NCBI GenBank assembly: GCA_913055805.1
Contig: CAJXLF010000001.1
Location: 272,761-336,760 of the forward strand
DNA: 64,000 nucleotides
From: an uncultured Salinisphaerales bacterium
GTDB lineage: Bacteria > Pseudomonadota > Gammaproteobacteria > Nevskiales > CAJXLF01
Reading direction: 5' to 3'
Positions 1-64,000 of the stretch are shown in pieces. The notes below the pieces were generated by a model. It had not been told where the DNA came from. It saw only the letters and a list, made by a program, of their open reading frames with translations, and did no database searches. The position numbers and the translations under genes were made by a program. The number at the start of each line of letters is the position of its first letter. Position 1 is the stretch's first letter.

Positions 1-2
1 TT

Positions 3-560
3 GCCGTGTTGCTCGATGAAAATGAACGCGAAGGTGCGCGCGTGCTGCTGATGCGCCGGGCCAAACGTCCGGGTGATCCCTGGTCGGGAGATATGTCTTT
101 CCCCGGTGGCCGCATGTCTCCGCCCGACATGAACCCGCTGGATACGGCTATCAGGGAAACGGCCGAGGAAATCGGTTTGCAGGTTGCAGCCGACAGCTTC
201 ATAGGGCGTTTATCGGATGTGGTGACACGCAAGCATGAACACTGGCGGCCCATGATCGTGACCCCCTACATCTTCCGCCTGCAGTCCGAGCTGGATCTGA
301 CGCTGGGTGATGAGGCGGTCAAGGTGATCCAGGTGCCGCTGAGTTATTTCGCCGATGCCGCCAATCGTGAATTGATGCACTGGAATACAGGGCGCATGAC
401 ATGGGAAATGCCCTGCTATTTTTATGAGGGTTGCCGTATCTGGGGTCTGACGTTGTTGATGCTCAGGGAACTGGTGCAGTTGCAGCATGGCACCCGCTGG
501 CAGGCCATGCGGATCAGTTTCGGTCAGCCGCGTGGAGAAGTGCTCAAGCGCAAACCCTGA
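3..560 (+). CDS. Nudix hydrolase, CoA-pyrophosphatase (NudL)-like, 5' truncated
   Basis: The frame is open from the first bases of the window, so the real start lies upstream; the first start-like codon inside is GTG at 6. Counting from there, the Nudix box spans about residues 34-58: GG, an Asp six residues after the second G, then RETAEEIGL. That spacing and the intervening Asp match NudL-type enzymes that cleave CoA and related diphosphates, not MutT. The metal-binding RExxEE residues are intact. It converges on the acyltransferase gene ending at 565. The substrate is inferred from motif spacing alone; the protein is probably cytoplasmic. Confidence 0.85.
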   Translation, partial: AVLLDENEREGARVLLMRRAKRPGDPWSGDMSFPGGRMSPPDMNPLDTAIRETAEEIGLQVAADSFIGRLSDVVTRKHEHWRPMIVTPYIFRLQSELDLTLGDEAVKVIQVPLSYFADAANRELMHWNTGRMTWEMPCYFYEGCRIWGLTLLMLRELVQLQHGTRWQAMRISFGQPRGEVLKRKP

Positions 561-564
561 GCGG

Positions 565-1929
565 TCATGCGGCGTTGGCGCGCTCCAGCAGTGCGTCAAA
601 TTCTGACTGTATATAGGCGCCCAGTTTTTCCGGATCCGGCAGCATGCGGGCGTCGGCAGCTATACCTATGTGGGCATTGCCGGCATAGCGCATGGCTGAT
701 ATCGAAAGGCCGATACCGTGATAGATGATGTTCATGGGATAAGCGGCCAGTATGCGGTAGCCGGCCACACTGACCTGTCGCACCGGCCCGGGCATATAGG
801 TGGTGATGGCGCTGGCGGTGGCCAGGATGCGTCCGGAATTCATCAGCCGCAGGCCGGCCCGGGCGGCCAGATCCACCAGGCGCACAGAAGCGTTCAGCCA
901 CAGAATTTTCGCCCGTTCCCATTTCGGCGGCAGTTGCCGCTTCAGGGCGCGGGCACAGCGCTGTTTCATCGCTTCCAGCCGTTTGACCGGATCGTCTATG
1001 CGCGTACCCAGGGTGACACGCGTGATGTTGGCCTGATTGGCGGCAGTTTCCTGGGATTCGCTGAACATGGTGGAGATGGGCATGTTCGCGTGCATGGAGC
1101 GTTCCGGGAGCTCGCCTTTTTCCAGCAGGTAGCGGCGCAACGCGCCGGAATATATCGACATCAGGACTTCATTCTCCGAAGAGCCATATCGGCGGTTGAT
1201 TCGCCGGATATCCTTGAGTGAAATGTCCAGCGTAGCGTAGCTGCGCCGGCCAGATATGGGGCCGGTAAAACGCGAGGCCTGGGGCGCGCGTTTGCCGCTT
1301 GGCTTGCCCCGGTAGAGTTGCAGGAACAGCCAGACCAGGCTGATGGCAACAAGGTTATAGAGCAGGCGTATGGGATGTTGCAGCAATCCCTTCAGGCTGA
1401 GCCAGAGACCCTCGGCCACGCCGGGCGTGGGACGTGGCGGCCAGATGGGTTCGACTGAGCCGGTTTCCTCCACTGTGCGGGCAAACATCTTGACGGCGTT
1501 GAGGCCGTCGGCGCAGGCGTGATGAAGTTTCAGAATCAGCGCATGTTGGCCGTTTTCCAGTCCGTCGATGAGATGGAACTCCCACAGGGGTTCAGTGCGA
1601 TCCATGGGCCGGGGGAACAACTTTTCCGCCAATGCGTGCAGCTGCCGGGTGTTGCCCGGTGACTCAAGTACATGGTGGGTGATGTGTTTTTCCACGTCCA
1701 TCCGGCCGTCATTCAGCCAGTAGGGATAGTCGTGAATTAAATGGCTATACCACAGTCGCTGATGATGACGTTCATTACGCAGGGCGCCGATCTTCAGCTG
1801 GGTCAGCAACTCGCGGATGCTGTCTTCGGAACTGGGGCCTTCCAGCATGATCAGCAGCCCCATGTTCAACGGGCATTCGGGGGTTTCCAGTCCGAGGAAC
1901 TGTGCATCGAAGGCGGTTAACTGCTGCAT
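565..1929 (-). CDS. Wax ester synthase / acyl-CoA:diacylglycerol acyltransferase (WS/DGAT)
   Basis: A 454-residue member of the WS/DGAT family, which joins acyl-CoA to a fatty alcohol or diacylglycerol to make storage wax esters or triacylglycerol at the inner membrane. The catalytic HHxxxDG motif is HHACADG at residues 136-142, preceded by the usual PLWEFHLIDGL block (114-124). The N-terminal segment around LETPECPLNMG is also typical. The start ATG overlaps the end of the upstream paralogue by 13 bases and has no clear Shine-Dalgarno, so translation is probably coupled. Which acceptor it prefers cannot be read from sequence. Confidence 0.93.
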   Translation of the reverse strand: MQQLTAFDAQFLGLETPECPLNMGLLIMLEGPSSEDSIRELLTQLKIGALRNERHHQRLWYSHLIHDYPYWLNDGRMDVEKHITHHVLESPGNTRQLHALAEKLFPRPMDRTEPLWEFHLIDGLENGQHALILKLHHACADGLNAVKMFARTVEETGSVEPIWPPRPTPGVAEGLWLSLKGLLQHPIRLLYNLVAISLVWLFLQLYRGKPSGKRAPQASRFTGPISGRRSYATLDISLKDIRRINRRYGSSENEVLMSIYSGALRRYLLEKGELPERSMHANMPISTMFSESQETAANQANITRVTLGTRIDDPVKRLEAMKQRCARALKRQLPPKWERAKILWLNASVRLVDLAARAGLRLMNSGRILATASAITTYMPGPVRQVSVAGYRILAAYPMNIIYHGIGLSISAMRYAGNAHIGIAADARMLPDPEKLGAYIQSEFDALLERANAA

Positions 1930-3347
1930 GGCCCGGGTTTTTTTTTGGAAAGCTGGTATAGCTCAGTCAGTGCTTCCTGCATGAGGTCGGCGAAATGATC
2001 GGGGTCCGGTAACTGTTTCTGGTCAGCGATGATGCCGAAATGCAGGTCGCTGCGGTATCGCACTGCCGAGATGAACAGACCGCCGCCATGGTGATTCACA
2101 CTGACAGGGTGCATGCCTACGACCTCGCGTCCGCTGATATGCGCGGTTCTGCCAGGCCCGGGAATGAGGGTGGAAATAATATTCGCATTGGGGCGAACCA
2201 TGTTCCTGGACAGCATCTTCATGTACATGCTTGCCAGCGATCGGATGGTGGTCGGCGGCAATAGCGTCATGCGTTCCAGCAGGCGCCGGTTCCACTTTTC
2301 CCGCGCCCTGTTGGCTGAGCGGTGCAGGCGGGACTTTATGGTGGCCAGGCGTTTGACCGGGTCTTCAACCGTGGTCGCCAGTGAACTTCGGTAGAAAGTC
2401 AGCTGGTTGGCAGAGCCGGGGCGTTTTTCATCACCGATAATGGCCATGGGCAGGCCGGTATACAACGAACGATCAGGCAATTCGTCGTGTTCAAGCAGAT
2501 ACTGGCGAAGCGCACCGGAGATGACAGCCAGAAAAACCTCGTTGCGTGAACAGTCCTGGGCCGCACAAATGTCGCGAATCCTGTCCAGAGGCAGCTGACC
2601 GTGCGTATAGCTGCGTGACGCGCAGAGCATGCCGTTGAAGCGTGTGACGGGTGCTGTATAGGGGTTGGTCAGCCGGCGTTGCAGGTAGAACTTGTTCAGA
2701 AAAAACAGATGCTGGGCAAGTTTGCCCAGAAAGGAAAACAGGAGGCGTTTGGCCAGATTCAGTTGTACCGGCTTGGCTGCCAGTGTTTCGGAACCGGCAT
2801 CGCTGCCTGCTTCTTCAAGCTGTCTGACACGGGCGCTGTTGATGCCGGCCAGACTCAGCACCATCTGGATGCCGGTCACGCCATCCGCCAGAGCGTGATG
2901 GACCTTGCCGATGACAGCTGTTTCTCCGTCCTGCAATCCGCGGATCAGATGAACTTCCCATAGCGGTTTGCTGCGGCTCAGGGGCAGTTGCACAAGGTCG
3001 GCCACAAATTGATTGAATTCACGGCTGTCGGAAGCGGCATTCAGGTGATGGATCTGTAAATGCCTGTCGGGGTCGAAGTCATCATCATGAATCCAGGCGG
3101 GAAAGTTGAAACTGAGCGTCGCCGGCCGGATTTTCTTCTGCAAGCGCCGCATGAGAACGGAGTCCTCATTGATGATGTCGCGAATACGTTGTTCCAGCGC
3201 CGCCTCGTCGCCGCGCGCCAGAATCAGCAGCAGCGCCACGTTCATGGAGCATTCGGGAGTCTCGATATCCAGGAAGAGTGAATCGGCGCCGCTCAGTACC
3301 TGGGGTGCCTCTCCCGGTTTCAGGGAATGTTCGGAATTAGATTGCAA
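1917..3347 (-). CDS. Wax ester synthase / diacylglycerol acyltransferase (WS/DGAT), second copy
   Basis: A 476-residue paralogue of the downstream acyltransferase. Its active-site motif is HHALADG at residues 150-156, and PLWEVHLIRGL precedes it. The two proteins share the family N-terminal pattern (LDIETPECSMN here). The frame is closed by a TAA upstream and the only start codon ahead of the conserved block is TTG at 3347, so a TTG start is inferred; its Shine-Dalgarno is weak. The pair forms a two-gene leftward operon. Tandem WS/DGAT copies with different acceptor or chain-length preference are common in oil-storing marine bacteria. Confidence 0.92.
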   Translation of the reverse strand: MQSNSEHSLKPGEAPQVLSGADSLFLDIETPECSMNVALLLILARGDEAALEQRIRDIINEDSVLMRRLQKKIRPATLSFNFPAWIHDDDFDPDRHLQIHHLNAASDSREFNQFVADLVQLPLSRSKPLWEVHLIRGLQDGETAVIGKVHHALADGVTGIQMVLSLAGINSARVRQLEEAGSDAGSETLAAKPVQLNLAKRLLFSFLGKLAQHLFFLNKFYLQRRLTNPYTAPVTRFNGMLCASRSYTHGQLPLDRIRDICAAQDCSRNEVFLAVISGALRQYLLEHDELPDRSLYTGLPMAIIGDEKRPGSANQLTFYRSSLATTVEDPVKRLATIKSRLHRSANRAREKWNRRLLERMTLLPPTTIRSLASMYMKMLSRNMVRPNANIISTLIPGPGRTAHISGREVVGMHPVSVNHHGGGLFISAVRYRSDLHFGIIADQKQLPDPDHFADLMQEALTELYQLSKKKPGPCSS

Positions 3348-3442
3348 GTCGAGACCGCCGGTTCTGCCGTGATATCTGTGTTGTGTAACAAGGCCTTATA
3401 GGAGCCGCATTATAGTCATGAGCGCATGGGAATTGTTCAAGC

Positions 3443-3688
3443 TCAAGTCTGGTATTTATCTTTCCATTCCTCATAGGGCATACCGTAAATGATTTCACGG
3501 GCCCTGTCGTAATCGATTTCCTCGCCCTTTTCCGCGGCGGCGGCCATGTACCACTTGGCCAGGCAGTTGCGGCAAAAGCCGGCGAGTTTCATCAGATCGA
3601 TGTTCTGTACATCCTTGCGACTGTCCAGATGCTCAAGCAGTTGCCTGAAGGCGGCGGCTTCGATTTCGGTGCGAATGCTGTCCTGCAT
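3443..3688 (-). CDS. DUF1244 family protein
   Basis: An 81-residue protein with the DUF1244 signature GFCRNCLAKWY and the downstream acidic stretch ending in YGMPYEEWK. The function of the family is unknown; it is small, soluble and widespread in proteobacteria. The longer frame reaches 3745, but an AGGA sits seven bases ahead of the ATG at 3688 and homology starts there, so that start is chosen. Two conserved Cys residues (CxxC) could bind a metal, which is inference. It is divergent from the ApbA-type reductase gene. Confidence 0.85.
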   Translation of the reverse strand: MQDSIRTEIEAAAFRQLLEHLDSRKDVQNIDLMKLAGFCRNCLAKWYMAAAAEKGEEIDYDRAREIIYGMPYEEWKDKYQT

Positions 3689-3761
3689 TGCCATTCCTGC
3701 TGGATTTAGGGAAGCTAGTGGGAATGATACCGGTTGAGTATGCACAGGGGCAGTCTACAGC

Positions 3762-4772
3762 GTGAATCTCATCATAGGCACGGGGGCGGTAGGGACCATT
3801 CTGGCGGCCTTTCTAAGCAAGGCGCGGCACAAGGTGCAATGCTGTGTGCGCGAGGTGGAGCTGGCCGATTACGAGGCGGCCAGGTCCATGAAAGTGGAGC
3901 GCGTGACAGGGGGGCCGCCGATGGAATTCCCGTCTCCACCTCTTGTGGTCAAGCCACAGCTGGACGGCGTTGAATATGTGTTTATCTGCGTCAAGTACCC
4001 CGATCTGGCCGCCGTTATGGACCAGCTGCCGGAGAAGCTGCCCGAGGGCGTGACGCTGGTCGCCTGCATGAACGGCATTGGCGCGGCGCATCAGTTGCGT
4101 CAACGCTTCCCGGACACGCCTGTGGCGCAGATGACCATCATGTTCAATGCGCGTCTTTACGAACCCTTGCATGTGCGCATTACCACGCGGCCGGAAGTGC
4201 ATATCAATACCGATGACAAAACCCTGCTGCAGCTTTTCGACAACAGCGGCATGATGGCGCACCGTGCGGAAGACGAGTCCGTGGCCTGGGGGCGTCTGCT
4301 CATCAGCCTGCAGAATGCGGTCTGCACCATTACCCACAGTGGCTTCAAGGCGGTATATACCAACCGTGATCTCAACCACGTGCTCCTGGCTTCGGTGGAT
4401 GAGGCCGTGGCCGTGCTGGAGCACGCCAGTATTCGTTTCCGCCTGCCGACCTTTCTGCCGTTTCCGCTGGCACGGCGGCTGTTGCACGTAGGCTGGCTGG
4501 CCTGGTGGTGGGGCCGTCTGCGGGCTGGCTGGACCGAAGAATCCTACCCGTCCATGGTGGCCGATATTGATCGTGGCAATCTGACTGAAATTGATCAGCT
4601 CAACGGCGAGATTGTGCGTATTGGCCGCGAGCAGGGTGTGCCGACGCCGGTGAACTCACGAATCGTGGAACTGGTGCATGCCATGGAGGGAAAGCCGGGC
4701 GGCAGCTATAAAACACCTTCGGATCTGCGTGAAATTATCGACAAAGCGCTGGCTGGAGCCGGGGCGAAATAA
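3762..4772 (+). CDS. Ketopantoate reductase (ApbA/PanE) family oxidoreductase
   Basis: A 336-residue NADP-binding reductase. The N-terminal Rossmann loop is GTGAVG at residues 6-11, and the C-terminal helical domain carries the family block with NAVCTITHSGF. In the classic pathway the family reduces 2-dehydropantoate to pantoate for CoA synthesis, but many paralogues act on other 2-oxo acids. No pantothenate gene lies nearby, so I do not assign panE. The start is GTG at 3762 with only a poor ribosome site. The MAPEG gene follows 27 bases downstream and may be cotranscribed. Confidence 0.82.
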   Translation: MNLIIGTGAVGTILAAFLSKARHKVQCCVREVELADYEAARSMKVERVTGGPPMEFPSPPLVVKPQLDGVEYVFICVKYPDLAAVMDQLPEKLPEGVTLVACMNGIGAAHQLRQRFPDTPVAQMTIMFNARLYEPLHVRITTRPEVHINTDDKTLLQLFDNSGMMAHRAEDESVAWGRLLISLQNAVCTITHSGFKAVYTNRDLNHVLLASVDEAVAVLEHASIRFRLPTFLPFPLARRLLHVGWLAWWWGRLRAGWTEESYPSMVADIDRGNLTEIDQLNGEIVRIGREQGVPTPVNSRIVELVHAMEGKPGGSYKTPSDLREIIDKALAGAGAK

Positions 4773-4799
4773 GAAACATCCATAAACCGGGAGATATCC

Positions 4800-5180
4800 A
4801 TGTTTCCGATCACCATTGCCTTTGGCACCCTGATACTGGCCCTGATAACGCTGCTTGCCATGAACACGACCCGGGTGCGTGGCAAGACGCCGCGCGATCC
4901 TTCGCCGCAACAGCGTGAAGCTCTGCGCCGGGCCATCCGCACGCATGGCAACAACTTCGAACACGGTATCCCGGTGATCCTGCTGATGCTGTTTTACGAG
5001 CTCAATGGCGGCGATGCCAATATTCTTTGCGGCATTGGTACGGTTTATCTGCTGACACGCGTTGCGTACAGCTTCGGCTATCTCACCCGGCCGGCCAGCA
5101 TGCCGCAAATGATCGGCGCGGGTCTGACCTACCTGGTCGAGCTGTCACTGCTGGTGCTGGTGGGACTCAAGCTGCTTTAG
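4800..5180 (+). CDS. MAPEG family membrane protein
   Basis: A 126-residue inner-membrane protein with about four hydrophobic segments. The loop after the first segment holds RAIRTHGNNFEHGIP, the characteristic MAPEG sequence (membrane-associated proteins in eicosanoid and glutathione metabolism), followed by TRVAYSFGYL. Bacterial members are often called glutathione-transferase-like, but most are uncharacterised. A clear GGGAG lies seven bases before the ATG. It sits behind the ApbA-type reductase and converges with the cyclase gene, 23 bases away. Confidence 0.85.
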   Translation: MFPITIAFGTLILALITLLAMNTTRVRGKTPRDPSPQQREALRRAIRTHGNNFEHGIPVILLMLFYELNGGDANILCGIGTVYLLTRVAYSFGYLTRPASMPQMIGAGLTYLVELSLLVLVGLKLL

Positions 5181-5203
5181 GTGACTGAAGAAGGCCGCAG
5201 CCT

Positions 5204-6604
5204 TTATTCCTTGCCGAGTTCCTCGCGGCGATTGCGTCTGGCTTCGCGGCGCGCCTTGCGCCTAGCAGCAAGGCCGCGCCAGCGGCGTTTGCGCCGGGGT
5301 TTTGAATAGCTGGGCGCATGCTCTGCAAAAAGGGCCTGGATGGGGATGGGCTGCGGGAAACCTTTCAGCGGTTCCGGGCGGCGTTCTTCTGTCCTGATGC
5401 CGTCTTCGGCTTGCAGTTGCTGGGAGGTGCGCAGGTCGGCCAGTACTTCACCGTTCTCGGCCCGGTCACAGAGGCGGGCGGCCAGATTGACCGCATTACC
5501 GACCGCCACGTATTCCAGGCGTCCGGCTCCCTTGATGGCGCCTACCGTCATGGTGCCGGTGGCGATGCCAATGCCCATGCCGAGTTCCGGGGCAAGCTCC
5601 GCAAGCAGCTTCTGGGTGCGGTCCATGAGCTCCAGGCCAAGCAACGCCGCGCGCCGCGCATGATCCTCGATGGCAACCGGAGCGCCGACCAGAATCAGCA
5701 CGCCGTCGCCTGCATGATCCTTGATGGTGCCGCCATGCGCGGCCGCCACTTCTCCGACTACGTCGTAGTAGCGTTCCAGAATATCGATGACTTCACCCGA
5801 ATCGCGTTCACGGGCAAAGGCGGTAAAACCGCGCAGGTCACAGGCTACCGCGCTCAGCACCCGTCGTTCGCGTTGCAGGGCGCGGTCCAGACCCTCCTGC
5901 TGCACGATGCGGGCCACTTCCGGTGACAGGAACTGGCGCATGAACTGGCCGCGACGGCTTTGCAGGATGAGATAGCGCACCGAGCCGGACAGAAAGATCA
6001 GCAGGCCCATGGCTATGGTGACCGGTACCCATTCGGTATTGATGACCAGGGCGGCGGTCAGAAAGGGGGCGGCGAAGAACAGGGCGCGCAGGCGCGGGAC
6101 TTCCGCCCGGTCAATGCGGGCGATCAGCAGGATGCCAATGGCAATGGCGGACAGCAGCATGCTGGTGCCCAGAATGGGAATGAACACGGCCGCTTCGCCG
6201 GCCCGGGCGCGGATAAAGCCTTCCGCGTCGGTGGTGGCGTCTTCCGGGAAAATGGCCAGATAACCTAGCGACATCAGCCAGTAGATGATGGCCAGCAACT
6301 GGGAAAACCGGAACAGGATATTGGCGGCGCGCCGCGGTCCCGTTGAGGCGGTTTGTCCGATCAACCGCCCCCATTCGATACCGAAATAAATGGCCAGAAA
6401 TTCCAGCGTCAGCGTGAAAACCACGGCCTGCCAGGGCATGGCCCCGTCATCGCTGCGATCAGTGAGCAGATTGCAGCCAATCGCCAGCAGGCACCAGGCC
6501 AGCGCCCGGCTGGCGCGGTTGCTGCGATCAGTCCAGAGGAATATCAGCCCACTGCCAACCGTCAGCAGGCCGATGACCAGGAAAGGTATCTCGGGCAGGG
6601 GCAT
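5204..6604 (-). CDS. Membrane-bound class III adenylate/guanylate cyclase
   Basis: A 466-residue cyclase. The first 215 residues hold about six hydrophobic segments; the catalytic domain follows. Both metal-binding Asp are present, in CDLRGFT (D256) and HAGDGVLILVG (D300), as are the transition-state Asn and Arg of VNLAARL (N373, R377). At the base-recognition position before GNAVNLAARL, where adenylate cyclases carry Asp or Thr, there is Val366, so nucleotide specificity is unsure. The tail is strongly basic. A TTG at 6610 would overlap the upstream stop as TTGA; the ATG at 6604 is chosen because an AGG sits eight bases upstream. It is the last gene of a three-gene operon. Confidence 0.9.
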   Translation of the reverse strand: MPLPEIPFLVIGLLTVGSGLIFLWTDRSNRASRALAWCLLAIGCNLLTDRSDDGAMPWQAVVFTLTLEFLAIYFGIEWGRLIGQTASTGPRRAANILFRFSQLLAIIYWLMSLGYLAIFPEDATTDAEGFIRARAGEAAVFIPILGTSMLLSAIAIGILLIARIDRAEVPRLRALFFAAPFLTAALVINTEWVPVTIAMGLLIFLSGSVRYLILQSRRGQFMRQFLSPEVARIVQQEGLDRALQRERRVLSAVACDLRGFTAFARERDSGEVIDILERYYDVVGEVAAAHGGTIKDHAGDGVLILVGAPVAIEDHARRAALLGLELMDRTQKLLAELAPELGMGIGIATGTMTVGAIKGAGRLEYVAVGNAVNLAARLCDRAENGEVLADLRTSQQLQAEDGIRTEERRPEPLKGFPQPIPIQALFAEHAPSYSKPRRKRRWRGLAARRKARREARRNRREELGKE

Positions 6605-6606
6605 GT

Positions 6607-7572
6607 TCAACCTGTGATAGTCGGCTGCTGGCGGTCGAGCCAGACTTCAAGGCCCTGGGTATTCAGTTCGATGTCCATCTCCAGCAATTTGCGTATCTGT
6701 TCCTGCGGCAAGCGGCAACCATGCAGACTCAACAACTCCAGGTAATGCGCCATCAGCCGTTCCCTGATGCATGCATGACGCGCGTCGTTTGCATGACATT
6801 CACGCGCGACGCTCACATGGTACTGGATATCCTTTTTCAGGCGCGCCGCCAGTGCCGGCACGTCCTCGACCTTGCCGTAATGCGTGAGATACATCACCGC
6901 CGGTTCATAGCCAAGCATGCGGTCCAGCGAGTTCATCCAGGCTTCAGGATCGAACTGTACCGGCGTGGTGGTGGCCATGATGAAGGGGCCGTTGTCGGTA
7001 TCAAATTCACGATAGGAGAGGCCAAAGGTATCGCCGGTAAAAAAGCCGTTACTGGTTTCATCATAAACGCAGAAATGGTGTCTGGCATGGCCGGGTGTAT
7101 CCAGAAACATCAGGTTGCGGCCATCGCCGAAGGACAGACTCGACCCATCCTCCCGGACCACGACCCGGTCCTTGTCTACCGGAGGTATTTCGCCGTAGAC
7201 CCGTTGCATGGTGGCCTCGCCGTAGACGGCGGTAGCGCCTGCATAGAGTTTGGCCGGGTCGATCATATGCGCCGCACCGCGCGGGTGGATGGCCAGTTCG
7301 GCGTTGGGGCATTCCCGCATCAACAGGCCCACACCGCCCGCATGGTCAAGATGTACATGGGTCGGGATTACGTAGCGCACCTGCTCCGTTGTGAGACCGG
7401 CGGCGGCAAGTGCCTTGAGCATGCCCGGCACGCTGTGTGTAGTGCCGGTTTCGATGAAGGCGGCTTCCTCGCCCGAGACCATCATGTAGCAAGCGGCCAG
7501 CCCGGGTCGGTGCATGCCGCTGTCGATCAGGGTGATGCCGTGTCCGAGATCCTGAGTCGGCGGAAGCGTCAT
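6607..7572 (-). CDS. MBL-fold metallo-hydrolase
   Basis: A 321-residue cytoplasmic metallo-beta-lactamase-fold hydrolase. The zinc motif is HVHLDH at residues 72-77, followed by AGG as in glyoxalase II-like members; later HARHHF and TGDTFGL supply further ligands. It has no signal peptide. The start at 7572 is chosen because its ATGA overlaps the stop of the thioesterase, the classic coupled arrangement; an in-frame ATG at 7584 is less likely. The substrate is unknown. The operon context with a hotdog thioesterase suggests a thioester or lactone, which is inference. Confidence 0.87.
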   Translation of the reverse strand: MTLPPTQDLGHGITLIDSGMHRPGLAACYMMVSGEEAAFIETGTTHSVPGMLKALAAAGLTTEQVRYVIPTHVHLDHAGGVGLLMRECPNAELAIHPRGAAHMIDPAKLYAGATAVYGEATMQRVYGEIPPVDKDRVVVREDGSSLSFGDGRNLMFLDTPGHARHHFCVYDETSNGFFTGDTFGLSYREFDTDNGPFIMATTTPVQFDPEAWMNSLDRMLGYEPAVMYLTHYGKVEDVPALAARLKKDIQYHVSVARECHANDARHACIRERLMAHYLELLSLHGCRLPQEQIRKLLEMDIELNTQGLEVWLDRQQPTITG

Positions 7573-8012
7573 GTCGGGTTCCATTGCTGTGGACGTTCCA
7601 GCAGCGCCATGGTCAGGCGGCTGATGCAGGTGGGGCGGCCCTGTTCATCCTGCAGTTCTATGCTCCACACATGGGTCGAGCGCCCCAGGTGAACGGGGCG
7701 TGCGGTTCCCGTGACCAGGCCATTGCTTACCGAACGCAGGTGGTTGGCATTGATGTCGAGACCCACTGCGTAATGTGTCTCGGGGTTGAGGCAGAAATTC
7801 GCGCTCACGCTGCCCAGTGTCTCTGCCAGCACCACCGAGGCGCCGCCATGCAGAATGCCGAAGGGCTGATGTGTGCGCGCATCCACTGGCATGGTGGCCG
7901 AAATACTGCCCTCGTCCACTTTGGTGAATCGAATGCCGAGGCGTTCGTTTATGGTGTCCTTGTTGCTGTCGTTGAGTGTGTCCAGGTCGGGCGTCCGGAA
8001 CCAGATGCTCAT
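7569..8012 (-). CDS. Hotdog-fold acyl-CoA thioesterase, MenI/YdiI-like
   Basis: A 147-residue PaaI-type hotdog thioesterase. It closely follows the E. coli YdiI (MenI) pattern: ATMPVDARTHQPFG, then HGGASVVLAETLGS with HGG at residues 55-57 and the catalytic Glu at 64, then INANHLRS. YdiI hydrolyses 1,4-dihydroxy-2-naphthoyl-CoA but also many aryl and acyl-CoAs. No menaquinone genes are visible, so a broader acyl-CoA role is as likely. It is the first gene of a leftward operon with an MBL hydrolase and a cyclase, divergent from icmF. Confidence 0.9.
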   Translation of the reverse strand: MSIWFRTPDLDTLNDSNKDTINERLGIRFTKVDEGSISATMPVDARTHQPFGILHGGASVVLAETLGSVSANFCLNPETHYAVGLDINANHLRSVSNGLVTGTARPVHLGRSTHVWSIELQDEQGRPTCISRLTMALLERPQQWNPT

Positions 8013-8081
8013 GTTGTTCTCCGCAATATTGAGTGTCGCATTCTATGAGTCCGTGGCAGATTCCGCGACGATGAAGAAATC

Positions 8082-8098
8082 GAAATTACGGCAATTTC
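8082..8098. promoter_or_regulatory. Inverted repeat between thioesterase and icmF
   Basis: GAAATT and AATTTC face each other across five bases (ACGGC) in the 156-base divergent gap. The symmetry and size fit a dimeric repressor such as those that control acyl-CoA genes. The regulator is not encoded beside it, so this is only a candidate operator. Confidence 0.35.
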
Positions 8099-8168
8099 AA
8101 TTACCGGTGGTCTGCCGCACTATAAGCGTTAAAATTGACGGCTTGGTCATTATTTTGGATCAGTACCC

Positions 8169-11100
8169 ATGAGTCAAAGAGCAGCAAGTGAAAGCCAGAT
8201 TTCCGTGCCTGACACGGACGAACAGCCGTTGCGTTTCGTTACGGCCGCTTCGCTTTTTGATGGCCATGACGCCTCCATCAACATCATGCGGCGTCTGCTG
8301 CAGCAGATGGGCGCCGAGGTTATTCATCTGGGGCATAACCGCTCTGTCGATGAAGTAGTGACTACGGCGTTGCAGGAAGATGCTCATGGTATTGCCATTT
8401 CCTCCTACCAGGGCGGTCATGTCGAATATTTCAAGTACATGATTGATCTGCTGCGCGAGCGCGGTGGTGACAACATCCGCGTCTTTGGCGGTGGCGGCGG
8501 GGTCATTATTCCCGAGGAAATTCGCGAGCTCCAGGCATACGGTGTTACCCGCATTTACTCGCCGCACGACGGTCAGGCACTGGGTCTGCCGGGCATGATC
8601 CAGGACATGCTGGAGCGCACCCGCCAGACCCTGGGCGGTGATGCCAACGAATTGCTAATGAAGCTGCGCGGCGGTGACCGTCGGGCGCTTTCCCGGGTGA
8701 TCAGTCTGGTGGAGCAGGGTGATTTCGACCTGGAGAAACTCAAGGCGCAGGCTGCTGCTGAAGTCCCGGTGCTGGGAATCACCGGCACGGGCGGTGCAGG
8801 CAAGTCCTCTCTCACGGATGAACTGATTCGTCGTTTCCGACTGGATCAGGAAGACAGCCTCAATATCGCGATTCTGGCCGTGGATCCTTCACGCCGTAAA
8901 ACGGGGGGCGCGCTACTGGGTGATCGCATTCGCATGAACGCCTTGTCCGGCGACAAGCTGTACATGCGTTCGCTGGCTTCACGCGCGGCCGGCGCCGAAG
9001 TATCCGAGGCTTTGCCGGGCGCGATTGATGCCTGCAAGGCAGGTGGCTTCGATCTGGTGATCGTGGAAACCGCGGGTATTGGCCAGGGTGATGCGGCCAT
9101 TACTGAACACGCGGATGTGGCGCTGTATGTCATGACGCCCGAATTCGGCGCCCAGAGCCAGCTCGAGAAAATCGACATGCTGGACTTTGCTGACGTCGTC
9201 GCCATCAACAAATTTGATCGCCGTGGCGCGGAAGACGCACTGCGCGACGTGCGCAAGCAGATGCAGCGCAATCGCCAGGCCTTTGACCAGATGCCGGACA
9301 AGATGCCGGCCTTCGGCACCATGGCCAGTCATTTCAACGACGAGGGCGTGACGGCGCTGTATCAGGAACTGGTACGTCAGTTGTCGGCCAAGGGTCTCAA
9401 GGTACAGGAAGGCCGTCTGCCGCGGGTGGACGGCACCACCAGCAAGACGGGTGAGGCCATTGTGCCGCCTGCCAGGGCGCGCTATCTGGCCGAAATTTCC
9501 GAGACCCTGCATGAATACAAGGCCGAAGCCGGCCGTCAGGCACAGCTTGCGCGCGAGCGTCAGCAACTGCGCGCCGCGCGCGACATGCTGGGTGACTCGG
9601 ATAATGCCGCCGCCCTGGACAAGCTGATTACCGAACGCGAAGCAGCGCTGGACAAGGAATCTGTGCGACTGCTGGAAGACTGGCCGGCGACTCGAGAGGC
9701 CTATCGCCGGGACGAATACGTGTACAAGGTGCGTGACCGGGAAATCCGCTCGCCGTTGTTTCGCGAGTCGCTCTCCGGCACAAGAATCCCCCGTGTCGCG
9801 CTACCCAATTACTCCGATGACGGCGATACGCTCAAGTGGCTGAAACTGGAAAACCTGCCTGGCCGCTTCCCCTACACCGCCGGTGTGTTTCCGCTCAAGC
9901 GCGAAGGTGAGGACCCGGCGCGCATGTTCGCGGGTGAGGGCGGCCCGGCGCGTACCAATCGCCGTTTCCACTACTTGTCCGAGGACTCCGAGGCCAAGCG
10001 CCTGTCCACGGCGTTCGATTCGGTGACCCTCTACGGTCATGACCCCGACGAGCGCCCGGATATTTACGGCAAGGTAGGTAACTCGGGCGTGTCCATCGCC
10101 ACGCTCGACGATATGGAAGTGCTGTACAGCGGTTTCGATCTCTGTGCGCCGACCACCTCCGTGTCCATGACCATTAACGGACCGGCGCCGACCATTCTGG
10201 CCATGTTCCTGAACACGGCGATCGACCAGCAGCTCGAAAAATTCGTGAAGGATAAAGGCCGCGAGCCGAACGAGGCCGAGCGTGCCGAGATTCGTGCCTG
10301 GGCGCTGCAGAATGCCCGTGGCACCGTGCAGGCCGATATTCTCAAGGAAGATCAGGGTCAGAATACCTGCATCTTCAGCACCGAGTTTTCACTCAAGTGC
10401 ATGGCGGATATCCAGCAGTACTTTATCGACAACAAGGTGCGTAATTTCTACTCGGTGTCCATTTCCGGTTATCACATCGCCGAGGCGGGAGCGAACCCGA
10501 TTTCACAGCTGGCTTTCACCCTTGCCAATGGCTTTACCTACGTGGAGAGCTATCTGGCGCGGGGCATGGACATCAACGATTTTGCCCCCAGCCTGTCGTT
10601 CTTCTATTCCAATGGCATGGACCCGGAATATACCGTCATGGGCCGGGTGGCGCGTCGCATCTGGGCAGTGGCCATGCGCGAACGTTATGGCGCCAATGCC
10701 CGTTCGCAGATGCACAAATACCACATCCAGACTTCGGGTCGCTCGCTGCATGCGCAGGAAATTGCCTTCAATGATATCCGCACCACCCTGCAAGCCCTGA
10801 TTGCGCTTTACGACAACTGTAACAGCCTGCATACCAATGCCTATGATGAAGCCATCACCACGCCGACCGAGGAGTCGGTGCGCCGGGCGCTGGCTATTCA
10901 GCTCATCATCAACAAGGAGTGGGGGCTGGCCAAGAATGAGAATCCCAACCAGGGCGCGTTCATCATTGATGAGCTGACCGAACTGGTCGAGGAAGCGGTG
11001 CTGGCCGAGTTCGAACGTATCTCCGAGCGCGGTGGTGTGCTGGGCGCCATGGAAACCGGTTACCAGCGCGGCAAGATTCAGGATGAATCCATGTACTACG

Positions 11101-11420
11101 AGCACCGCAAACACACCGGGGATCTGCCCATCGTGGGCGTGAATACCTTCCGCAATCCGCATGAGGAAGCGCCGGAAGAAAACACCCTGGAACTGGCACG
11201 TTCCTCGGATGAAGAGAAGGACGACCAGATCAAGCGGCTGCGCGATTTCCAGTCCCGGCATGCGGATGAGGCACCCGAAGCGCTGCGCAAGCTGCAGCAG
11301 GTTGCGATTGAGGGCGGCAATATCTTTGCCGAACTCATGAACGCCGTGCGGGTGGCTTCGCTCGGCCAGATCACACATGCGTTGTTTGAGGTTGGTGGTC
11401 AGTACCGGCGGAATATGTAA
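8169..11420 (+). CDS. icmF: Fused isobutyryl-CoA mutase (B12-binding, G-protein and mutase domains)
   Basis: A 1083-residue adenosylcobalamin enzyme that interconverts isobutyryl-CoA and n-butyryl-CoA and related acyl-CoAs. The domain order is that of IcmF: B12-binding domain first, with DGHDA at 31-35 (His33 is the expected lower axial ligand) and a glycine-rich GGGGG turn; then a MeaI-type G-protein chaperone with P-loop GTGGAGKS at 206-213; then the large mutase barrel, with [19 protein letters not shown] in its active-site region. The length is normal for the family. It is a single-gene unit, divergent from the thioesterase. The role is likely in branched-chain amino acid or fatty acid catabolism. 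Confidence 0.96.
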
Positions 11421-11538
11421 AACCTGCCGGAATACAAAAGAAGCGGATAGAGGCAATACCCACAGACGCGGCTCAGTGTCGTCGTTCTGCAACCTTGCCT
11501 GATTAATCTGGATCGCTTGCCATGCAGGAGATCCAACG

Positions 11539-13059
11539 ATGCCGAAGCGTCCGCTCGACTTCGACCCCAAACTGAATCGCCGTCTTTTTCTGCAGTCTGT
11601 CGCCGGTGGCGGCGCATTGGCGTCGCTGACGCTGTTGCCGGGTTGTGAGTCGTCGGATAACGACGACGATGCGCCGAATGTGCCTGGTACGTCGGGGGGT
11701 GACAGTTCCGATGCCGCCACCCATATGCCGCGTGGCCTGCATGTCAGTTTTACCGGGGACATCTACACCACCCGCACCGTCACCTGGTTTACAGATGGCC
11801 TGGAGGCGCCGGCTTCGATCATCGAGTACGACAACATTGAGCGGGGCATGACCGAGGCGCAGATTCAGAATCTGCCGATGTCCATGCGCATGGAAGGCGG
11901 CTCGGAAGCGACGCCGGGTGTAGACGCCTTTACCCACCGCGCGACGGCACGGGACTTCGACCCGGCTAAGCCGCTGCGCTATCGGGTGGGCTCTGAGCAG
12001 GGCTGGTCGGCGGTACAGGTGCTCAAGCCCACGCCCGCCGATAGCTGGAAGTTCGTGCATTTCGGCGACCATGGTGTGAATCCCCGGGCGCGCCAACTCG
12101 CCGCCGAACTGCTCAAGCATGAATACGATCTGTTATTGCTGGCAGGTGACCTGTCCTATGCCAATGGCGATCAGCCGGTATGGGATCAATGGTTCGATGA
12201 GGTGGAGCCGGTACTGTCGACGGTGCCGCTGATGGCCAGCCCCGGTAATCACGAAGAAGAGGATGACGGCGGCAATACCTACAAGAACCGTTTCAGTCAT
12301 CCGCCGGCATTACTGGACGGGGTCACCGGGGGGAATCCGGGCAGCAGCTTCTACTCCTTTGATTACAATCGTATTCATTTTCTGGTGACCACCGCCGGTG
12401 CTCTGGTCAATGACGGTACGCTGCCGGAGGAGTTGCTGACCATTGAACTGGACCTGGCGACCGCCGCCATTCGCAGAGCGGCCGGAGAAATCGATTTCAT
12501 TGCCGTGGTCCAGCACTTCACCATCTGGACGGATCAGCTGGACCGCAGCCCTGCGAATCCTGCCTTGGTGGTCCTGGAAGAAAACATCATGGTTCGTTAC
12601 GGCGTTGATCTGCTGCTGGTCGGACATGATCACGTCTATCAGCGTTCGGCAAAAATGGCCTTTGGTCTGCCGAACCCCCTGGGTTACCAGCAGATTCTGG
12701 TGGGCACCGGCGGCAGTTCGATCCGGCTGTTTGACGAGGATGGTCCGCAGTCCTGGTCGGCTGCCGAGTTCATTGGCGTCGGATTCGCTGAATACGAAGT
12801 CGACGGCACCACCATTCGCGGCAAACTCTACGGGGCGCCGCCGCTGGATATGTCGGAAGAGGGCCGGCAGTTATCAACCGGACAATTCATGGTGATTGAT
12901 GAGTTCGAGATACAGGCGCGGGACCTGCTGGCCCGGCGTGAAGCGGTCAAGCCGCCGCGCTCCAGGGAAGTGTTGCTGGCCAATTATCCGGCCATCGAGA
13001 AGCACACGCAGGAGCGCAACGCCCGTCACCTGGGCAAACACTGGTTGAAGATAGGTTAA
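11539..13059 (+). CDS. Tat-exported purple acid phosphatase-like metallophosphoesterase lipoprotein
   Basis: A 506-residue exported protein. The N-terminus has a twin-arginine signal (NRRLFLQ) running into a lipobox-like LLPGC, so it should be a folded, Tat-exported lipoprotein. A purple-acid-phosphatase N-terminal beta domain precedes the calcineurin-like domain, whose metal motifs are visible in order: GDH, AGDLSYANG, SPGNHEE, VQHF and GHDHVYQR. It probably hydrolyses phosphate mono- or diesters in the periplasm. CAGGAGATCC provides a good ribosome site. Its stop codon overlaps that of the convergent MBL gene by four bases (TTAA). Confidence 0.9.
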   Translation: MPKRPLDFDPKLNRRLFLQSVAGGGALASLTLLPGCESSDNDDDAPNVPGTSGGDSSDAATHMPRGLHVSFTGDIYTTRTVTWFTDGLEAPASIIEYDNIERGMTEAQIQNLPMSMRMEGGSEATPGVDAFTHRATARDFDPAKPLRYRVGSEQGWSAVQVLKPTPADSWKFVHFGDHGVNPRARQLAAELLKHEYDLLLLAGDLSYANGDQPVWDQWFDEVEPVLSTVPLMASPGNHEEEDDGGNTYKNRFSHPPALLDGVTGGNPGSSFYSFDYNRIHFLVTTAGALVNDGTLPEELLTIELDLATAAIRRAAGEIDFIAVVQHFTIWTDQLDRSPANPALVVLEENIMVRYGVDLLLVGHDHVYQRSAKMAFGLPNPLGYQQILVGTGGSSIRLFDEDGPQSWSAAEFIGVGFAEYEVDGTTIRGKLYGAPPLDMSEEGRQLSTGQFMVIDEFEIQARDLLARREAVKPPRSREVLLANYPAIEKHTQERNARHLGKHWLKIG

Positions 13060-13946
13060 TCGGCGGTCAGGCTGCTGTACACAATCGCCACAAAGGCGTC
13101 CGGGGAGATGAAGCCATTGCCCCATTCGTCGTCATAGTCCGCGGTCGGGCGGTTAGCCTGAATCTGTTCCAGGGTCTTGCCTTGGGTAATGAGTTTCTGT
13201 ACGCCATCCCGGATGTGCTTGAGCATGTCGCGGTATTCGCTCAGCCCGGCCTTGTCGCCGAGCGGGCCATGCCCGGGAATGATGCGGGTGTCGTCATTTG
13301 CCAGGCGCAGAATGCGGTCCAGCGCCTTGATGACGCCGTCTACCGAGCCGCCGCTGGAAACATCGATAAAGGGATACAGTCCGTTGAAATAGATGTCACC
13401 GGTATGGATGACATTGGCCTGGCGGAAACGGATGACGGTATCGCCGTCGGTATGGCCGTTGTTGACATGAAACGCATGTACCGTATCGCCGTTCAGGTGG
13501 AAGGTGACCGTATCCGAAAAGGTGACCACCGGCAGAGCGCCTGCCGGAGAGGCCGGAACCTTCTTGTTGAAGGCGGCGATAAACTGTTCGCTGCTCATGC
13601 GCTTGCGGACATTGTCGTGCGCCACAATGATGGCGCCGCTACTGCCGAAGTTCTCGTTGCCGCCAGTGTGATCCTGATGCCAGTGGGTATTGAGGATAAA
13701 GCGCAGCGGCTCATCACTGATCGCTGCAATCGCCTCCCTGATCTGCGGCGTCATGGGCGCGTATTGATCGTCGATCATGAAGATGCCGTCGTCGCCCACC
13801 GAAATGCCGATGTTGCCGCCGTTACCTTGCAACATGTAGACATGTTCTCTGACCTGGGTTGTGCTGACGGTTTCCGTATCCTGTGCAGTAGCCAGGCTGC
13901 TGTTAATGCAGAGTAACAGGCAGGTGGTGAGGACGGTCAGACGCAT
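13056..13946 (-). CDS. Secreted MBL-fold metallo-hydrolase
   Basis: A 296-residue periplasmic metallo-beta-lactamase-fold protein. A typical Sec signal peptide occupies residues 1-22, and the zinc motif HWHQDH lies at 88-93, followed by TGGNENF. HVNNGHTDGD and IIPGHGP supply the remaining ligands. Proteins of this pattern (QuiP- or NDM-like relatives) are usually not beta-lactamases. The start at 13946 is fixed by AAAGGA five bases upstream; the frame extends to 14030 but that part is not signal-like. The substrate is unknown. Confidence 0.88.
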   Translation of the reverse strand: MRLTVLTTCLLLCINSSLATAQDTETVSTTQVREHVYMLQGNGGNIGISVGDDGIFMIDDQYAPMTPQIREAIAAISDEPLRFILNTHWHQDHTGGNENFGSSGAIIVAHDNVRKRMSSEQFIAAFNKKVPASPAGALPVVTFSDTVTFHLNGDTVHAFHVNNGHTDGDTVIRFRQANVIHTGDIYFNGLYPFIDVSSGGSVDGVIKALDRILRLANDDTRIIPGHGPLGDKAGLSEYRDMLKHIRDGVQKLITQGKTLEQIQANRPTADYDDEWGNGFISPDAFVAIVYSSLTAD

Positions 13947-13971
13947 GGAAATCCTTTGTTTCTGGCAGGGG

Positions 13972-14550
13972 TCAGTGTGCCGGCACGATGGCGATGCCAG
14001 CCAGCCAGGGATGAGCGTAGGCAACGACAAGAAACAATACGGTACCGATCACCACTGTGATCAGGTTACGCACCACGCCGACCGGTTCGGATTTTTGCCA
14101 GACACCTTCGCGGCGATTGATAAAGATGATTTCCAGAATGGCCCACAGTCCGAGACCGCCAAAAAGGAAAAGCGAGCGGCTGTCGCCATTGGACAGCAGG
14201 TGCGCGAATGCCCACACAATGACGGCCGTCAGCTGCGGGTGGCGCAGGATGCGTTTGAAGTCATTGGGTGCGCGTGCGCAGATGAACAGAATCAACGCCA
14301 CCCACATTAGTGCCATGGTGACCAGTTTGACGCCGGCGGGCAGGGCATAGAGCAAAACCGGGCTGCTGTCCTTCCAGCCCATCACCATCAGCACTATCGC
14401 GCCGACCAGAACCAGGGAGAACAGGCCTTTGTAAAGGTTTTCTCCCATGCCGGTGATGAGGCTTTCCCTCACGCCGGGTGTGACCGAGATGCTCAGATGG
14501 GTCAGTGCCCAGAGCAGTACGCCTGCAGGCAAGAGCAGATCTGGCAGCAT
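13972..14550 (-). CDS. NnrU family membrane protein
   Basis: A 192-residue inner-membrane protein with about five or six hydrophobic segments and the NnrU signature region LRHPQLTAVIVWAFAHLLSN followed by GD. NnrU was first linked to nitric oxide and nitrite metabolism in Rhodobacter, and it resembles isoprenylcysteine methyltransferase-like membrane enzymes; no denitrification gene lies nearby. The start at 14550 has GAAGGAGAGAAAC directly upstream and is preferred to the ATG at 14589. The secreted MBL gene lies just downstream and may be read from the same message. Confidence 0.85.
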   Translation of the reverse strand: MLPDLLLPAGVLLWALTHLSISVTPGVRESLITGMGENLYKGLFSLVLVGAIVLMVMGWKDSSPVLLYALPAGVKLVTMALMWVALILFICARAPNDFKRILRHPQLTAVIVWAFAHLLSNGDSRSLFLFGGLGLWAILEIIFINRREGVWQKSEPVGVVRNLITVVIGTVLFLVVAYAHPWLAGIAIVPAH

Positions 14551-14633
14551 GTTTCTCTCCTTCCCAGCGAAGTGGTTCTTATAGATCACCAGACTAAGGC
14601 ATTTAAAAGCAGACGTCAGCAGGCGAGAGGCAC

Positions 14634-14663
14634 AAAAAAGCCCCCGCCGTGACCGGCGGGGGC
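14634..14663 (-). terminator. Rho-independent terminator after the desaturase
   Basis: A ten-pair G+C stem (GCCCCCGCCG against CGGCGGGGGC, loop TGAC) is followed on the minus strand by six T. It lies 26 bases beyond the desaturase stop and reads in its direction. Confidence 0.93.
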
Positions 14664-14688
14664 CGGGATTCTCCAGTCTGATTTATTC

Positions 14689-15810
14689 TCAGGCAGCTTC
14701 GGCGATACGCTCCTGGCCATTCAGCCGGGCGCTGACCGTTTCGGCCAGATGGTTATGGGCGCGTGCCACCACTTCCTTGAGTTCGTCAGTGCGGGCCAGG
14801 AACTTGCTGGCGCGGGCATTGATTTCATCCAGGCTGGGCAACTCGGCCTTGACCAGTTCCGGCAGTTTGGCTTCCGGCAACTGGGCTTCACCCATGCGCG
14901 TTTTCACACGGGCGATAATTTCATCGGCCGGGAAGCGCTGGGCTACCAGCATGCCGAGGCGGTCGAGCAGATGGGCCGGCAGTTGGCGGTCGCCCTTGAG
15001 GATGCGTTCCGGCGGCTGCTTCAGGTCCCACACAATGCCGAACCAGCTCAGCACCTTGAGAATGTAGTAGGTGATGTCGATTTCCCACCACATGAAGCCG
15101 TTACGGGCAGAAGCCATGTAGTAGTGATGGTTGTTGTGCCAGCCTTCGCCCAGGGCAATGATGCCCAGCAGGAAGCTGTTCTTGGACTCGTCGCCGGTCA
15201 GGTAGCGGGCGCGGCCGAATACATGCGCCAGCGAGTTGATGCAGAAGGTGGCGTGGTACACGGCCACAGTCGACCAGAAGAAACCGACCACCAGACCGGG
15301 CCAGCCGGCGATCAGCCAGCAGATCAGGCCGGTGAGGATGCCCGGGCCGTACTTGTTCTTGTCCAGCCACACCAGTTCGGGATAGGCGGTGAGATCAGGC
15401 ACGCGATCGTAGTCGGCCTTGGCCGCTTCTTCGTTGAACACCCAGCCGCAGTGGGAGAACCAGAAGCCGTGCTGTACCGGAGAATGCGCATCCACCGGGG
15501 TGTCCGAATCACGATGATGCTCACGGTGCTTGGCGGCCCACCAGATGACGCCGCGCTGCATGGACATCTGGCCCATGAAGGCGATGATGAACTGGAACAC
15601 ACGGCTGGTCTTGTAGGTGCGATGGGCAAACAGGCGATGGAAACCGCCGGTAATGCCAAACACGCGAATGACATAAAGTGCGATACCCAGAATCACGGCT
15701 TCGGTGGTGACGCCTGTCCAGATGGCGGCGAAACATGCAATATGCATGAAAATGAAGCCAGTAAAAGACTTGTAACTCTTGGGCGAAATTTCGTAGTTGC
15801 TGTAAGCCAC
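14689..15810 (-). CDS. Acyl-CoA desaturase (delta-9 type)
   Basis: A 373-residue membrane di-iron desaturase. The three His boxes are in order: HRLFAH (58-63), HREHH (95-99) and HNNHH (225-229), with paired hydrophobic hairpins between them. Such enzymes put a cis double bond into saturated acyl-CoA (DesC or SCD1 type). A C-terminal extension of about 90 residues after the last box is helical and of unknown role. The gene is divergent from a FabR-like regulator, and a palindrome covers its promoter, so repression by that protein is expected. A strong terminator ends the unit. Confidence 0.94.
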   Translation of the reverse strand: MAYSNYEISPKSYKSFTGFIFMHIACFAAIWTGVTTEAVILGIALYVIRVFGITGGFHRLFAHRTYKTSRVFQFIIAFMGQMSMQRGVIWWAAKHREHHRDSDTPVDAHSPVQHGFWFSHCGWVFNEEAAKADYDRVPDLTAYPELVWLDKNKYGPGILTGLICWLIAGWPGLVVGFFWSTVAVYHATFCINSLAHVFGRARYLTGDESKNSFLLGIIALGEGWHNNHHYYMASARNGFMWWEIDITYYILKVLSWFGIVWDLKQPPERILKGDRQLPAHLLDRLGMLVAQRFPADEIIARVKTRMGEAQLPEAKLPELVKAELPSLDEINARASKFLARTDELKEVVARAHNHLAETVSARLNGQERIAEAA

Positions 15811-15851
15811 GGGATACCTCCCTGGGAGCGGAAATGCTATAACTGATGGCG

Positions 15852-15879
15852 ATTATACACACATATATACATTTGTCTA
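15852..15879 (-). promoter_or_regulatory. Predicted sigma-70 promoter of the desaturase
   Basis: On the minus strand TAGACA (15879-15874) is followed after 16 bases by a perfect TATAAT (15857-15852), about 40 bases ahead of the desaturase ATG. The -35 box overlaps the adjacent palindrome. Confidence 0.6.
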
Positions 15880-15891
15880 TACATGTGTATA
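15878..15891. promoter_or_regulatory. Palindromic operator, probable FabR/DesT-type site
   Basis: TATACA and TGTATA form a perfect inverted repeat around TG. It overlaps the -35 box of the desaturase promoter and, on the other strand, a TATAAT for the regulator gene. The core ACATGTGT is reminiscent of FabR and DesT sites, and the neighbouring TetR protein resembles FabR. Confidence 0.65.
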
Positions 15892-15963
15892 ATAAGTCAA
15901 AATCACATGTTACAGGGGCGACGTGACGATAATGTTTCAAGCCCCCGAGCCCGGGAGTGGCCA

Positions 15964-16635
15964 ATGACCACAATAGCGCTGGAAGCCAATCTGGCGGAGG
16001 AATCGAATCCCCCGCACCGCAAGCCGCATATTGACCGTGAGGACATCATGTCTGCGGCGCTCAAGCTGCTGGGCCCGAACCGGAGCGTGTCTACTATCAG
16101 CCTGCGTGAAGTTGCGCGCGCGGCCGGCATTGCCCCCAACAGTTTCTATCGTCACTTCCGTGATATGGACGAACTGGCGGTAGCCCTTATCGAGCGCGCC
16201 GGCGAAAAGCTGCGTTATGTCATTCGCGAGGCGCGTCAGCGAGCTACGACGGCGCCGAGCATCATCCGCAGCTCGATTGATACCTTCATGGAACAGTTGG
16301 GTGCGGAAGAGCAACTGCTGCATGTGCTGCTGTGCGAGGGCACGGTGGGTTCCGACGCCTACAAGCAGGCTGTGGAGATGGTGCTGACCGAGTTTGAAAA
16401 CGAGCTGCAGGAAGATCTGGTGCGGCTGTCCACCGAAGCCAATGCACCGCTGCATCGGCCGGATCTCGTCGCCAAGGCCATCACCCGCCTGGTTTTCGCC
16501 ATGGGCGGTAATGCGCTGGACAAAAGCCTTGAGGAAAAACGCGCAATCGCCGAGCAGATGATGGTGATGGTGCTGTTTCTGATGGAGGGTTCGGAAGCTG
16601 TTTTCAAGCAGCACGGATCCGGCGATATCGTCTAG
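15964..16635 (+). CDS. TetR-family regulator, FabR-like
   Basis: A 223-residue TetR-family repressor. The helix-turn-helix lies at about residues 43-66, with SLREVARAAGIAPNSFYRHF almost identical in style to FabR of E. coli, which balances unsaturated fatty acid synthesis by sensing acyl-ACP or acyl-CoA. The rest also follows FabR (IIRSSIDTFME). The ATG at 15964 has GGAG six bases upstream; the longer frame from 15883 would run through the operator. Placement divergent from a desaturase supports control of that gene and of itself. The stop overlaps the convergent kinase stop (CTAG). Confidence 0.88.
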   Translation: MTTIALEANLAEESNPPHRKPHIDREDIMSAALKLLGPNRSVSTISLREVARAAGIAPNSFYRHFRDMDELAVALIERAGEKLRYVIREARQRATTAPSIIRSSIDTFMEQLGAEEQLLHVLLCEGTVGSDAYKQAVEMVLTEFENELQEDLVRLSTEANAPLHRPDLVAKAITRLVFAMGGNALDKSLEEKRAIAEQMMVMVLFLMEGSEAVFKQHGSGDIV

Positions 16636-17978
16636 TTCGCCAGCGGTAGACTCAGACTTATCCGCAGTCCGCCGCCATCCATGTTGGTAGCCTTCACATT
16701 GCCTTTGTGGGCTAGTGTGACGCGCTTGACGATGGCCAGGCCCACTCCGTATCCACCGCTGTCAGCGCCTTCGCCGGTTTCGGGCGTGCGCGCTTCCGAA
16801 GTCCGGTAAAACGGGCGAAAGATCGCCTCCAACTGAGCGTCGGGCACTCCGGGACCATGATCCCTGACTTCAATCACCGCGGTATCGCCGGCCGGGTACA
16901 GGCAAACTCCGACTTCAGTACCGCCAGCGGTATATTTCATGGCATTGCGAATCACGTTTTCCAGGGCGCTGCGCAGCAGGCCGTCGTTACCCAGCACATG
17001 CAGATCCGGATAAGGCTCCAGGCGAATGTCTGCTTCAGGCAGCATGTCCAGATCCTCACAGACCGATTCCAGTAATTCGCCGATATTCAGCAGCTGAAAC
17101 TGATAGGCGGCCTCTGGATCGTCCAGCCTGGCCAGGGTCATGACCTGATCAATCAGCGCCTTCAGGCGCTGCGTTTCCAGGTCGATGCGGTTCAGCTCCT
17201 TGCCAGCCGCGCCGTTGCTCTTTTCTCTCGCGAGTTCCAGCGCTACTTCCAGGCGTGCCAGTGGTGAGCGCAGTTCATGCGAAACGTCGCGCAACAAACG
17301 CTCCTTGTTGGCGACCAGGCTCTGCAGGCGGTCCGCCATGCGGTTGAAGGCCGAACCCAGTTCTCCAATTTCGTCATGACGCGACGCTACCGAGGCACCC
17401 ACGCGGCTGCCAAGGTCGCCGGCCGTCATGTTGTCCGTGGCGATACGCAATTGTTTGATAGGTCGGCCCAGCCAGGTGGTAAACAGCAAGGCTGCCAGCG
17501 CCATGAAGGCCAGAAAGATGACCAGTCTGACACCTCCCAGCGTGCGCCATTGAGCCGGGCCGGGCGGCGGGCGCAACACGCGCCACTGGTAGATGGCGTT
17601 ATCGGTGTGAATGTCGAAATGCGCAAGCCGGTGAAAGCGGGGGCCACTGCTTGAGGAATCTTCGCCTTTAAGCAGGGTTTGCCGCATATCGGGCGGCATG
17701 CGCAGTCGGGTGAGCGGCTTGCCCGCCCGGTTGAAAAGCAATCCGGTAACACGATGCTCACGACGCAGATTGCGCAGATAACTGTGCAGGGCTTCTTCAC
17801 CGCCGCTTTCATAGGCAAGAGCCGCCTGCTGTCCCCACCGGGGAAGCTGGTCGACGGTTTGATCCAGGGCATCCCATAACGGCCTTACCACGGCGAGCGT
17901 GGCAATGATCGCCAGCAGGCTGGCGGCGGTAAACCAGCCCAGCAGCTTCAGATAAAGGGAGTTTGGCAGGATTTTCAT
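16632..17978 (-). CDS. Sensor histidine kinase, CpxA-like
   Basis: A 448-residue membrane sensor. Transmembrane helices at about 10-31 and 151-169 flank a 120-residue periplasmic sensor domain; a HAMP domain follows (170-223), then the phosphorylated His in VSHELRSPLARLE (His234), the N box NVIRNAMKYT, DHGPGVPD and GYGVGLAIVKR. The domain plan and the neighbour genes are those of CpxA, which reads envelope protein stress. Its ATG overlaps the response-regulator stop as ATGA, so the two are translated together. Confidence 0.93.
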   Translation of the reverse strand: MKILPNSLYLKLLGWFTAASLLAIIATLAVVRPLWDALDQTVDQLPRWGQQAALAYESGGEEALHSYLRNLRREHRVTGLLFNRAGKPLTRLRMPPDMRQTLLKGEDSSSSGPRFHRLAHFDIHTDNAIYQWRVLRPPPGPAQWRTLGGVRLVIFLAFMALAALLFTTWLGRPIKQLRIATDNMTAGDLGSRVGASVASRHDEIGELGSAFNRMADRLQSLVANKERLLRDVSHELRSPLARLEVALELAREKSNGAAGKELNRIDLETQRLKALIDQVMTLARLDDPEAAYQFQLLNIGELLESVCEDLDMLPEADIRLEPYPDLHVLGNDGLLRSALENVIRNAMKYTAGGTEVGVCLYPAGDTAVIEVRDHGPGVPDAQLEAIFRPFYRTSEARTPETGEGADSGGYGVGLAIVKRVTLAHKGNVKATNMDGGGLRISLSLPLAN

Positions 17979-18637
17979 TTGATCAGCTGGTAACCCTTGC
18001 CGCGCAGCGTCTTGATGCGTTCGTTGCCGAATTTCCGTCGCAGGGCAACGATATGCATGTCCAGACTGCGGTCGGTCGGTAGCCAGCGCCGGCCCAGGGC
18101 GGCGCGCATCAGATTGTCCCGGTCGACGGGGCTACCCGCAGATTCGGCGAGTGTGCGCAGCACTTCGAATTCCACGCTGGTCAGTTCGACCGGGTTGCCC
18201 TGAAGCTGCGCTTCCCGACGAGCGATGTCCAGCTCGATATCCCCGGCCTGCAGTTTTGCGGTATCGGTCGTCACCGGCAGGCCGCGGCGTAACAGGGCCT
18301 TAAGCCTGGCCGCCAGTTCGCGGGGATTGCAGGGCTTTGGCAGATAGTCATCCGCGCCCATTTCGAGGCCCAGAATGCGGTCAACATCCTCGCCACGTGC
18401 AGTGAGCATGAGGATGGGAATCTGTACGCCCTGCTGGCGGATTTCACGCAGTGCATCGAAGCCGTCCTTGATCGGCATCATGACGTCCAGAATGATTGCG
18501 GCATGTTCGTCGTCGGCGCTTTCGATTGCCGCTTGTCCATCGTGCACCGCAAGCACGTGAAAGTCGTGCCCGCTCAGGTATTCGCGGATCAGGGCGCAGA
18601 ATTCCCGGTCGTCATCTGCCATCAGGATGTTATGCAT
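17975..18637 (-). CDS. OmpR-family response regulator, CpxR-like
   Basis: A 220-residue two-domain regulator. The receiver domain has the acidic pair at residues 8-10, the phosphoacceptor Asp51 in LDVMMP, and LPKPCNP around the conserved Lys. The C-terminal winged helix contains LTSVEFEVLRTL and the recognition region DMHIVALRRKFG ending in RGKGYQLIK. It is first in an operon with its kinase and is divergent from a Spy/CpxP protein, as in the E. coli cpxRA-cpxP arrangement. It probably controls itself through the nearby box. Confidence 0.93.
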   Translation of the reverse strand: MHNILMADDDREFCALIREYLSGHDFHVLAVHDGQAAIESADDEHAAIILDVMMPIKDGFDALREIRQQGVQIPILMLTARGEDVDRILGLEMGADDYLPKPCNPRELAARLKALLRRGLPVTTDTAKLQAGDIELDIARREAQLQGNPVELTSVEFEVLRTLAESAGSPVDRDNLMRAALGRRWLPTDRSLDMHIVALRRKFGNERIKTLRGKGYQLIK

Positions 18638-18677
18638 GGCCCTACTTTAACGACAAAAAACACTTGCAGGGCCGTGC

Positions 18678-18692
18678 TTTACAAATCTCTAC
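18678..18692 (-). promoter_or_regulatory. CpxR-like box
   Basis: The minus strand reads GTAGA, five bases, GTAAA, close to the CpxR consensus of two GTAAA half-sites five bases apart. It sits midway between the divergent response-regulator and Spy/CpxP genes. Confidence 0.6.
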
Positions 18693-18763
18693 ACAGGCAG
18701 ACGTTGCTTTGCAGTGAGCGGCGTATCTTGAATGCGTCAATCAAGAACCACTGGAGGTAGGAC

Positions 18764-19294
18764 ATGACACGGACAGGCAAATGGACCCCTGATGAACATC
18801 AACGCGGTTTTTTCCGGCATTCGAGTTGGTTGCTGGTATTGGGCGCCGTGCTGTTAGCCATTTTTTACATGGGCAGTGCGCAAAGTCATGGCAAGGGCTT
18901 CGATGGCAAGCGCGGTCACGGTGGCATGCAGGCCCGTATGGAGAAAATGATGGACGAAGTCGGAGTCAGCGACGAGCAGCGCACACAAATCCGTGATGTC
19001 ATGGAGAGGCAGCACGAAAAGTTCAAGGACGTGCATCTACAGATGCGTACGGCCCGCAAGTCGCTGCATCAGCTCGACCCGCTGGATGGCGGCTATGACG
19101 CTGAAGTGCAACGTCTGGCCGGGGAAGTCGCCGAGAACAGCCGTCAGATGACTGTCTTGATGGCGGATGGCCGCAAGCAGGTCTGGCAAATTCTTAATGA
19201 AGAGCAGCGTGCCAAGGCTGAACAGCTCAAAGAGGATCGCCGTCAGAAATTCCGTGAGCGCAGGCTTGAAAGGCAGGGTGCCGAAGCTGAATAA
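18764..19294 (+). CDS. Spy/CpxP family periplasmic protein
   Basis: A 176-residue protein with one N-terminal hydrophobic segment (about residues 23-42) and a long, charged helical body rich in Gln, Glu, Lys and Arg. EQRTQIRDVMERQHEKF and LNEEQRAKAEQLKEDRR mark the two helical repeats of the Spy/CpxP fold. CpxP-type proteins act as chaperone-like inhibitors of the sensor kinase; some relatives sense metals. The segment lacks an obvious cleavage site, so it may stay anchored. GGAGG lies six bases before the ATG, and a CpxR-like box lies upstream. It is divergent from the kinase operon. Confidence 0.85.
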   Translation: MTRTGKWTPDEHQRGFFRHSSWLLVLGAVLLAIFYMGSAQSHGKGFDGKRGHGGMQARMEKMMDEVGVSDEQRTQIRDVMERQHEKFKDVHLQMRTARKSLHQLDPLDGGYDAEVQRLAGEVAENSRQMTVLMADGRKQVWQILNEEQRAKAEQLKEDRRQKFRERRLERQGAEAE

Positions 19295-19312
19295 TCAGGA
19301 GCTTTGTTTTTA

Positions 19313-19337
19313 GCTGTCCGCGGTTCCCGCGGACAGC
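19313..19337 (+). terminator. Hairpin, probable terminator after the Spy/CpxP gene
   Basis: GCTGTCCGCGG pairs perfectly with CCGCGGACAGC across the loop TTC, 18 bases past the stop codon. The T tract that follows is interrupted (ATTTCCTGTTTCT), so termination may be partial. Confidence 0.6.
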
Positions 19338-19483
19338 ATTTCCTGTTTCTGCAACCTGTCTGGATTCTCTCCCGGGTAAAGGGACGCAAGCCATCATCGG
19401 CGGGCGGCGTGTTATTCGCGCCAGCTTCAGCTAAGGTTCATATACGGGCCTTAAAATGACATGAAAGTGTCGAAGGGGAGAGC

Positions 19484-20002
19484 ATGAAACACAAGCTTTT
19501 AATCGTTTTGCCAGTGCTGCTTTGCCTGGGGGCAAGTCCCGCGGCCCTGGCGGATGATGACCGCAATATCTTCGAGCGTGGCTGGGACGGTATCCGCAAT
19601 ATATTCAGCGGCGGTGAGGAAACCGCGCGCATGCCAGACAGGCGTGGCGGCGAGGACTGGGTCAAAGCCACGTTCAGCGATGATCAGCGCCACCTGATCC
19701 GGGACTACTTCGGCAAGCACGGTTATGAATCGGGACCGCCGCCCCATGCCCAGGGCAAGGATCTGCCGCCCGGATTGAAAAAGAAGGTGGCCCAGGGTAA
19801 ACCGCTGCCGCCCGGCTGGCAGAAAAAACTGACGCGCGGCAAGCGCATGCCGGATGATATCTTTGCCTATCATCATCGATTGCCGCCTGAGCTGTACGGC
19901 CGCCTGCCACGCATCGACGGTATCGTGGATATCCGCGTGGAGGGCAAGGTTATCCGCCTGCTTGAGGCAACCCGCGAAATTGTGGATATTCTTGAACTGT
20001 AG
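19484..20002 (+). CDS. Secreted RcnB/CigR-like protein
   Basis: A 172-residue exported protein with a clear signal peptide (cleavage after about residue 23, ALADD). The middle carries two PPG repeats, DLPPGLKKKVAQGKPLPPGW, followed by the RGKRMPDDI stretch, as in CigR and RcnB-type periplasmic proteins. The C-terminal half, YGRLPRIDGIVDIRVEGKVI, is typical of the same group. Function is not settled: relatives affect metal export or bind partner proteins. GGGGAG precedes the ATG. It begins a run of three small envelope genes reading rightward. Confidence 0.78.
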   Translation: MKHKLLIVLPVLLCLGASPAALADDDRNIFERGWDGIRNIFSGGEETARMPDRRGGEDWVKATFSDDQRHLIRDYFGKHGYESGPPPHAQGKDLPPGLKKKVAQGKPLPPGWQKKLTRGKRMPDDIFAYHHRLPPELYGRLPRIDGIVDIRVEGKVIRLLEATREIVDILEL

Positions 20003-20023
20003 TCTTTTAAGAAGGGAGAAAAT

Positions 20024-20305
20024 ATGAGGGCTGTATGGTTATTGGCGCCGCTATTGGCGTTTGCGCTTCTGGCGGGCTGTTCCAGAGCTACCCAGGACAA
20101 CTACAACAAAGTCGAATCCGGTATGAGCCAGGACGAGGTGTATGCCATCCTCGGCAAGCCGGACGAAGTCAACAGTGGCAGTATTGGCTCGCTGACAGCG
20201 TCTTCGGAAACCTGGTTTGGCAGCGACCACACCATTTCCGTGAAATTCGCCAACGGTGAGGTGAAAATGAAGAGCATCACCGCCAATCAAAAAGAGGAAA
20301 AGTAA
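20024..20305 (+). CDS. Small SmpA/OmlA-like (BamE-fold) lipoprotein
   Basis: A 93-residue lipoprotein with lipobox LLAGC (Cys19). The mature part has the SmpA/OmlA pattern NKVESGMSQDEVYAILGKPD, the two-helix and sheet fold shared by BamE and the DUF3862 proteins. It lacks the length and outer-membrane targeting features to call it BamE itself. GGGAG precedes the start. The next gene begins two bases after its stop, so they are translated together. Confidence 0.8.
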   Translation: MRAVWLLAPLLAFALLAGCSRATQDNYNKVESGMSQDEVYAILGKPDEVNSGSIGSLTASSETWFGSDHTISVKFANGEVKMKSITANQKEEK

Positions 20306-20307
20306 TC

Positions 20308-20559
20308 ATGGGCATCATGACGATTATTTACTGGATTATTGTCGGCTTCATCGTCGGCGTATTGGCCAAGTGGATCATGCCGGGCAAGGATCCCGGTGGC
20401 TTCTGGATCACGGTACTGATTGGTGTGGCCGGCGCATTCGTGGGTGGACTGATCTCCAGTTTCCTGGGTATCGGCGGTGGCCTGGTCGTTAACCTGTTGT
20501 TTGCGGTTGGCGGTGGTGTGTTGTTGCTGTTCGTCTACCGGAAGATCAAGGAGGCCTGA
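20308..20559 (+). CDS. GlsB/YeaQ/YmgE family membrane protein
   Basis: An 83-residue inner-membrane protein with three hydrophobic segments and the family pattern IIVGFIVGVLAKWIMPGKDP, then GGFWITVLIG. Members are annotated as transglycosylase-associated and are often induced by envelope or general stress. It begins two bases after the upstream lipoprotein gene, whose AAAGAGG tail serves as its ribosome site, and is followed by a strong terminator. Confidence 0.9.
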   Translation: MGIMTIIYWIIVGFIVGVLAKWIMPGKDPGGFWITVLIGVAGAFVGGLISSFLGIGGGLVVNLLFAVGGGVLLLFVYRKIKEA

Positions 20560-20576
20560 GGTTCGGGTAACACAAG

Positions 20577-20602
20577 AAAGGCGGCCCATGGCCGCCTTTT
20601 TT
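20577..20602 (+). terminator. Strong bidirectional terminator
   Basis: AAAGGCGGCC pairs with GGCCGCCTTT across the loop CAT, followed by six T. It lies 18 bases past the GlsB stop; the A-rich left side also allows it to end the convergent YeeE operon. Confidence 0.93.
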
Positions 20603-20607
20603 ATGCG

Positions 20608-21015
20608 TCAGGTAAATCGTCGGGCCAGCCATCCGCCAGCAAGCATGCCGACAACCATCCAGCCGGGTTCCTGCCAACCCAGTGATAGCGCCGTCAGTGC
20701 GGGGCCAGGGCAATAACCTGCCAGACCCCAACCTACACCAAAAATAGCAGCGCCTATGATGAGCCTGGGATCCGGTTTCGTCTTTGTCGGGAGTCTGAAT
20801 TCGCTTGCCAACGCAGGTTTGGTTTGTCTCAGAATCAGGCGGAACGTCGGCAATGTCACGGCGAGAGCGCCGGTCATGACAAAAGCCAGTGTGGGGTCCC
20901 ACTCGCCGGTGATGTCCAGGAAGCCAATAATCCTCTGTGGCTCGACCATGTGTGAAATCACCAGGCCCGAGCCAAATAAAGTGCCGGCGAGCAGAATCAA
21001 TACCAGATTAACCAT
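20608..21015 (-). CDS. YeeE/YedE family sulfur transporter, second half (PmpB-like)
   Basis: A 135-residue membrane protein with about four helices and the YeeE pattern GSGLVISHMVEPQRIIGFLD and the Cys-containing GLAGYCPGPALTAL. YeeE proteins take up thiosulfate or related sulfur species through conserved Cys residues; split forms (PmpA and PmpB) work as pairs. The ATG at 21015 shares one base with the stop of the partner gene (TGATG). It belongs to the leftward arm of the sulfide module. Confidence 0.88.
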   Translation of the reverse strand: MVNLVLILLAGTLFGSGLVISHMVEPQRIIGFLDITGEWDPTLAFVMTGALAVTLPTFRLILRQTKPALASEFRLPTKTKPDPRLIIGAAIFGVGWGLAGYCPGPALTALSLGWQEPGWMVVGMLAGGWLARRFT

Positions 21016-21440
21016 CACAGTACTCCCAGAAGATGACGGCCTACAAAAACCGTTGTGATACCGCTGAGCATGAAAACCATCGTGGCAAGGAGTGAACGTT
21101 TGGACAAACGGGCAATGCCACACACGCCATGACCGCTGGTGCAGCCGCCGCCCACGCGTGTGCCAATGCCAACAAGCAGGCCGGCGCTGAGCAGAAGGGT
21201 GTTGGAAAAACCCTCCCTAGGTACTACAGATACGGCAATGATCTGTGAGACAACAACGCCCCCGGCCAACAATCCGATGAGGAAAGTGGCGCGCCATGCT
21301 GTGTCGCCCTTGGGGTGATCGAGTAATCCATAGACGATTCCGCTAATGCCGGCTATGCGGCCATGCAGCCAGAGCATCATGACGGCCGACAGACCAATCA
21401 GGATGCCGCCCGTCAGTGCTTGTATATATATCTGGTTCAT
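21015..21440 (-). CDS. YeeE/YedE family sulfur transporter, first half (PmpA-like)
   Basis: A 141-residue membrane protein with about four helices and the conserved GTRVGGGCTSGHGVCGIARL, whose two Cys are the expected sulfur relay. It pairs with the overlapping downstream half to make a complete YeeE-type channel. AGGAGG lies eight bases before the ATG. The start is 28 bases from the CsoR-type operator, so the pair is probably repressed with the rightward sulfide genes. Confidence 0.9.
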   Translation of the reverse strand: MNQIYIQALTGGILIGLSAVMMLWLHGRIAGISGIVYGLLDHPKGDTAWRATFLIGLLAGGVVVSQIIAVSVVPREGFSNTLLLSAGLLVGIGTRVGGGCTSGHGVCGIARLSKRSLLATMVFMLSGITTVFVGRHLLGVL

Positions 21441-21467
21441 CAGTCAGACCTCCTGACTTGAAATTTA

Positions 21468-21488
21468 ATACTATACCCCCTATAGTAT
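21468..21488. promoter_or_regulatory. CsoR/CstR-type operator
   Basis: ATACTATA and TATAGTAT are perfect inverted arms around CCCCC. A/T-rich arms with a G/C tract in the centre are the hallmark of CsoR-family sites. It lies between the divergent YeeE and repressor genes, so one site can govern both directions. Confidence 0.85.
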
Positions 21489-21525
21489 ATTCAGACATGT
21501 AATTTTTCAATGCTGGGAGAGCCGA

Positions 21526-21804
21526 ATGGATGCGAAATGGACTAAAGACAAGAGCGCACTGATCAGCAGGCTCAAGCGCATTGAAGGCCAGTTGCGTGGT
21601 GTGCAGGCGATGATGGAGCGCGAAGACGACTGTGAAAAAATTGCACAGCAACTATCCGCCGCTCGCAAGGCATTGGACAAGGCCTTTTATCAGATGATGG
21701 CCTGTGCGATGGAGAAGGACCTGATGCAACGTGGCGATGGAAAAAGCCATGAGGCCGAAAACGCCATCGGGCACTTTACGCAAATGATGGCCAAATACGC
21801 TTAG
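21526..21804 (+). CDS. CsoR-family repressor, CstR-like persulfide sensor
   Basis: A 92-residue all-helical DUF156 repressor. LISRLKRIEGQLRGVQ is the DNA-binding face of the family. Cys36 and Cys60 are present, whereas the His and second Cys that complete a copper site in CsoR are absent (ACAMEKDL instead). Two Cys at those places are the mark of CstR, which opens its operator when persulfides link them. Neighbours are a persulfide dioxygenase, TauE and YeeE, which fits. It leads the rightward operon; a G-rich ribosome site precedes the ATG. Confidence 0.85.
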   Translation: MDAKWTKDKSALISRLKRIEGQLRGVQAMMEREDDCEKIAQQLSAARKALDKAFYQMMACAMEKDLMQRGDGKSHEAENAIGHFTQMMAKYA

Positions 21805-21812
21805 GTGTCTGA

Positions 21813-22640
21813 ATGCTGATCTTGCTCTTTGGCTTGATAACCGGTCTTTCCCTGGGCCTGACCGGCGCGGGTGGTTCCATTCTGGCCGTGCCGCTGCTGG
21901 TGTTTGGTCTTGGGCTGGCGCCGCATGAGGCCGTCCGTGTATCGCTGCTGGTGGTTGCCCTAACCGCATTACTAGGCGCTGTTACAGCTTGGCGGCAACA
22001 GGTGGTCAGTCTGAAAGCGGGGCTGGTTTTTGCTGCTACCGGCATGCTGTTCGCGCCGTTAGGCGTCATGGTCGGCAAGCATATAGACGGGCAGGCATTG
22101 TTGCTCGCTTTTGCCGTGCTCACGGTGTTTGTCTCAGTAAGCATGTGGCACCGTGCCAGTCATTCGCCAGAGGAAACAAGGGTTGTGCGCTCGAATCTGG
22201 GGGCAGGGCTGGCGAGCGATCCGGTCTGCCGACTGAGTGAGTCCGGGCGTTTGCGGCTGAATGCACCTTGTGCAGGAATGCTCGCGCTATGCGGCGTTCT
22301 GGTAGGCGTCCTGTCAGGACTTTTCGGAGTAGGCGGTGGTTTTCTCATCGTACCGATTCTTATGTTTGTGACACAGATGAAGGTCCACGGTGCGGTAGGT
22401 ACATCACTGCTGGTTATCGCCCTGGTTGGTGGTGCAGGCGCACTGATGGGGGTTTCCCAGGGTGGCCTGAACTGGCAGCTCGTTGGTCTGTTTCTCGCAG
22501 GCGGCGCAGTTGGCATGCTGCTTGGCCGTTTTGGCGCAGGCCGTCTGGCCGGGCCGCAGCTACAGAAAGTTTTTGCCGCTGCCGTCTTTCTTATTGGGGT
22601 GTCAATGTTGATGCAACAGGTCGCAGGAATTGAGTCATGA
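21813..22640 (+). CDS. TauE/SafE family permease, probable sulfite exporter
   Basis: A 275-residue membrane protein with about eight helices in two repeats, each beginning with the family motif (GLTGAGGSILAVPLL and GLFGVGGGFLIVPIL). TauE/SafE members export sulfite, sulfoacetate or other organic anions. Its place between a CstR-like repressor and a persulfide dioxygenase, which produces sulfite, makes sulfite export the natural guess. The last codons overlap the dioxygenase start as ATGA. Confidence 0.9.
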   Translation: MLILLFGLITGLSLGLTGAGGSILAVPLLVFGLGLAPHEAVRVSLLVVALTALLGAVTAWRQQVVSLKAGLVFAATGMLFAPLGVMVGKHIDGQALLLAFAVLTVFVSVSMWHRASHSPEETRVVRSNLGAGLASDPVCRLSESGRLRLNAPCAGMLALCGVLVGVLSGLFGVGGGFLIVPILMFVTQMKVHGAVGTSLLVIALVGGAGALMGVSQGGLNWQLVGLFLAGGAVGMLLGRFGAGRLAGPQLQKVFAAAVFLIGVSMLMQQVAGIES

Positions 22641-23329
22641 TTTTCAGACAACTCTACGATCTGGAATCCGGTACTTATACCTATCTGCTGGCGGCACGTG
22701 CGGGCGGCGAGGCGCTGTTGATCGATCCGGTGCTGGAGAATACAAAACAGTACGTCACATTGATTGAGCAGCTGGGTCTGCAACTGGTGATGGCGATCGA
22801 CACCCACACCCATGCCGATCATGTGACGGCACTGGGCGCGTTGCGTGACGAACTGGACATCACCACCGTCATGGGCGAGCGCACCAAGGCCGAATGTGTG
22901 AATCGCACCGTTAAGGAAGACGAGATAATTGATGTCGATGGCCTCAAGCTGCGGGCCATGTTCACGCCGGGACATACCGACGAATCCTTCAGCTTCGCCA
23001 TGAAGGACCGGGTGTTCACCGGCGATGCACTGCTGATCCGTGGCACCGGCCGCACCGATTTCCAGAACGGCGATCCGCATGCCGCCTATGACAGCCTGTT
23101 CAACAAGCTATTGAAACTGCCCGATGACACCTGGGTGTATCCGGCCCACGATTACAAGGGCTGGACGGTAAGCACGATAGACGAGGAACGTCGTTTCAAT
23201 CCGCGCCTGCAGGTGAAATCGGCAGAGGAATACGCCGACATCATGAATAACCTGAACCTGCCGAACCCGAAGATGATGGATATTGCGGTGCCGGCTAACC
23301 TGCAATGCGGCCGGCAGAATAATCCCTGA
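22637..23329 (+). CDS. Persulfide dioxygenase (ETHE1/Blh-like)
   Basis: A 230-residue MBL-fold, mononuclear iron enzyme that oxidises glutathione persulfide to sulfite and glutathione. Ligand motifs are HTHADH (57-62), GHTDES (His113), TGDALL (Asp130) and PAHDYKG (His171); GRTDFQNGD is diagnostic of persulfide dioxygenases over glyoxalase II. The start overlaps the TauE stop. The 3' end overlaps the convergent SDR gene by 35 bases, so the two transcripts are antisense there. Confidence 0.94.
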   Translation: MIFRQLYDLESGTYTYLLAARAGGEALLIDPVLENTKQYVTLIEQLGLQLVMAIDTHTHADHVTALGALRDELDITTVMGERTKAECVNRTVKEDEIIDVDGLKLRAMFTPGHTDESFSFAMKDRVFTGDALLIRGTGRTDFQNGDPHAAYDSLFNKLLKLPDDTWVYPAHDYKGWTVSTIDEERRFNPRLQVKSAEEYADIMNNLNLPNPKMMDIAVPANLQCGRQNNP

Positions 23330-24287
23330 TACCAGCCAGACCTGTTTCCCGAGACACATGGCTGGTATAGCCGAGTTCACGGCGTGCCTTGGCGTCGTTG
23401 ACCGTGACTTCCTGGCCTATGAGGTTGACGGTGACACGGGTAACCGGTGGCGGTGACTGAATGCCGAACAGGTTCCACAGTCCCTCGCAAACCTTCGCCG
23501 CGTTCCAGGCCAGCCAGCGTGGGATGCTTTTGTCCGGTGGCGTCACATTCTGGGTAGCCAGCAACCGTGTTATCCAGTCCCTGAACTCAACGGGTTCGCC
23601 GTCGGTAAGGAAGTAGATTTCGCCGCCGCGCCCCTTGTCCGCGGCCAGCAGCGCACCTTCCACGACATTGTCGACATGGCAGGTGGAAGACAGGTAACGG
23701 CCGCCATCCATCCACATGAAACGGCCCGTTTTGACGGCCTCCACAATCTGGCCGAGGACGGAGGTATCGTCCTTGCCCCATATAAAGCGCGGACGAACCA
23801 CCACAGTTTTCAGATTTTCGTCGTTGGCGGCGATGATGGCGGCTTCGGCCTGGGCTTTGGTGCGGGGATAACGCGGCAGGGCATTGTCCGGACGTGGGTA
23901 TGTTTCGTCGACGTTTACCAGAGGCATGCCATTGGCCAGCACAGCCTCGGTACTGATGTGTACCAGTGTTTTGACGCCGGCCGCACGGGCGGCCTGAATG
24001 ACGTTGTTCGTGCCGGTGACGTTGAAACGATAGAAGTCATCGGGATCGCCCCATTCCGTGACCTGGGCGGCGGAATGGAAGACAGCTTCACAACCACGCA
24101 TGCCCTCGCGCAGCGCATCCACATCCTCCAGGTCGCCACTGGCGGACAGGGCGCCCAGTTCTTCTACGGTGAGGGTGGAGGCAGGTGAGCGGGCCAGGGC
24201 GACGACTTCATCGCCGCGCGCTACCAGCGCGCGAATAAGGTTCCTGCCGACGAAGCCGGAGCCGCCGGTAACAAATACCCGGGCCAT
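23295..24287 (-). CDS. Extended SDR / NAD-dependent epimerase, 3beta-HSD-like
   Basis: A 330-residue Rossmann enzyme with GGSGFVG at residues 8-14 and the catalytic YPRTK (YxxxK). PRFIWGKDDTSVLGQIVEAV and STCHVDNVVEGALLA are of the 3beta-hydroxysteroid dehydrogenase/isomerase and dihydroflavonol reductase branch. The substrate is unknown; lipid or sterol-like alcohols are plausible. It follows a 45-residue Cys-rich gene by nine bases and has GGAGAATCT before its ATG. It may share function with the second extended SDR next door. Confidence 0.87.
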   Translation of the reverse strand: MARVFVTGGSGFVGRNLIRALVARGDEVVALARSPASTLTVEELGALSASGDLEDVDALREGMRGCEAVFHSAAQVTEWGDPDDFYRFNVTGTNNVIQAARAAGVKTLVHISTEAVLANGMPLVNVDETYPRPDNALPRYPRTKAQAEAAIIAANDENLKTVVVRPRFIWGKDDTSVLGQIVEAVKTGRFMWMDGGRYLSSTCHVDNVVEGALLAADKGRGGEIYFLTDGEPVEFRDWITRLLATQNVTPPDKSIPRWLAWNAAKVCEGLWNLFGIQSPPPVTRVTVNLIGQEVTVNDAKARRELGYTSHVSRETGLAGIRDYSAGRIAG

Positions 24288-24296
24288 AGATTCTCC

Positions 24297-24434
24297 CTAT
24301 TGGTTCTGCTTGCCTTGGGAATCCTTTTGATCGCTGTCTTTCTTGTAATCACCTATGACGCCCTTGGCGGGGCAAAATGAGAACATCGGACACTTCTTGC
24401 AGCCTGCGGCTAAAGCAATGGGGCATAAGGTCAT
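24297..24434 (-). CDS. Small Cys-rich protein, 45 residues
   Basis: A short frame not normally called at this size, checked codon by codon. The protein begins MTLCPIALAAGCKKCPMFSF and continues with CPAKG, then a charged, Gln-rich tail ending in GKQNQ. Four Cys (4, 12, 15, 21), two of them followed by Pro, are arranged like a small iron-sulfur or zinc knuckle (CxxC, then five residues, CP). GGGAG lies six bases before the ATG at 24434; an in-frame ATG at 24440 is too close to it. The epimerase starts nine bases downstream, so the two look cotranscribed. I do not recognise a named family. Confidence 0.7.
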   Translation of the reverse strand: MTLCPIALAAGCKKCPMFSFCPAKGVIGDYKKDSDQKDSQGKQNQ

Positions 24435-24489
24435 GGTCATCTCCCTTGGTCATTTTCCTGGGGAACGCACTGGCAGTATAGCGCGTGAT

Positions 24490-25497
24490 TTATGGATTCA
24501 CCGGCTCGTTTTTAAGCAACCCCCGCCCGCGGGTGTATTCCAGGAAACACTCCAGGCTCGTGCGACCGGGCGTGTAACCGAAGTCTTCTTTCAACGCCCG
24601 ATTGGAGAGAACGGGGCGGTAACGAAGGAAATTCACCTGTTCCGGCCCGTATTGTGAAACGCCCAGGCGCTTGAACAGCCACAACGCCGATTTCACGACC
24701 GACACCGGTACGGCTACGAAAGGCTTGCCAAGCATCTGTGCCATTTCCGGAAAGGTCACGACGCCGTCGCCCGCCTGGTTATAGATGCCGGTCTTGTCCG
24801 TGACGATACCCCGGGCGATACAGCGGGCAACATCTTCGTCCCAGATGATGGTAAAAGGCGTCTCGCTGCCCCGTATGCCCAGAATGACAGGTTTGTTGAA
24901 CAGAGCGGTGATCTGATTCTCGCAGTCCGGGCCGAGGATGAAGCCGGGGCGGAAGACCAGTTGCGACAGTTCGGGATGCTTGTCGCGGAAGTCAGCCAGC
25001 AGGTCTTCGACCTGGCGTTTGTGATCAGAGTAGGCGAATTCAGTATTGCCGCGCAGCGCGTCATTTTCCGTCAGTGGCACCGGGTTGTCGGCATGATAGC
25101 CGTAACTGGCGGCACTGGTGGTGACGATAAACTTCTTCACGTCGGCGGCTACGCTGGCTTCCAGCATGTTACGTGTACCGCCGACATCGATATCGTGCAT
25201 GGTGTGGCGATCCATGCCGGGACCAGGCGTAACGACCGAGGCCAGGTGCACAACCGTATCCACCTTCTGTTGCCTGAGCAGATCGATTGCTTCCACCGAA
25301 CGTACATCCAGACTCATAAAGCGGACGTTGCTGCCGGGCTGGTCGAGTAAGTCGAGTTCCGGCTTGCGGCGGGCAGTGGCAATTACTTGCAGCTGTGGAT
25401 GCTCATCGTGCAGCAATCGCAGCAGGCGGCGGCCAATGAAGCCCGCGGCGCCTGTGATGAGTACCGTATGTGTCGTCGGTTCCGGGGTTGTCTCCAT
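24490..25497 (-). CDS. Extended SDR / NAD-dependent epimerase-dehydratase
   Basis: A 335-residue Rossmann enzyme, with TGAAGFIG at about 15-22, the conserved Ser region TSAASYGYHAD and the catalytic YSDHK (YxxxK). FRPGFILGPD marks the extended SDR class that acts on nucleotide sugars or other large alcohols. The frame is open to 25665, but the homologous region begins just after the ATG at 25497, so that start is used; its ribosome site is weak. It lies upstream of the Cys-rich protein and the other SDR, and is divergent from the BASS transporter operon. Confidence 0.85.
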   Translation of the reverse strand: METTPEPTTHTVLITGAAGFIGRRLLRLLHDEHPQLQVIATARRKPELDLLDQPGSNVRFMSLDVRSVEAIDLLRQQKVDTVVHLASVVTPGPGMDRHTMHDIDVGGTRNMLEASVAADVKKFIVTTSAASYGYHADNPVPLTENDALRGNTEFAYSDHKRQVEDLLADFRDKHPELSQLVFRPGFILGPDCENQITALFNKPVILGIRGSETPFTIIWDEDVARCIARGIVTDKTGIYNQAGDGVVTFPEMAQMLGKPFVAVPVSVVKSALWLFKRLGVSQYGPEQVNFLRYRPVLSNRALKEDFGYTPGRTSLECFLEYTRGRGLLKNEPVNP

Positions 25498-25564
25498 ACC
25501 TGTCTCGCTGCCTTTGGTTGGGTCGTCTAAGCCATTATTTTTCCTGTTATTTTGTTCTTTCTGC

Positions 25565-25592
25565 ATTGTACAGAGGGTTGCCGCGTGTTTAA
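25565..25592 (-). promoter_or_regulatory. Possible promoter of the SDR gene
   Basis: On the minus strand TTAAAC (25592-25587), 16 bases, TACAAT (25570-25565), about 70 bases ahead of the chosen ATG. The match is moderate and no regulator site was seen. Confidence 0.35.
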
Positions 25593-25654
25593 ATTCAACG
25601 CTTGAAGGATACAGGCGGGAGGCCTGCGGTACCTCCGGGCGGGCCGCAATAATC

Positions 25655-26572
25655 ATGAATGCCATTGACCAGATTCAGCTGAATTTCAATCCGGCTGCCC
25701 TGCAGTTTCTGAATATTATCCTGGCGCTGGTAATGTTCGGTGTGGCGCTGGATCTGCGGGTGGACGACTTCAAGCGGGTGGTGAGAATGCCCAGAGCGCC
25801 GCTGATCGGCCTGGCCTCGCAGTTTTTTGTCATGCCGGCCTTCGCCACCCTGATCCTGCTTTTGCTGCAACCGCATCCTTCGCTGGCGCTGGGCATTATC
25901 CTGGTGGCTGCCTGTCCGGGCGGCAATGTCTCCAACTTTTTCACTGCCCTCGGCGGGGGTAACGCTGCCCTGTCCGTCAGCATGTCAGCGATATCGACCA
26001 TGTGCTCGATTGTGATGACACCTTTCAATTTCATGTTCTGGGGCCGCATTAACCCATTGACCGCTGATCTGCTGCGGGAAATCGAAATAGCGCCGGGCCA
26101 GATATTCATGACGGTGCTCACCATACTTATTATTCCGACGCTGTTTGGGATGCTGACTGCGCATAATCTGCCGCGGCTGGCTGGCCGCTTGCTGAAGCCG
26201 ATGCGGATATTGTCTGTGTTCGTGTTTGTGGGCTTTATTCTTGCGGCCCTGGCCGCCAACTGGGAAAACTTCCTGGCCCATACCGGCCTGGCCTTCTGGA
26301 TTGTACTGATCGTCAATGGCGCCGCCCTGTTGCTGGGTTTCTGGCTGGCGCGCCTGTTTGGTCTGGCGCCGCGCGATTGCAAGGCAGTGTGCTTTGAAAC
26401 GGGTATCCAGAACAGCGGTTTCGGGCTGATTCTGATCTTCAATTTCTTCAGCGGCCTGGGCGGCATGGCGCTGGTGGCCGCGTGGTGGGGTGTATGGCAC
26501 CTGATTACGGGCCTGAATCTATCGCTGTTCTGGCGCTGGCGTGGACGCAAGCAGCAGGAGGCGGCGACATGA
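25655..26572 (+). CDS. Bile acid:sodium symporter (BASS) family transporter
   Basis: A 305-residue membrane protein with nine or ten helices. ALDLRVDDFKRV, AACPGGNVSNFFTALGGGNAALS and the late FETGIQNSGFGLIL are the BASS signatures; the Asn and Glu in these segments bind sodium in structures of relatives. It should bring an organic anion into the cell with sodium. The longer frame from 25118 runs through the neighbour gene, so the ATG at 25655 is chosen. It starts an operon whose next gene overlaps its stop (ATGA). Confidence 0.9.
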   Translation: MNAIDQIQLNFNPAALQFLNIILALVMFGVALDLRVDDFKRVVRMPRAPLIGLASQFFVMPAFATLILLLLQPHPSLALGIILVAACPGGNVSNFFTALGGGNAALSVSMSAISTMCSIVMTPFNFMFWGRINPLTADLLREIEIAPGQIFMTVLTILIIPTLFGMLTAHNLPRLAGRLLKPMRILSVFVFVGFILAALAANWENFLAHTGLAFWIVLIVNGAALLLGFWLARLFGLAPRDCKAVCFETGIQNSGFGLILIFNFFSGLGGMALVAAWWGVWHLITGLNLSLFWRWRGRKQQEAAT

Positions 26573-27327
26573 GCGAAGGATTGCGTGTCTTCATTACCGG
26601 TGCTACCTCCGGCATGGGCCTGCTGTTGGCGCAGCGTTATCTGGACGCCGGCGCAGCGGTGGGCACTTGCTCGGTGGAGGACAAGGCAGCGGTGGTGGAC
26701 CGGTTGCCCGAAGGCCTGGACTATACGCAGGCCGATGTTACTGATGCGGCGGCCACGCGCACGGCGATTGAAGGATTTGCAAAGCGCGTGGGTGGTCTGG
26801 ATGTGCTGGTGGCCAATGCCGGCATTTCCATGCCCAAGGCGGCGTTTCCGGATTTCGAGCGCGGCCGCCTGGTCATGAATGTGAACCTGATGGGCACCAT
26901 CAACAGCTTTGAGCCGGCCATGGAAATCATGCGCCGGCAGGGCAGTGGCCAGCTGGTGGCGCTGGGGTCAATTTCCGGGATTACCGGCATGCCGGGCATG
27001 GCTTTTTACGGGGCGTCGAAAGCCGCGGTTATGCATTTCTGCGAATCGCTGGCGGCGGACCTCAAGGATTCGGGGATTGATGTGACGGTGGTGGCGCCGG
27101 GTTTCGTGGCTACACCGTTGACGGCTGAAAACCCGCACAAGATGCCGTTTCTCATCAGCAGCGAGCAGGCCGTGGAGCGCATCTATAGCGCGATTGTGAA
27201 ACGCCGCACTCGCGTTGTTTTTCCCTGGCCGATGGCCCTGCTGGCCGGGGTGCTCTACCATTTACCGAGAAATCTTTACATCCGTCTCATGCGCATTGAT
27301 CTCCTGGGTCTGCGCAGTTCCGAATAA
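26569..27327 (+). CDS. Short-chain dehydrogenase/reductase (classical SDR)
   Basis: A 252-residue NAD(P)-dependent oxidoreductase. TGATSGMG is the cofactor loop, LVANAG the structural NAG block, the Ser lies in SISGITG, and YGASK is the catalytic YxxxK. The substrate is unknown. The start ATGA overlaps the BASS stop and has AGGAGG ten bases upstream; the longer frame from 26482 is not needed. The downstream Nudix-MBL gene begins four bases after its stop, so at least three genes share a message. Confidence 0.92.
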   Translation: MSEGLRVFITGATSGMGLLLAQRYLDAGAAVGTCSVEDKAAVVDRLPEGLDYTQADVTDAAATRTAIEGFAKRVGGLDVLVANAGISMPKAAFPDFERGRLVMNVNLMGTINSFEPAMEIMRRQGSGQLVALGSISGITGMPGMAFYGASKAAVMHFCESLAADLKDSGIDVTVVAPGFVATPLTAENPHKMPFLISSEQAVERIYSAIVKRRTRVVFPWPMALLAGVLYHLPRNLYIRLMRIDLLGLRSSE

Positions 27328-27331
27328 CCCT

Positions 27332-28693
27332 ATGACCAGACCTGTATATGATGCCGTGACCGTAGTGTTTACCTGCGGTGAACTGGGCTACATCACCGTG
27401 CGACGACCCGAGATGCCGGCGTTTCCCGGCTACTGGGCTTTCCCCGGCGGCAAGGTCGACAGGACTGACCCGGATACGCCGCTGGAAGAGCGCTGGCTGA
27501 GTGAGCATGAGCCAAAGCTGATGCACGCCCTGTGCCGCGAGATCGAGGAGGAAATCAACTTCGATCTGCCTGCGGCCATCCGCAACGGGCAGGTGAAAGA
27601 TATCTGCAAGCTGGGCGTCGCCATTACACCGAAGTTCGAGCCCTTCCGCTTCAATACGCGCTTCTATCGTATTGAATTGAGCGAGCCGGTAGATTTCGAA
27701 GTCGATCCGCGCGAAACCGCGCATGGCGAATGGGCGCCCTGGAAGGAACTGGACGCACGCTACGAAGATGGCCAGTTGCTCGGTGTGCCGCCGACTATCG
27801 TGGTAATCAAGTCGCTGGCGGCTGATCCCGGCCTGCGTGATCTTTCCGCGCTCAAATTCGAATTTGATGCCGACAAGTATTTGCCCTGCATCGAGGCTTT
27901 GCGTGGCGTACGCGCCATCCCCGTGCCTTCGCATACCATACCGCCGGCCACGCGCACCAACTGCTTTCTGATCGGTGACGAGGACGCACAGCGTTTTCTG
28001 GTTGACCCTTCTCCGCAGGACGAGGAAAACCTGGAAAAACTCTGTCGCAGCGTAGAGCCGGTCGGCTTCGATGCGGTCTTCCTGACCCACCATCACCCGG
28101 ACCACCGGCAGTTCGCCGACGTGATTGCCCGCCGGTATGAGGTGCCCATGCATCTCAGTCAGGACAGCTACGAACGCATTCACAAGCGTACCGGCGGCAA
28201 GTTTTTCGAGGGTATCGAGACCGTCATTCGTAGCGACGGCGAAGTGCTGACCCAATGGCTGGGTCGCGATGTCATGATTCTGGCCGTACCGGGGCACGAC
28301 GAAGGCCAGCTGGCTCTTATGCCGACCGACCATGCCTGGTGCATTGTCAGCGACCTGATCCAGGGTATCGGCACGGTAGTGATCGCCGCGCCCGAGGGCA
28401 ATATGCGCAAGTACATGGGCAGCCTGCAGAAAGTCATCGACTGGGACCCCAAGGTCATCTATCCCTCGCACGGCATGGGCATGGGCACTACATTCCGTAT
28501 CCGTAATACGCTGATGCACCGGCAGATGCGCGAAGGGCAGATCATGGATATGCACAACGACGGCAAGACGAACGAGCAAATACTGTCCGTGGTCTACAAG
28601 GGCATCGACGAGCGCCTGCTGCCGCTGGCGATGTGCAATATCGAAAGCCACCTGGAAAAACTACGGGAAGAAGGCCGGATCAAGGCCGCCTGA
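27332..28693 (+). CDS. Nudix domain fused to LACTB2-like MBL hydrolase
   Basis: A 453-residue two-domain protein. Residues 1 to about 190 form a Nudix domain (FPGGKVD, then REIEEEINFD), but the box is split by about 28 extra residues and its last Gly is Asn, so catalysis is uncertain. Residues from about 215 form an MBL hydrolase with THHHPDH, VPGHDEGQLAL and SHGMGMG, ending in a small winged-helix segment (LEKLREEGRI) as in LACTB2-type nucleases and acyl hydrolases. Eukaryotic and bacterial relatives act on RNA or thioesters. It follows the SDR by four bases and precedes the MBL lipoprotein by one. Confidence 0.88.
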   Translation: MTRPVYDAVTVVFTCGELGYITVRRPEMPAFPGYWAFPGGKVDRTDPDTPLEERWLSEHEPKLMHALCREIEEEINFDLPAAIRNGQVKDICKLGVAITPKFEPFRFNTRFYRIELSEPVDFEVDPRETAHGEWAPWKELDARYEDGQLLGVPPTIVVIKSLAADPGLRDLSALKFEFDADKYLPCIEALRGVRAIPVPSHTIPPATRTNCFLIGDEDAQRFLVDPSPQDEENLEKLCRSVEPVGFDAVFLTHHHPDHRQFADVIARRYEVPMHLSQDSYERIHKRTGGKFFEGIETVIRSDGEVLTQWLGRDVMILAVPGHDEGQLALMPTDHAWCIVSDLIQGIGTVVIAAPEGNMRKYMGSLQKVIDWDPKVIYPSHGMGMGTTFRIRNTLMHRQMREGQIMDMHNDGKTNEQILSVVYKGIDERLLPLAMCNIESHLEKLREEGRIKAA

Positions 28694-28694
28694 C

Positions 28695-29753
<1,059 letters not shown>

Positions 29754-31727
29754 AGTGCCGCCAGCAGCGCGAACAGCGGCAGCAGTGGGTCTGGTGAAGA
29801 ACCGGCCATCAGAGAACAGCCGCTGCTGCTTTTCTTTTTCTTCTTGGATTGCTGTTTGGGTGGCTCTTTGGGCTTGACCATTTCCTTGATCGTGACGGCG
29901 TAGTCCTCGACTTCACCATCTTCGGCTATGCCACGCGGGGTCAGCTCCCCTGTGGTGGACAGACGAAAGCGGGCGAATGTGCCACCCGTCTTGGCAGTAT
30001 CCGGTATGGCAAAGGTCAGGCCGGGGTTGTTGCCGTTCACCACTGGCTGACCCACGAAGACCTGTTCGTCGACATCATCGAAGTCGCCATCGGCATTGAA
30101 GTCCAACCAGGCATGCAGTTTGGCCGGGCCGTTACTGACGGTGACATCGACGGTTGCGTCCTGACCCGGGATCAGGTCGCTGGCGAAGAAGACGCCGTCC
30201 TCGTCGGACAGGTTGTCATCGTCGTCACCTTTGGCGTTCGCCGTGGGTTGCCCATCGCCCTCGACATCGATGAGCACGCCCAGGATAGGTGCGTCCGCGA
30301 TCAAAGCGTGGCTGGCCCCGTTTTCGGCCAAGGTCGTGGGATAGTCGAAGTTGAATCCGGACTGCTGGGCCGTCGGCAGATCGCCATAGTCAAAACCCGC
30401 ATTCACTTCATGTGAGCCGATGTCACACAGCTTGCCAGCGGGAAAGGGCCGTGGAGAACCCCGCTGATCCACCGGGCTGCAGAAATTCTGATCAGCTGTT
30501 TCCAGTGCGTCACTGAAAGGTCCGGGTTCGTGCGTTGCCGTAGGCCCGCCATTCAGCTTGAGTTCGCCCAGGGCGATATTCCCTTCTGGCGTAGCAATGC
30601 CGGTACAGCTGGTATCAGTCGCCAGACTGCTTATCGCAACATCTGCCTGTTTCGAGCAGCTGCTGTCAGCAGGGTTCGGGTGCACTATCAGGCTGTTACG
30701 CAGTGAAAACGTATCTGCGGGGGTAAAGAAGTGAACGTTCGCACCGTCAAGACCTGTTCCCTCGGATGAGTTATGGAACAAGGTGGTGTGCAGCAGGCTG
30801 ATGTTACTATTGATGCTCCGGATACCGCCGCCGTGACTGTTTATACCCAGTGTTGTATTGCCGGAAAAGGTGCTGTTACTCACCGCGATATTGCCGATGC
30901 TTACGGCAACCCCGCCCCCGCCGGAAAGATCGCCCATGGTCAGGTTGCCGGAGATGGTGCTGCCCGTAATATTGGCATTACCGTTTCTTACGAAGACACC
31001 CCCGCCCGGGGAATCTTCCTGTGTTGTGGTGTTGTTGGCTACGGTGGTGCGTGACAGGCTGGCGTTGCCTTCACGAACCGATATGCCAGCCCCGCCGCTT
31101 TCAGTACCTAACGTCATGTTGTCCCGCACATTCGCGTTGTAGACATCCAGGTTGGTGTTAAATGCCCAGATGCCGGCCCCGCCTTCCCCGATAGCGTTTG
31201 TCCGGCCTTGCACAAAGCTCAGGTCGACCAGGGTGACAGTGAAGTCCTGGGGTACGCTGCCTTCCGCCTGCAGGATGCGGAAAGACCCCATGCCATCCAG
31301 CGTCAATCCTCCCGCATGATTCGGTACAGGGCCATAAATCTGCAGCGCTTCCGTGATAATCGGTAGCGTGCTGGTTAATGCAATCGTACCGCCGCCCAGT
31401 TCGGGGTCTACCATGATGTAGTCGATACCCGGCTCTCCCGCCACGCAGGCTTTCGAGCCGGACTGGTCATTGTTATTGGCGTTGGTGATTGCCTCGCGCA
31501 GGCTGCAGGCTTTGTCCTTGTTGATCTTGTCATCCAGCGTATCGACGTGGATGAAGGCAGCCTGACTCTGCATGGATGCCAGGAGCAGGCCCACCGCCAA
31601 CAAATGGCGTCCGGCAGTCCTGGCGGTGCTAAAGCGTGAAGTTGTTCTTGCTTCCGATGAAGCGCGTATTCCAATGTGCATGATCGCCTCCTGTGAGTTG
31701 GAATGCGATCAGCCTAGGGCCGGAGTT

Positions 31728-31765
31728 TGCTCAGTTTGTGCTACAGATTGTGCTCAAAATGCTCA
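31728..31765 (-). repeat. Iterated direct repeats upstream of the beta-helix gene
   Basis: Reading the minus strand, TGAGCA appears at 31765, 31756 and 31733, with a variant GTAGCA at 31744, so four copies 9-12 bases apart, about one helical turn each. They lie between the STAND ATPase stop and the beta-helix start. Such runs are bound by multimeric STAND-type activators such as MalT. Confidence 0.5.
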
Positions 31766-31775
31766 TCGGGAAGAT

Positions 31776-33881
31776 CTAACTAACTGATTTTTGTGCTTCT
31801 TTCTCTGCCAGCCACAAGCGGGTCTGGACCAGTTTTACGGCTTCGGCGAGATGGCGCCGGAAACTGCCGTAGGCCATGTGCGCGGCTTCGGCGGCCAGGC
31901 GCTGGCTTGGCGCAGGCACCAGGTAGCCACGCCGCAACGCGCGACCCATAGGCTCGGTCCTGGGATTGGCGGAGAGTTCTTCCTGGATCTCCTGAATCAG
32001 GGCACGCAACGCGGTCAGGCAGGCTGCACGGTCGGTGTTGCCTGCTCGCCTGATGACAACCTGGCTGCCCAGCAGTGGATTGCCGTCAAGACGGTGGGGC
32101 CGGTGGTATTGCTTGAGGGCGTCGCGCACGCCCTGCTCGAAGCGTGCCTTGTCGAGTGTCGGCGCGGCTTCAGGCTCGGGCTCCACATATACCCTGCCGG
32201 TCAGCAGGCTTTGCACGCGGCGGTAGATGCTGCGTAGCCAGTCCAGTGCGCGTCGCTGTGTATAGTCCTGGAAGGCAATAGCCGTGGGCCCCGCCGGCAG
32301 GGTTCTTTCGGAGCCGGCCAGCCGCTGGTTGCCGAACATTTCACCCACATATTTCCAGACCGGGTCGTCCAGCTGATGGATGCCGCTGAATGCCTGTCCC
32401 GGTGGCGCCATGTCCAGCAACAGGGGCACAAAGACCAGGGTCAGGATATTTGACAGGGCCATATGTTGGTCCCTGTGCATCCAGAAACGCAGGAGGGAAA
32501 TACGGCCGGGATTATCCGATATCGTTCGGCAGTGCGCCATGAATGCCGTACTGACCGGGTCGATCTTGATGACTTCCGATGGCAGTTTGTGCAGGGCGAG
32601 TAACAGGTAGAAGCCGAGCACTTGCTGATTATTGTCCCGGATCACGCGCAGGGCTTCGGGCTGGGCGGATACAAATGCCTGCAATATCGGGACTTCCGAT
32701 GCGCCTTCGTGCCGGGCGAGCATGGCCTCAATCTGTAGCATGTCCCGCTTTCTTGCTCTGTCCACATAGGCAAGCTCTTCGTTGCTGGGTGTGGGGATAT
32801 GCCAGGGCACATCCATGTCCCTGAGCAGAAACAGGGTATCCAGGCCGTAGCCCATGGCATCGCCCTTGCCGCTTTCCATGCGTTCGATCAGCCAGGTATA
32901 GGCCCGTTCGCCGAGCTGATGGTACAGGTCCGGATTGCGCTGCTTGATGTCGGCCACCAGCGCTTCGCGGATCAGGTCATGCGGGAACAGGCCGTTGGGG
33001 CCGGTTTCGATAAAGGACAGGTTATGCAGCCAGGTGAACAGCGGCCGGCAATTATTCTGTGGAAGCATGCCGCTGAGCAGCGGCTCCGACATGCTTCTTA
33101 CGATGGCGCAGGCATAAAGCGCGTTGCGTTGCGCCTCGTCCTCGATGTGATCCAGCAGGCTGGCGGTCAGTTCCGGTAGCAGGGCATTGCTGGCTGTGTT
33201 GGCAGCGAGCGGATTGTCAGGTCCCCTGCTGACGGTTTCGGCGAACAGGGCCAGGGCCAGCGGATGGCCGCGGGCGAAATCCGTGCCTTGCTCAACCATG
33301 GTGGTGGGAAGGTTTCGCCGGGTCAGGTAATCGCGGGTCTGTTCTTCATTCAGGTAGTCGAGCTTGTGACATTGCAGGCCTGTCGCCCAGGCCGGGTCGG
33401 TGCGCCAGGCGGTAGACGGTGGCGTGCGTCCGGCGATGACCATGCGCATTTCGTCTGATTGCTGCGGCAGCCATTGCTCTCTCAGCCAGACTTCCAGCGG
33501 GGTGAGCAATTCAAAGGTATCCAGCAGAATGACGTGCGCAGCGTCCTCACCGATTTTCGACGTGTTACGCGCCTGATCAATGGCCTGCGCCAGGGCGTCG
33601 GGCATGGCGGCAATGCTGCGGGCGTCCAGCTGGATGACCGGATATCCCGATTCTCCGGCAAGGCTGGCGTATTCCCGCAGCAGGGTGCTTTTGCCAAGTC
33701 CGCCGGCGCCGTCGATATACAGCACGCGCAGGTCGCCGTCCGGATCCAGCAGGTTTCTGAAGAGGTTTTTTTCGCTTTGGCGGCCAACGAAAAGACGACG
33801 CCGCGCCTCGGCGAGCCTGCTCGCCAGACTGCTGTATTTCTTGTTGGTAAATACCGGCTGCTTAAGACTGCTTGCGTCCAT
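31776..33881 (-). CDS. STAND-type AAA ATPase with C-terminal helix-turn-helix
   Basis: A 701-residue predicted signalling ATPase. It has VGR at 32-34, Walker A GAGGLGKST at 58-66 and Walker B VILLDTFE (Asp121), then a helical middle part like NB-ARC and MalT-type winged helix and arm domains. The C-terminus (about 640-690) contains PSQRLAAEAAHMAYGSFRRH, which reads as a helix-turn-helix. Its role is probably ligand-dependent transcription activation. It lies upstream of and in line with the beta-helix gene, with direct repeats between. The ribosome site is weak. I found no effector enzyme domain of the defence STAND type. Confidence 0.78.
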   Translation of the reverse strand: MDASSLKQPVFTNKKYSSLASRLAEARRRLFVGRQSEKNLFRNLLDPDGDLRVLYIDGAGGLGKSTLLREYASLAGESGYPVIQLDARSIAAMPDALAQAIDQARNTSKIGEDAAHVILLDTFELLTPLEVWLREQWLPQQSDEMRMVIAGRTPPSTAWRTDPAWATGLQCHKLDYLNEEQTRDYLTRRNLPTTMVEQGTDFARGHPLALALFAETVSRGPDNPLAANTASNALLPELTASLLDHIEDEAQRNALYACAIVRSMSEPLLSGMLPQNNCRPLFTWLHNLSFIETGPNGLFPHDLIREALVADIKQRNPDLYHQLGERAYTWLIERMESGKGDAMGYGLDTLFLLRDMDVPWHIPTPSNEELAYVDRARKRDMLQIEAMLARHEGASEVPILQAFVSAQPEALRVIRDNNQQVLGFYLLLALHKLPSEVIKIDPVSTAFMAHCRTISDNPGRISLLRFWMHRDQHMALSNILTLVFVPLLLDMAPPGQAFSGIHQLDDPVWKYVGEMFGNQRLAGSERTLPAGPTAIAFQDYTQRRALDWLRSIYRRVQSLLTGRVYVEPEPEAAPTLDKARFEQGVRDALKQYHRPHRLDGNPLLGSQVVIRRAGNTDRAACLTALRALIQEIQEELSANPRTEPMGRALRRGYLVPAPSQRLAAEAAHMAYGSFRRHLAEAVKLVQTRLWLAEKEAQKSVS

Positions 33882-34071
33882 GACATAGCATTATTTGAAA
33901 TCAAGATTATGTAAAGATGTTCGAATGAGGATTTGCCTGGAAAACAGTGAATGCGGCGAAAGTTTGGCTGAGTTTCCTCCCGAACCCGTCTGGCCTATAG
34001 TGGAAGGTGGGGCTTTGCGCGAACCTACGGGGTTCGGTAACGTCCAAGAAATAATGACGCGATAGTTTTGT

Positions 34072-34097
34072 GTAACTGAAAACTTCGTTACAGTTAC
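34072..34097. promoter_or_regulatory. Inverted repeat upstream of the DUF1329 gene
   Basis: GTAACTG and CAGTTAC face each other across 12 bases, 48 bases before the GTG start. The arms are perfect. A nine-base TGTAACTGA within it recurs upstream of the DUF1302 gene at 48602-48610. A candidate operator. Confidence 0.4.
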
Positions 34098-34145
34098 GCG
34101 GAAAGGACAAAGACAATCGTTGCTGACTGGCAGGAGGCCAAGAAA

Positions 34146-35579
34146 GTGACACAACACACGGTGCGAATGATGGAAAGACTGGGTTTGCCGACGCTGCGCA
34201 AGGCAGCCGACTGGTCCGCATATGCTGCGGTGATTTTTCTGGCGCTGGGCGCACAGCAAGCCTGGGCCAAGGTTTCTCCCGAAGAAGCCGAGAAGCTCAA
34301 GAACGGTACGCTGACGCCGTCGGGTGCTGAGCCTGGCGCGAATGCGGATGGCACGATCACGGCCTGGGAAGGCGGTATCACCACCCCGCCACCGGGTTAC
34401 CCCGGTGCGCCGGAAGCGCGTTATCCGAATATCTTTCCGAATGACAAGCCCAAGTTTGTCATCACTACGCAGAACCTGGATCAATACAAGGACAAACTGA
34501 CTCCGGGCCAGCTGGCGTTGTTCGCGAAATTCCCGGACACCTACAAGATGCCGGTCTACGAGACCAAGCGCACTTTCGCCAACAATGACTGGGTTTACGA
34601 GTGGAACTACAAGAACGCGCTGAATGCCGTGGTGACCAATGAGGGCAACGGTTTCGAAGGCGCAGCTGTGGGTATTCCGTTCCCGATTCCGAAAGACGGT
34701 TTCGAGCCCATCTGGAATCACAAGGCCCGTTTCCGTGGCCAGAGCGTGCGGCGCTGGAACAACCAGGCGGCTGTGACGACCAGCGGCAACTTCAACCTGG
34801 CCACGCTGCAGGAAGATGTGCAGTTCTGGTACAACATGAAGGAACGCACCCCGGATACCGTGAACAACCTGCTGCTGAGCTTCATGCAGATTCGTCATGC
34901 GCCTTCCCGCCTGCGTGGTGAGGTGCTGCTGGTGCATGAAACGCTCGACCAGGTAAGCGAAGAACGCCGTGCCTGGCTCTACAATCCGGGCCAGCGTCGT
35001 GTACGTCGCGCCCCGAATGTGGGCCATGACAACCCCGGCACCGGCGCTGACGGTCTGCGTACCAATGACCAGACCGACATGTTCAACGGCTCACTGGAGC
35101 GTTATACCTGGAAGCTGGTGGGCAAGAAGGAAATCTATATTCCCAACAACTCCTATGACATTCACCAGGACAAGTACAAGTACGAGGATCTGGTGAATCC
35201 TGGTCACATGAACCAGGACCCTGCGCGTTACGAATTGCATCGCGTGTGGGTGGTGGATTCCAATCTGAAGGAAGGCACTTCGCATATCTACGGCCGCCGC
35301 GTCTATTACATCTCCGAGGACGCGTGGCAGATGGCCGTGGTCGATGTCTATGACAAGCGTGGTGAGCTGTGGCGTGTACAGGAAGCCCACACTATTCAGG
35401 CTGCTGATCCCAAGTCGGGCATTGTTGCCACCGCGCCGATCCTCGAAGCCATTTACGACCTGCAGGCAACCCGTTATCTGCTGCAGGCCATGAACAACGA
35501 GCACGAGGAATCGCATGAGGTGCCGTTCGACGAGAAGTATTTCACCACCGGCAACATGAAACAGTTGGCGCCGAAGTAA
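34146..35579 (+). CDS. DUF1329 family periplasmic protein
   Basis: A 477-residue exported protein with the DUF1329 plan: a signal sequence up to about residue 41 (AQQAWA), the Lys- and Pro-rich entry region, and a body that resembles LolA-type lipoprotein-sorting folds, including RHAPSRLRGEVLLVHETLDQ and NSYDIHQDKYKYEDL. In Pseudomonas and relatives DUF1329 genes pair with DUF1302 barrels and are induced on lipids, steroids and other hydrophobic substrates; function is unproven. The GTG start is set by AGGAGG eight bases upstream. It stands alone, between an inverted repeat and a strong terminator. Confidence 0.88.
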   Translation: MTQHTVRMMERLGLPTLRKAADWSAYAAVIFLALGAQQAWAKVSPEEAEKLKNGTLTPSGAEPGANADGTITAWEGGITTPPPGYPGAPEARYPNIFPNDKPKFVITTQNLDQYKDKLTPGQLALFAKFPDTYKMPVYETKRTFANNDWVYEWNYKNALNAVVTNEGNGFEGAAVGIPFPIPKDGFEPIWNHKARFRGQSVRRWNNQAAVTTSGNFNLATLQEDVQFWYNMKERTPDTVNNLLLSFMQIRHAPSRLRGEVLLVHETLDQVSEERRAWLYNPGQRRVRRAPNVGHDNPGTGADGLRTNDQTDMFNGSLERYTWKLVGKKEIYIPNNSYDIHQDKYKYEDLVNPGHMNQDPARYELHRVWVVDSNLKEGTSHIYGRRVYYISEDAWQMAVVDVYDKRGELWRVQEAHTIQAADPKSGIVATAPILEAIYDLQATRYLLQAMNNEHEESHEVPFDEKYFTTGNMKQLAPK

Positions 35580-35592
35580 TCATCAATGCTTT

Positions 35593-35620
35593 AAAAAAGG
35601 CCCCGAAAGGGGCCTTTTTT
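35593..35620. terminator. Bidirectional rho-independent terminator
   Basis: AAAAAAGGCCCC pairs with GGGGCCTTTTTT across GAAA. A run of T follows the stem on either strand, so it can stop the DUF1329 gene and the convergent channel gene. Confidence 0.95.
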
Positions 35621-35655
35621 GTTTCAAGGGGTTCCTTGCCTCAGGCACGGATGAT

Positions 35656-37359
35656 TCAGCTGCGGCGCTGCGCCCACCAACGCCAGACGCTGCCGGCCGG
35701 ATGATCAATGCCGGTCAGAATGTATTCGAGCTGGTTGCGGTTTCTCTGATTCCATTCCATGCGTCGATGACAGCCCTCCCGAGCGCAGAAAAGAACGCGA
35801 TCGCCAAGCGCCAATGGGGTGTCCAGCGAAGGTAGCAACGTATTTTCATTGTCGCCATGCACATGCATCAGCGGTATGACGGGCAGCATGTGTTCGCGGT
35901 CATGCGGGTCGCAGAGCAAGTGTCTGAGCAATACCTGTTCGCCAGCCTCAAGGGCGGTATAGACAGCTTCCGTTGTGTCCGGCGTGATTTCAATGGACCA
36001 GGTTTCGGGAGTAACGCCCTTGGTCAGGCTGCGTACCTGCAGCAGCGCGCGTGAGGCCAGGCTTTCCTGGTTATCCCGCAGCAGGCGCAGAAAACGGGTC
36101 AGCATCGGGGTGGTGATCAGAGGCAGGATGCGCCAGACAATAATGCGGCTGGGCTCCATCACCAGATCGATTTTTGCGGCATTGAAAATGGCCGTATCGG
36201 CCCGCCGGTCCTGTCGCGCAACGAGATAGAGATCGGGGTTGAGTTCGCGCGCGGTCATGATGGCCGAAAGCGTATTGGTGTCGGAGTTGGTGCCGGCCAC
36301 TATGCCCACGGCATCCCGGATGCCTGCCTGTATTAACGGTGCGGCTTCCGTGCCGCGGCCGATAATGGCGCCCTCGGGTGCTTTTTCCTCGCGATTCTCG
36401 AGAATCGTGATGTCGTTTCCCTCGGCCTGCAGATAACGCGCCGAGGCCTGACCAAAGCGCCCATAGCCGCAGATGACCCAGCGTCCCTTGGGTGGCGTGA
36501 TGGGTGGGTCGAGCTGCCGGCCCGGCAGGCTGATGAGCCAGGCATGCAGTAAATGCACGCTGGGCGTGCGCTGGGTCATGGCGAGGTGTTCACCGAAGAC
36601 TTCGTAGGCATTAATGATGTGGTCGGTATTGAAAGAGGCCAGGTTGTCGACCGCTTCCTTGGTGCCTGCCCGGCAGATTACCTGCAAATCCGGGTGCAGC
36701 AGTTTGGAAGTGATGGCGATCTTGACGTTGACGTCGTCATTGTCGGTAATGGCGACCACGCCCTTGCAGTTGGAACGCCTGAGCCCGGCCTCCAGCAGAT
36801 GCCGCGTTTCTGCCGCGTTGGCGACCATGCTGGGAATGTCCATGCCGACATCTTCCAGCGCGAGGCCATTCAGGTGGTCTTCGTTCTGATCCATGACCAC
36901 GCACTGGATACCGCGCCGGGCCAGTGCGCGAACCAGCAGGCTACCAGTCTCACCGTAGCCGCAGATGATGTAAAAAGGCGTGCGGATGCCGCGTACATCC
37001 AGAATGAACCGTGCCTCGGTTACCGCGCGGCGGAAAGCCGGGTCCTGCATCAGGGTGAATATGCGGCCAATGGCATAAAGCCAGGCGATAACGGTCAGGA
37101 AGATGCAGAATGCGACCCACAGACGCTGAGCGCCGCTGAATGCATAGGGAATTTCGCCAAAGCCGATGGTGGAGCTCATGAAGCTCACGAAATAAAAGGC
37201 GTGGAAGAAATCGAAACGCCAGGGATTGCCCTGGTCGTCCACACCCGGCATGAGCACCAGACCGCCGACGGAGACGGAATAGGCAAAGATCAGCAGCAGC
37301 AGGGGCGCACGCATGCGCCGGAAGAAGAGAAATACGACCTTCTGCAGGGCGGAATCCAT
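35656..37359 (-). CDS. Two-helix potassium channel with two TrkA-N (RCK) domains
   Basis: A 567-residue channel. Two membrane helices (about 17-37 and 75-98) flank a pore loop with selectivity filter STIGFGE, in which TIGFGE replaces the usual TVGYGD. Two RCK domains follow, with NAD-type loops GYGETG near 154 and GYGRFG near 294; a third, C-terminal region resembles TrkA-C. Such channels (Kch, GsuK) set membrane potential in response to nucleotides or Ca. The start has GGAATACTG upstream. A DUF6394 gene lies 22 bases upstream and is likely cotranscribed. Confidence 0.9.
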   Translation of the reverse strand: MDSALQKVVFLFFRRMRAPLLLLIFAYSVSVGGLVLMPGVDDQGNPWRFDFFHAFYFVSFMSSTIGFGEIPYAFSGAQRLWVAFCIFLTVIAWLYAIGRIFTLMQDPAFRRAVTEARFILDVRGIRTPFYIICGYGETGSLLVRALARRGIQCVVMDQNEDHLNGLALEDVGMDIPSMVANAAETRHLLEAGLRRSNCKGVVAITDNDDVNVKIAITSKLLHPDLQVICRAGTKEAVDNLASFNTDHIINAYEVFGEHLAMTQRTPSVHLLHAWLISLPGRQLDPPITPPKGRWVICGYGRFGQASARYLQAEGNDITILENREEKAPEGAIIGRGTEAAPLIQAGIRDAVGIVAGTNSDTNTLSAIMTARELNPDLYLVARQDRRADTAIFNAAKIDLVMEPSRIIVWRILPLITTPMLTRFLRLLRDNQESLASRALLQVRSLTKGVTPETWSIEITPDTTEAVYTALEAGEQVLLRHLLCDPHDREHMLPVIPLMHVHGDNENTLLPSLDTPLALGDRVLFCAREGCHRRMEWNQRNRNQLEYILTGIDHPAGSVWRWWAQRRS

Positions 37360-37381
37360 CAGTATTCCGTAGTGTGAGTGA

Positions 37382-37765
37382 CTAGCGGCGCAGGTTGGCG
37401 GTTTCGATGATCAGCAGGATAACCGAGGCCAGGTTGGCCAGCAGCGCACCACCGGCCAGCGACACAATGCTGGACATGGTGCTCGGGGAAATGCCGACAC
37501 CCGCGACATGTTCCGCCAGACCCCAGACCAGGGCCGCCGCAAGCAGCTGCAGGTCGGCCACCAGGCTGGTCGCCAGCAGTACAGCGCCCATGTGGGTGCG
37601 GTCGCCGAATTTAAGCACTGTTGCGATCAGGCTGATGATGATGGCGGCGAAGAGTTCGTAGACATGGTGGTGGCTGGGGTCATCAATGTCGCCCATTACA
37701 AAGCCGAAATTCAGCGTGAGCGCCAGTAGTACGAAGAAGCCGAAAACGACTTTTTCAAGATTCAT
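37382..37765 (-). CDS. DUF6394 family membrane protein
   Basis: A 127-residue protein with four predicted helices, beginning MNLEKVVFGFFVLLALTLNF, and a short acidic/His loop (DIDDPSHHHVYELFAA). It looks like the DUF6394 family, which is often found next to TrkA-N channels. GGAGGAG precedes the start by six bases. Its short distance to the channel gene suggests an accessory subunit or a regulator of the channel, which is inference. The family assignment is from memory and moderately sure. Confidence 0.7.
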   Translation of the reverse strand: MNLEKVVFGFFVLLALTLNFGFVMGDIDDPSHHHVYELFAAIIISLIATVLKFGDRTHMGAVLLATSLVADLQLLAAALVWGLAEHVAGVGISPSTMSSIVSLAGGALLANLASVILLIIETANLRR

Positions 37766-37835
37766 TGTTTTCTCCTCCCAGCCTGTGATCAGACTAGCTT
37801 ATGGGAAGAGAAGGGCAGGGTAAAATTGTTGCTTG

Positions 37836-38243
37836 TCAGGGTCGGCTGCTGGCCTGCTTGGCGCCCATCAGGCGTTGCCATGCACGCATCACCTTTTTGG
37901 CATAACCGCGCCCAGCCTTGAGGTTGTAACCGGCGTTGTAGGCGGCAAAGGCTGTTTCATACTTACCGTGCCGGTTCAGCGCCTGGCGGTATATCCATGC
38001 GCCTACGGCGATATTGGTGCAGGCGTCTTCCAGCAGGTGTTGGCGGGTGATGCCCAGTTCTTCCAGTTCAGGCAGCCAGATGGTGTTGATCTGCATCGGA
38101 CCCAGGTCGTAGGTGCCGTTGCGATTGGGTCCAATGGTGGAGCCCGGCCGGCCGCCTTCTACCTTGTGAATCGCCTGGAGCACTTCAACCGGCAACTGGT
38201 ACACTTCCGCAACTTGTTCAACACAGGGGGGCAGGTCCCACAT
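37836..38243 (-). CDS. Lytic transglycosylase (SLT/VirB1-like domain)
   Basis: A 135-residue protein composed of the SLT fold. HKVEGGRPGS contains the catalytic Glu, and GPMQINTIWLPEL and AFAAYNAGYN are the other two family motifs. It lacks a visible signal peptide, which is unusual for a cell-wall enzyme; it might be exported by another route or start farther upstream. The ATG at 38243 has GGGAG five bases before it, whereas the GTG at 38249 does not. No secretion apparatus is nearby. Confidence 0.83.
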   Translation of the reverse strand: MWDLPPCVEQVAEVYQLPVEVLQAIHKVEGGRPGSTIGPNRNGTYDLGPMQINTIWLPELEELGITRQHLLEDACTNIAVGAWIYRQALNRHGKYETAFAAYNAGYNLKAGRGYAKKVMRAWQRLMGAKQASSRP

Positions 38244-38375
38244 GTTCACTCCCTTTCACGGTGACGTCATACTCCAGCCCTAAACTGTGACCATGTTTTT
38301 TATGTGCCTGGTTTCAGTGCCGCAACACGGTGCTGGAACGGATATTGCTGCGATTACGCAGTCTAGAACCTGTCC

Positions 38376-39617
38376 ATGACGAAAATGTTTCAATTACGCC
38401 CGAACCGGCTCTCTTATCTGCGTATTCGCAAGTCATATGCCATTTCAGTGGTATGCGGTCTTATGTGGCTTTGCTATGGGTCTGCCGCTATCGCGCAGGC
38501 CAATGCGGTGAAATGGCTGGAATCACCGCATGCGGGTATGGATGCCAATGGCGATGGCATACGCGACGATGTGGCTGAAAGTCTGATTCAGGAATACCCC
38601 AAGCGGAACTGGCATCACTGGGCGTCTGAAATTGCCCGGGCCGGTCAGCGTTTTGTTACCAGCGAGGGTAATCCCTTTGCCATTTATCGGGCGCAGTCGG
38701 AGATGCAGCGGGCTCTTCGCTGCCTGACCCAGTTAGGCGGTGACCTCAAGGCATCTGGCGTGCGGGACCTGGTGCTGAGCAAGGTGCTGAATACCGATGC
38801 CCGCCAGCATGCCTATAACGCGGCCATTGCCCAATGGGAGGAAGATGTACGTCACCGTGATCTGCCATCCCGGCCGGATGACCGCTGGGATGCTACCTGT
38901 GGCGCCTATGGCAAGGCTGTTTATCAACCCAAGCCGAAGTCCGGGCTGGGAGCAGGCGTCCGGCCCGAACCGAAACCCAGGGACAACCCCCGGAGCCGTG
39001 CTGTGCAAGCAGAGTCTCCCCGGCTTGCACCCGGCCTGATGCCGGCAGTGGCCAAAACCGATCAGCTACCGCCCCCCAATTTTTTCATTACCGGCAAAGT
39101 GCCTGCACCAAGCCCCATGAGTCGTCACATGGCGCCGGCGAAGGCCAGGGTGGTGGCGGTTGCCCAGACCCGTAAAGTCCCGGTGCAGCCGACCCGTATG
39201 CCAGGGCCGGTAAAAGTAGCCGAAGCACCGGCCGACAGCCAGGCTGACTCACTGCCGGCATGGGCGCAGGTGCCGGCCCCGGGCGAGGCGCCTGAAGGCG
39301 TCAATGGCGTGGATATGACCCTGCCGCGATCAGTGGTGGTGGACCCGCCTGCCCCCCAGGTCCCTGAAAGTGAGGGCAAACCGAAAGCGCTGGCTGCGCC
39401 GGATTTGCCAGCCCATGACACGCCGATCCAGACTCCGCGTGATGAACAGCCGGAGGCGCAAGCGCTTACTCAGGATGATGCCCTGGCAACGCCGGCCGCC
39501 CAGAAGGAAGAAATACCGGTGGAAGCGCCAGTAGCGGCTCTACCCAGGGAACTGCAATCGCTCGCGCCCTTCATCAAGAGCTTTAACTACAATCAGAGTT
39601 GGGGCGCTCAGCAGTAA
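38376..39617 (+). CDS. Unknown secreted protein with a Ca-binding-like loop and Pro/Ala-rich tail
   Basis: A 413-residue protein with a hydrophobic segment at 22-41 that looks like a signal peptide (AAIAQA). The mature N-terminus contains DANGDGIRDDV, as in EF-hand or thrombospondin type-3 calcium loops, then a compact alpha-helical part with paired Cys (RCLTQ, DATCGAYG). From about residue 185 the sequence is rich in Pro, Ala and Glu and low in complexity. I do not recognise the family. It has no close operon partner; the transglycosylase is divergent. The ribosome site is weak, and an ATG four codons on is an alternative start. Confidence 0.7.
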   Translation: MTKMFQLRPNRLSYLRIRKSYAISVVCGLMWLCYGSAAIAQANAVKWLESPHAGMDANGDGIRDDVAESLIQEYPKRNWHHWASEIARAGQRFVTSEGNPFAIYRAQSEMQRALRCLTQLGGDLKASGVRDLVLSKVLNTDARQHAYNAAIAQWEEDVRHRDLPSRPDDRWDATCGAYGKAVYQPKPKSGLGAGVRPEPKPRDNPRSRAVQAESPRLAPGLMPAVAKTDQLPPPNFFITGKVPAPSPMSRHMAPAKARVVAVAQTRKVPVQPTRMPGPVKVAEAPADSQADSLPAWAQVPAPGEAPEGVNGVDMTLPRSVVVDPPAPQVPESEGKPKALAAPDLPAHDTPIQTPRDEQPEAQALTQDDALATPAAQKEEIPVEAPVAALPRELQSLAPFIKSFNYNQSWGAQQ

Positions 39618-39646
39618 GTCGCAGTTTTCCGGGGTTTGCCTTGGGT

Positions 39647-40432
39647 TTACTTACCTTTGTAGACCGCTTCGCGCCGCTCCACAAAAGACTGCACACCTTC
39701 CTTCACGTCTTCCGACTGCATGATGGGGACCAGGTCCGGCATCAGCCGGTCGAAAGCAGCCTGTTCACCTTCAGCCAGCGCCAGGCGGGATGAACGCAGC
39801 GAGGCCTGCACACCCAGCGGCCCCTGCCTGGCAATGGTTTCGGCAATCTCAATCGCCTTGTCCAGTTCCTGACCCGCGGGCACCACTTCCTGCACCAATC
39901 CGGTGCGATAGGCCTCCTGGGCTGTGAAGTCTTCACCGGTCAGCAGCCAGCGCATGGCATTGCCCCAGCCCATGTTCTGCACAAAGCGCACAGTGGCGCC
40001 GCCCACGGCATAGATGGCGCGCCGGGGTTCGATCTGACCGAAGCGGGTATCCTCGGCAGCCACCCGGATATCGGTGGCCAGCATCAATTCGATACCGATG
40101 GTGTAGCAAATGCCGTGCACGGCTGAAACCACAGGCTTGCTTACGCGTTTGGCCGGATTCAGGCCCAGCGGGTCCAGTTCGTTGTTCGCCAGTTCCGGCC
40201 AGGCGCCGCTGCCAAAGGTTCCGGTCCAGTTAACCAGATTCAGCCCGGCTGTGGTGTGCTTGCCGTGGGCATGCAGCACGCCGCAACGCAGTTCGGGGTC
40301 CTGATCCAGTTCATAGTAGGCGCGGGCAATGGCGTCATGCATTTCCGGCTCGTAGGCATTGTACTTTTCGGGATTGTTGAGGCCGATGAGCAGAATATGC
40401 CCACGGCGTTCTACCGTTACTTTGTCGGTCAT
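39647..40432 (-). CDS. Enoyl-CoA hydratase/isomerase (crotonase) family protein
   Basis: A 261-residue crotonase-fold enzyme. The oxyanion-hole regions are AHGKHTTAGLNL and VHGICYTIGIELMLATDIR, and the region GQIEPRRAIYAVGGATVRF supplies the usual catalytic Glu. Family members hydrate, isomerise or cleave acyl-CoA; substrate is not predictable here. GGAGACACC precedes the start. It is adjacent to the beta-propeller lipoprotein gene, 43 bases away. Confidence 0.9.
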   Translation of the reverse strand: MTDKVTVERRGHILLIGLNNPEKYNAYEPEMHDAIARAYYELDQDPELRCGVLHAHGKHTTAGLNLVNWTGTFGSGAWPELANNELDPLGLNPAKRVSKPVVSAVHGICYTIGIELMLATDIRVAAEDTRFGQIEPRRAIYAVGGATVRFVQNMGWGNAMRWLLTGEDFTAQEAYRTGLVQEVVPAGQELDKAIEIAETIARQGPLGVQASLRSSRLALAEGEQAAFDRLMPDLVPIMQSEDVKEGVQSFVERREAVYKGK

Positions 40433-40475
40433 GGTGTCTCCATAAAGGCTTGTGAAGATAGTGGGATAACTTAAC

Positions 40476-41531
40476 TCATTGCACGCGCCGGAACAGGGTC
40501 AGCACGTTGCCAATAGGCGTGACGGTATCCTGCAATATCCCTTTTTCCGTGACCAGAATGTCGCCGGGTTCGAACATCGGAGGCCGCGCCTGCTGTACGG
40601 CGGAGGGAAAGGCAAAGGTCAGCGGATTGGTCTGCTGCAGGACGTTGCCCTGCAGGTCCAGGTGCACGATCTTGCCGAGGAAGAAGTCGGTGACGAGCAG
40701 GGATTTCTGGTCGTCAGTCACGCTCAGGTCATCATGCGCAGTGGGTTCAAAGAATAGCGAGGTCGGATCACCAGCGCTGCCATCTTCCATCAACTCCACC
40801 GAGAACACGACACCGCCGTCGGTGGAATAGAAAGTGTTGCCGATGCGGGCCAGACCGTTGGGGAAGCGCAGGGTCTGATCGAGGTTGAGGAACATCAGGC
40901 CCAGCGGGCCACCCTGTACCCAGGTTTCCTGTTCAATGATGTTGAAGGGGTCGTCAGGATCAATGGTAAGCCGGACGATGCGCGGGTCGGGGACACAGAC
41001 ATTAAGGGGTTCATCCACCACGTAGATCCTGCCGTCCGGGCCCAGTGCTGCGCCATTGGGAATGCACATGTTCTCGGCGAAGGTATAGATCTGGGTCAGT
41101 ACCGGCGTGTTGGTGATTTTTCCTGCGAACAGCCGGCTGTCGCCGCAGACGGCATAGAGCATGTCGTCTTTCTGCACCAGGCCGGTAAAGCCGCATTCGC
41201 TGTCGGCGATGGGGGTGGCGATGAACTGCCCGTCCGGCAGTTTGGTGATTTCGTAGACGTTCAGGCCACCGCTGACGAACAGGCGGCCCTCGGGCGTGAA
41301 GAGAATATTTTCGGCATCCGGGATCGTGACCAGCTTTATGGCTTCACCACAATCCGAGCTGACGCAGAGGCTGCCCGAAGGGGCGCTGGCGCCACCGCTG
41401 TTGCCGCCTGCGGAAGCGGCAGACAATTCGTCGGCCGAATCACCGCCACAGCCGCTCAGCATGAGTACGGCAGTCAGTATCAACGGGGCCAGAAGCCAGC
41501 GGCGCAGGCCGCCCGCGTGGGCAGGAAGCAT
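40476..41531 (-). CDS. Beta-propeller lipoprotein
   Basis: A 351-residue lipoprotein with lipobox LSGC (Cys28) after a signal with basic RR, followed by a Ser/Gly/Ala-rich linker. The mature domain has repeated blade motifs of the SMP-30/NHL type, such as NILFTPEGRLFVSGG, GAALGPDGRIYVVDEPLN and FPNGLARIGNTFYSTDGG. Such proteins are lactonases or protein-binding scaffolds; no catalytic site is obvious. GAGAGGAG precedes the ATG. It may form a transcript with the molybdopterin oxidoreductase upstream (28 bases) and the crotonase downstream. Confidence 0.82.
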   Translation of the reverse strand: MLPAHAGGLRRWLLAPLILTAVLMLSGCGGDSADELSAASAGGNSGGASAPSGSLCVSSDCGEAIKLVTIPDAENILFTPEGRLFVSGGLNVYEITKLPDGQFIATPIADSECGFTGLVQKDDMLYAVCGDSRLFAGKITNTPVLTQIYTFAENMCIPNGAALGPDGRIYVVDEPLNVCVPDPRIVRLTIDPDDPFNIIEQETWVQGGPLGLMFLNLDQTLRFPNGLARIGNTFYSTDGGVVFSVELMEDGSAGDPTSLFFEPTAHDDLSVTDDQKSLLVTDFFLGKIVHLDLQGNVLQQTNPLTFAFPSAVQQARPPMFEPGDILVTEKGILQDTVTPIGNVLTLFRRVQ

Positions 41532-41559
41532 AGGTTTCTCCTCTCGAGTCGTTCTGTCG

Positions 41560-43701
41560 TTATTTGGCTGCTACAGTCACCGGCAGGCCGTTGAGTGCGG
41601 CGTTGCCGGACAGCGGATCAAAATATCTGTGATCGGTAATATCGTTAATGCTAACACCGGCATGCTCGCTGGCTACAGACATGCGGATGCCGCTGCGATT
41701 GTGGCCCCAGCCATGCGGCAGGCTGACCACGCCGGGCATCATGTCTTCCGAGGCCTGAACCTCGGCCTCGACGCTGCCCACCCTGGAACTGAGCGAAACC
41801 GACTGGCCATCGGCCAGTCCGCGTTGCTGCATGTCCCGGGGGTGCATCAGCAACTGGCAGCGGCTCTTGCCTTTTACCAGGCGCAGGGAGTTGTGCATCC
41901 AGGAGTTATTGCTGCGGATGTGGCGGCGGCCGATCAGGCGCAGTTCCTCACTCTGTGTGGCGGCGAACAGTTCCTGCTCAAGGCGCTGCAGGTCGGCCAG
42001 TAATTCGGGAACGGCGCAGCGGATACGCTTGTTCTTGTGCTGCAAGCGTTGCGGCAGGCAGGGTTCCATCGGGCCCAGGTCCACGCCATGGGGATGCTTC
42101 TTAAGCTTGCTGATGCTCAGCCAGTGCCGGCTGAGCAGGCCATAGGGTCCAATCCTGAGTCCCAGGTCCACGGTCTTGTGCGGCGCACGCGCTTCCTTCC
42201 ATTTGTGGTTGCCGAGCCTTTCGGCCAGGCGTTTGCCCAGGGCATTGAAAATTTCCCAGTCGTGCATGGCGCCTTCCGGTTTGTCGAAAAGCGCCGGACT
42301 GTATTTGGCGGTATTGCGCACGGCGAAGATATGGAAGATGAAATCGTAGTGGTCATGCTCCAGGCCGCTGGTGGGCGGCAGGATGATGTCGGCGTGCCGG
42401 GTGGTTTCGTTCAGGTAGATATCCACGGCCACCATGAAATCCAGTTGCTTGAGCGCTTCTTCCAGTTGACGGCCGTTGGGCGTTGACAGCACCGGGTTGC
42501 CGGCAATGGTGATCATGGCGCGGATCTGACCGTCTCCCGGGGTGCTGATCTCTTCGGCCAGCGCGGCCACCGGGAGTTCGCCGCCGAATTCCGGCAGTTG
42601 GCTGACCCGGCTTTGCCAGACGTTGTAATGCCCGGGCTTGGAAGTGGGGCCGCCGATAAGGTCGACCGCCGGTTTGGTGAACATGATCCCGCCGGGTCGG
42701 TCCAGGTTGCCGGTGGCCACATTGATCAGCTGAATCAGCCACTGGCATAGCGAGCCATAGGCCTGGGTGGAAACACCCATGCGGCCGTAGCAGGCGGCGC
42801 CGTCGGCAGCGGCGAATTCGCGTGCGATACGGCGGATGGTTTCGGCTTCAATGCCGGTGATGGGGGCTGCCCGTTCGGCAGTAAAACCGGCGATAGCCCG
42901 CGCGACCTCGTCCAGGCCGTCGGTAAAGTTTGCAAGTTTTCCCGGCTTGCACAGGTCTTCTTGGAACAGCGTATTGAGCAGGGCCGCCAGAAATGCGGCA
43001 TCTGTACCCGGGCGTATGAAGTGGTGTTCGTCGGCGACCTCGGCGGTTTCCGTGCGGCGCGGGTCGAACAAAACCATCTTGCCGCCGCGCGCCTGCAGGT
43101 CCTTCAGGCGGTGGCGGAAGTCCGGCACGGTCATGAGACTGCCGTTGGAGGCCATGGGGTTGGCACCCAGGACCAGGAAATACTGCGTGCGGTCAATATC
43201 GGAAATAGGAACGAGAAGCTGATGTCCATACATCCACATGGCGACCAGCTGGTGCGGCAGCTGGTCGACGGAAGTCGCGGAAAAGCGGCTCTTGGTGCGC
43301 AGTGGTCCCAGGAACTGGGAGCTGTGCGTCATGGTGCCGTAATTGTGAACACTGGGATTGCCCAGATAGGCGCCGACAGCATTGGCGCCGTATTGCTCGT
43401 GGATACCGGCAAGGCGGTCGGCGACTTCGTCGAAGGCGGTGTCCCAGTCAATCTCTTCCCATTGGTCGCCACGGCGGCGCATGGGGCGGCGCAGGCGATC
43501 GGGGTCGTTATATATGTCCTTGAGCGCGACGGCCTTGGGGCAGATATGGCCCCGGCTCAAGGGATCGTTTTTGTCGCCTTTGATGGACAGGATTTCGCCA
43601 TCCCGGACCTGGAATTCCAGGCCGCAAATCGCTTCGCAGAGATTGCAGGCGCCGTAATGGGTCTGTGCGCCGTTTAACGCATTGTTATCGCTGGCTTGCA
43701 T
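41560..43701 (-). CDS. Molybdopterin-dependent oxidoreductase with N-terminal 4Fe-4S cluster
   Basis: A 713-residue enzyme of the formate dehydrogenase/nitrate reductase family. Cys19, Cys22, Cys26 and Cys54 (CNLCEAIC, then GHICPKA) hold the [4Fe-4S] cluster; the rest shows molybdopterin-binding blocks such as ATSVDQLPH, LGANPMASNGS and PHGWGHNRSG. No Cys or Sec is visible at the usual metal-ligand place in SVDQLPHQLV, so substrate and metal ligand are uncertain. There is no Tat signal, so it is cytoplasmic. The chosen start has GGAGG eight bases upstream; the frame is open to 43809. Confidence 0.9.
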   Translation of the reverse strand: MQASDNNALNGAQTHYGACNLCEAICGLEFQVRDGEILSIKGDKNDPLSRGHICPKAVALKDIYNDPDRLRRPMRRRGDQWEEIDWDTAFDEVADRLAGIHEQYGANAVGAYLGNPSVHNYGTMTHSSQFLGPLRTKSRFSATSVDQLPHQLVAMWMYGHQLLVPISDIDRTQYFLVLGANPMASNGSLMTVPDFRHRLKDLQARGGKMVLFDPRRTETAEVADEHHFIRPGTDAAFLAALLNTLFQEDLCKPGKLANFTDGLDEVARAIAGFTAERAAPITGIEAETIRRIAREFAAADGAACYGRMGVSTQAYGSLCQWLIQLINVATGNLDRPGGIMFTKPAVDLIGGPTSKPGHYNVWQSRVSQLPEFGGELPVAALAEEISTPGDGQIRAMITIAGNPVLSTPNGRQLEEALKQLDFMVAVDIYLNETTRHADIILPPTSGLEHDHYDFIFHIFAVRNTAKYSPALFDKPEGAMHDWEIFNALGKRLAERLGNHKWKEARAPHKTVDLGLRIGPYGLLSRHWLSISKLKKHPHGVDLGPMEPCLPQRLQHKNKRIRCAVPELLADLQRLEQELFAATQSEELRLIGRRHIRSNNSWMHNSLRLVKGKSRCQLLMHPRDMQQRGLADGQSVSLSSRVGSVEAEVQASEDMMPGVVSLPHGWGHNRSGIRMSVASEHAGVSINDITDHRYFDPLSGNAALNGLPVTVAAK

Positions 43702-43859
43702 AGTATGTACCTCCGAAGCCAAGAGACTAGCAGAACTGCGGTAAAAGACAGCAATTACCGCAGGGGTAAAGCCCCGAGGGAGAAGGGCCGTGGACAAGTG
43801 CTGAAGCAAGGCGCAAGCTTTTCATCGTTAAAGGGAGGCCTCCGGGCGAGGGATATTCA

Positions 43860-45989
43860 ATGAACAAGAGCAAGGTTCTGCTGCTGCTGGCGGTAGCGGC
43901 GGCGATAGCGGCGTTTTTCTGGTTTGACCTCGACAGCCAGCTGACGCTGGCGAATTTCAAGGCGCAGCAGTCGGCGATTGCTGACTATTACCAGGCCAAT
44001 CGTCTGTGGTTCGCCTTGTTGTTCTTTGCCGGTTATGTGGCGGTGACCGGACTGTCTTTGCCCGGGGCGGCGGTGATGACGCTGGTGGCCGGGGCCATAT
44101 TCGGTCTGCTATGGGGCGTGGTCATCGTATCCTTTGCCTCTACTCTGGGCGCCACGCTGGCTTTCCTGGTTTCGCGTTTCATTTTGCGTGACGCCATCCA
44201 GCGGAAATTCAGCGATCGCCTGGCCGCGATCAACCGCGGCGTTGAAAAGGACGGCGCCTTCTATCTGTTTGCCCTGCGTCTGGTGCCGGCAGTGCCGTTC
44301 TTCGTCATCAATCTGGTCATGGGGCTGACGCCGATACGCGCACTGACCTTCTACTGGGTCAGCCAGCTCGGCATGCTGCCGGGAACTGCGGTCTACGTGT
44401 TTGCCGGCACTCGCATTGCGGAAATAGATTCCGTTGGCGGCATCTTTTCGCCGGATATCATCGGCGCCTTTGTGCTATTGGCCATCTTTCCGTTCCTGGC
44501 GCGCAAGTTTCTGGACTGGCTCAAGGCGCGCCGTGTGTACAAGGGCCATAAGCGCCCGAAAACCTTCGATACCAATATGGCCGTTATCGGCGCCGGTAGC
44601 GCCGGCCTTGTGTCGGCCTATATTGCGGCGGCGGTAAAGGCCAAGGTGACGCTGATTGAAAAACACCAGATGGGTGGTGACTGCCTGAATACCGGTTGTG
44701 TGCCATCCAAGGCCATTATCCGCTCGGCCAAGTTCCGCAGCCATATTCAGCGCGCCCGCGATTTCGGCTTCAGGCAGGCCAGTGTCGAGTTCGACTTTGC
44801 CGATGTCATGGCGCGGGTGCATAAGGTGATCGCCGCTATCGAGCCGCATGACTCGGTAGAGCGCTATACCGGTCTGGGTGTGGATTGTGTGCAGGGCGAT
44901 GCCCGCCTGACCTCTCCCTGGACGGTGGAAGTGAACGGTCGAACGATTACGGCCAGAAATATCGTGATCGCGAGCGGCGCCGAACCCTTTGTGCCGCCCA
45001 TTCCCGGTCTGGAGTCAGTGGAATATCTGACCTCGGATACGGTGTGGAATCTGCGCGAACTGCCGCGGCGGTTGATCGTGCTGGGTGGCGGGCCTATTGG
45101 CTCGGAGCTGACCCAGACCTTTGCCCGCCTGGGGTCGCAAGTCAGCCAGGTAGAAATGCTCGACCGCCTGCTGATCAAGGAAGACCCGGACGTTTCCGAG
45201 CTGGTGCAGAAACGCTTCGAATCTGAAGGCGTGAACGTGCTCACCGGGCACCGGGCCAGGGAAGTGCGGCAGGTCAATGGCGAGCATGTGCTGGTTTGTG
45301 AGTATCAGGGTGACGATATCGAGATTCCCTTTGACCGGATTCTCGTGGCCGTTGGCCGGGCTGCCCGCCTCAAGGGCTTTGGCCTGGAAGAGCTGGGCGT
45401 GGAAGTGAATCGCACCGTGGTGGTCGATGAGTTCATGCGCACCAATTATCCGAATATCTTCGCTTGCGGGGATGTGGCCGGGCCCTACCAGTTCACACAC
45501 ACAGCCTCGCATCAGGCCTGGTATGCAGCGGTGAATGCGCTTTTCGGCCGCTTCAAGAAATTCAAGGCCGATTACTCGGTCATTCCCTGGGCGACCTTCA
45601 CCGAGCCGGAAGTGGCCACGGTGGGCCTGAATGAAACGGCAGCGAAGGAGCAGGGCATCGACTACGAAGTTACACACTTCGGCATCGACGACCTGGACCG
45701 GGCGATTGCCGATTCAGAAGCGCATGGCTTCGTAAAAGTGCTGACCGTGCCCGGCAAGGACAGGATTCTGGGTGTCACCATCGTGGGCGAACATGCGGGT
45801 GACTTGATTGCCGAGTACGTGCTGGCCATGCGTTACAAGCTGGGCCTGAACAAGATTCTGGGTACCATCCATATTTACCCGACGCTGGCCGAGGCCAACA
45901 AGTTTGCCGCCGGTGAGTGGAAAAAGGCCCATGCGCCGGAGTGGGCGCTGAAGCTGCTGGAGCGGTACCACGCCTGGCAGCGAGGCTGA
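43860..45989 (+). CDS. TVP38/TMEM64 membrane domain fused to flavin disulfide oxidoreductase
   Basis: A 709-residue fusion. Residues 1 to about 225 are a TVP38/TMEM64 (DedA-like) membrane domain with GLSLPGAAVMTLVAGAIFG and LRLVPAVPFFVINLVMGLTP. From residue 238 a mercuric-reductase-like flavoprotein follows: FAD loop GAGSAG (244-249), redox CLNTGCVPSK (Cys275, Cys280), NAD loop GGGPIGSE, FACGDVAG and the C-terminal HIYPTLAE catalytic His-Glu. A mercury-binding C-terminal Cys pair is absent, so mercury is unlikely as substrate. The membrane domain may feed lipid or quinone chemistry, which is inference. Divergent from the molybdopterin enzyme. Confidence 0.93.
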   Translation: MNKSKVLLLLAVAAAIAAFFWFDLDSQLTLANFKAQQSAIADYYQANRLWFALLFFAGYVAVTGLSLPGAAVMTLVAGAIFGLLWGVVIVSFASTLGATLAFLVSRFILRDAIQRKFSDRLAAINRGVEKDGAFYLFALRLVPAVPFFVINLVMGLTPIRALTFYWVSQLGMLPGTAVYVFAGTRIAEIDSVGGIFSPDIIGAFVLLAIFPFLARKFLDWLKARRVYKGHKRPKTFDTNMAVIGAGSAGLVSAYIAAAVKAKVTLIEKHQMGGDCLNTGCVPSKAIIRSAKFRSHIQRARDFGFRQASVEFDFADVMARVHKVIAAIEPHDSVERYTGLGVDCVQGDARLTSPWTVEVNGRTITARNIVIASGAEPFVPPIPGLESVEYLTSDTVWNLRELPRRLIVLGGGPIGSELTQTFARLGSQVSQVEMLDRLLIKEDPDVSELVQKRFESEGVNVLTGHRAREVRQVNGEHVLVCEYQGDDIEIPFDRILVAVGRAARLKGFGLEELGVEVNRTVVVDEFMRTNYPNIFACGDVAGPYQFTHTASHQAWYAAVNALFGRFKKFKADYSVIPWATFTEPEVATVGLNETAAKEQGIDYEVTHFGIDDLDRAIADSEAHGFVKVLTVPGKDRILGVTIVGEHAGDLIAEYVLAMRYKLGLNKILGTIHIYPTLAEANKFAAGEWKKAHAPEWALKLLERYHAWQRG

Positions 45990-46004
45990 GGCATTCCGGT
46001 TATC

Positions 46005-46196
46005 TCAAGCGGGCAGTGCATGACGGTTACTTGAGCGCCGGGCCCAGATGCGTTCGTGGAAGTGATAGCCCACGGTATTGATGCAGGGTTCGACCAGGGC
46101 AGCGACACCGCCGACAACCCAGTCGCCGGTCATCAGCCCGATGACCACGAAGGCGATGCTGATATGCATGATGCCAAAGCTGATGGTCTTGATCAT
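46005..46196 (-). CDS. DUF2061 family membrane protein
   Basis: A 63-residue protein with two hydrophobic segments and the DUF2061 signature KTISFGIMHISIAFVV, then VGGVAALVEPCINTVGYHFH. Function of the family is unknown. The ATG at 46196 has GGAG seven bases upstream; the frame starts at 46208. A Fur-like box lies a few bases before the ribosome site, hinting at iron repression. It converges with the TVP38 fusion gene. Confidence 0.82.
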   Translation of the reverse strand: MIKTISFGIMHISIAFVVIGLMTGDWVVGGVAALVEPCINTVGYHFHERIWARRSSNRHALPA

Positions 46197-46209
46197 GACG
46201 ATCTCCAAA

Positions 46210-46224
46210 TGAGAATAATTCTCA
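46210..46224. promoter_or_regulatory. Fur-like box upstream of the DUF2061 gene
   Basis: TGAGAAT, one A, ATTCTCA is a perfect 7-1-7 inverted repeat of the Fur consensus style. It lies 14 bases ahead of the start codon. Confidence 0.6.
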
Positions 46225-46283
46225 AATAGAATCGATCATTTGCGGGATGCTGTCCAACGATTTTTGCCAATTTCGGCGATAGG

Positions 46284-46319
46284 AAAAAACTATGCCCGGC
46301 GGTTGAGCCGCCGGGCATA
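46284..46319 (-). terminator. Rho-independent terminator after the DUF1302 gene
   Basis: TATGCCCGGCGG pairs with CCGCCGGGCATA across TTGAG; on the minus strand six T follow the stem. It lies 18 bases past the DUF1302 stop. Confidence 0.93.
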
Positions 46320-46336
46320 CATTGGCATAAGCTTTT

Positions 46337-48556
46337 CTAGAAGCTGTAGGTGACTTCCATGGCTACGCTGTCACGGTCGCGCAGCTGGTTATCATCACCG
46401 TCGAAGATCTGGAAGATTACGCTGCCGGTAATGTTCTCACCGTACTCGACGTAGACGCCGGGAATCAGCCAGAGGCTGTCCTCCACATAGTTCTGAATCG
46501 GGAAGGGTGCGATACCGTCGATATCGTAGAACCCGATCAGGGTCGGTTTCAGGTTGATACCCGAGTTAAAGATATTCGGGTAATCCAGCTGAATCAGCGT
46601 GCGCATGCCGTAGGCGAAGTCTTCGCCGAAACCGCGCGTCTGCTGTGTGGGGTTGAAGGTGAAGTAGGGGGACTGGCCAGGGGCAAGACCGGTGCCATCG
46701 GCGCCGGGTGCGGGGTGGGTAAAGTTGGCGCTGCCCTGCAATACCAGGCCGTCGTCAATACTGGGCAGGTCCTGGATGTAGGTGGCGCCGAATTCCAGGC
46801 CGAAGATCACGTTTTCAGAACCCACCGGGTTTTCCACCAGCACTTTCAGGGCGGTCAGGGTGAACTGATGCACCTTGAACTGTTCGTAGCCCTGCACATA
46901 CTGCCCGGGACGTATGCGGTCGATGCCCCGGTAACGGTTGATAAAGCTGGGTGCGACCTGATGTGCCGCCGGAATGGCAAAGTTCAATGCATCAGGACCA
47001 ATGACGCCGGCGGCCACCAGATCGGTCAGCAGCGTCAGCACCCGGGGAATGGCGGAGGGGTCTGTGATGGTGCCAAGCAACGCGGCCGGGTCCAGCAAGC
47101 CGGCCGGATCAGCAATGGTCAGCTCATTCGAAGGCAGGCCCGGTTGTACGGCGGTAAACAGCAGGTCCGTTATATGTACCTGCAACGGCATGTTGGGCCG
47201 GTAGGCGTATTCACCTGCCCATGACCAGCCGAACTCGGTGAAGTTGAAGGAGATGCCGTAAACCTCAAGATCTTCCGGGAAGTCCTGAAAGGCCCGCGTC
47301 GTGTCCACAGGCAGCGGTTCGCGGGCCAGATAGGCCTGCAGGTCACAGCCGCGCGGGTCGCATCGTTCCGCAGTGTCGGGATGGGCGCCGGCGTTGAAGC
47401 CGTTGCAGTCGTCAATGGCTTCAAGCAGGCCGGCGGAGTCGCGGGCGCAGGAATCCTGCGAGGCGATAAAACTCAGGTAGGGCAGGCGGCTATGCACATT
47501 GGCATAGTAAAAGCCCAGTTCCGTGCCGTTGAGGATGTCCGGCAGGAAGGTGCGGACACTGATGCCGTACTGACCGCCGTCACGGGCGCCGAATTTCTTC
47601 TCATTCGGCATGAAGACCGTGCGATGCGAGTTGCTGAACAGGCTCAGCGTGCCGCTGGATACATAACGGGAATCCAGATCTTCGGGGAACTGGCCGAGGG
47701 TGAGCTGAGCATTGTCACCACCTCCCAGGGCATCAATCGAAGAGAAGAAAGTGCCGGAAGGTTCAGGCACCGTAGGGCGCCAGTTCAGCTGATAAAACAC
47801 CTCTACGCTGGTGCTTTCCGTGATATCGGAGCCGAGAGTGAACAGTTCCACCGGACTCCAGGTTTCCTTCAGCGGGAAGCCGGGTTGCCGGGCCAGTGAG
47901 GCATCCAGCGGGTTGATGAAGTCGAGGGTGTTGAACAAGGTCAGGTTGGATTCGCCCCAACGCAGTCGGGTACGGCCAATGGTGAAAAAGAAATCACGGT
48001 CAAAGGCGTTGAAGGTGGAGCCAATCTGCCAGGACCGCAGTTTGATCTGGTTGCCGGCGCGGTCCTCGATCGCCTTGCTGCGGCGGGTTTCAGCGGGCTG
48101 GAAGAGGGTGTTGGGATGTGTTTCGTCAAAGTCGGTATTGATCTCGTCGAAGAAGCCAACCACGTTGGCCTTGAACAGCCAGTCCTTCCAGTTCACGCCC
48201 CAGTCGGAGTTGACCTTGACCAGAGCGGTATAGAGATCGCCCTTGTCGTAGTTGAGATTGCCGTTGTCGAAGAGATGACCGCTGAAGCTGCCTTCGGCAT
48301 CCACCAGGCGCTGATTGGGGCCCGTGTCGCCAAAAAAGGAAAGACAATCATCGGCAGCGCAGAGATTTTGCTGGCCCTCGACGTTGGTTTTGTAAACGAG
48401 ATCGTTATCTCGTTCTTCCAGTCGCCAACCCGCACCGACGGTGACAAAGGTTTTGCCGGATACCGAGAAGTCGCCCCAGTCGAATTGCAAAGCCGTCGCC
48501 GGCAAAGATCCCCCGATAAGCAGTGCCAGACAGCACAGCCTGATTACGTGTCGCAT
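46337..48556 (-). CDS. DUF1302 family outer-membrane protein
   Basis: A 739-residue exported protein. A signal peptide ends near residue 22 (PATALQ). The body is rich in aromatic, alternating strands, with the DUF1302 blocks FTIGRTRLRWGESNLTLFNTL (cut short here: FTIGRTRLRWGESN) and NPLDASLARQPGFPL, ending in SVAMEVTYSF, whose final Phe suits the Bam complex. It is predicted to be an outer-membrane beta-barrel that usually works with DUF1329; that partner is at 34.1 kb, not adjacent. GGAGGAGTA precedes the chosen ATG. A strong terminator follows. Confidence 0.88.
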   Translation of the reverse strand: MRHVIRLCCLALLIGGSLPATALQFDWGDFSVSGKTFVTVGAGWRLEERDNDLVYKTNVEGQQNLCAADDCLSFFGDTGPNQRLVDAEGSFSGHLFDNGNLNYDKGDLYTALVKVNSDWGVNWKDWLFKANVVGFFDEINTDFDETHPNTLFQPAETRRSKAIEDRAGNQIKLRSWQIGSTFNAFDRDFFFTIGRTRLRWGESNLTLFNTLDFINPLDASLARQPGFPLKETWSPVELFTLGSDITESTSVEVFYQLNWRPTVPEPSGTFFSSIDALGGGDNAQLTLGQFPEDLDSRYVSSGTLSLFSNSHRTVFMPNEKKFGARDGGQYGISVRTFLPDILNGTELGFYYANVHSRLPYLSFIASQDSCARDSAGLLEAIDDCNGFNAGAHPDTAERCDPRGCDLQAYLAREPLPVDTTRAFQDFPEDLEVYGISFNFTEFGWSWAGEYAYRPNMPLQVHITDLLFTAVQPGLPSNELTIADPAGLLDPAALLGTITDPSAIPRVLTLLTDLVAAGVIGPDALNFAIPAAHQVAPSFINRYRGIDRIRPGQYVQGYEQFKVHQFTLTALKVLVENPVGSENVIFGLEFGATYIQDLPSIDDGLVLQGSANFTHPAPGADGTGLAPGQSPYFTFNPTQQTRGFGEDFAYGMRTLIQLDYPNIFNSGINLKPTLIGFYDIDGIAPFPIQNYVEDSLWLIPGVYVEYGENITGSVIFQIFDGDDNQLRDRDSVAMEVTYSF

Positions 48557-48710
48557 TACTCCTCCTCGCATGCGCCCCGAATTTATTAGTGCAAAGTGTG
48601 ATGTAACTGATTCGCCCCGAACTCTACATCGCACAATGTCAAGATTGAATAGCTTAGCGATATGTTACTGCTTTGAAAAGCTTTCTCGCCTCCGGAGTTC
48701 TGGAATAGAT

Positions 48711-49943
48711 CTAAAGCACCATTAATGTGGCGATACCCAGAAACATGCCCAGACTCACAACATCAGTCGCCGTAGTCAGGAAAATGCTCGAGGCCGTAGC
48801 CGGATCGACGCCGACGCGCTTGAGGGTAAGCGGCACCAATACACCTGTGACGCCGCTGACGATGCAGCTGCCGGTCATGGCCAGTAGCATGACCAGCCCC
48901 AGCAGCCAGGCATTCTCGGCGCCCGACCACAGGCTGTAGCCAGTCATGGCGATGGCGGCAACCAGGCCCACAGCCACGCCATTCACCAGTCCCAGCATGG
49001 CTTCCTTGCGCAGCAGTTTGCGCATGGCTTCAGTGCCGTGTTCGCCGAGGGTCAGGCCGCGCAGGGTGACCGCCAGCGCCTGGCATCCCGTATTGCCTGA
49101 CTGGCCGGCCAGGACCGGCAGGAAGACCGCCAGCACCACGATGCTGGCAATGGTGTCTTCGAAAATGCCGACTACAAACGCGGCAAGAAAAGCCGTCAGC
49201 AGGTTGAACTGCAACCAGGGCTGGCGCATGCGCAGGCAACGCTGCAGTGGTGTGGTGAAGTGTTCTTCCCGGTCCACGCCCACCATGCTGCCCGCCTGGG
49301 CACTCAGGCTGAAATTGTGTTCTTCAAAAAGCAGGTAGCCATGCACCAGGCCAATGAGGACACCCGCTTCATCGCAGACCGGGTAAACCGGATATTGGCG
49401 ATATACCGTTTCCAGCATGGCATCTTCCATGCGGGTGTCCGGTTTGAAGTGGAATGGCTGGGTCACCATGATGGAATGAATCGGGGCATCCGGCTCGCTG
49501 AGCATGAGGTCGCGCATGACGATCACGCCCTGAAGCCGGTTCTCGCCATCGACTGCATAACCGTAGGTAATGGGCTGCTGCTGATTCCATTCGCGAATCT
49601 TCTCAATGGCCTCCCTGGCCGTGAGGTTGGCATCCAGCATGCCGACGGGACTCGACATCAGACGGCCAACACTGTCTTCCGGATACTGCAGGCAGATGTT
49701 CCAGTACTCACCGGCTTCGGTATGTACCTTCGGCATAATGGCCTGACGTCGCTCCTCTGGCAGCCGCAGGAGGATTTTGGTGCTGAGCCCGGTGGGCAGA
49801 GCGGAAAGTACCGCGGCCGCCATGGCGTCGTCCTGTGCCTGGAGGTAGCCGGCCGCATCCAGGGGAGCTCGGCGTTTGAGCTCACGGACAATACGGTTCA
49901 CCTGCGTGATATCAGGATGTACTGAGGCCGTTTCTGATTCCAT
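48711..49943 (-). CDS. mgtE: MgtE-family magnesium transporter
   Basis: A 410-residue MgtE-type carrier. An N-terminal helical domain is followed by two CBS domains (about 110-225, with SSPVGMLDANLTAREAIEKI and YPVYPVCDEAGVLIGLV), then five membrane helices with the pore signature PVLAGQSGNTGCQALAVTLR. CBS domains close the pore when intracellular Mg is high. It is a little shorter than the usual 450 residues. GGAAGGAG precedes the ATG at 49943; the frame is open to 50000. It stands alone. Confidence 0.9.
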   Translation of the reverse strand: MESETASVHPDITQVNRIVRELKRRAPLDAAGYLQAQDDAMAAAVLSALPTGLSTKILLRLPEERRQAIMPKVHTEAGEYWNICLQYPEDSVGRLMSSPVGMLDANLTAREAIEKIREWNQQQPITYGYAVDGENRLQGVIVMRDLMLSEPDAPIHSIMVTQPFHFKPDTRMEDAMLETVYRQYPVYPVCDEAGVLIGLVHGYLLFEEHNFSLSAQAGSMVGVDREEHFTTPLQRCLRMRQPWLQFNLLTAFLAAFVVGIFEDTIASIVVLAVFLPVLAGQSGNTGCQALAVTLRGLTLGEHGTEAMRKLLRKEAMLGLVNGVAVGLVAAIAMTGYSLWSGAENAWLLGLVMLLAMTGSCIVSGVTGVLVPLTLKRVGVDPATASSIFLTTATDVVSLGMFLGIATLMVL

Positions 49944-50072
49944 AGTGACAGCTCCTTCCCCGCTCCTGCAGTCATCATACGGCAGCCGCGAATAATGCAT
50001 AAGCCAGAAAAAACTGGTGATTGCGTTTTCACGAACTATACTCAGGTCAATAACTAAACTAAGGGGTACGAA

Positions 50073-51200
50073 ATGCCCGGAATGAGAGAACTAAAAAACA
50101 TCCAACTTCACCGTCTGGCGACTCTCCTGCTGTTTCTTCTGGGCAGTTGTGTATCGCTGCTGGCTTTTGCCTCCGACCCACCTGCGGAACTGAATAACAC
50201 CAATAGCGCTGCTGATTCACCCGACTACTACGTGCTTTTTATCTGTCTGATGGCCGGTGCTTTTGGCGGGCTGCTGTATGCCGTCAAAGAGAACAAGCTC
50301 AGGCTGCCGGGCAGTGATTCTGAGGGGGGAAGCTACAAGCTTGGCTGGGTCGCCGATGTTCTGTTTGGTGTCGGTGGGGGTGTGGTGATTTTTCTTGTGT
50401 ACCCCGACGACATCGACCTCTACAAGAAGGGCATTTCCGGCATCATCAAGTTTATCGGGCTGGGTATTATCGGTGGTTATGGCGGACGGCTTTTTCTTGA
50501 GAAAGCCACCAGTGCCAGGCTGGCGGGTGTTGAAGAAAAGGTGGAGGCTCTCAAGGAAAAAGACAAATTCGACGCGAGGGCCATGGCTGCGGTTGATCGT
50601 GTGCTGGATGAGCGTCCGGAAAGTGCGCCGGAACAGGAAGAACTCGTGCAGTTACTCGACAGCGCCAGCCATGCCGTGCAGGTGGAAGCCTTCAAGGCGG
50701 CACGCGTATTCCGCAAGAAAATGACTGCCGTTGTGTTCGATGAGGAAGCTACGGACGGGGCGAGGCAGAGTGCGCAAGGCGGCTTGCGGCAGGCCATCAA
50801 GGTGCTGGAAGCATTGGCGGAAATCGACAAGGGTGGAAAGTATCACCGCACCTACGGCCAGTTGGCTTATGCACACAGAGCACTGGGAGAACACGCCAAG
50901 GCGCTTACCGCCTTTTCCAAGGCGATAGAAATTCGCAACAAGCATGAAGTCGCAGGCTACCGCCTGTACGAATTTGGCCGTGCAGCCTGCCGGGCCATTG
51001 AAACACCTGAAGATGCAAATGCGATCCAGCAGGATCTTGCCGAGGCCGTGAAAGCCAAGGGCGAAGCCCTGAAACGTATGCAACCCCTGGAAGAAAAGTA
51101 CGAAGTCGAACTAAAAGATTGGTTCGAAAAACATCCCGGGCAAGTTGAGGACTTCAGGGAAAAAAACGGGTTTGATCCTTTAGGCACGGAATTACAGTAG
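50073..51200 (+). CDS. Membrane-anchored TPR-like protein of unknown function
   Basis: A 375-residue protein. Residues 13-33 are a signal-like hydrophobic stretch and three more hydrophobic segments lie at about 52-70, 93-115 and 122-142. A charged coiled-coil-like region follows (148-170), then helical repeats: YHRTYGQLAYAHRALGEHAK and ALTAFSKAIEIRN, which read as TPR motifs. The long C-terminal half is probably cytoplasmic. I do not recognise the family. GGGG precedes the ATG. It is the first of three rightward genes separated by 8 and about 23 bases. Confidence 0.72.
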   Translation: MPGMRELKNIQLHRLATLLLFLLGSCVSLLAFASDPPAELNNTNSAADSPDYYVLFICLMAGAFGGLLYAVKENKLRLPGSDSEGGSYKLGWVADVLFGVGGGVVIFLVYPDDIDLYKKGISGIIKFIGLGIIGGYGGRLFLEKATSARLAGVEEKVEALKEKDKFDARAMAAVDRVLDERPESAPEQEELVQLLDSASHAVQVEAFKAARVFRKKMTAVVFDEEATDGARQSAQGGLRQAIKVLEALAEIDKGGKYHRTYGQLAYAHRALGEHAKALTAFSKAIEIRNKHEVAGYRLYEFGRAACRAIETPEDANAIQQDLAEAVKAKGEALKRMQPLEEKYEVELKDWFEKHPGQVEDFREKNGFDPLGTELQ

Positions 51201-51208
51201 GGGGGGTG

Positions 51209-52267
51209 ATGCATCACATTTTATGTATTCATGGCATTGGCAAGCACAGCGCCAGCTGGATTAGAGACAAGGCTGATGGTGAGGAATCCTTCGAAGACTT
51301 GTTTAAGGGTACATGGAAGAATTTTTCCAGACTCGGAGATTTTGATGATGAGGTGACTCTGCATTCCATTCATTACGATGATGAGATAGATAAGATTGTT
51401 TCTTCCTGGGAGGGGCAAGCAAAGTCCATAAAAGATCAACTGCAGGTATCGCCTCAACTGGTAGGAGAGGTCGAGTGGTTTACCGAAACGCTGGACGAAG
51501 TATCTAAAGCCAAGCAGGAAGATCAATGGGCGTACACCCATTTAATGGATCTACTCCTCTTTGTGGGCTCTCCGAGTCTTCAGGACAGATTGGTCAACTA
51601 CGTTGGCGCACAACTCCTGGATATCATCAAAAGTAATAAGGGTAGCTTCTCGCTCATTGGTCATTCGATGGGTACCGCTATGGCGCACAAGGTTGTGCAG
51701 GCGATGTATAACGAAGAAGTAAAGACAGCAAGTGGGGTTGTTCAGACGCTTAGAGGGGATTTTTCATTCGAAACTGTGGCGATGATCGCAAATACAAGCT
51801 ACGCTTTATCCAGGGATAGAAAAGATCATTACAAAGGGGTAGTTAAACCGTCTGTGGTTGTAGGCGCTGGTTGTTGCAGCAAGTGGTTCAATGTTAATCA
51901 CAAATATGACCCTGTGGGCCAATTCATGCCTTTTGATTACAGGGAAAACCCTGACTGGTTGGAGACCGCCGTGTCAGCCAATGGTTGGCATTGGGATATT
52001 GAGTTAACTGATATAACCGCTCGCAATATTCACTCTATCAATCATTACTTTCGTGATCCTGCTTTTCATATCCCATTTTTTGAAAAGACGTTCGGCGTCG
52101 ATATGAAGAAAGCGGAGAAACGAGCAGCGATTCAGAAGTTTGATGGCTTAAAAAAAGCCTTTCCCGTCAAAACATTCAAGGCCTCGTTGGAAACCCTTGG
52201 CGTGTCCAAGTTGGAAACTTTCCGAGATTTTTATACGGCGATTAAACGTTTAAGGATTCTGGCCTGA
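51209..52267 (+). CDS. Alpha/beta hydrolase, lipase/PGAP1-like
   Basis: A 352-residue hydrolase. IHGIGKH forms the oxyanion region (HGIG at 8-11), and the nucleophile elbow is GHSMG (Ser153); a likely Asp is in NHKYDPVG (Asp234) and a His may be in INHYFRD or FHIPFF. The pattern suggests DUF676- or PGAP1-type lipid esterases. Base composition is visibly AT-richer than the neighbourhood (26 of 60 G+C in the line at 51361). The ATG has six G just ahead; GTG at 51206 overlaps that ribosome site. Middle gene of a three-gene unit. Confidence 0.78.
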   Translation: MHHILCIHGIGKHSASWIRDKADGEESFEDLFKGTWKNFSRLGDFDDEVTLHSIHYDDEIDKIVSSWEGQAKSIKDQLQVSPQLVGEVEWFTETLDEVSKAKQEDQWAYTHLMDLLLFVGSPSLQDRLVNYVGAQLLDIIKSNKGSFSLIGHSMGTAMAHKVVQAMYNEEVKTASGVVQTLRGDFSFETVAMIANTSYALSRDRKDHYKGVVKPSVVVGAGCCSKWFNVNHKYDPVGQFMPFDYRENPDWLETAVSANGWHWDIELTDITARNIHSINHYFRDPAFHIPFFEKTFGVDMKKAEKRAAIQKFDGLKKAFPVKTFKASLETLGVSKLETFRDFYTAIKRLRILA

Positions 52268-52290
52268 GTCAACAGGATTCGGTGTATTTC

Positions 52291-53436
52291 ATGAAAATAA
52301 TCAATAACTTGGTGGCATCGATTTTTCTTTGCCTGGTGCTCTTTAGCCCTTTTTCATTCGCAGAGGAAGTTGATTGCAATGCATCTGCAGCTGAAGTCGA
52401 CGATCAATATGGGATTAGGAAATACCTGAAAAAGTACCAGGAGTTCTGTTATTCGGAAGAGAAAAATAACAGGTTGATAAAGTACAAATTGCTTCCATAC
52501 GAAGGGCTGAATGAAGCATGGCTTATACATGCAAGATCGGCATGGCGTGATCTGGCCGGGCGATTTGCAGCGTTAGCGAATGATGCTCCGGCTGCTAGTG
52601 AATTAAGAACGCAACTTGGCTCATTAGCCAAGCGGGCAACTGCTACAGGTAACGAGCTTGCTCAGGCTCTTATCAGTGGCAGCGACCTACCAGACATCAG
52701 CCTTAACAGCGCCGGTGCCTGGAAAGCGAATCAGGATATCGCTTTGCGTGCTATCAGGGATTTTTCTTCCCTGAATTTTGGTGAGACCCTGAAAAATGCC
52801 TGCGAAACCGCTGTTAACTGCGACAAGGTGTTAGGACAAGGGAGGGTTTTAGTAGGCGAGTTGAGTATTGCTCAGTTCATAGTGGAGAAATTCAGCGGGG
52901 AGGCGATCAACAGTGTTTCCGAAAAGGTGGCCGCCAAAAATAGGTTATGGGATCAGTATCTGTACGATTCTAAGCCGATGTTGCCGTTTGATTTTTTTCT
53001 GACGGATTTGGCTAATCGAAAATTTCAGGAAAGCGATCAATATCCGGATGGTTTCAGGCCTCCACCCGACACGCAATGGTTTCTGATGCATCCAGCGGCG
53101 GCTCTGGAGTACGTTGGGGATGCACCAGAGGGAGAGCAGTTCAAGCCTGCTCTCTACGTCGAAGTTATTGGTGTAAATCGGTGGCGTGAAGAGGCGCGTT
53201 GGTTCGATTTACCGTTGTTGAAATATTTCTCGGGTGTTTCTTTGGTCGTGAGTTATGCGGATCGCGCTGGTGTGTCCGATATGGGGGTTGGCGGTCTGTT
53301 TGTATTCGGTAATGTCTATTCGCTGGGTGTGGTCAGTTACGATGGCGATGGGGGTGTGTTCCTTTCACTGGACTTGGCTAACCTCTGGCGGGAAAAATAC
53401 AAGCCCAGATACGAAAGCCTCAAAGAGAAGCTCTAG
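52291..53436 (+). CDS. Unknown secreted protein, third gene of an AT-rich module
   Basis: A 381-residue exported protein. A clear signal peptide covers about residues 1-25 (LVLFSPFSFAEE), and four Cys in the mature protein (VDCNAS, QEFCYSE, NACETAVNCDK) could form disulfides. The remainder is mixed helix and strand with no motif I know; the C-terminal part is Gly-rich and hydrophobic (GVGGLFVFGNVYSLGVV). Its codons are AT-rich (24 of 60 G+C at 52321). ATG at 52291 is chosen; GTG at 52282 is an alternative. The convergent SGNH gene ends two bases away. Confidence 0.68.
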   Translation: MKIINNLVASIFLCLVLFSPFSFAEEVDCNASAAEVDDQYGIRKYLKKYQEFCYSEEKNNRLIKYKLLPYEGLNEAWLIHARSAWRDLAGRFAALANDAPAASELRTQLGSLAKRATATGNELAQALISGSDLPDISLNSAGAWKANQDIALRAIRDFSSLNFGETLKNACETAVNCDKVLGQGRVLVGELSIAQFIVEKFSGEAINSVSEKVAAKNRLWDQYLYDSKPMLPFDFFLTDLANRKFQESDQYPDGFRPPPDTQWFLMHPAAALEYVGDAPEGEQFKPALYVEVIGVNRWREEARWFDLPLLKYFSGVSLVVSYADRAGVSDMGVGGLFVFGNVYSLGVVSYDGDGGVFLSLDLANLWREKYKPRYESLKEKL

Positions 53437-53438
53437 CT

Positions 53439-54191
53439 TTAAGCTTCAGGTCGAATTCCTTCAGCTAGCGTCTGAGCCCACAGTTCATAACCTTTGGACG
53501 AGGGGTGGAACCCGTCTACGCAGAAGTACCCGGCGCCCGGCAATGGCGTGAGTTTGATGTGTTCCAGGCTGCGCATTTCACTGGCCAGTTGATCAGCGGC
53601 AAGTTCGAGGGCGTCGGCGCGCAGGCCAAGGATACTGCGGGTGGGTTCGGGCAGGGCCGGGAAGTGGCGGAAGGGCGGGATGCCGCTGAAGATGATGCGT
53701 GGTTGGTGCAGCCGTGTTTCCAGGTATTCAACGATAGCTTTGAGCTCTTTCTGCCAACGGGTGGGTGAGGTCATGTTGACGGTGTCGTTGAAGCCGTGAA
53801 CCAGGACTACGATATCAGCCGAACCTCCCGGTACCCTCGGGCACAGCAGCTTCCGGGTCTGGGCAGCAGTGAAGCCATTCTGGCCGATGACCCGCCAGTG
53901 AACCGCGGCGCCTGTCTTTTGGCGCAGTGCACGGGCCAGATGTCCGGCCAGTGCCTGATCATTCGAGACCGCGCCCACGCCCGAAGCCGTGGATTCCCCG
54001 AGTAGCAGTAACCGTATGGCGGGCTTGTTGCCCTCAACGTGACCCGCAGTATCCGCAGCTTCGTCCAGTCTGAGCACGGACCTGCCCAGCCGCCAGGCCT
54101 GCCAAAGTACAAGAGGCAGGCACAGTGCTGTGAGCAGATTGGCTCTGGATACCAGCGAACGGATTTGTCGCTGACTTTCTGTCGTTGTCAC
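53439..54191 (-). CDS. SGNH/GDSL-family hydrolase
   Basis: A 250-residue SGNH hydrolase with an N-terminal membrane anchor (about 16-33). Block I is LLLGESTASG (Ser67), block II Gly in IGQNGFTAAQ, block III Asn in VLVHGFNDTVN, and block V DGFHPSS with the catalytic Asp and His. Such enzymes cut O-acyl or thioesters in the periplasm. The start is GTG, 7 bases after the barrel gene stop, so it is probably the last gene of the transporter operon, where an ester lipid would be a natural substrate. Confidence 0.87.
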   Translation of the reverse strand: MTTTESQRQIRSLVSRANLLTALCLPLVLWQAWRLGRSVLRLDEAADTAGHVEGNKPAIRLLLLGESTASGVGAVSNDQALAGHLARALRQKTGAAVHWRVIGQNGFTAAQTRKLLCPRVPGGSADIVVLVHGFNDTVNMTSPTRWQKELKAIVEYLETRLHQPRIIFSGIPPFRHFPALPEPTRSILGLRADALELAADQLASEMRSLEHIKLTPLPGAGYFCVDGFHPSSKGYELWAQTLAEGIRPEA

Positions 54192-54198
54192 GCAGAAC

Positions 54199-55641
54199 CT
54201 AGAAGTATCGTGTCAGCTCCATGCGAAGATGGCTGTCTTCGCTCACGCTGTACAACGGGTCAGTGACGGGAATATCACTGAAGGTCCGTAGTTCGACAGA
54301 CAACTTCCAGTTGCTTCCAAGACGCCGGCTGGCCTCGATGGTGCCCAGGATGGCGTCGGATTCAAGGTCAACAATCACCCCGGCCAGCATCTCGGTACTC
54401 TGTACGTCGTTGAAGGCCCAGCGTGTGCCAATAAAGGCATCGTCCTGGAAAGGTGAATAGGTGGTCGGTTCAAGCCCGGCCAGGGCTTCGGCCTCGGCCA
54501 CAGTAAACGATTCACCCGCAGCGAATTTGGTGATGGCCAGGCCCTGGGGTGAGTTCGGATCCAGCGAGCCACGGTCGTCGTAGAGATATTCTGCCACCAG
54601 GCTGAAGTCCAGGGCGGTATCGAAAATGGCGCCCCAGGTGTATTCAAAGCCGGCCGCCAGCGCCGTGTAACTCTGCGGCTCGCTGCTGACGTGTATGCCT
54701 TCCAGTTTCAGAAACCAGCCTTCGGCGAGGTACTGCAGTTCCAGACCTGTCTGCTCTATCTGGTCATAGGCAGGTACCAGATGCGGATTGACCGGGCGTA
54801 CCGTGACGAAGTCTTCACAGTTGGGGGCCAGGATCGGCACCAGGCCGTTCAGCAGCGGCCCCACCAGCGGTACGGTGGAAAGAATACAGTTGGGTGGCGG
54901 GTTGCCTTCGATGGCGATGTCGTCAAAGCCGAACAGCAGGCGGGGCTCGCGGCCGGTGCCGCGGAAATAGGACAGGCCAACGTCCCATGCGCCGAAGCTG
55001 TTGGCATAGCGTATGGCGCCATCGATGTGTTTCTCTTCGTCATCGTCTTCGTAAATCGGATGGTCGAAGTCAATCGGCAGAAAGGGGCGCATGCGTCCAT
55101 CGGGGCCGGCGAACGTGCGTTCGCGGAAATAGGGCAGCACGAAGAAATCAATGGTGCCGAAGTCTGTGATCCAGGCCAGGTTGACCATCGGCTGGCCAAG
55201 TTTGTCTTCGCCGTCCAGATTCTCGACAGCGTCGGTCTGGTTGATGATGTCGACCAGATGCACCGATTCGGTTTTGCCCCAGAAGACCTTGCGCACACCT
55301 ACGCGCCATTCGAAGTCGCGGCTGATGTAATGGTAGAAGAGTTCCCGTACGTCAGCATGGCTGCGTTCGTCATCCATTTCGTCGTAACGCAGGAAACCGG
55401 CAAAGGTAAAACTCTGATTGCGGTCTTCCGATTCCAGATAGTATTCGGGCTCGAATGAAACAGAGAGGGCCGTCTGATCCGGGTCCTGAGCAGTAGACAA
55501 AGGCTTGTCGAAAAAGTAGCGGCCTTCCAGAGTGGCCGACAAATCGAACTCACCTTCAGCGGCCTGGACGGTCTGCAGGCATCCAAGCAAAGTCGTACAC
55601 AGCAAGGCTGCTGTTGTGCCCCTCGTTTTCACACCCATCAT
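54199..55641 (-). CDS. Outer-membrane beta-barrel protein, DUF1302-like
   Basis: A 480-residue protein with a signal peptide (about residues 1-28, QTVQAAEG), many amphipathic strands with aromatic ends, and a C-terminal RMELTRYF whose final Phe is a Bam signal. SFTFAGFLRYDEMDDERSHA and WRVGVRKVFWGKTES resemble DUF1302 and alginate-export barrels. It probably forms the outer-membrane part of the MMPL and LolA-like system encoded just upstream. The distance from the LolA-like gene is 68 bases and includes a hairpin. Its final codons are seven bases ahead of the SGNH gene. Confidence 0.75.
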   Translation of the reverse strand: MMGVKTRGTTAALLCTTLLGCLQTVQAAEGEFDLSATLEGRYFFDKPLSTAQDPDQTALSVSFEPEYYLESEDRNQSFTFAGFLRYDEMDDERSHADVRELFYHYISRDFEWRVGVRKVFWGKTESVHLVDIINQTDAVENLDGEDKLGQPMVNLAWITDFGTIDFFVLPYFRERTFAGPDGRMRPFLPIDFDHPIYEDDDEEKHIDGAIRYANSFGAWDVGLSYFRGTGREPRLLFGFDDIAIEGNPPPNCILSTVPLVGPLLNGLVPILAPNCEDFVTVRPVNPHLVPAYDQIEQTGLELQYLAEGWFLKLEGIHVSSEPQSYTALAAGFEYTWGAIFDTALDFSLVAEYLYDDRGSLDPNSPQGLAITKFAAGESFTVAEAEALAGLEPTTYSPFQDDAFIGTRWAFNDVQSTEMLAGVIVDLESDAILGTIEASRRLGSNWKLSVELRTFSDIPVTDPLYSVSEDSHLRMELTRYF

Positions 55642-55674
55642 TCTGATGACTCTTTATTGTGACGTTAAGCGGTG

Positions 55675-55696
55675 ATCGGCCCCGTTCGGGGCCGAT
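55675..55696 (-). other. Intercistronic hairpin without a T tract
   Basis: ATCGGCCCC pairs with GGGGCCGAT across GTTC, in the gap between the LolA-like and barrel genes. No run of T follows on the coding strand, so it looks more like an mRNA processing or stability element than a terminator. Confidence 0.5.
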
Positions 55697-55709
55697 TCCA
55701 GGACAAGTA

Positions 55710-56522
55710 TTACCGGGCGGATTTCAGACTGTTCTGGTCGAAATCACGGTCGGTAAAGCCATTGTCGAATTTGTAGTTGCTGAAAATCAACGTGGTGCTC
55801 TTGCCGGTCTGGTGGTTCACCATATCCAGCTGGTCCGGGCGCCAGTGCTTGCCCTTGTATTGCTGGAAGCCGCTGGCCGTCAGGGTTTTCAGCAGCTCGC
55901 CCTTGCGGTCATAAAAGTCCACTTTCATGACGCGGTAGTGTTCCTTGTCGACCCAGGCGATCTGTTTGGTATATCCGGACTTCTCGTCTACTGGCACACG
56001 TTCGCCGACATTGCACTGGTAACCATCGCCGCAGGCTTCTTCACGCAGCCATTTGTAGTCCTTGTACTTCTCGATCTCCTGCGAGGACAGGTCCTCGTAG
56101 GCAAACTCCGAACCCATGAAGGGGCCGGATTTGTTATTCGAGGCAATGCGCTTCACGCGCTTCAAGGCAGGCAGATAAAGCCACTGGTCATCGGGTTCGA
56201 CTTTATGGCTATAGGTCAGTAGTGCGGTGCCTTCGACGTCCTTGGGTTCGTCGAAAATAATCATGCTCCAGTCACCATCTTCGGGTTTTTCGAGTGAGCG
56301 GCTGCGCAGCTCACGCGTACTTTCCTGGCCCTGTTTGTTACGCAGGATCATTTTCATGTCCACCCGGGAATCGCCCCAGCCGGCATCATAGGCATCTGCC
56401 TCGTTGGCCAGACGCAGGCCTTTTTCCTCGGGCGTCTCCGCAAAGGCGGAAACACTGACTGCACTCAGGCATAGCGCGAGTAGCGCCGTCGTTTTCAGGT
56501 TAAGCGGTTGCAACTTCCGCAT
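55710..56522 (-). CDS. Outer-membrane lipoprotein-sorting (LolA-like) protein
   Basis: A 270-residue periplasmic protein of the LolA-fold family with a signal peptide (about residues 1-28, VSAFAE). MKMILRNKQGQESTRELRSR, DDQWLYLPALKRVKRIA and GSEFAYEDLSSQEIEKY are its conserved blocks. These proteins carry lipid through the periplasm in MMPL-linked systems such as aryl polyene clusters. Its 5' end overlaps the MMPL gene by 23 bases, and GAGGACGACAATC precedes the ATG at 56522; the longer frame from 56651 lies inside the transporter. It is followed by a hairpin and the barrel gene. Confidence 0.88.
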   Translation of the reverse strand: MRKLQPLNLKTTALLALCLSAVSVSAFAETPEEKGLRLANEADAYDAGWGDSRVDMKMILRNKQGQESTRELRSRSLEKPEDGDWSMIIFDEPKDVEGTALLTYSHKVEPDDQWLYLPALKRVKRIASNNKSGPFMGSEFAYEDLSSQEIEKYKDYKWLREEACGDGYQCNVGERVPVDEKSGYTKQIAWVDKEHYRVMKVDFYDRKGELLKTLTASGFQQYKGKHWRPDQLDMVNHQTGKSTTLIFSNYKFDNGFTDRDFDQNSLKSAR

Positions 56523-58863
56523 GATTGTCGTCCTCTTCAGTTTGCATGTTGGCAGCGTATTGCCTGCGATCCAGGCGCAGCAATAACGCAGGAAGTAAAA
56601 GGAAGTCTGCCACCAGCGCGGCAGCGATCGCCAGTGCCGTGAGCTGGGCATTGCCGCTGTTAGGCAGGAAAGAAGATGTGCTGAGCAGCAGGAAGCCGGC
56701 CACGAGCACCAGGGTGGTCACGGTGATGGCCGAACCCACCGTGCGCAGGGAATAGCGTACGGCCTCTTCCACGGTATGACCCTGTTCACGGCGCCCGCGC
56801 AGGTATTTGCTCAGGAAGTGAATAGTGTCGTCCACCACGATGCCGAGCGTCATGCCCATGACCATGGCCATGGTGAAATTGATTTCGCCGTCGATCATGC
56901 CCCAGATGCCGAATGCAATACCGATCGGCAGCAGGTTGGGGACCAGGCTGAGCATGCCGATCTTGAAGCTTCGCAGCGTGATAATCAGGATCAGGGAAAT
57001 GCCGATAATGGCAATGGGCATGCCGATGAACATGGACTTGATGTTGCGTTCGGAGATATAGGAGAACATCACCGGCACACCTACGGCATAGGTATCCAGT
57101 TCCGGCGCATTCTCCCGCAGCCAGAGTTCACCCAGTTCGGCGAAACGGCGGGTTTCCTTCGAACTGATGTTCTCGAAAGTGATCTGGAAACGGGTGCCGG
57201 ATTTGTCGATGTTGACCTGGTTGGTCAGGTCCAGCCCATAAGGCAGTGAGAGCTCATATAACAGCAGATACTGTGCTGCCAGATCACGGTCTTCGGGAAT
57301 CCGGTACCACTCTGGATCATCTCCGTGCATGTTTTTGTTGAGGCGTTTCATGATGGTGGTGAAGTTGTTCACATGCACCACTTCCGGGAAGCTCCGCCAC
57401 CAGGCTTCGAATTCTTCCAGGGTTTGCAGGTACTCGGGGTCGGCAACCTTGCCGCTCTCGCCCGTGTCCAGGTTGAAGCTGAAGCTATACAGGCCGGTCA
57501 TGTTCTTGACCACGTAATCATTGTCGGTTCGGAAGCGGATGTCCTCTGCAAAGAACTCCGTGAATCGGTCGTTGGCCTCGTTGAGCGGGATCGCGGCGAG
57601 GAAAACAGCTGATATCGCCAGCGAACTCCACAGCACCGCGCCCTTGCGGCGAATAACGAAGTCGGCGATTTTTACCATGCTGCCGGCCAGGCGGCTTTTG
57701 GCTACCGGCGCATGGACCGGAATGATGGCAACCAGAGCGGGCAGCAGAGTGACGGAATAAACGAATGCCGCCGCGATACCGATGGCAGTGATATTGCCCA
57801 GGTCCTGCAGCGGCGGGGCGTCGGAGAAGTTCAGGGTCAGGAAGCCGATCACCGTGGTGACGCTGGTCAGGAATACCGGCACGAAATTCAGGCGCATGGA
57901 TTCCACCAGCGCCTGGTGCCGCGACATACCCTCGCGCATCAGGAAGAACATACTCACCAGAATGTGAATACTGTCAGCGATCGCCAGGGTCATGATGATG
58001 GTGGGCGCAGTGGCGGCCGGCGGTGACATGCCGATGCCGATAAAGCCGGTCAGACCCAGGGCGGTTGCGGCGGAGGCGCCGATAATCACCAGGGTTGCGA
58101 ATGTGGCTCCGATAGAACGCAACAGCAGCCACATGGTGATGGTCATCAACAGGTAGACCAGCGGGATGAGTGCGGCAATGTCATCCTTGGAAGCCTCGGA
58201 GAAGGCGTTGTTGAGCATCACCGAACCGGTGAGATAGATGTTCACCTCGGGATATTCCGCCAGCACTTCGTCGCGCAGGGCGCGTGCGGCTTCCACGACT
58301 TCCGGAGTTTCGTTGATGCTGGTGCCGGGCAGGTTGAAGGTGACCGACACGCCCACCATGCGCGCGTCGTCGGATACCAGGCGCTTGGCGATCAGCGGCT
58401 CATTGAGCGCAATACGCTTCGCCTTGTCGAAGTCTGCCGGCGGCAGTTCCATGGCGTTTTCGACCAGTGGTGCCACCACAAGATCGTCGCCGCTGGCTTC
58501 GGTGTGCTGGTAATTGGTGACCGAATCCACGCGCGTGGCGTAAGGCATTTTCCAGCCCGCCTCAGTCAGTTTTTCAATGGCTGCCAGAACGCGCGGGTTG
58601 AAGGCATCGCCGTCTTTTGCCTCCACCGCGAAGAAGGCATTGTCGATCTTGGTGTAGATTTTCTCGATGGCATCAAAGGCCTGCAGCTGCGGATTTTCCG
58701 GTCCGAAGAAAATGCGATAGCTGGTGGAGAAAGTGATCAGCCGCGCGCCGCTTGCCAGGGCTACGGTGGCCAGCAGAGTGCCGAACAGCACCAGCCAGCG
58801 CCAGCGAACCAGCCATTGGGCGTAACTGACGATCAAACGTTCAAAGCGTGATTGGCCGGGCAT
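56500..58863 (-). CDS. RND/MMPL family transporter
   Basis: A 787-residue inner-membrane exporter with the MMPL plan: helix 1 (about 22-42), a large periplasmic loop, six helices with the sterol-sensing-like region (YLLMTITMWLLLRSIGATFA), a second loop and six more helices, with GMTLGIVVDDTIHFLSKYLR near the end carrying the proton-relay Asp pair. Relatives such as HpnN move hopanoids or other lipids. It is the first structural gene of the TetR-MMPL-LolA-barrel-SGNH cluster, 71 bases from the regulator. Confidence 0.93.
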   Translation of the reverse strand: MPGQSRFERLIVSYAQWLVRWRWLVLFGTLLATVALASGARLITFSTSYRIFFGPENPQLQAFDAIEKIYTKIDNAFFAVEAKDGDAFNPRVLAAIEKLTEAGWKMPYATRVDSVTNYQHTEASGDDLVVAPLVENAMELPPADFDKAKRIALNEPLIAKRLVSDDARMVGVSVTFNLPGTSINETPEVVEAARALRDEVLAEYPEVNIYLTGSVMLNNAFSEASKDDIAALIPLVYLLMTITMWLLLRSIGATFATLVIIGASAATALGLTGFIGIGMSPPAATAPTIIMTLAIADSIHILVSMFFLMREGMSRHQALVESMRLNFVPVFLTSVTTVIGFLTLNFSDAPPLQDLGNITAIGIAAAFVYSVTLLPALVAIIPVHAPVAKSRLAGSMVKIADFVIRRKGAVLWSSLAISAVFLAAIPLNEANDRFTEFFAEDIRFRTDNDYVVKNMTGLYSFSFNLDTGESGKVADPEYLQTLEEFEAWWRSFPEVVHVNNFTTIMKRLNKNMHGDDPEWYRIPEDRDLAAQYLLLYELSLPYGLDLTNQVNIDKSGTRFQITFENISSKETRRFAELGELWLRENAPELDTYAVGVPVMFSYISERNIKSMFIGMPIAIIGISLILIITLRSFKIGMLSLVPNLLPIGIAFGIWGMIDGEINFTMAMVMGMTLGIVVDDTIHFLSKYLRGRREQGHTVEEAVRYSLRTVGSAITVTTLVLVAGFLLLSTSSFLPNSGNAQLTALAIAAALVADFLLLPALLLRLDRRQYAANMQTEEDDNHAEVATA

Positions 58864-58934
58864 GAAAGTCTCCTGAGTTATTCTGGCTGATCGAATCTGG
58901 GGCTGGAGTTGACTACAGGGTCAAGCAAGCAGGA

Positions 58935-59549
58935 TTAGTGGGTTCGTTTCGCGGGTCGCAGGCTTTCGAGAAACTGCGCCAGGCCGGTCATGCCCTTGTA
59001 GAGGATGGCATGGTCTTGCGAGGCCTTGGCCATGCCCATGCAGCCTTCGATGCTGCCCACTATAAAGGCAGCGCAGCCTTCGGGATCGGCATCCGCGCGC
59101 ACCGAGCCGTTCTCCTGTCCGCGACGCATGGCCATGGCGATGCCGTCGCGCCAGGAGCAGACGATACTGTTCAGACGCTCCTGGAATCCGGCATCAATAC
59201 CGGACATTTCCTGACAGAGGTTATTAAGCGGGCAACCCAGGCTGATCATTTCGTCGGTCGTTTCTTCCAGCCGGTTCTTCAGTACGTTCAGTGCCGCGTC
59301 AATCGGATTTTCCGCTTCGATGATGGGTTTCCAGCGCTGTTCTACCCAGGGTTTGAGGACTTCGTCGACCACCGCATAGCCCAGTTCGGTCTTGTTCCGG
59401 AAATGGTGGTACAGCGCGCCCTTGGTGACGTTGGTGTCCTTGAGAATGGACTCCAGGCTGGCGGAGCGGAAACCGAAACGGTGCATTTCCTCGAAAGCAG
59501 CTTCAATCAGTCGCTGACGGGTCAGGTCCGGTTGGCGTTTTACTGGCAT
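58935..59549 (-). CDS. TetR-family transcriptional regulator
   Basis: A 204-residue repressor. The helix-turn-helix at about 27-50 contains SLESILKDTNVTKGALYHHF. The ligand domain has several Cys (LGCPLNNLCQEM, SIVCSW) typical of the NemR and YcdC group, some of which sense reactive compounds. It is upstream of and in line with the MMPL gene. A palindrome lies just ahead of its start, suggesting autorepression and control of the export operon, and perhaps of the divergent TauE gene. Confidence 0.9.
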   Translation of the reverse strand: MPVKRQPDLTRQRLIEAAFEEMHRFGFRSASLESILKDTNVTKGALYHHFRNKTELGYAVVDEVLKPWVEQRWKPIIEAENPIDAALNVLKNRLEETTDEMISLGCPLNNLCQEMSGIDAGFQERLNSIVCSWRDGIAMAMRRGQENGSVRADADPEGCAAFIVGSIEGCMGMAKASQDHAILYKGMTGLAQFLESLRPAKRTH

Positions 59550-59569
59550 AGCGGTGTTTTCCGGGGACT

Positions 59570-59587
59570 ACATACCAATTAGTATGT
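59570..59587. promoter_or_regulatory. Palindromic operator for the adjacent TetR regulator
   Basis: ACATAC and GTATGT are perfect inverted arms around CAATTA, in the gap between the TetR gene and the divergent TauE gene. The arms and spacing are usual for TetR-family sites of this group. Confidence 0.7.
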
Positions 59588-59645
59588 ATCGTCTCCGGGT
59601 ATTGTCAAGGCAAGACTTTTTTGCGGTCGCCGGTACAATTCGCTG

Positions 59646-60383
59646 ATGCTCGTTATCGCCCTTACGATTGCCGCTTTTCTGGCGGCCACATTGTCCGGTA
59701 TCACCGGCCTCGGTGGCGGCACGATTCTGATTGCGGTGCTCTATGCGATCGGCCTGGTGCCGGCCGTCGCCGTGCCGTTGCACGCGGGGGTGCAACTGGT
59801 TTCCAATGCTTCACGAACCCTGGCTTTTCTCAAGCATGTGGACTGGGATTCGCTGCGCTGGTTCCTGGTCGGTGCGGTGCCTGCGCCGTTCGTGGTGGCG
59901 CCGTTGGTGGTTCAGGCCAATCCGGACTGGATACGTCTTGGCATGGCTGCTTTTATTCTGCTGGCGCTATGGCCCGGGGCATTTTCCTTTATCCATATTC
60001 ACGGCCGTGCCGGCATGGTGATGGCCGGTGTGCTGGCCGGCGGTGTGGGCATGATCGTGGGCGCCACGGGCATGCTGATTGCGCCGTTTTTCCTGCAGCC
60101 GACCTGGGCCAAGCAGCGCGTGATCGCCAGCCTGGCGGTATGCCAGACCTGCGCGCATCTTCTGAAGATGGTGGCCTTTGCCAGCTACGGTTTCAACGTA
60201 TTCGAGCATTGGGAGTGGTTACTGCCGATGTGTGTGGCAGTGATTGTTGGTACCTGGTTGGGCAAGCATCTGCACGGGCACCTGGAGGAGCATCACTTCC
60301 GTCTGGCATTCAGGGCAATTCTGGCTCTGCTGGCGCTCAAACTGGCCTGGGACGGATCTGTGGGGTTGGCCTGGACAGGTTAA
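59646..60383 (+). CDS. TauE/SafE family permease
   Basis: A 245-residue membrane protein with seven or eight helices. SGITGLGGGTILIAVL is the first family repeat, and GVGMIVGATGMLIAPFFLQ the second. It exports sulfite or an organic anion; the substrate is unknown here, since no sulfur genes adjoin it. There is no clear ribosome site before the ATG. A competing 282-residue frame in the same region has no family signature. It is divergent from the TetR gene and converges with the DUF2279 gene. Confidence 0.88.
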   Translation: MLVIALTIAAFLAATLSGITGLGGGTILIAVLYAIGLVPAVAVPLHAGVQLVSNASRTLAFLKHVDWDSLRWFLVGAVPAPFVVAPLVVQANPDWIRLGMAAFILLALWPGAFSFIHIHGRAGMVMAGVLAGGVGMIVGATGMLIAPFFLQPTWAKQRVIASLAVCQTCAHLLKMVAFASYGFNVFEHWEWLLPMCVAVIVGTWLGKHLHGHLEEHHFRLAFRAILALLALKLAWDGSVGLAWTG

Positions 60384-60389
60384 TTGCCG

Positions 60390-61196
60390 CTAGTCGTCAA
60401 AGCCGTGGTCGTAGCGCAGGGTGGTGTGTGGCGGGTGCACAAAGGACAGGCCGCGCGCCAGATTTCTGAAGCCCAGCTGGTCGGCAATATAGGAAAAGTT
60501 GAAGCTTATGCCGGTATACAGGTAGCGCTGACGATTACTGCGGTCGCCGTCGAAGCCGCGGGTGTAATAACCGATGTGGAACTCCAGTGGCTTGAGCCAC
60601 GGGCTGCGTACGCCATCAAAACCACTCAGTTTGATGGCCGTGAAAAAGCGCAGATTTTCAAAGTCGGTGAATATGTCACCGTCAACGTTTTTGAGGCTGT
60701 GTTCGGCCCGGAAATCCAGTTTCCGGTTAATGTCGGGATTCAGGTACAGCCAGTAGCCCGCCAGACTGCCCAGCGTGTTGACTGCGAAGTCCTCGGGTGA
60801 GAAGCCCTTGTCGGTGAAGGCGTCGCCTACTTCCAGCAGGGTCAGGGCAGCAAAGCTGCCCCAGGCGCCGCGCCGCGCAGCTTCGTATTGTCCATAGCCC
60901 CAGCTGCGATGCATTTCGGCAATCGCCTGGCTGATGGTGAGCGCACTCCAGATATGCCCCAGTTTGTCGGCGCCGCCGTTTTCGGTGCGTAGTTCAAACC
61001 AGTCCTCGCTCTGGGAATGCGCGTCATGCTCTCCGGCATCGCGTTCCACAATGCTGTAAGTGGCGATGCCGGCCAGCAGGGCAGCGCCGGAGTACATGGA
61101 TTTCTCGTTGCGGTCGAGATCCTCCCACCATTGCGGCGCCGCATGCGCGGAGAAGCTCCACAGCAGGATGGCTGTGGCTATAAGCAGTAAACGCAT
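60390..61196 (-). CDS. DUF2279 family envelope protein
   Basis: A 268-residue protein with a signal peptide (about residues 1-19, SFSAHA) and the DUF2279 core: DKLGHIWSALTISQAIAEMH, then EVGDAFTDKGFSPEDFAVN and LGSLAGYWLYLNPD. YfiM of E. coli belongs to this group; function is unknown. The long frame to 61304 runs into the carbonic anhydrase, and the ATG at 61196 is one base past that gene's stop, so the pair is translated together. Confidence 0.85.
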   Translation of the reverse strand: MRLLLIATAILLWSFSAHAAPQWWEDLDRNEKSMYSGAALLAGIATYSIVERDAGEHDAHSQSEDWFELRTENGGADKLGHIWSALTISQAIAEMHRSWGYGQYEAARRGAWGSFAALTLLEVGDAFTDKGFSPEDFAVNTLGSLAGYWLYLNPDINRKLDFRAEHSLKNVDGDIFTDFENLRFFTAIKLSGFDGVRSPWLKPLEFHIGYYTRGFDGDRSNRQRYLYTGISFNFSYIADQLGFRNLARGLSFVHPPHTTLRYDHGFDD

Positions 61197-61197
61197 T

Positions 61198-61836
61198 TCA
61201 GTCAGCAGGTGTGATGGGCCAGACGGCGTCGGCGTCGTCAGCGTTATCCAGGGATACCCCCAGGTCATGGGCCCGGCCATCCTTGAGGCCGTAGACGATG
61301 CCATGCACCGCCAGCTTCTGACCGCGTGCCCAAGCGTCCTTGACCACCGTGGTCTGGCTGACGTGATACACCTGCGCCTTCACATTCAGTTCGCACAGCA
61401 TATCGCCCCGGTCGGACTCGGTGGGCAGTGCATCGATTTGTTTGCGCAACACCTGGTACAGCTCGCGGATACTGCGAATCCAGTTGTCCGCCAGGCCCAC
61501 ATGCTGGTCGGTGAGGGCTGCATGCACGCCACCGCAGCCGTAGTGGCCGCAGACAATGATGTGTTCCACTTTCAGAACATCGACAGCGAACTGGATCACC
61601 GAGAGGACGTTGAGGTCACTGTGGTGTACCAGGTTGGCGACATTACGATGCACAAAGACTTCGCCGGGCATCAGGCCGATGACCTGATTGGCGGGTACGC
61701 GGCTGTCCGAGCAGCCGATCCACAGGTAACGCGGCGTTTGCTGTCCGGCAAGACGGGAGAAGAAATCCGGTTGCTGGGCCTGGATTTCTTCCGCCCAGCG
61801 GCGGTTGTTTTCAAGAAGTTGCTTGAGTTCGTCCAT
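61198..61836 (-). CDS. can: Beta-class carbonic anhydrase
   Basis: A 212-residue zinc enzyme that interconverts CO2 and bicarbonate. The ligands are visible: CSDSR (Cys42, with Asp44 and Arg46 of the active dyad) and HYGCGG (His97, Cys100), the same spacing as E. coli Can. AANQVIGLMPGEVFVHRNVA-like sequence (PANQVIGLMPGEVFVHRN) completes the fold. The ribosome site is weak. It leads a two-gene unit with the DUF2279 gene. Confidence 0.95.
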   Translation of the reverse strand: MDELKQLLENNRRWAEEIQAQQPDFFSRLAGQQTPRYLWIGCSDSRVPANQVIGLMPGEVFVHRNVANLVHHSDLNVLSVIQFAVDVLKVEHIIVCGHYGCGGVHAALTDQHVGLADNWIRSIRELYQVLRKQIDALPTESDRGDMLCELNVKAQVYHVSQTTVVKDAWARGQKLAVHGIVYGLKDGRAHDLGVSLDNADDADAVWPITPAD

Positions 61837-61946
61837 ACCTGATTCTATTCAATCCGGGTGAAATACGTATTCGCTCTGCTTTTACAGCTCGCAGACTGGC
61901 GACAGGTGCCGGATAATAGGCCGCTTTGCATCTGACCACCAGTTAT

Positions 61947-63074
61947 ATGGAAACAGCCATTATTCCTTTGCCCGGCTTCAGCGAGCCGGTCAGTTCCATG
62001 ACGCACCTGTTCGGCACGGTGCCTTTTGCGCTTGCCGCGGTGATTGTCATCCTGCGCGCGGTGCAGCGGCCACACTGGGGCGGCAGGGTATTCTGGATCA
62101 GTGTGCTCATTTTCGCGACCATGTTCATGTTATCCATGAGCGGTGTCTACCATTTGCTGGAACCGGGTGGCACGGCCCGCCTGGTGCTGCAGTACCTGGA
62201 TCATGCGGCGATTTTTACCCTGATCGCCGGAACCTTCATCACCGCACACGGCATCCTTTTTACCGGTGTCTGGCGCTGGGGCATGGTGGTGCTGATGCTG
62301 GCGGTGATTGCCACCGCAATTCCGCTGGTGATGGTGTATTTCAGCGATATGCCGGAATGGCTGAGCCTGACGCTGTATCTGACCATGGGCTGGCTGGGCG
62401 TGATTTCGGGCGTCAAGCTGTGGCGGCGTTTCGGTTATCGTTTCATTCGTTTCCTGCTATGGGGTGGCATCGCCTACAGCATCGGCGCCGTGGCGGAATT
62501 CATGCGCCAACCGGTACTGATGGAAGGCGTATTCGGTCCGCATGAATTCTTCCATGTGGCTGTGTTGGTCGGGCTGGCCTGTCACTGGATTTTTGTCTGG
62601 CAGATTGCCGACGGCCGTACGCCGATGACCGAAGAAGAAGCCCGGCAATTGAAAACAGTCGAAGGCGTCCAGGACAGTCTTTATCGTGGCGTACCCATCG
62701 TGGCCGACTATGGGGTTCGTGTGGAAGCTGTCGGTCAGGGCTTTGCCCGCGCCCGCCTGCCGTATGCCACGCGCCTGTTACGCCCTGGCGGCAGTATTTC
62801 CGGACCGGCGCTGATGGCTCTTATTGATACCGCCATGTATGCCTTGCTGCTGCATGATTATGGTCACAGCGATATGGATCCGAGTTCGGATGTGCGCATT
62901 CGCTTTCTTGACCGGCACCGCCGGCGCGACATGCTGGCCGAGGCCCGCAGCCTGCTGATGGATGAGGATCTGCTGGTGATCGAAGTCGTGATTACCGGTG
63001 ATGACGCGCCGGAACCCTTTGCCCAGGCCAGCGGTACCTACAAACTGCCGGCCCTGGCTGCTGACAAGTCATGA
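61947..63074 (+). CDS. PAQR/hemolysin III-type membrane domain fused to hotdog thioesterase
   Basis: A 375-residue fusion. Residues 1 to about 222 hold seven helices with the PAQR zinc residues: SGVYH (65-69), Asp85 in YLDHAAIF and HEFFH (199-203), as in hemolysin III and adiponectin-receptor proteins, which are ceramidase-like hydrolases. Residues of about 250-370 form a PaaI-type hotdog domain, with SISGPALMALIDTAMYA around the catalytic Asp. The two activities could release and then hydrolyse acyl chains. The TTG at 61926 is a less likely start than ATG at 61947. Its stop overlaps the next gene (ATGA). Confidence 0.85.
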   Translation: METAIIPLPGFSEPVSSMTHLFGTVPFALAAVIVILRAVQRPHWGGRVFWISVLIFATMFMLSMSGVYHLLEPGGTARLVLQYLDHAAIFTLIAGTFITAHGILFTGVWRWGMVVLMLAVIATAIPLVMVYFSDMPEWLSLTLYLTMGWLGVISGVKLWRRFGYRFIRFLLWGGIAYSIGAVAEFMRQPVLMEGVFGPHEFFHVAVLVGLACHWIFVWQIADGRTPMTEEEARQLKTVEGVQDSLYRGVPIVADYGVRVEAVGQGFARARLPYATRLLRPGGSISGPALMALIDTAMYALLLHDYGHSDMDPSSDVRIRFLDRHRRRDMLAEARSLLMDEDLLVIEVVITGDDAPEPFAQASGTYKLPALAADKS

Positions 63075-63955
63075 GTATCGAGCAGGTCAGCCTTGTCACA
63101 GAGGACGGCTGGTCTCTGGCCGGCACCTGGTACCGTGCCCAGGAACCTGCTTTCGGCGTCAGCGTTGTGTTGTGCGGTGAGTTTGGATACCTGCGCGATG
63201 ACTATGCAGCCTATGCGCGGTACCTGCATGAGCATGGCATGGATGTGCTGTGCTTTGATTACCGCGGCTGTCCCGAAAGTCCATCACCGGCAGGAGAGGG
63301 GCCGCCCCACTTGCTGGACTGGGGGCGGGATATCTCCGCGGCCATGCACTGGGTCACAGAGCGCAAGCCTGGCAACCGGCTCGTACTGGTGAGCCATGGA
63401 CTGGGTGGCTTGCTCACAGGCCTGACCTCTCCACCGCCGGGCCTGCGGGGTATGCTGTGTCTGGCGCCGGCCAACGGTTTTTTCGCCGGCTTGAGTTTTC
63501 TGCAGCGGCGCTGGTTGTGGCTCAGGGCGAGATTCCTTTGGCCGTTATTGCGTCTGACAGGCATGCATCCACAGTTGCCACAAGGCATTGGCCGGCAGCT
63601 GCCACAGAGCCTGATCAGAGACTGGTCTCATTGGTGTTTTCATCCACAGCCGCCCGTGGATGCCTATGGCGTTTCGCCGCAGCAGAGTTACATGGCATGG
63701 AACAGGCCGATACGCTGCTACAGTTTCGTTACCAACCCTGACGAACCTACGCGCAGCATTCATGAAATCGCAGCGCGTTACCCGCGTGCACCCGTGGAGC
63801 TGGTGCGCAGCGCCTCCGCCGCGCTGCCTGAGGGATTGTCAGGCTACGCCTGTTTTTTCAAGCCGGAGATGCAGCATCATCTCTGGGAGGAAACGCTGCA
63901 CTGGATGCAGCGTGTGGCGCCGGCGCCAGTGGGCGAATCCTTGATTGAAGTCTAG
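63071..63955 (+). CDS. Alpha/beta hydrolase-fold protein lacking the catalytic Ser and His
   Basis: A 294-residue member of the serine aminopeptidase/monoacylglycerol-lipase-like fold. DVLCFDYRGCPES and DWGRDISAAMHW are typical of the family, but the nucleophile elbow reads VSHGLGG (107-113), with Gly where Ser belongs, and the C-terminal GH of the catalytic His appears as GYACFF. It therefore looks like a non-catalytic relative, perhaps a binding or regulatory protein. The start overlaps the PAQR-hotdog stop by four bases, so the two are coupled and probably work together. Confidence 0.82.
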   Translation: MSIEQVSLVTEDGWSLAGTWYRAQEPAFGVSVVLCGEFGYLRDDYAAYARYLHEHGMDVLCFDYRGCPESPSPAGEGPPHLLDWGRDISAAMHWVTERKPGNRLVLVSHGLGGLLTGLTSPPPGLRGMLCLAPANGFFAGLSFLQRRWLWLRARFLWPLLRLTGMHPQLPQGIGRQLPQSLIRDWSHWCFHPQPPVDAYGVSPQQSYMAWNRPIRCYSFVTNPDEPTRSIHEIAARYPRAPVELVRSASAALPEGLSGYACFFKPEMQHHLWEETLHWMQRVAPAPVGESLIEV

Positions 63956-64000
63956 GCTGGCACGGCAGCGGTAGAAGGTACTTCCTTCTGGAAAGCCTTG
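63952..64000 (-). CDS. Possible 3' end of a minus-strand gene
   Basis: The minus strand is open from the window edge and encodes KAFQKEVPSTAAVPA, then TAG. The short, low-complexity C-terminal look and the convergent position beside the hydrolase stop (overlap of three bases) suggest the end of a real gene, but too little is present to name it. Confidence 0.35.
   Translation of the reverse strand, partial: KAFQKEVPSTAAVPA

Follow-up and report, generated by a model that had tools for sequence, protein, structure and literature searches.

A TetR, MMPL pump, LolA-like carrier and porin-like barrel unit as a candidate trans-envelope export route in an uncultured Salinisphaerales bacterium

The locus, its control and its proteins

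Do the adjacent genes for a repressor, a pump, a periplasmic carrier, an outer-membrane barrel and a hydrolase constitute a single route across the cell envelope, and what could such a route carry? The window considered here, i.e., the whole stretch of 64,000 nucleotides that was analysed, holds these five genes close-set on the minus strand in the order TetR, MMPL, LolA_like, barrel and SGNH, as determined by ORF and profile searches. Together with a palindrome recovered by motif search, they lie where the initial annotation had placed them:

59581..59608, minus strand: sigma-70-like promoter from a promoter scan (TTGACA 59608-59603, 16-nt spacer, CATACT 59586-59581)
59570-59587, no strand assigned: 18-bp imperfect palindrome ACATACTAATTGGTATGT, presumed TetR operator, overlapping the -10 hexamer
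58935-59549, minus strand: TetR-family repressor, 204 aa, TetR_C_13 type, ScbR/AcuR-like (TetR_N and TetR_C_13 domains)
56500-58863, minus strand: MMPL/RND pump, 787 aa, COG1033/HAE3-like (PF03176, 128 bits vs. cut-off 20.5)
55710-56522, minus strand: LolA_like periplasmic carrier, 270 aa, signal peptide-like N-terminus (PF17131, 215.7 bits vs. cut-off 30)
55642..55709, minus strand: gap between LolA_like and barrel genes, with a 9-bp GC-rich hairpin and no T run (MFE -20.3 kcal/mol, z -1.9)
54199-55641, minus strand: porin-like beta-barrel, 480 aa, C-terminal Phe, about 18 strands (AlphaFold model, mean pLDDT 90.5)
53439-54191, minus strand: SGNH/GDSL hydrolase, GTG start (Lipase_GDSL_2, 66 bits vs. 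cut-off 32.9)

The gaps measure 71 nt between TetR and MMPL, 68 nt between LolA_like and barrel, and 7 nt between barrel and SGNH, and the MMPL and LolA_like genes overlap by 23 nt, the ATG of the latter lying at 56522 (56651, given as the start in the ORF list, is only an earlier one in the same frame). The hairpin in the LolA_like-barrel gap was equalled in stability by 8 of 200 shuffles and is weak evidence. The flanking genes scanned encode, by profile search, DUF1302, TPR, TauE and unknown proteins; no ketosynthase or ACP biosynthetic gene was found around the transporter in the profile scan of these flanks, the remaining neighbours being covered through ORF lists. A membrane-fusion protein or TolC-type partner is likewise absent from the window cassette, and relatives show none at a constant position.

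A TetR_N domain and a palindrome near the gene's own promoter are both present, and from the sequence the latter is predicted to act as operator. The palindrome is the sole match in the window with three mismatches or fewer, 0.03 being expected by chance. Its core CATACYNNNYGGTATG precedes 16 of the 17 window-like TetR genes at the named loci (the exception is L099) and 7 of 8 in the class sample, two samples that have some contigs in common; the pattern read backwards, as a control, gave no match across 9 genomes. The promoter is one of two promoter-like matches in the scan, where shuffles give 2.6, and alone is not significant; most relatives from the named loci and the class sample, however, show the arrangement TTGACA-16/18-CATACT across the operator as well. 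The repressor itself is 50-55% identical to eight homologues from the order, each preceding an MMPL-LolA-barrel unit. A second TetR type occupies the same slot before the unit in 21 loci, and 18 of 44 eligible loci carry neither type. The exact 16-bp operator core occurs at three places in the own genome, and a site with one mismatch is followed after 18 nt by the ATG of a paralogous MMPL gene, itself adjoining a patatin-like gene. With two mismatches allowed, 26 matches were obtained vs. 11 for the reversed control, so that no single additional operator site can be claimed; the regulon was dropped as a clue to the cargo.

The best NCBIfam match of the pump is TIGR00921 (HAE3), at 145.9 bits vs. 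a cut-off of 351.9. Its predicted model (pLDDT 88) shows a helix pattern in agreement with the 12-helix transporter initially described, and is nearest to the folds of MmpL4/5/3, HpnN and NPC1. Z values of the model to AcrB-type pumps equal those to lipid transporters in VIA alignments, which were for this reason set aside as a discriminator between the two. Residues D678, D679 and H682 of TM10 and H300 of TM4 are invariant in 43 of 43 sequences, and position 297 (D297) is Asp in 27 of them. The carrier matches PDB entry 3bk5 (E 5e-123) as well as 9tp6, for which no publication was found, 4z48 and 3buu; it also scores 51.2 bits against DUF1329 (cut-off 23.1), over part of the profile only, PF17131 being the far better match.

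The barrel matched no Pfam or NCBIfam family and no PDB sequence up to an E of 1, and its strands were counted by hand from the DSSP line of the model. In this predicted model it is nearest in fold to the OprD/Occ porins and the AlgE exporter (VIA Z 23.6 to OccK2 and 22.9 to AlgE, at 7-12% identity); as it lies as close to uptake porins as to AlgE, the fold leaves the direction of transport unsettled. Membership of DUF1302 gained no support: comparing the profile of the barrel by hhalign with the DUF1302 protein of the window gave 0.3% probability, a weak test with a single sequence on one side. In the SGNH protein the blocks G65-E-S67 (GES), G133-x-N-D (GxND) and D226-x-x-H229 (DxxH), which we take to be the catalytic Ser/Gly/Asn/Asp-His blocks, are intact. 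Its description as anchored is plausible given a hydrophobic stretch at about residues 12-33, but this falls under the 19-residue TM threshold used.

Recurrence and neighbourhood in relatives

Relatives of the barrel occur in 143 of 370 class genomes drawn evenly, 20 of the 143 only weakly. Among 80 named loci, the 60 with at least 4.2 kb upstream were eligible for counting the trio, and 50 of these carry MMPL, LolA and barrel on one strand; seven have neither LolA nor MMPL beside the barrel, and three lack only MMPL in place. The class loci show the trio in 19 of 27 cases, the barrel alone in four and LolA-barrel in four. At the order loci, read by tblastn, the trio was present in 12 of 24 (in four of the 12 the LolA gene precedes the pump gene) and the barrel alone in seven, one of which is cut by a contig end. 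Cultivable relatives with the trio include Hydrocarboniphaga effusa and, among the Alteromonadaceae, Salinimonas.

No further gene family holds a fixed place around the unit in relatives, the second TetR type excepted, and recurrent neighbours were accordingly discarded as a cargo clue; many of the clusters that seemed to recur are the module genes themselves read in antisense frames. A Sulfitobacter relative carries a reducing PKS and two condensation-domain proteins followed by MMPL, LolA, GalE and barrel, a linkage that favours a self-made lipid as the cargo there, in one distant relative with a barrel 27% identical to that of the window. Near the MMPL-LolA-barrel genes on a plasmid of Halioglobus lie those for an AMP-binding enzyme and a P450, and record titles place the unit also in sulfur-oxidising symbionts and methylotrophs. 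Strong DUF1302 barrels number about 20 in the own genome, which also holds numerous DUF1329 or LolA_like genes, an Ame-like DUF1302-MMPL-PSII_BNR set (C5:56990-62499) and two other MMPL-LolA clusters with weak DUF1302 barrels; PSII_BNR matches are confined to contigs C5 and C12.

A putative export route and its candidate cargoes

The TetR, MMPL, LolA_like and barrel genes probably, though by no means certainly, encode a single export route across the envelope, under the control of the repressor, for a molecule that is lipophilic or amphiphilic. Gene linkage, the predicted operator over the -10 hexamer, the pump family with its conserved charged TM10 residues, the LolA_like family and the porin-like barrel model all point to it. 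The repressor would block the promoter until bound by an inducer, the pump would draw on proton flow to extract the molecule from the inner membrane, the soluble LolA-like protein would ferry it through the periplasm in a hydrophobic cavity, and the barrel would let it exit or enter the outer leaflet. The unit has no recurrent membrane-fusion protein, which makes a shuttle hand-over likelier than a closed conduit. Against the export route, the unit is not invariable, many loci carry neither TetR type, the barrel and pump folds are ambiguous, and the PKS linkage comes from a single distant relative.

The initial annotation had proposed five parts, in which the SGNH esterase would tailor the cargo. 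The hydrolase lies on the same strand, directly after the barrel gene with no terminator-like site between, and its presumed catalytic blocks are intact; its relatives are nevertheless absent from every locus examined, whether among the 80 named loci, the 38 from the order, the own genome and plasmids, or the 27 further class loci, and the 17 of 84 other order genomes that have them do not carry them beside the module. Thus the linkage of barrel and transporter stands, together with the four-gene unit, while the fifth member is rejected on conservation and five parts are improbable; the SGNH gene is probably a local passenger outside the module and a recent local addition. Nevskiales include hydrocarbon users, which counts towards an uptake route, as do the OprD/Occ uptake porins that are the barrel's best VIA matches: the barrel would admit a hydrophobic nutrient, the LolA-like protein would carry it inward, and the pump would only exchange or clear. 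We consider this unlikely, as the exporter AlgE scores the same within one Z and the characterised RND/MMPL relatives work outward (PMC6394551; PMC11539658).

Two readings of the cargo are each possible and held tentatively. AmeABCD is reported to export apolar monoterpenes (PMC6394551), so toxic hydrophobes are as possible a cargo as the envelope lipid proposed at first; the fold and family evidence agrees with export of a lipophile. The unit could accordingly be an inducible AmeABCD-like detoxification pump for solvents, terpenes, fatty acids and other toxic hydrophobes met or made in catabolism, the toxic compound being the inducer. A TetR with its operator on the promoter suggests expression on demand, and the own genome is rich in related DUF1302 and DUF1329/LolA_like parts, including the Ame-like set. 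Catabolic genes, however, do not recur beside the unit, and its hosts include sulfur-oxidising symbionts and methylotrophs, which are not known to degrade hydrocarbons. The other reading, in which the unit is dedicated to delivering a lipid, glycolipid or polyketide of the cell's own making to the outer membrane, finds support in the Sulfitobacter and Halioglobus neighbourhoods and in two precedents: the APE clusters, where an RND pump is accompanied by a LolA-like protein (ApeL-ApeM-ApeN; PMC8253772), and PDIM export via MmpL7 and LppX (PMC11539658). Against it, biosynthetic genes are absent among the scanned window flanks and none is fixed in relatives, and the Sulfitobacter barrel is a distant one. 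Both a self-made lipid and a toxic hydrophobe would be candidates by analogy.

Returning to the export route, it may tentatively be extended to a widespread, so far unnamed Gram-negative route, a diderm counterpart of MmpL-LppX in which MMPL passes an endogenous lipid on to a shuttle of LolA fold and from there to a dedicated porin-like exit barrel, with no fusion-protein conduit and with TetR sensing the cargo. If true, this mechanism would show how Gram-negative bacteria move lipophilic molecules over the periplasm without a conduit. The route matters by its breadth, barrel relatives being usually found beside pump and carrier, and the presumably self-repressing TetR would offer a handle for identifying the cargo.

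Comparison with known systems

No study of the exact TetR-MMPL-LolA_like-barrel unit was found in the open-access literature searched. HAE1 tripartite pumps differ from it, as the cassette has neither of their fusion-protein and TolC-type partners. LppX has a LolA-like fold. The mycobacterial MmpL7-LppX system resembles the unit in combining an MMPL pump with a lipid-carrier lipoprotein for PDIM export, and differs by another envelope, the requirement for DrrABC and the lack of a porin-like barrel (PMC11539658). ApeL/ApeM/ApeN likewise join a LolA-like protein and an RND pump for a lipid destined for the outer membrane, but sit in a biosynthesis cluster with a LolB-like DUF3261 protein where the window has a barrel (PMC8253772). 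HpnN shares the HAE3-type fold with the predicted pump model (16-17% identity), yet the pump lies far under the HpnN cut-offs (54.6 vs. 1100 and 93.6 vs. 751.85 bits), and the AmeABCD paper states that HpnN is not linked to any partner in the periplasm or outer membrane (PMC6394551).

AmeABCD of Castellaniella defragrans, reported as an inducible efflux system for apolar monoterpenes without which cells tolerate monoterpenes less well and accumulate more Nile Red (PMC6394551), is the closest studied system found. The likeness lies in a 787-aa COG1033/HAE3-like pump, a LolA-superfamily periplasmic protein and an outer-membrane protein in one inducible cassette. AmeA is a DUF1302 and AmeB a DUF1329 protein (451 aa), whereas in the window the barrel matches no Pfam family, the carrier is a PF17131 protein of 270 aa, a TetR gene stands in front and no AmeC (COG4447/PSII_BNR) gene lies between the parts. 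By analogy, the window route would work like AmeABCD with another barrel and another carrier.

Gene layout and putative operator of the cluster

In the order of transcription, the minus-strand cluster at 53439-59587 comprises a promoter with a palindrome followed by five genes, separated from TetR to SGNH by 71, -23, 68, and 7 nt.

Features of the cluster
59570-59587, palindrome ACATACTAATTGGTATGT, overlapping the -10 hexamer of a TTGACA-16-CATACT promoter
58935-59549, minus strand, TetR gene (Pfam TetR_N/TetR_C_13)
56500-58863, minus strand, MMPL/RND pump gene (Pfam MMPL)
55710-56522, minus strand, LolA_like carrier gene (Pfam PF17131 LolA_like)
54199-55641, minus strand, barrel gene, without Pfam or NCBIfam family
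53439-54191, minus strand, SGNH hydrolase gene (Pfam Lipase_GDSL_2)

A 9-bp GC-rich hairpin that lacks a T run lies in the carrier-barrel gap (55642-55709) and may set expression ratios.

The core CATACYNNNYGGTATG stands ahead of the window-like TetR gene in 16 of 17 cases, all but locus L099, and TTGACA is usually found 16-18 nt upstream of it. It recurs in the class sample at seven of eight TetR genes with at least 40% identity (locus L271 lacks it), the two counts not being independent as some contigs, e.g., L285 and L119, are common to both. The reversed pattern gave no match in nine genomes, vs. 20 matches of the true pattern in the same genomes. Conservation of the core amounts to a strong phylogenetic footprint of a site that TetR, as an autoregulated repressor, would bind. 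In the source genome an operator-like site with one mismatch (L227:5177-5213; G000:C1:387176) lies 18 nt ahead of the start codon (ATG) of a paralogous MMPL gene, which is 45% identical and is preceded by a DUF3336/patatin gene; this site is a possible second TetR target. At L219 (G000:C10:30893) and L220 (G000:C1:194464) the same 16-bp core, CATACTATGCGGTATG, stands ahead of a DUF1302 gene and of one whose product we take for a LuxR-type regulator.

Conservation of the unit and of its neighbors

The barrel is present in 24 of 85 genomes of the order. Among the 24 order loci with flanks, MMPL, LolA and barrel occur together in 12, six of which also carry a window-like TetR and four of which show the gene order LolA-MMPL-barrel; the others hold TetR-LolA-barrel (two), MMPL-barrel (three) or the barrel alone (seven, including L083, whose upstream side is cut by a contig end). 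A pattern scan of named genomes returned at least 592 stretches, 548 of them confirmed, and the best 80 of these 548 were distributed as MMPL-LolA-barrel (38), TetR-MMPL-LolA-barrel (15, weak TetR matches included), barrel only (14), LolA-barrel (11) and other (2). At class level the barrel profile matched 143 of 370 genomes, 20 of them weakly (E 1e-3 to 1e-20), and the 27 strong matches with flanks comprised 19 trios, four LolA-barrel pairs and four barrels only. At 21 loci the TetR slot is taken by a second type of TetR, which fell outside the group of the window type at the threshold applied; where there was room to judge (44 loci), the slot held the window type in six, the second type in 20 and neither in 18. 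Besides this second type, no gene family was found recurring at a fixed place around the unit in the relatives' loci.

The initial annotation had proposed a candidate five-gene lipid export route, to be refuted if either barrel or SGNH gene proved unlinked to the transporter in relatives. This refutation applies to the SGNH gene and not to the barrel. Of the best 80 named loci, 60 have at least 4.2 kb upstream, with LolA in 53 and both LolA and MMPL in place in 50. The SGNH gene is judged intact from its catalytic blocks, but a query made of the window protein and 19 aligned homologue segments found no relative of it at the best 80 of 548 named loci, at 27 class loci, or at 38 loci drawn from the order, the source genome and plasmids. 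Of the 84 other genomes of the order, 17 have SGNH homologues; the pieces fetched around these, with 1.5 kb on each side, held no pump, carrier, barrel or TetR match. In one of these genomes (G045), homologue and barrel share a contig at a distance of about 19 kb.

Closely similar units occur in MAGs assigned to Acidobacteriota, Phycisphaerae, Poribacteria and Opitutales by their labels (L100, L107, L129, L151 and others), and would reflect gene transfer or misbinned contigs. A 24-kb Pseudoalteromonas plasmid (L030, NZ_CP118497.1) carries the trio beside GmtX/GmtY mobile-element genes, with the barrel gene divergent from MMPL-LolA.

Structural models of the parts

The model of the barrel, made from 78 sequences (mean pLDDT 90.5, pTM 0.86), consists of a signal helix and about 18 strands, counted by eye, with Phe at the end. 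Foldseek ranked AlgE first; VIA-align gave a tie between OccK/OprD porins (Z up to 23.6, 301 aligned, 3.3 Å) and AlgE (Z 22.9, 298 aligned, 3.4 Å), each at about 10% identity. The pump model (43 sequences, pLDDT 88) matches MmpL4, MmpL5, NPC1-type proteins, HpnN and MmpL3, with which AcrB-type pumps tie in Z values. D678, D679 and H682 of TM10 and H300 of TM4 are invariant in 43/43 sequences; at position 297, 27 of the 43 carry D and 14 carry N. The carrier profile matches structures 3bk5, 9tp6, 4z48 and 3buu.

Cargo and related systems

The unit probably serves as an export route, and for its cargo we leave the weight split between a self-made lipid and a toxic hydrophobe. A lipid appears plausible by analogy, because of the parallels with aryl polyene transport by the LolA-like ApeL and the RND protein ApeM (PMC8253772), and with PDIM export by MmpL7 and LppX (PMC11539658). 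HAE-3 members include hopanoid exporters, according to a review (PMC8277102). A pure detoxification role, sharing that weight, would follow the pattern of AmeABCD. That system combines a 787-aa HAE3 pump with AmeC, a DUF1302 protein and a DUF1329 protein of the LolA superfamily, and when it is deleted, tolerance to apolar monoterpenes falls and Nile Red accumulation rises (PMC6394551). Two plasmids argue against detoxification alone: a distant Sulfitobacter relative (MMPL 36%, LolA 42%, barrel 27%) adjoins a polyketide synthase, its domain order read as KS-AT-DH-ER-KR-ACP, with two condensation-domain proteins also beside the unit, and the Halioglobus copy has genes for an AMP-binding enzyme and a P450 in its vicinity.

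The set of lipophile transport parts is unusually expanded in the source genome (G000, 3.4 Mb), with about 20 strong DUF1302 barrel genes (contigs C8, C1, C5, C4, C10 and others), many DUF1329/LolA_like genes and 33 MMPL matches. Consecutive DUF1302, MMPL and PSII_BNR matches at G000:C5:56990-62499 resemble an AmeABCD cassette, and further MMPL-LolA_like-barrel sets at C12:102984-107187 and C9:124365-128152, whose barrels match DUF1302 weakly, link the two barrel kinds. About 50 kb from the cluster, the window also holds two adjacent genes (565-3347) that we take to be of wax ester synthase/diacylglycerol acyltransferase types.

No study of this MMPL-LolA_like-barrel unit was found in the open-access papers searched, and the nearest studied system found is AmeABCD, which the unit resembles in working plan. 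However, DUF1302 and AmeC, two features defining AmeABCD, are absent from the unit, which is therefore not classed as a member of that system.
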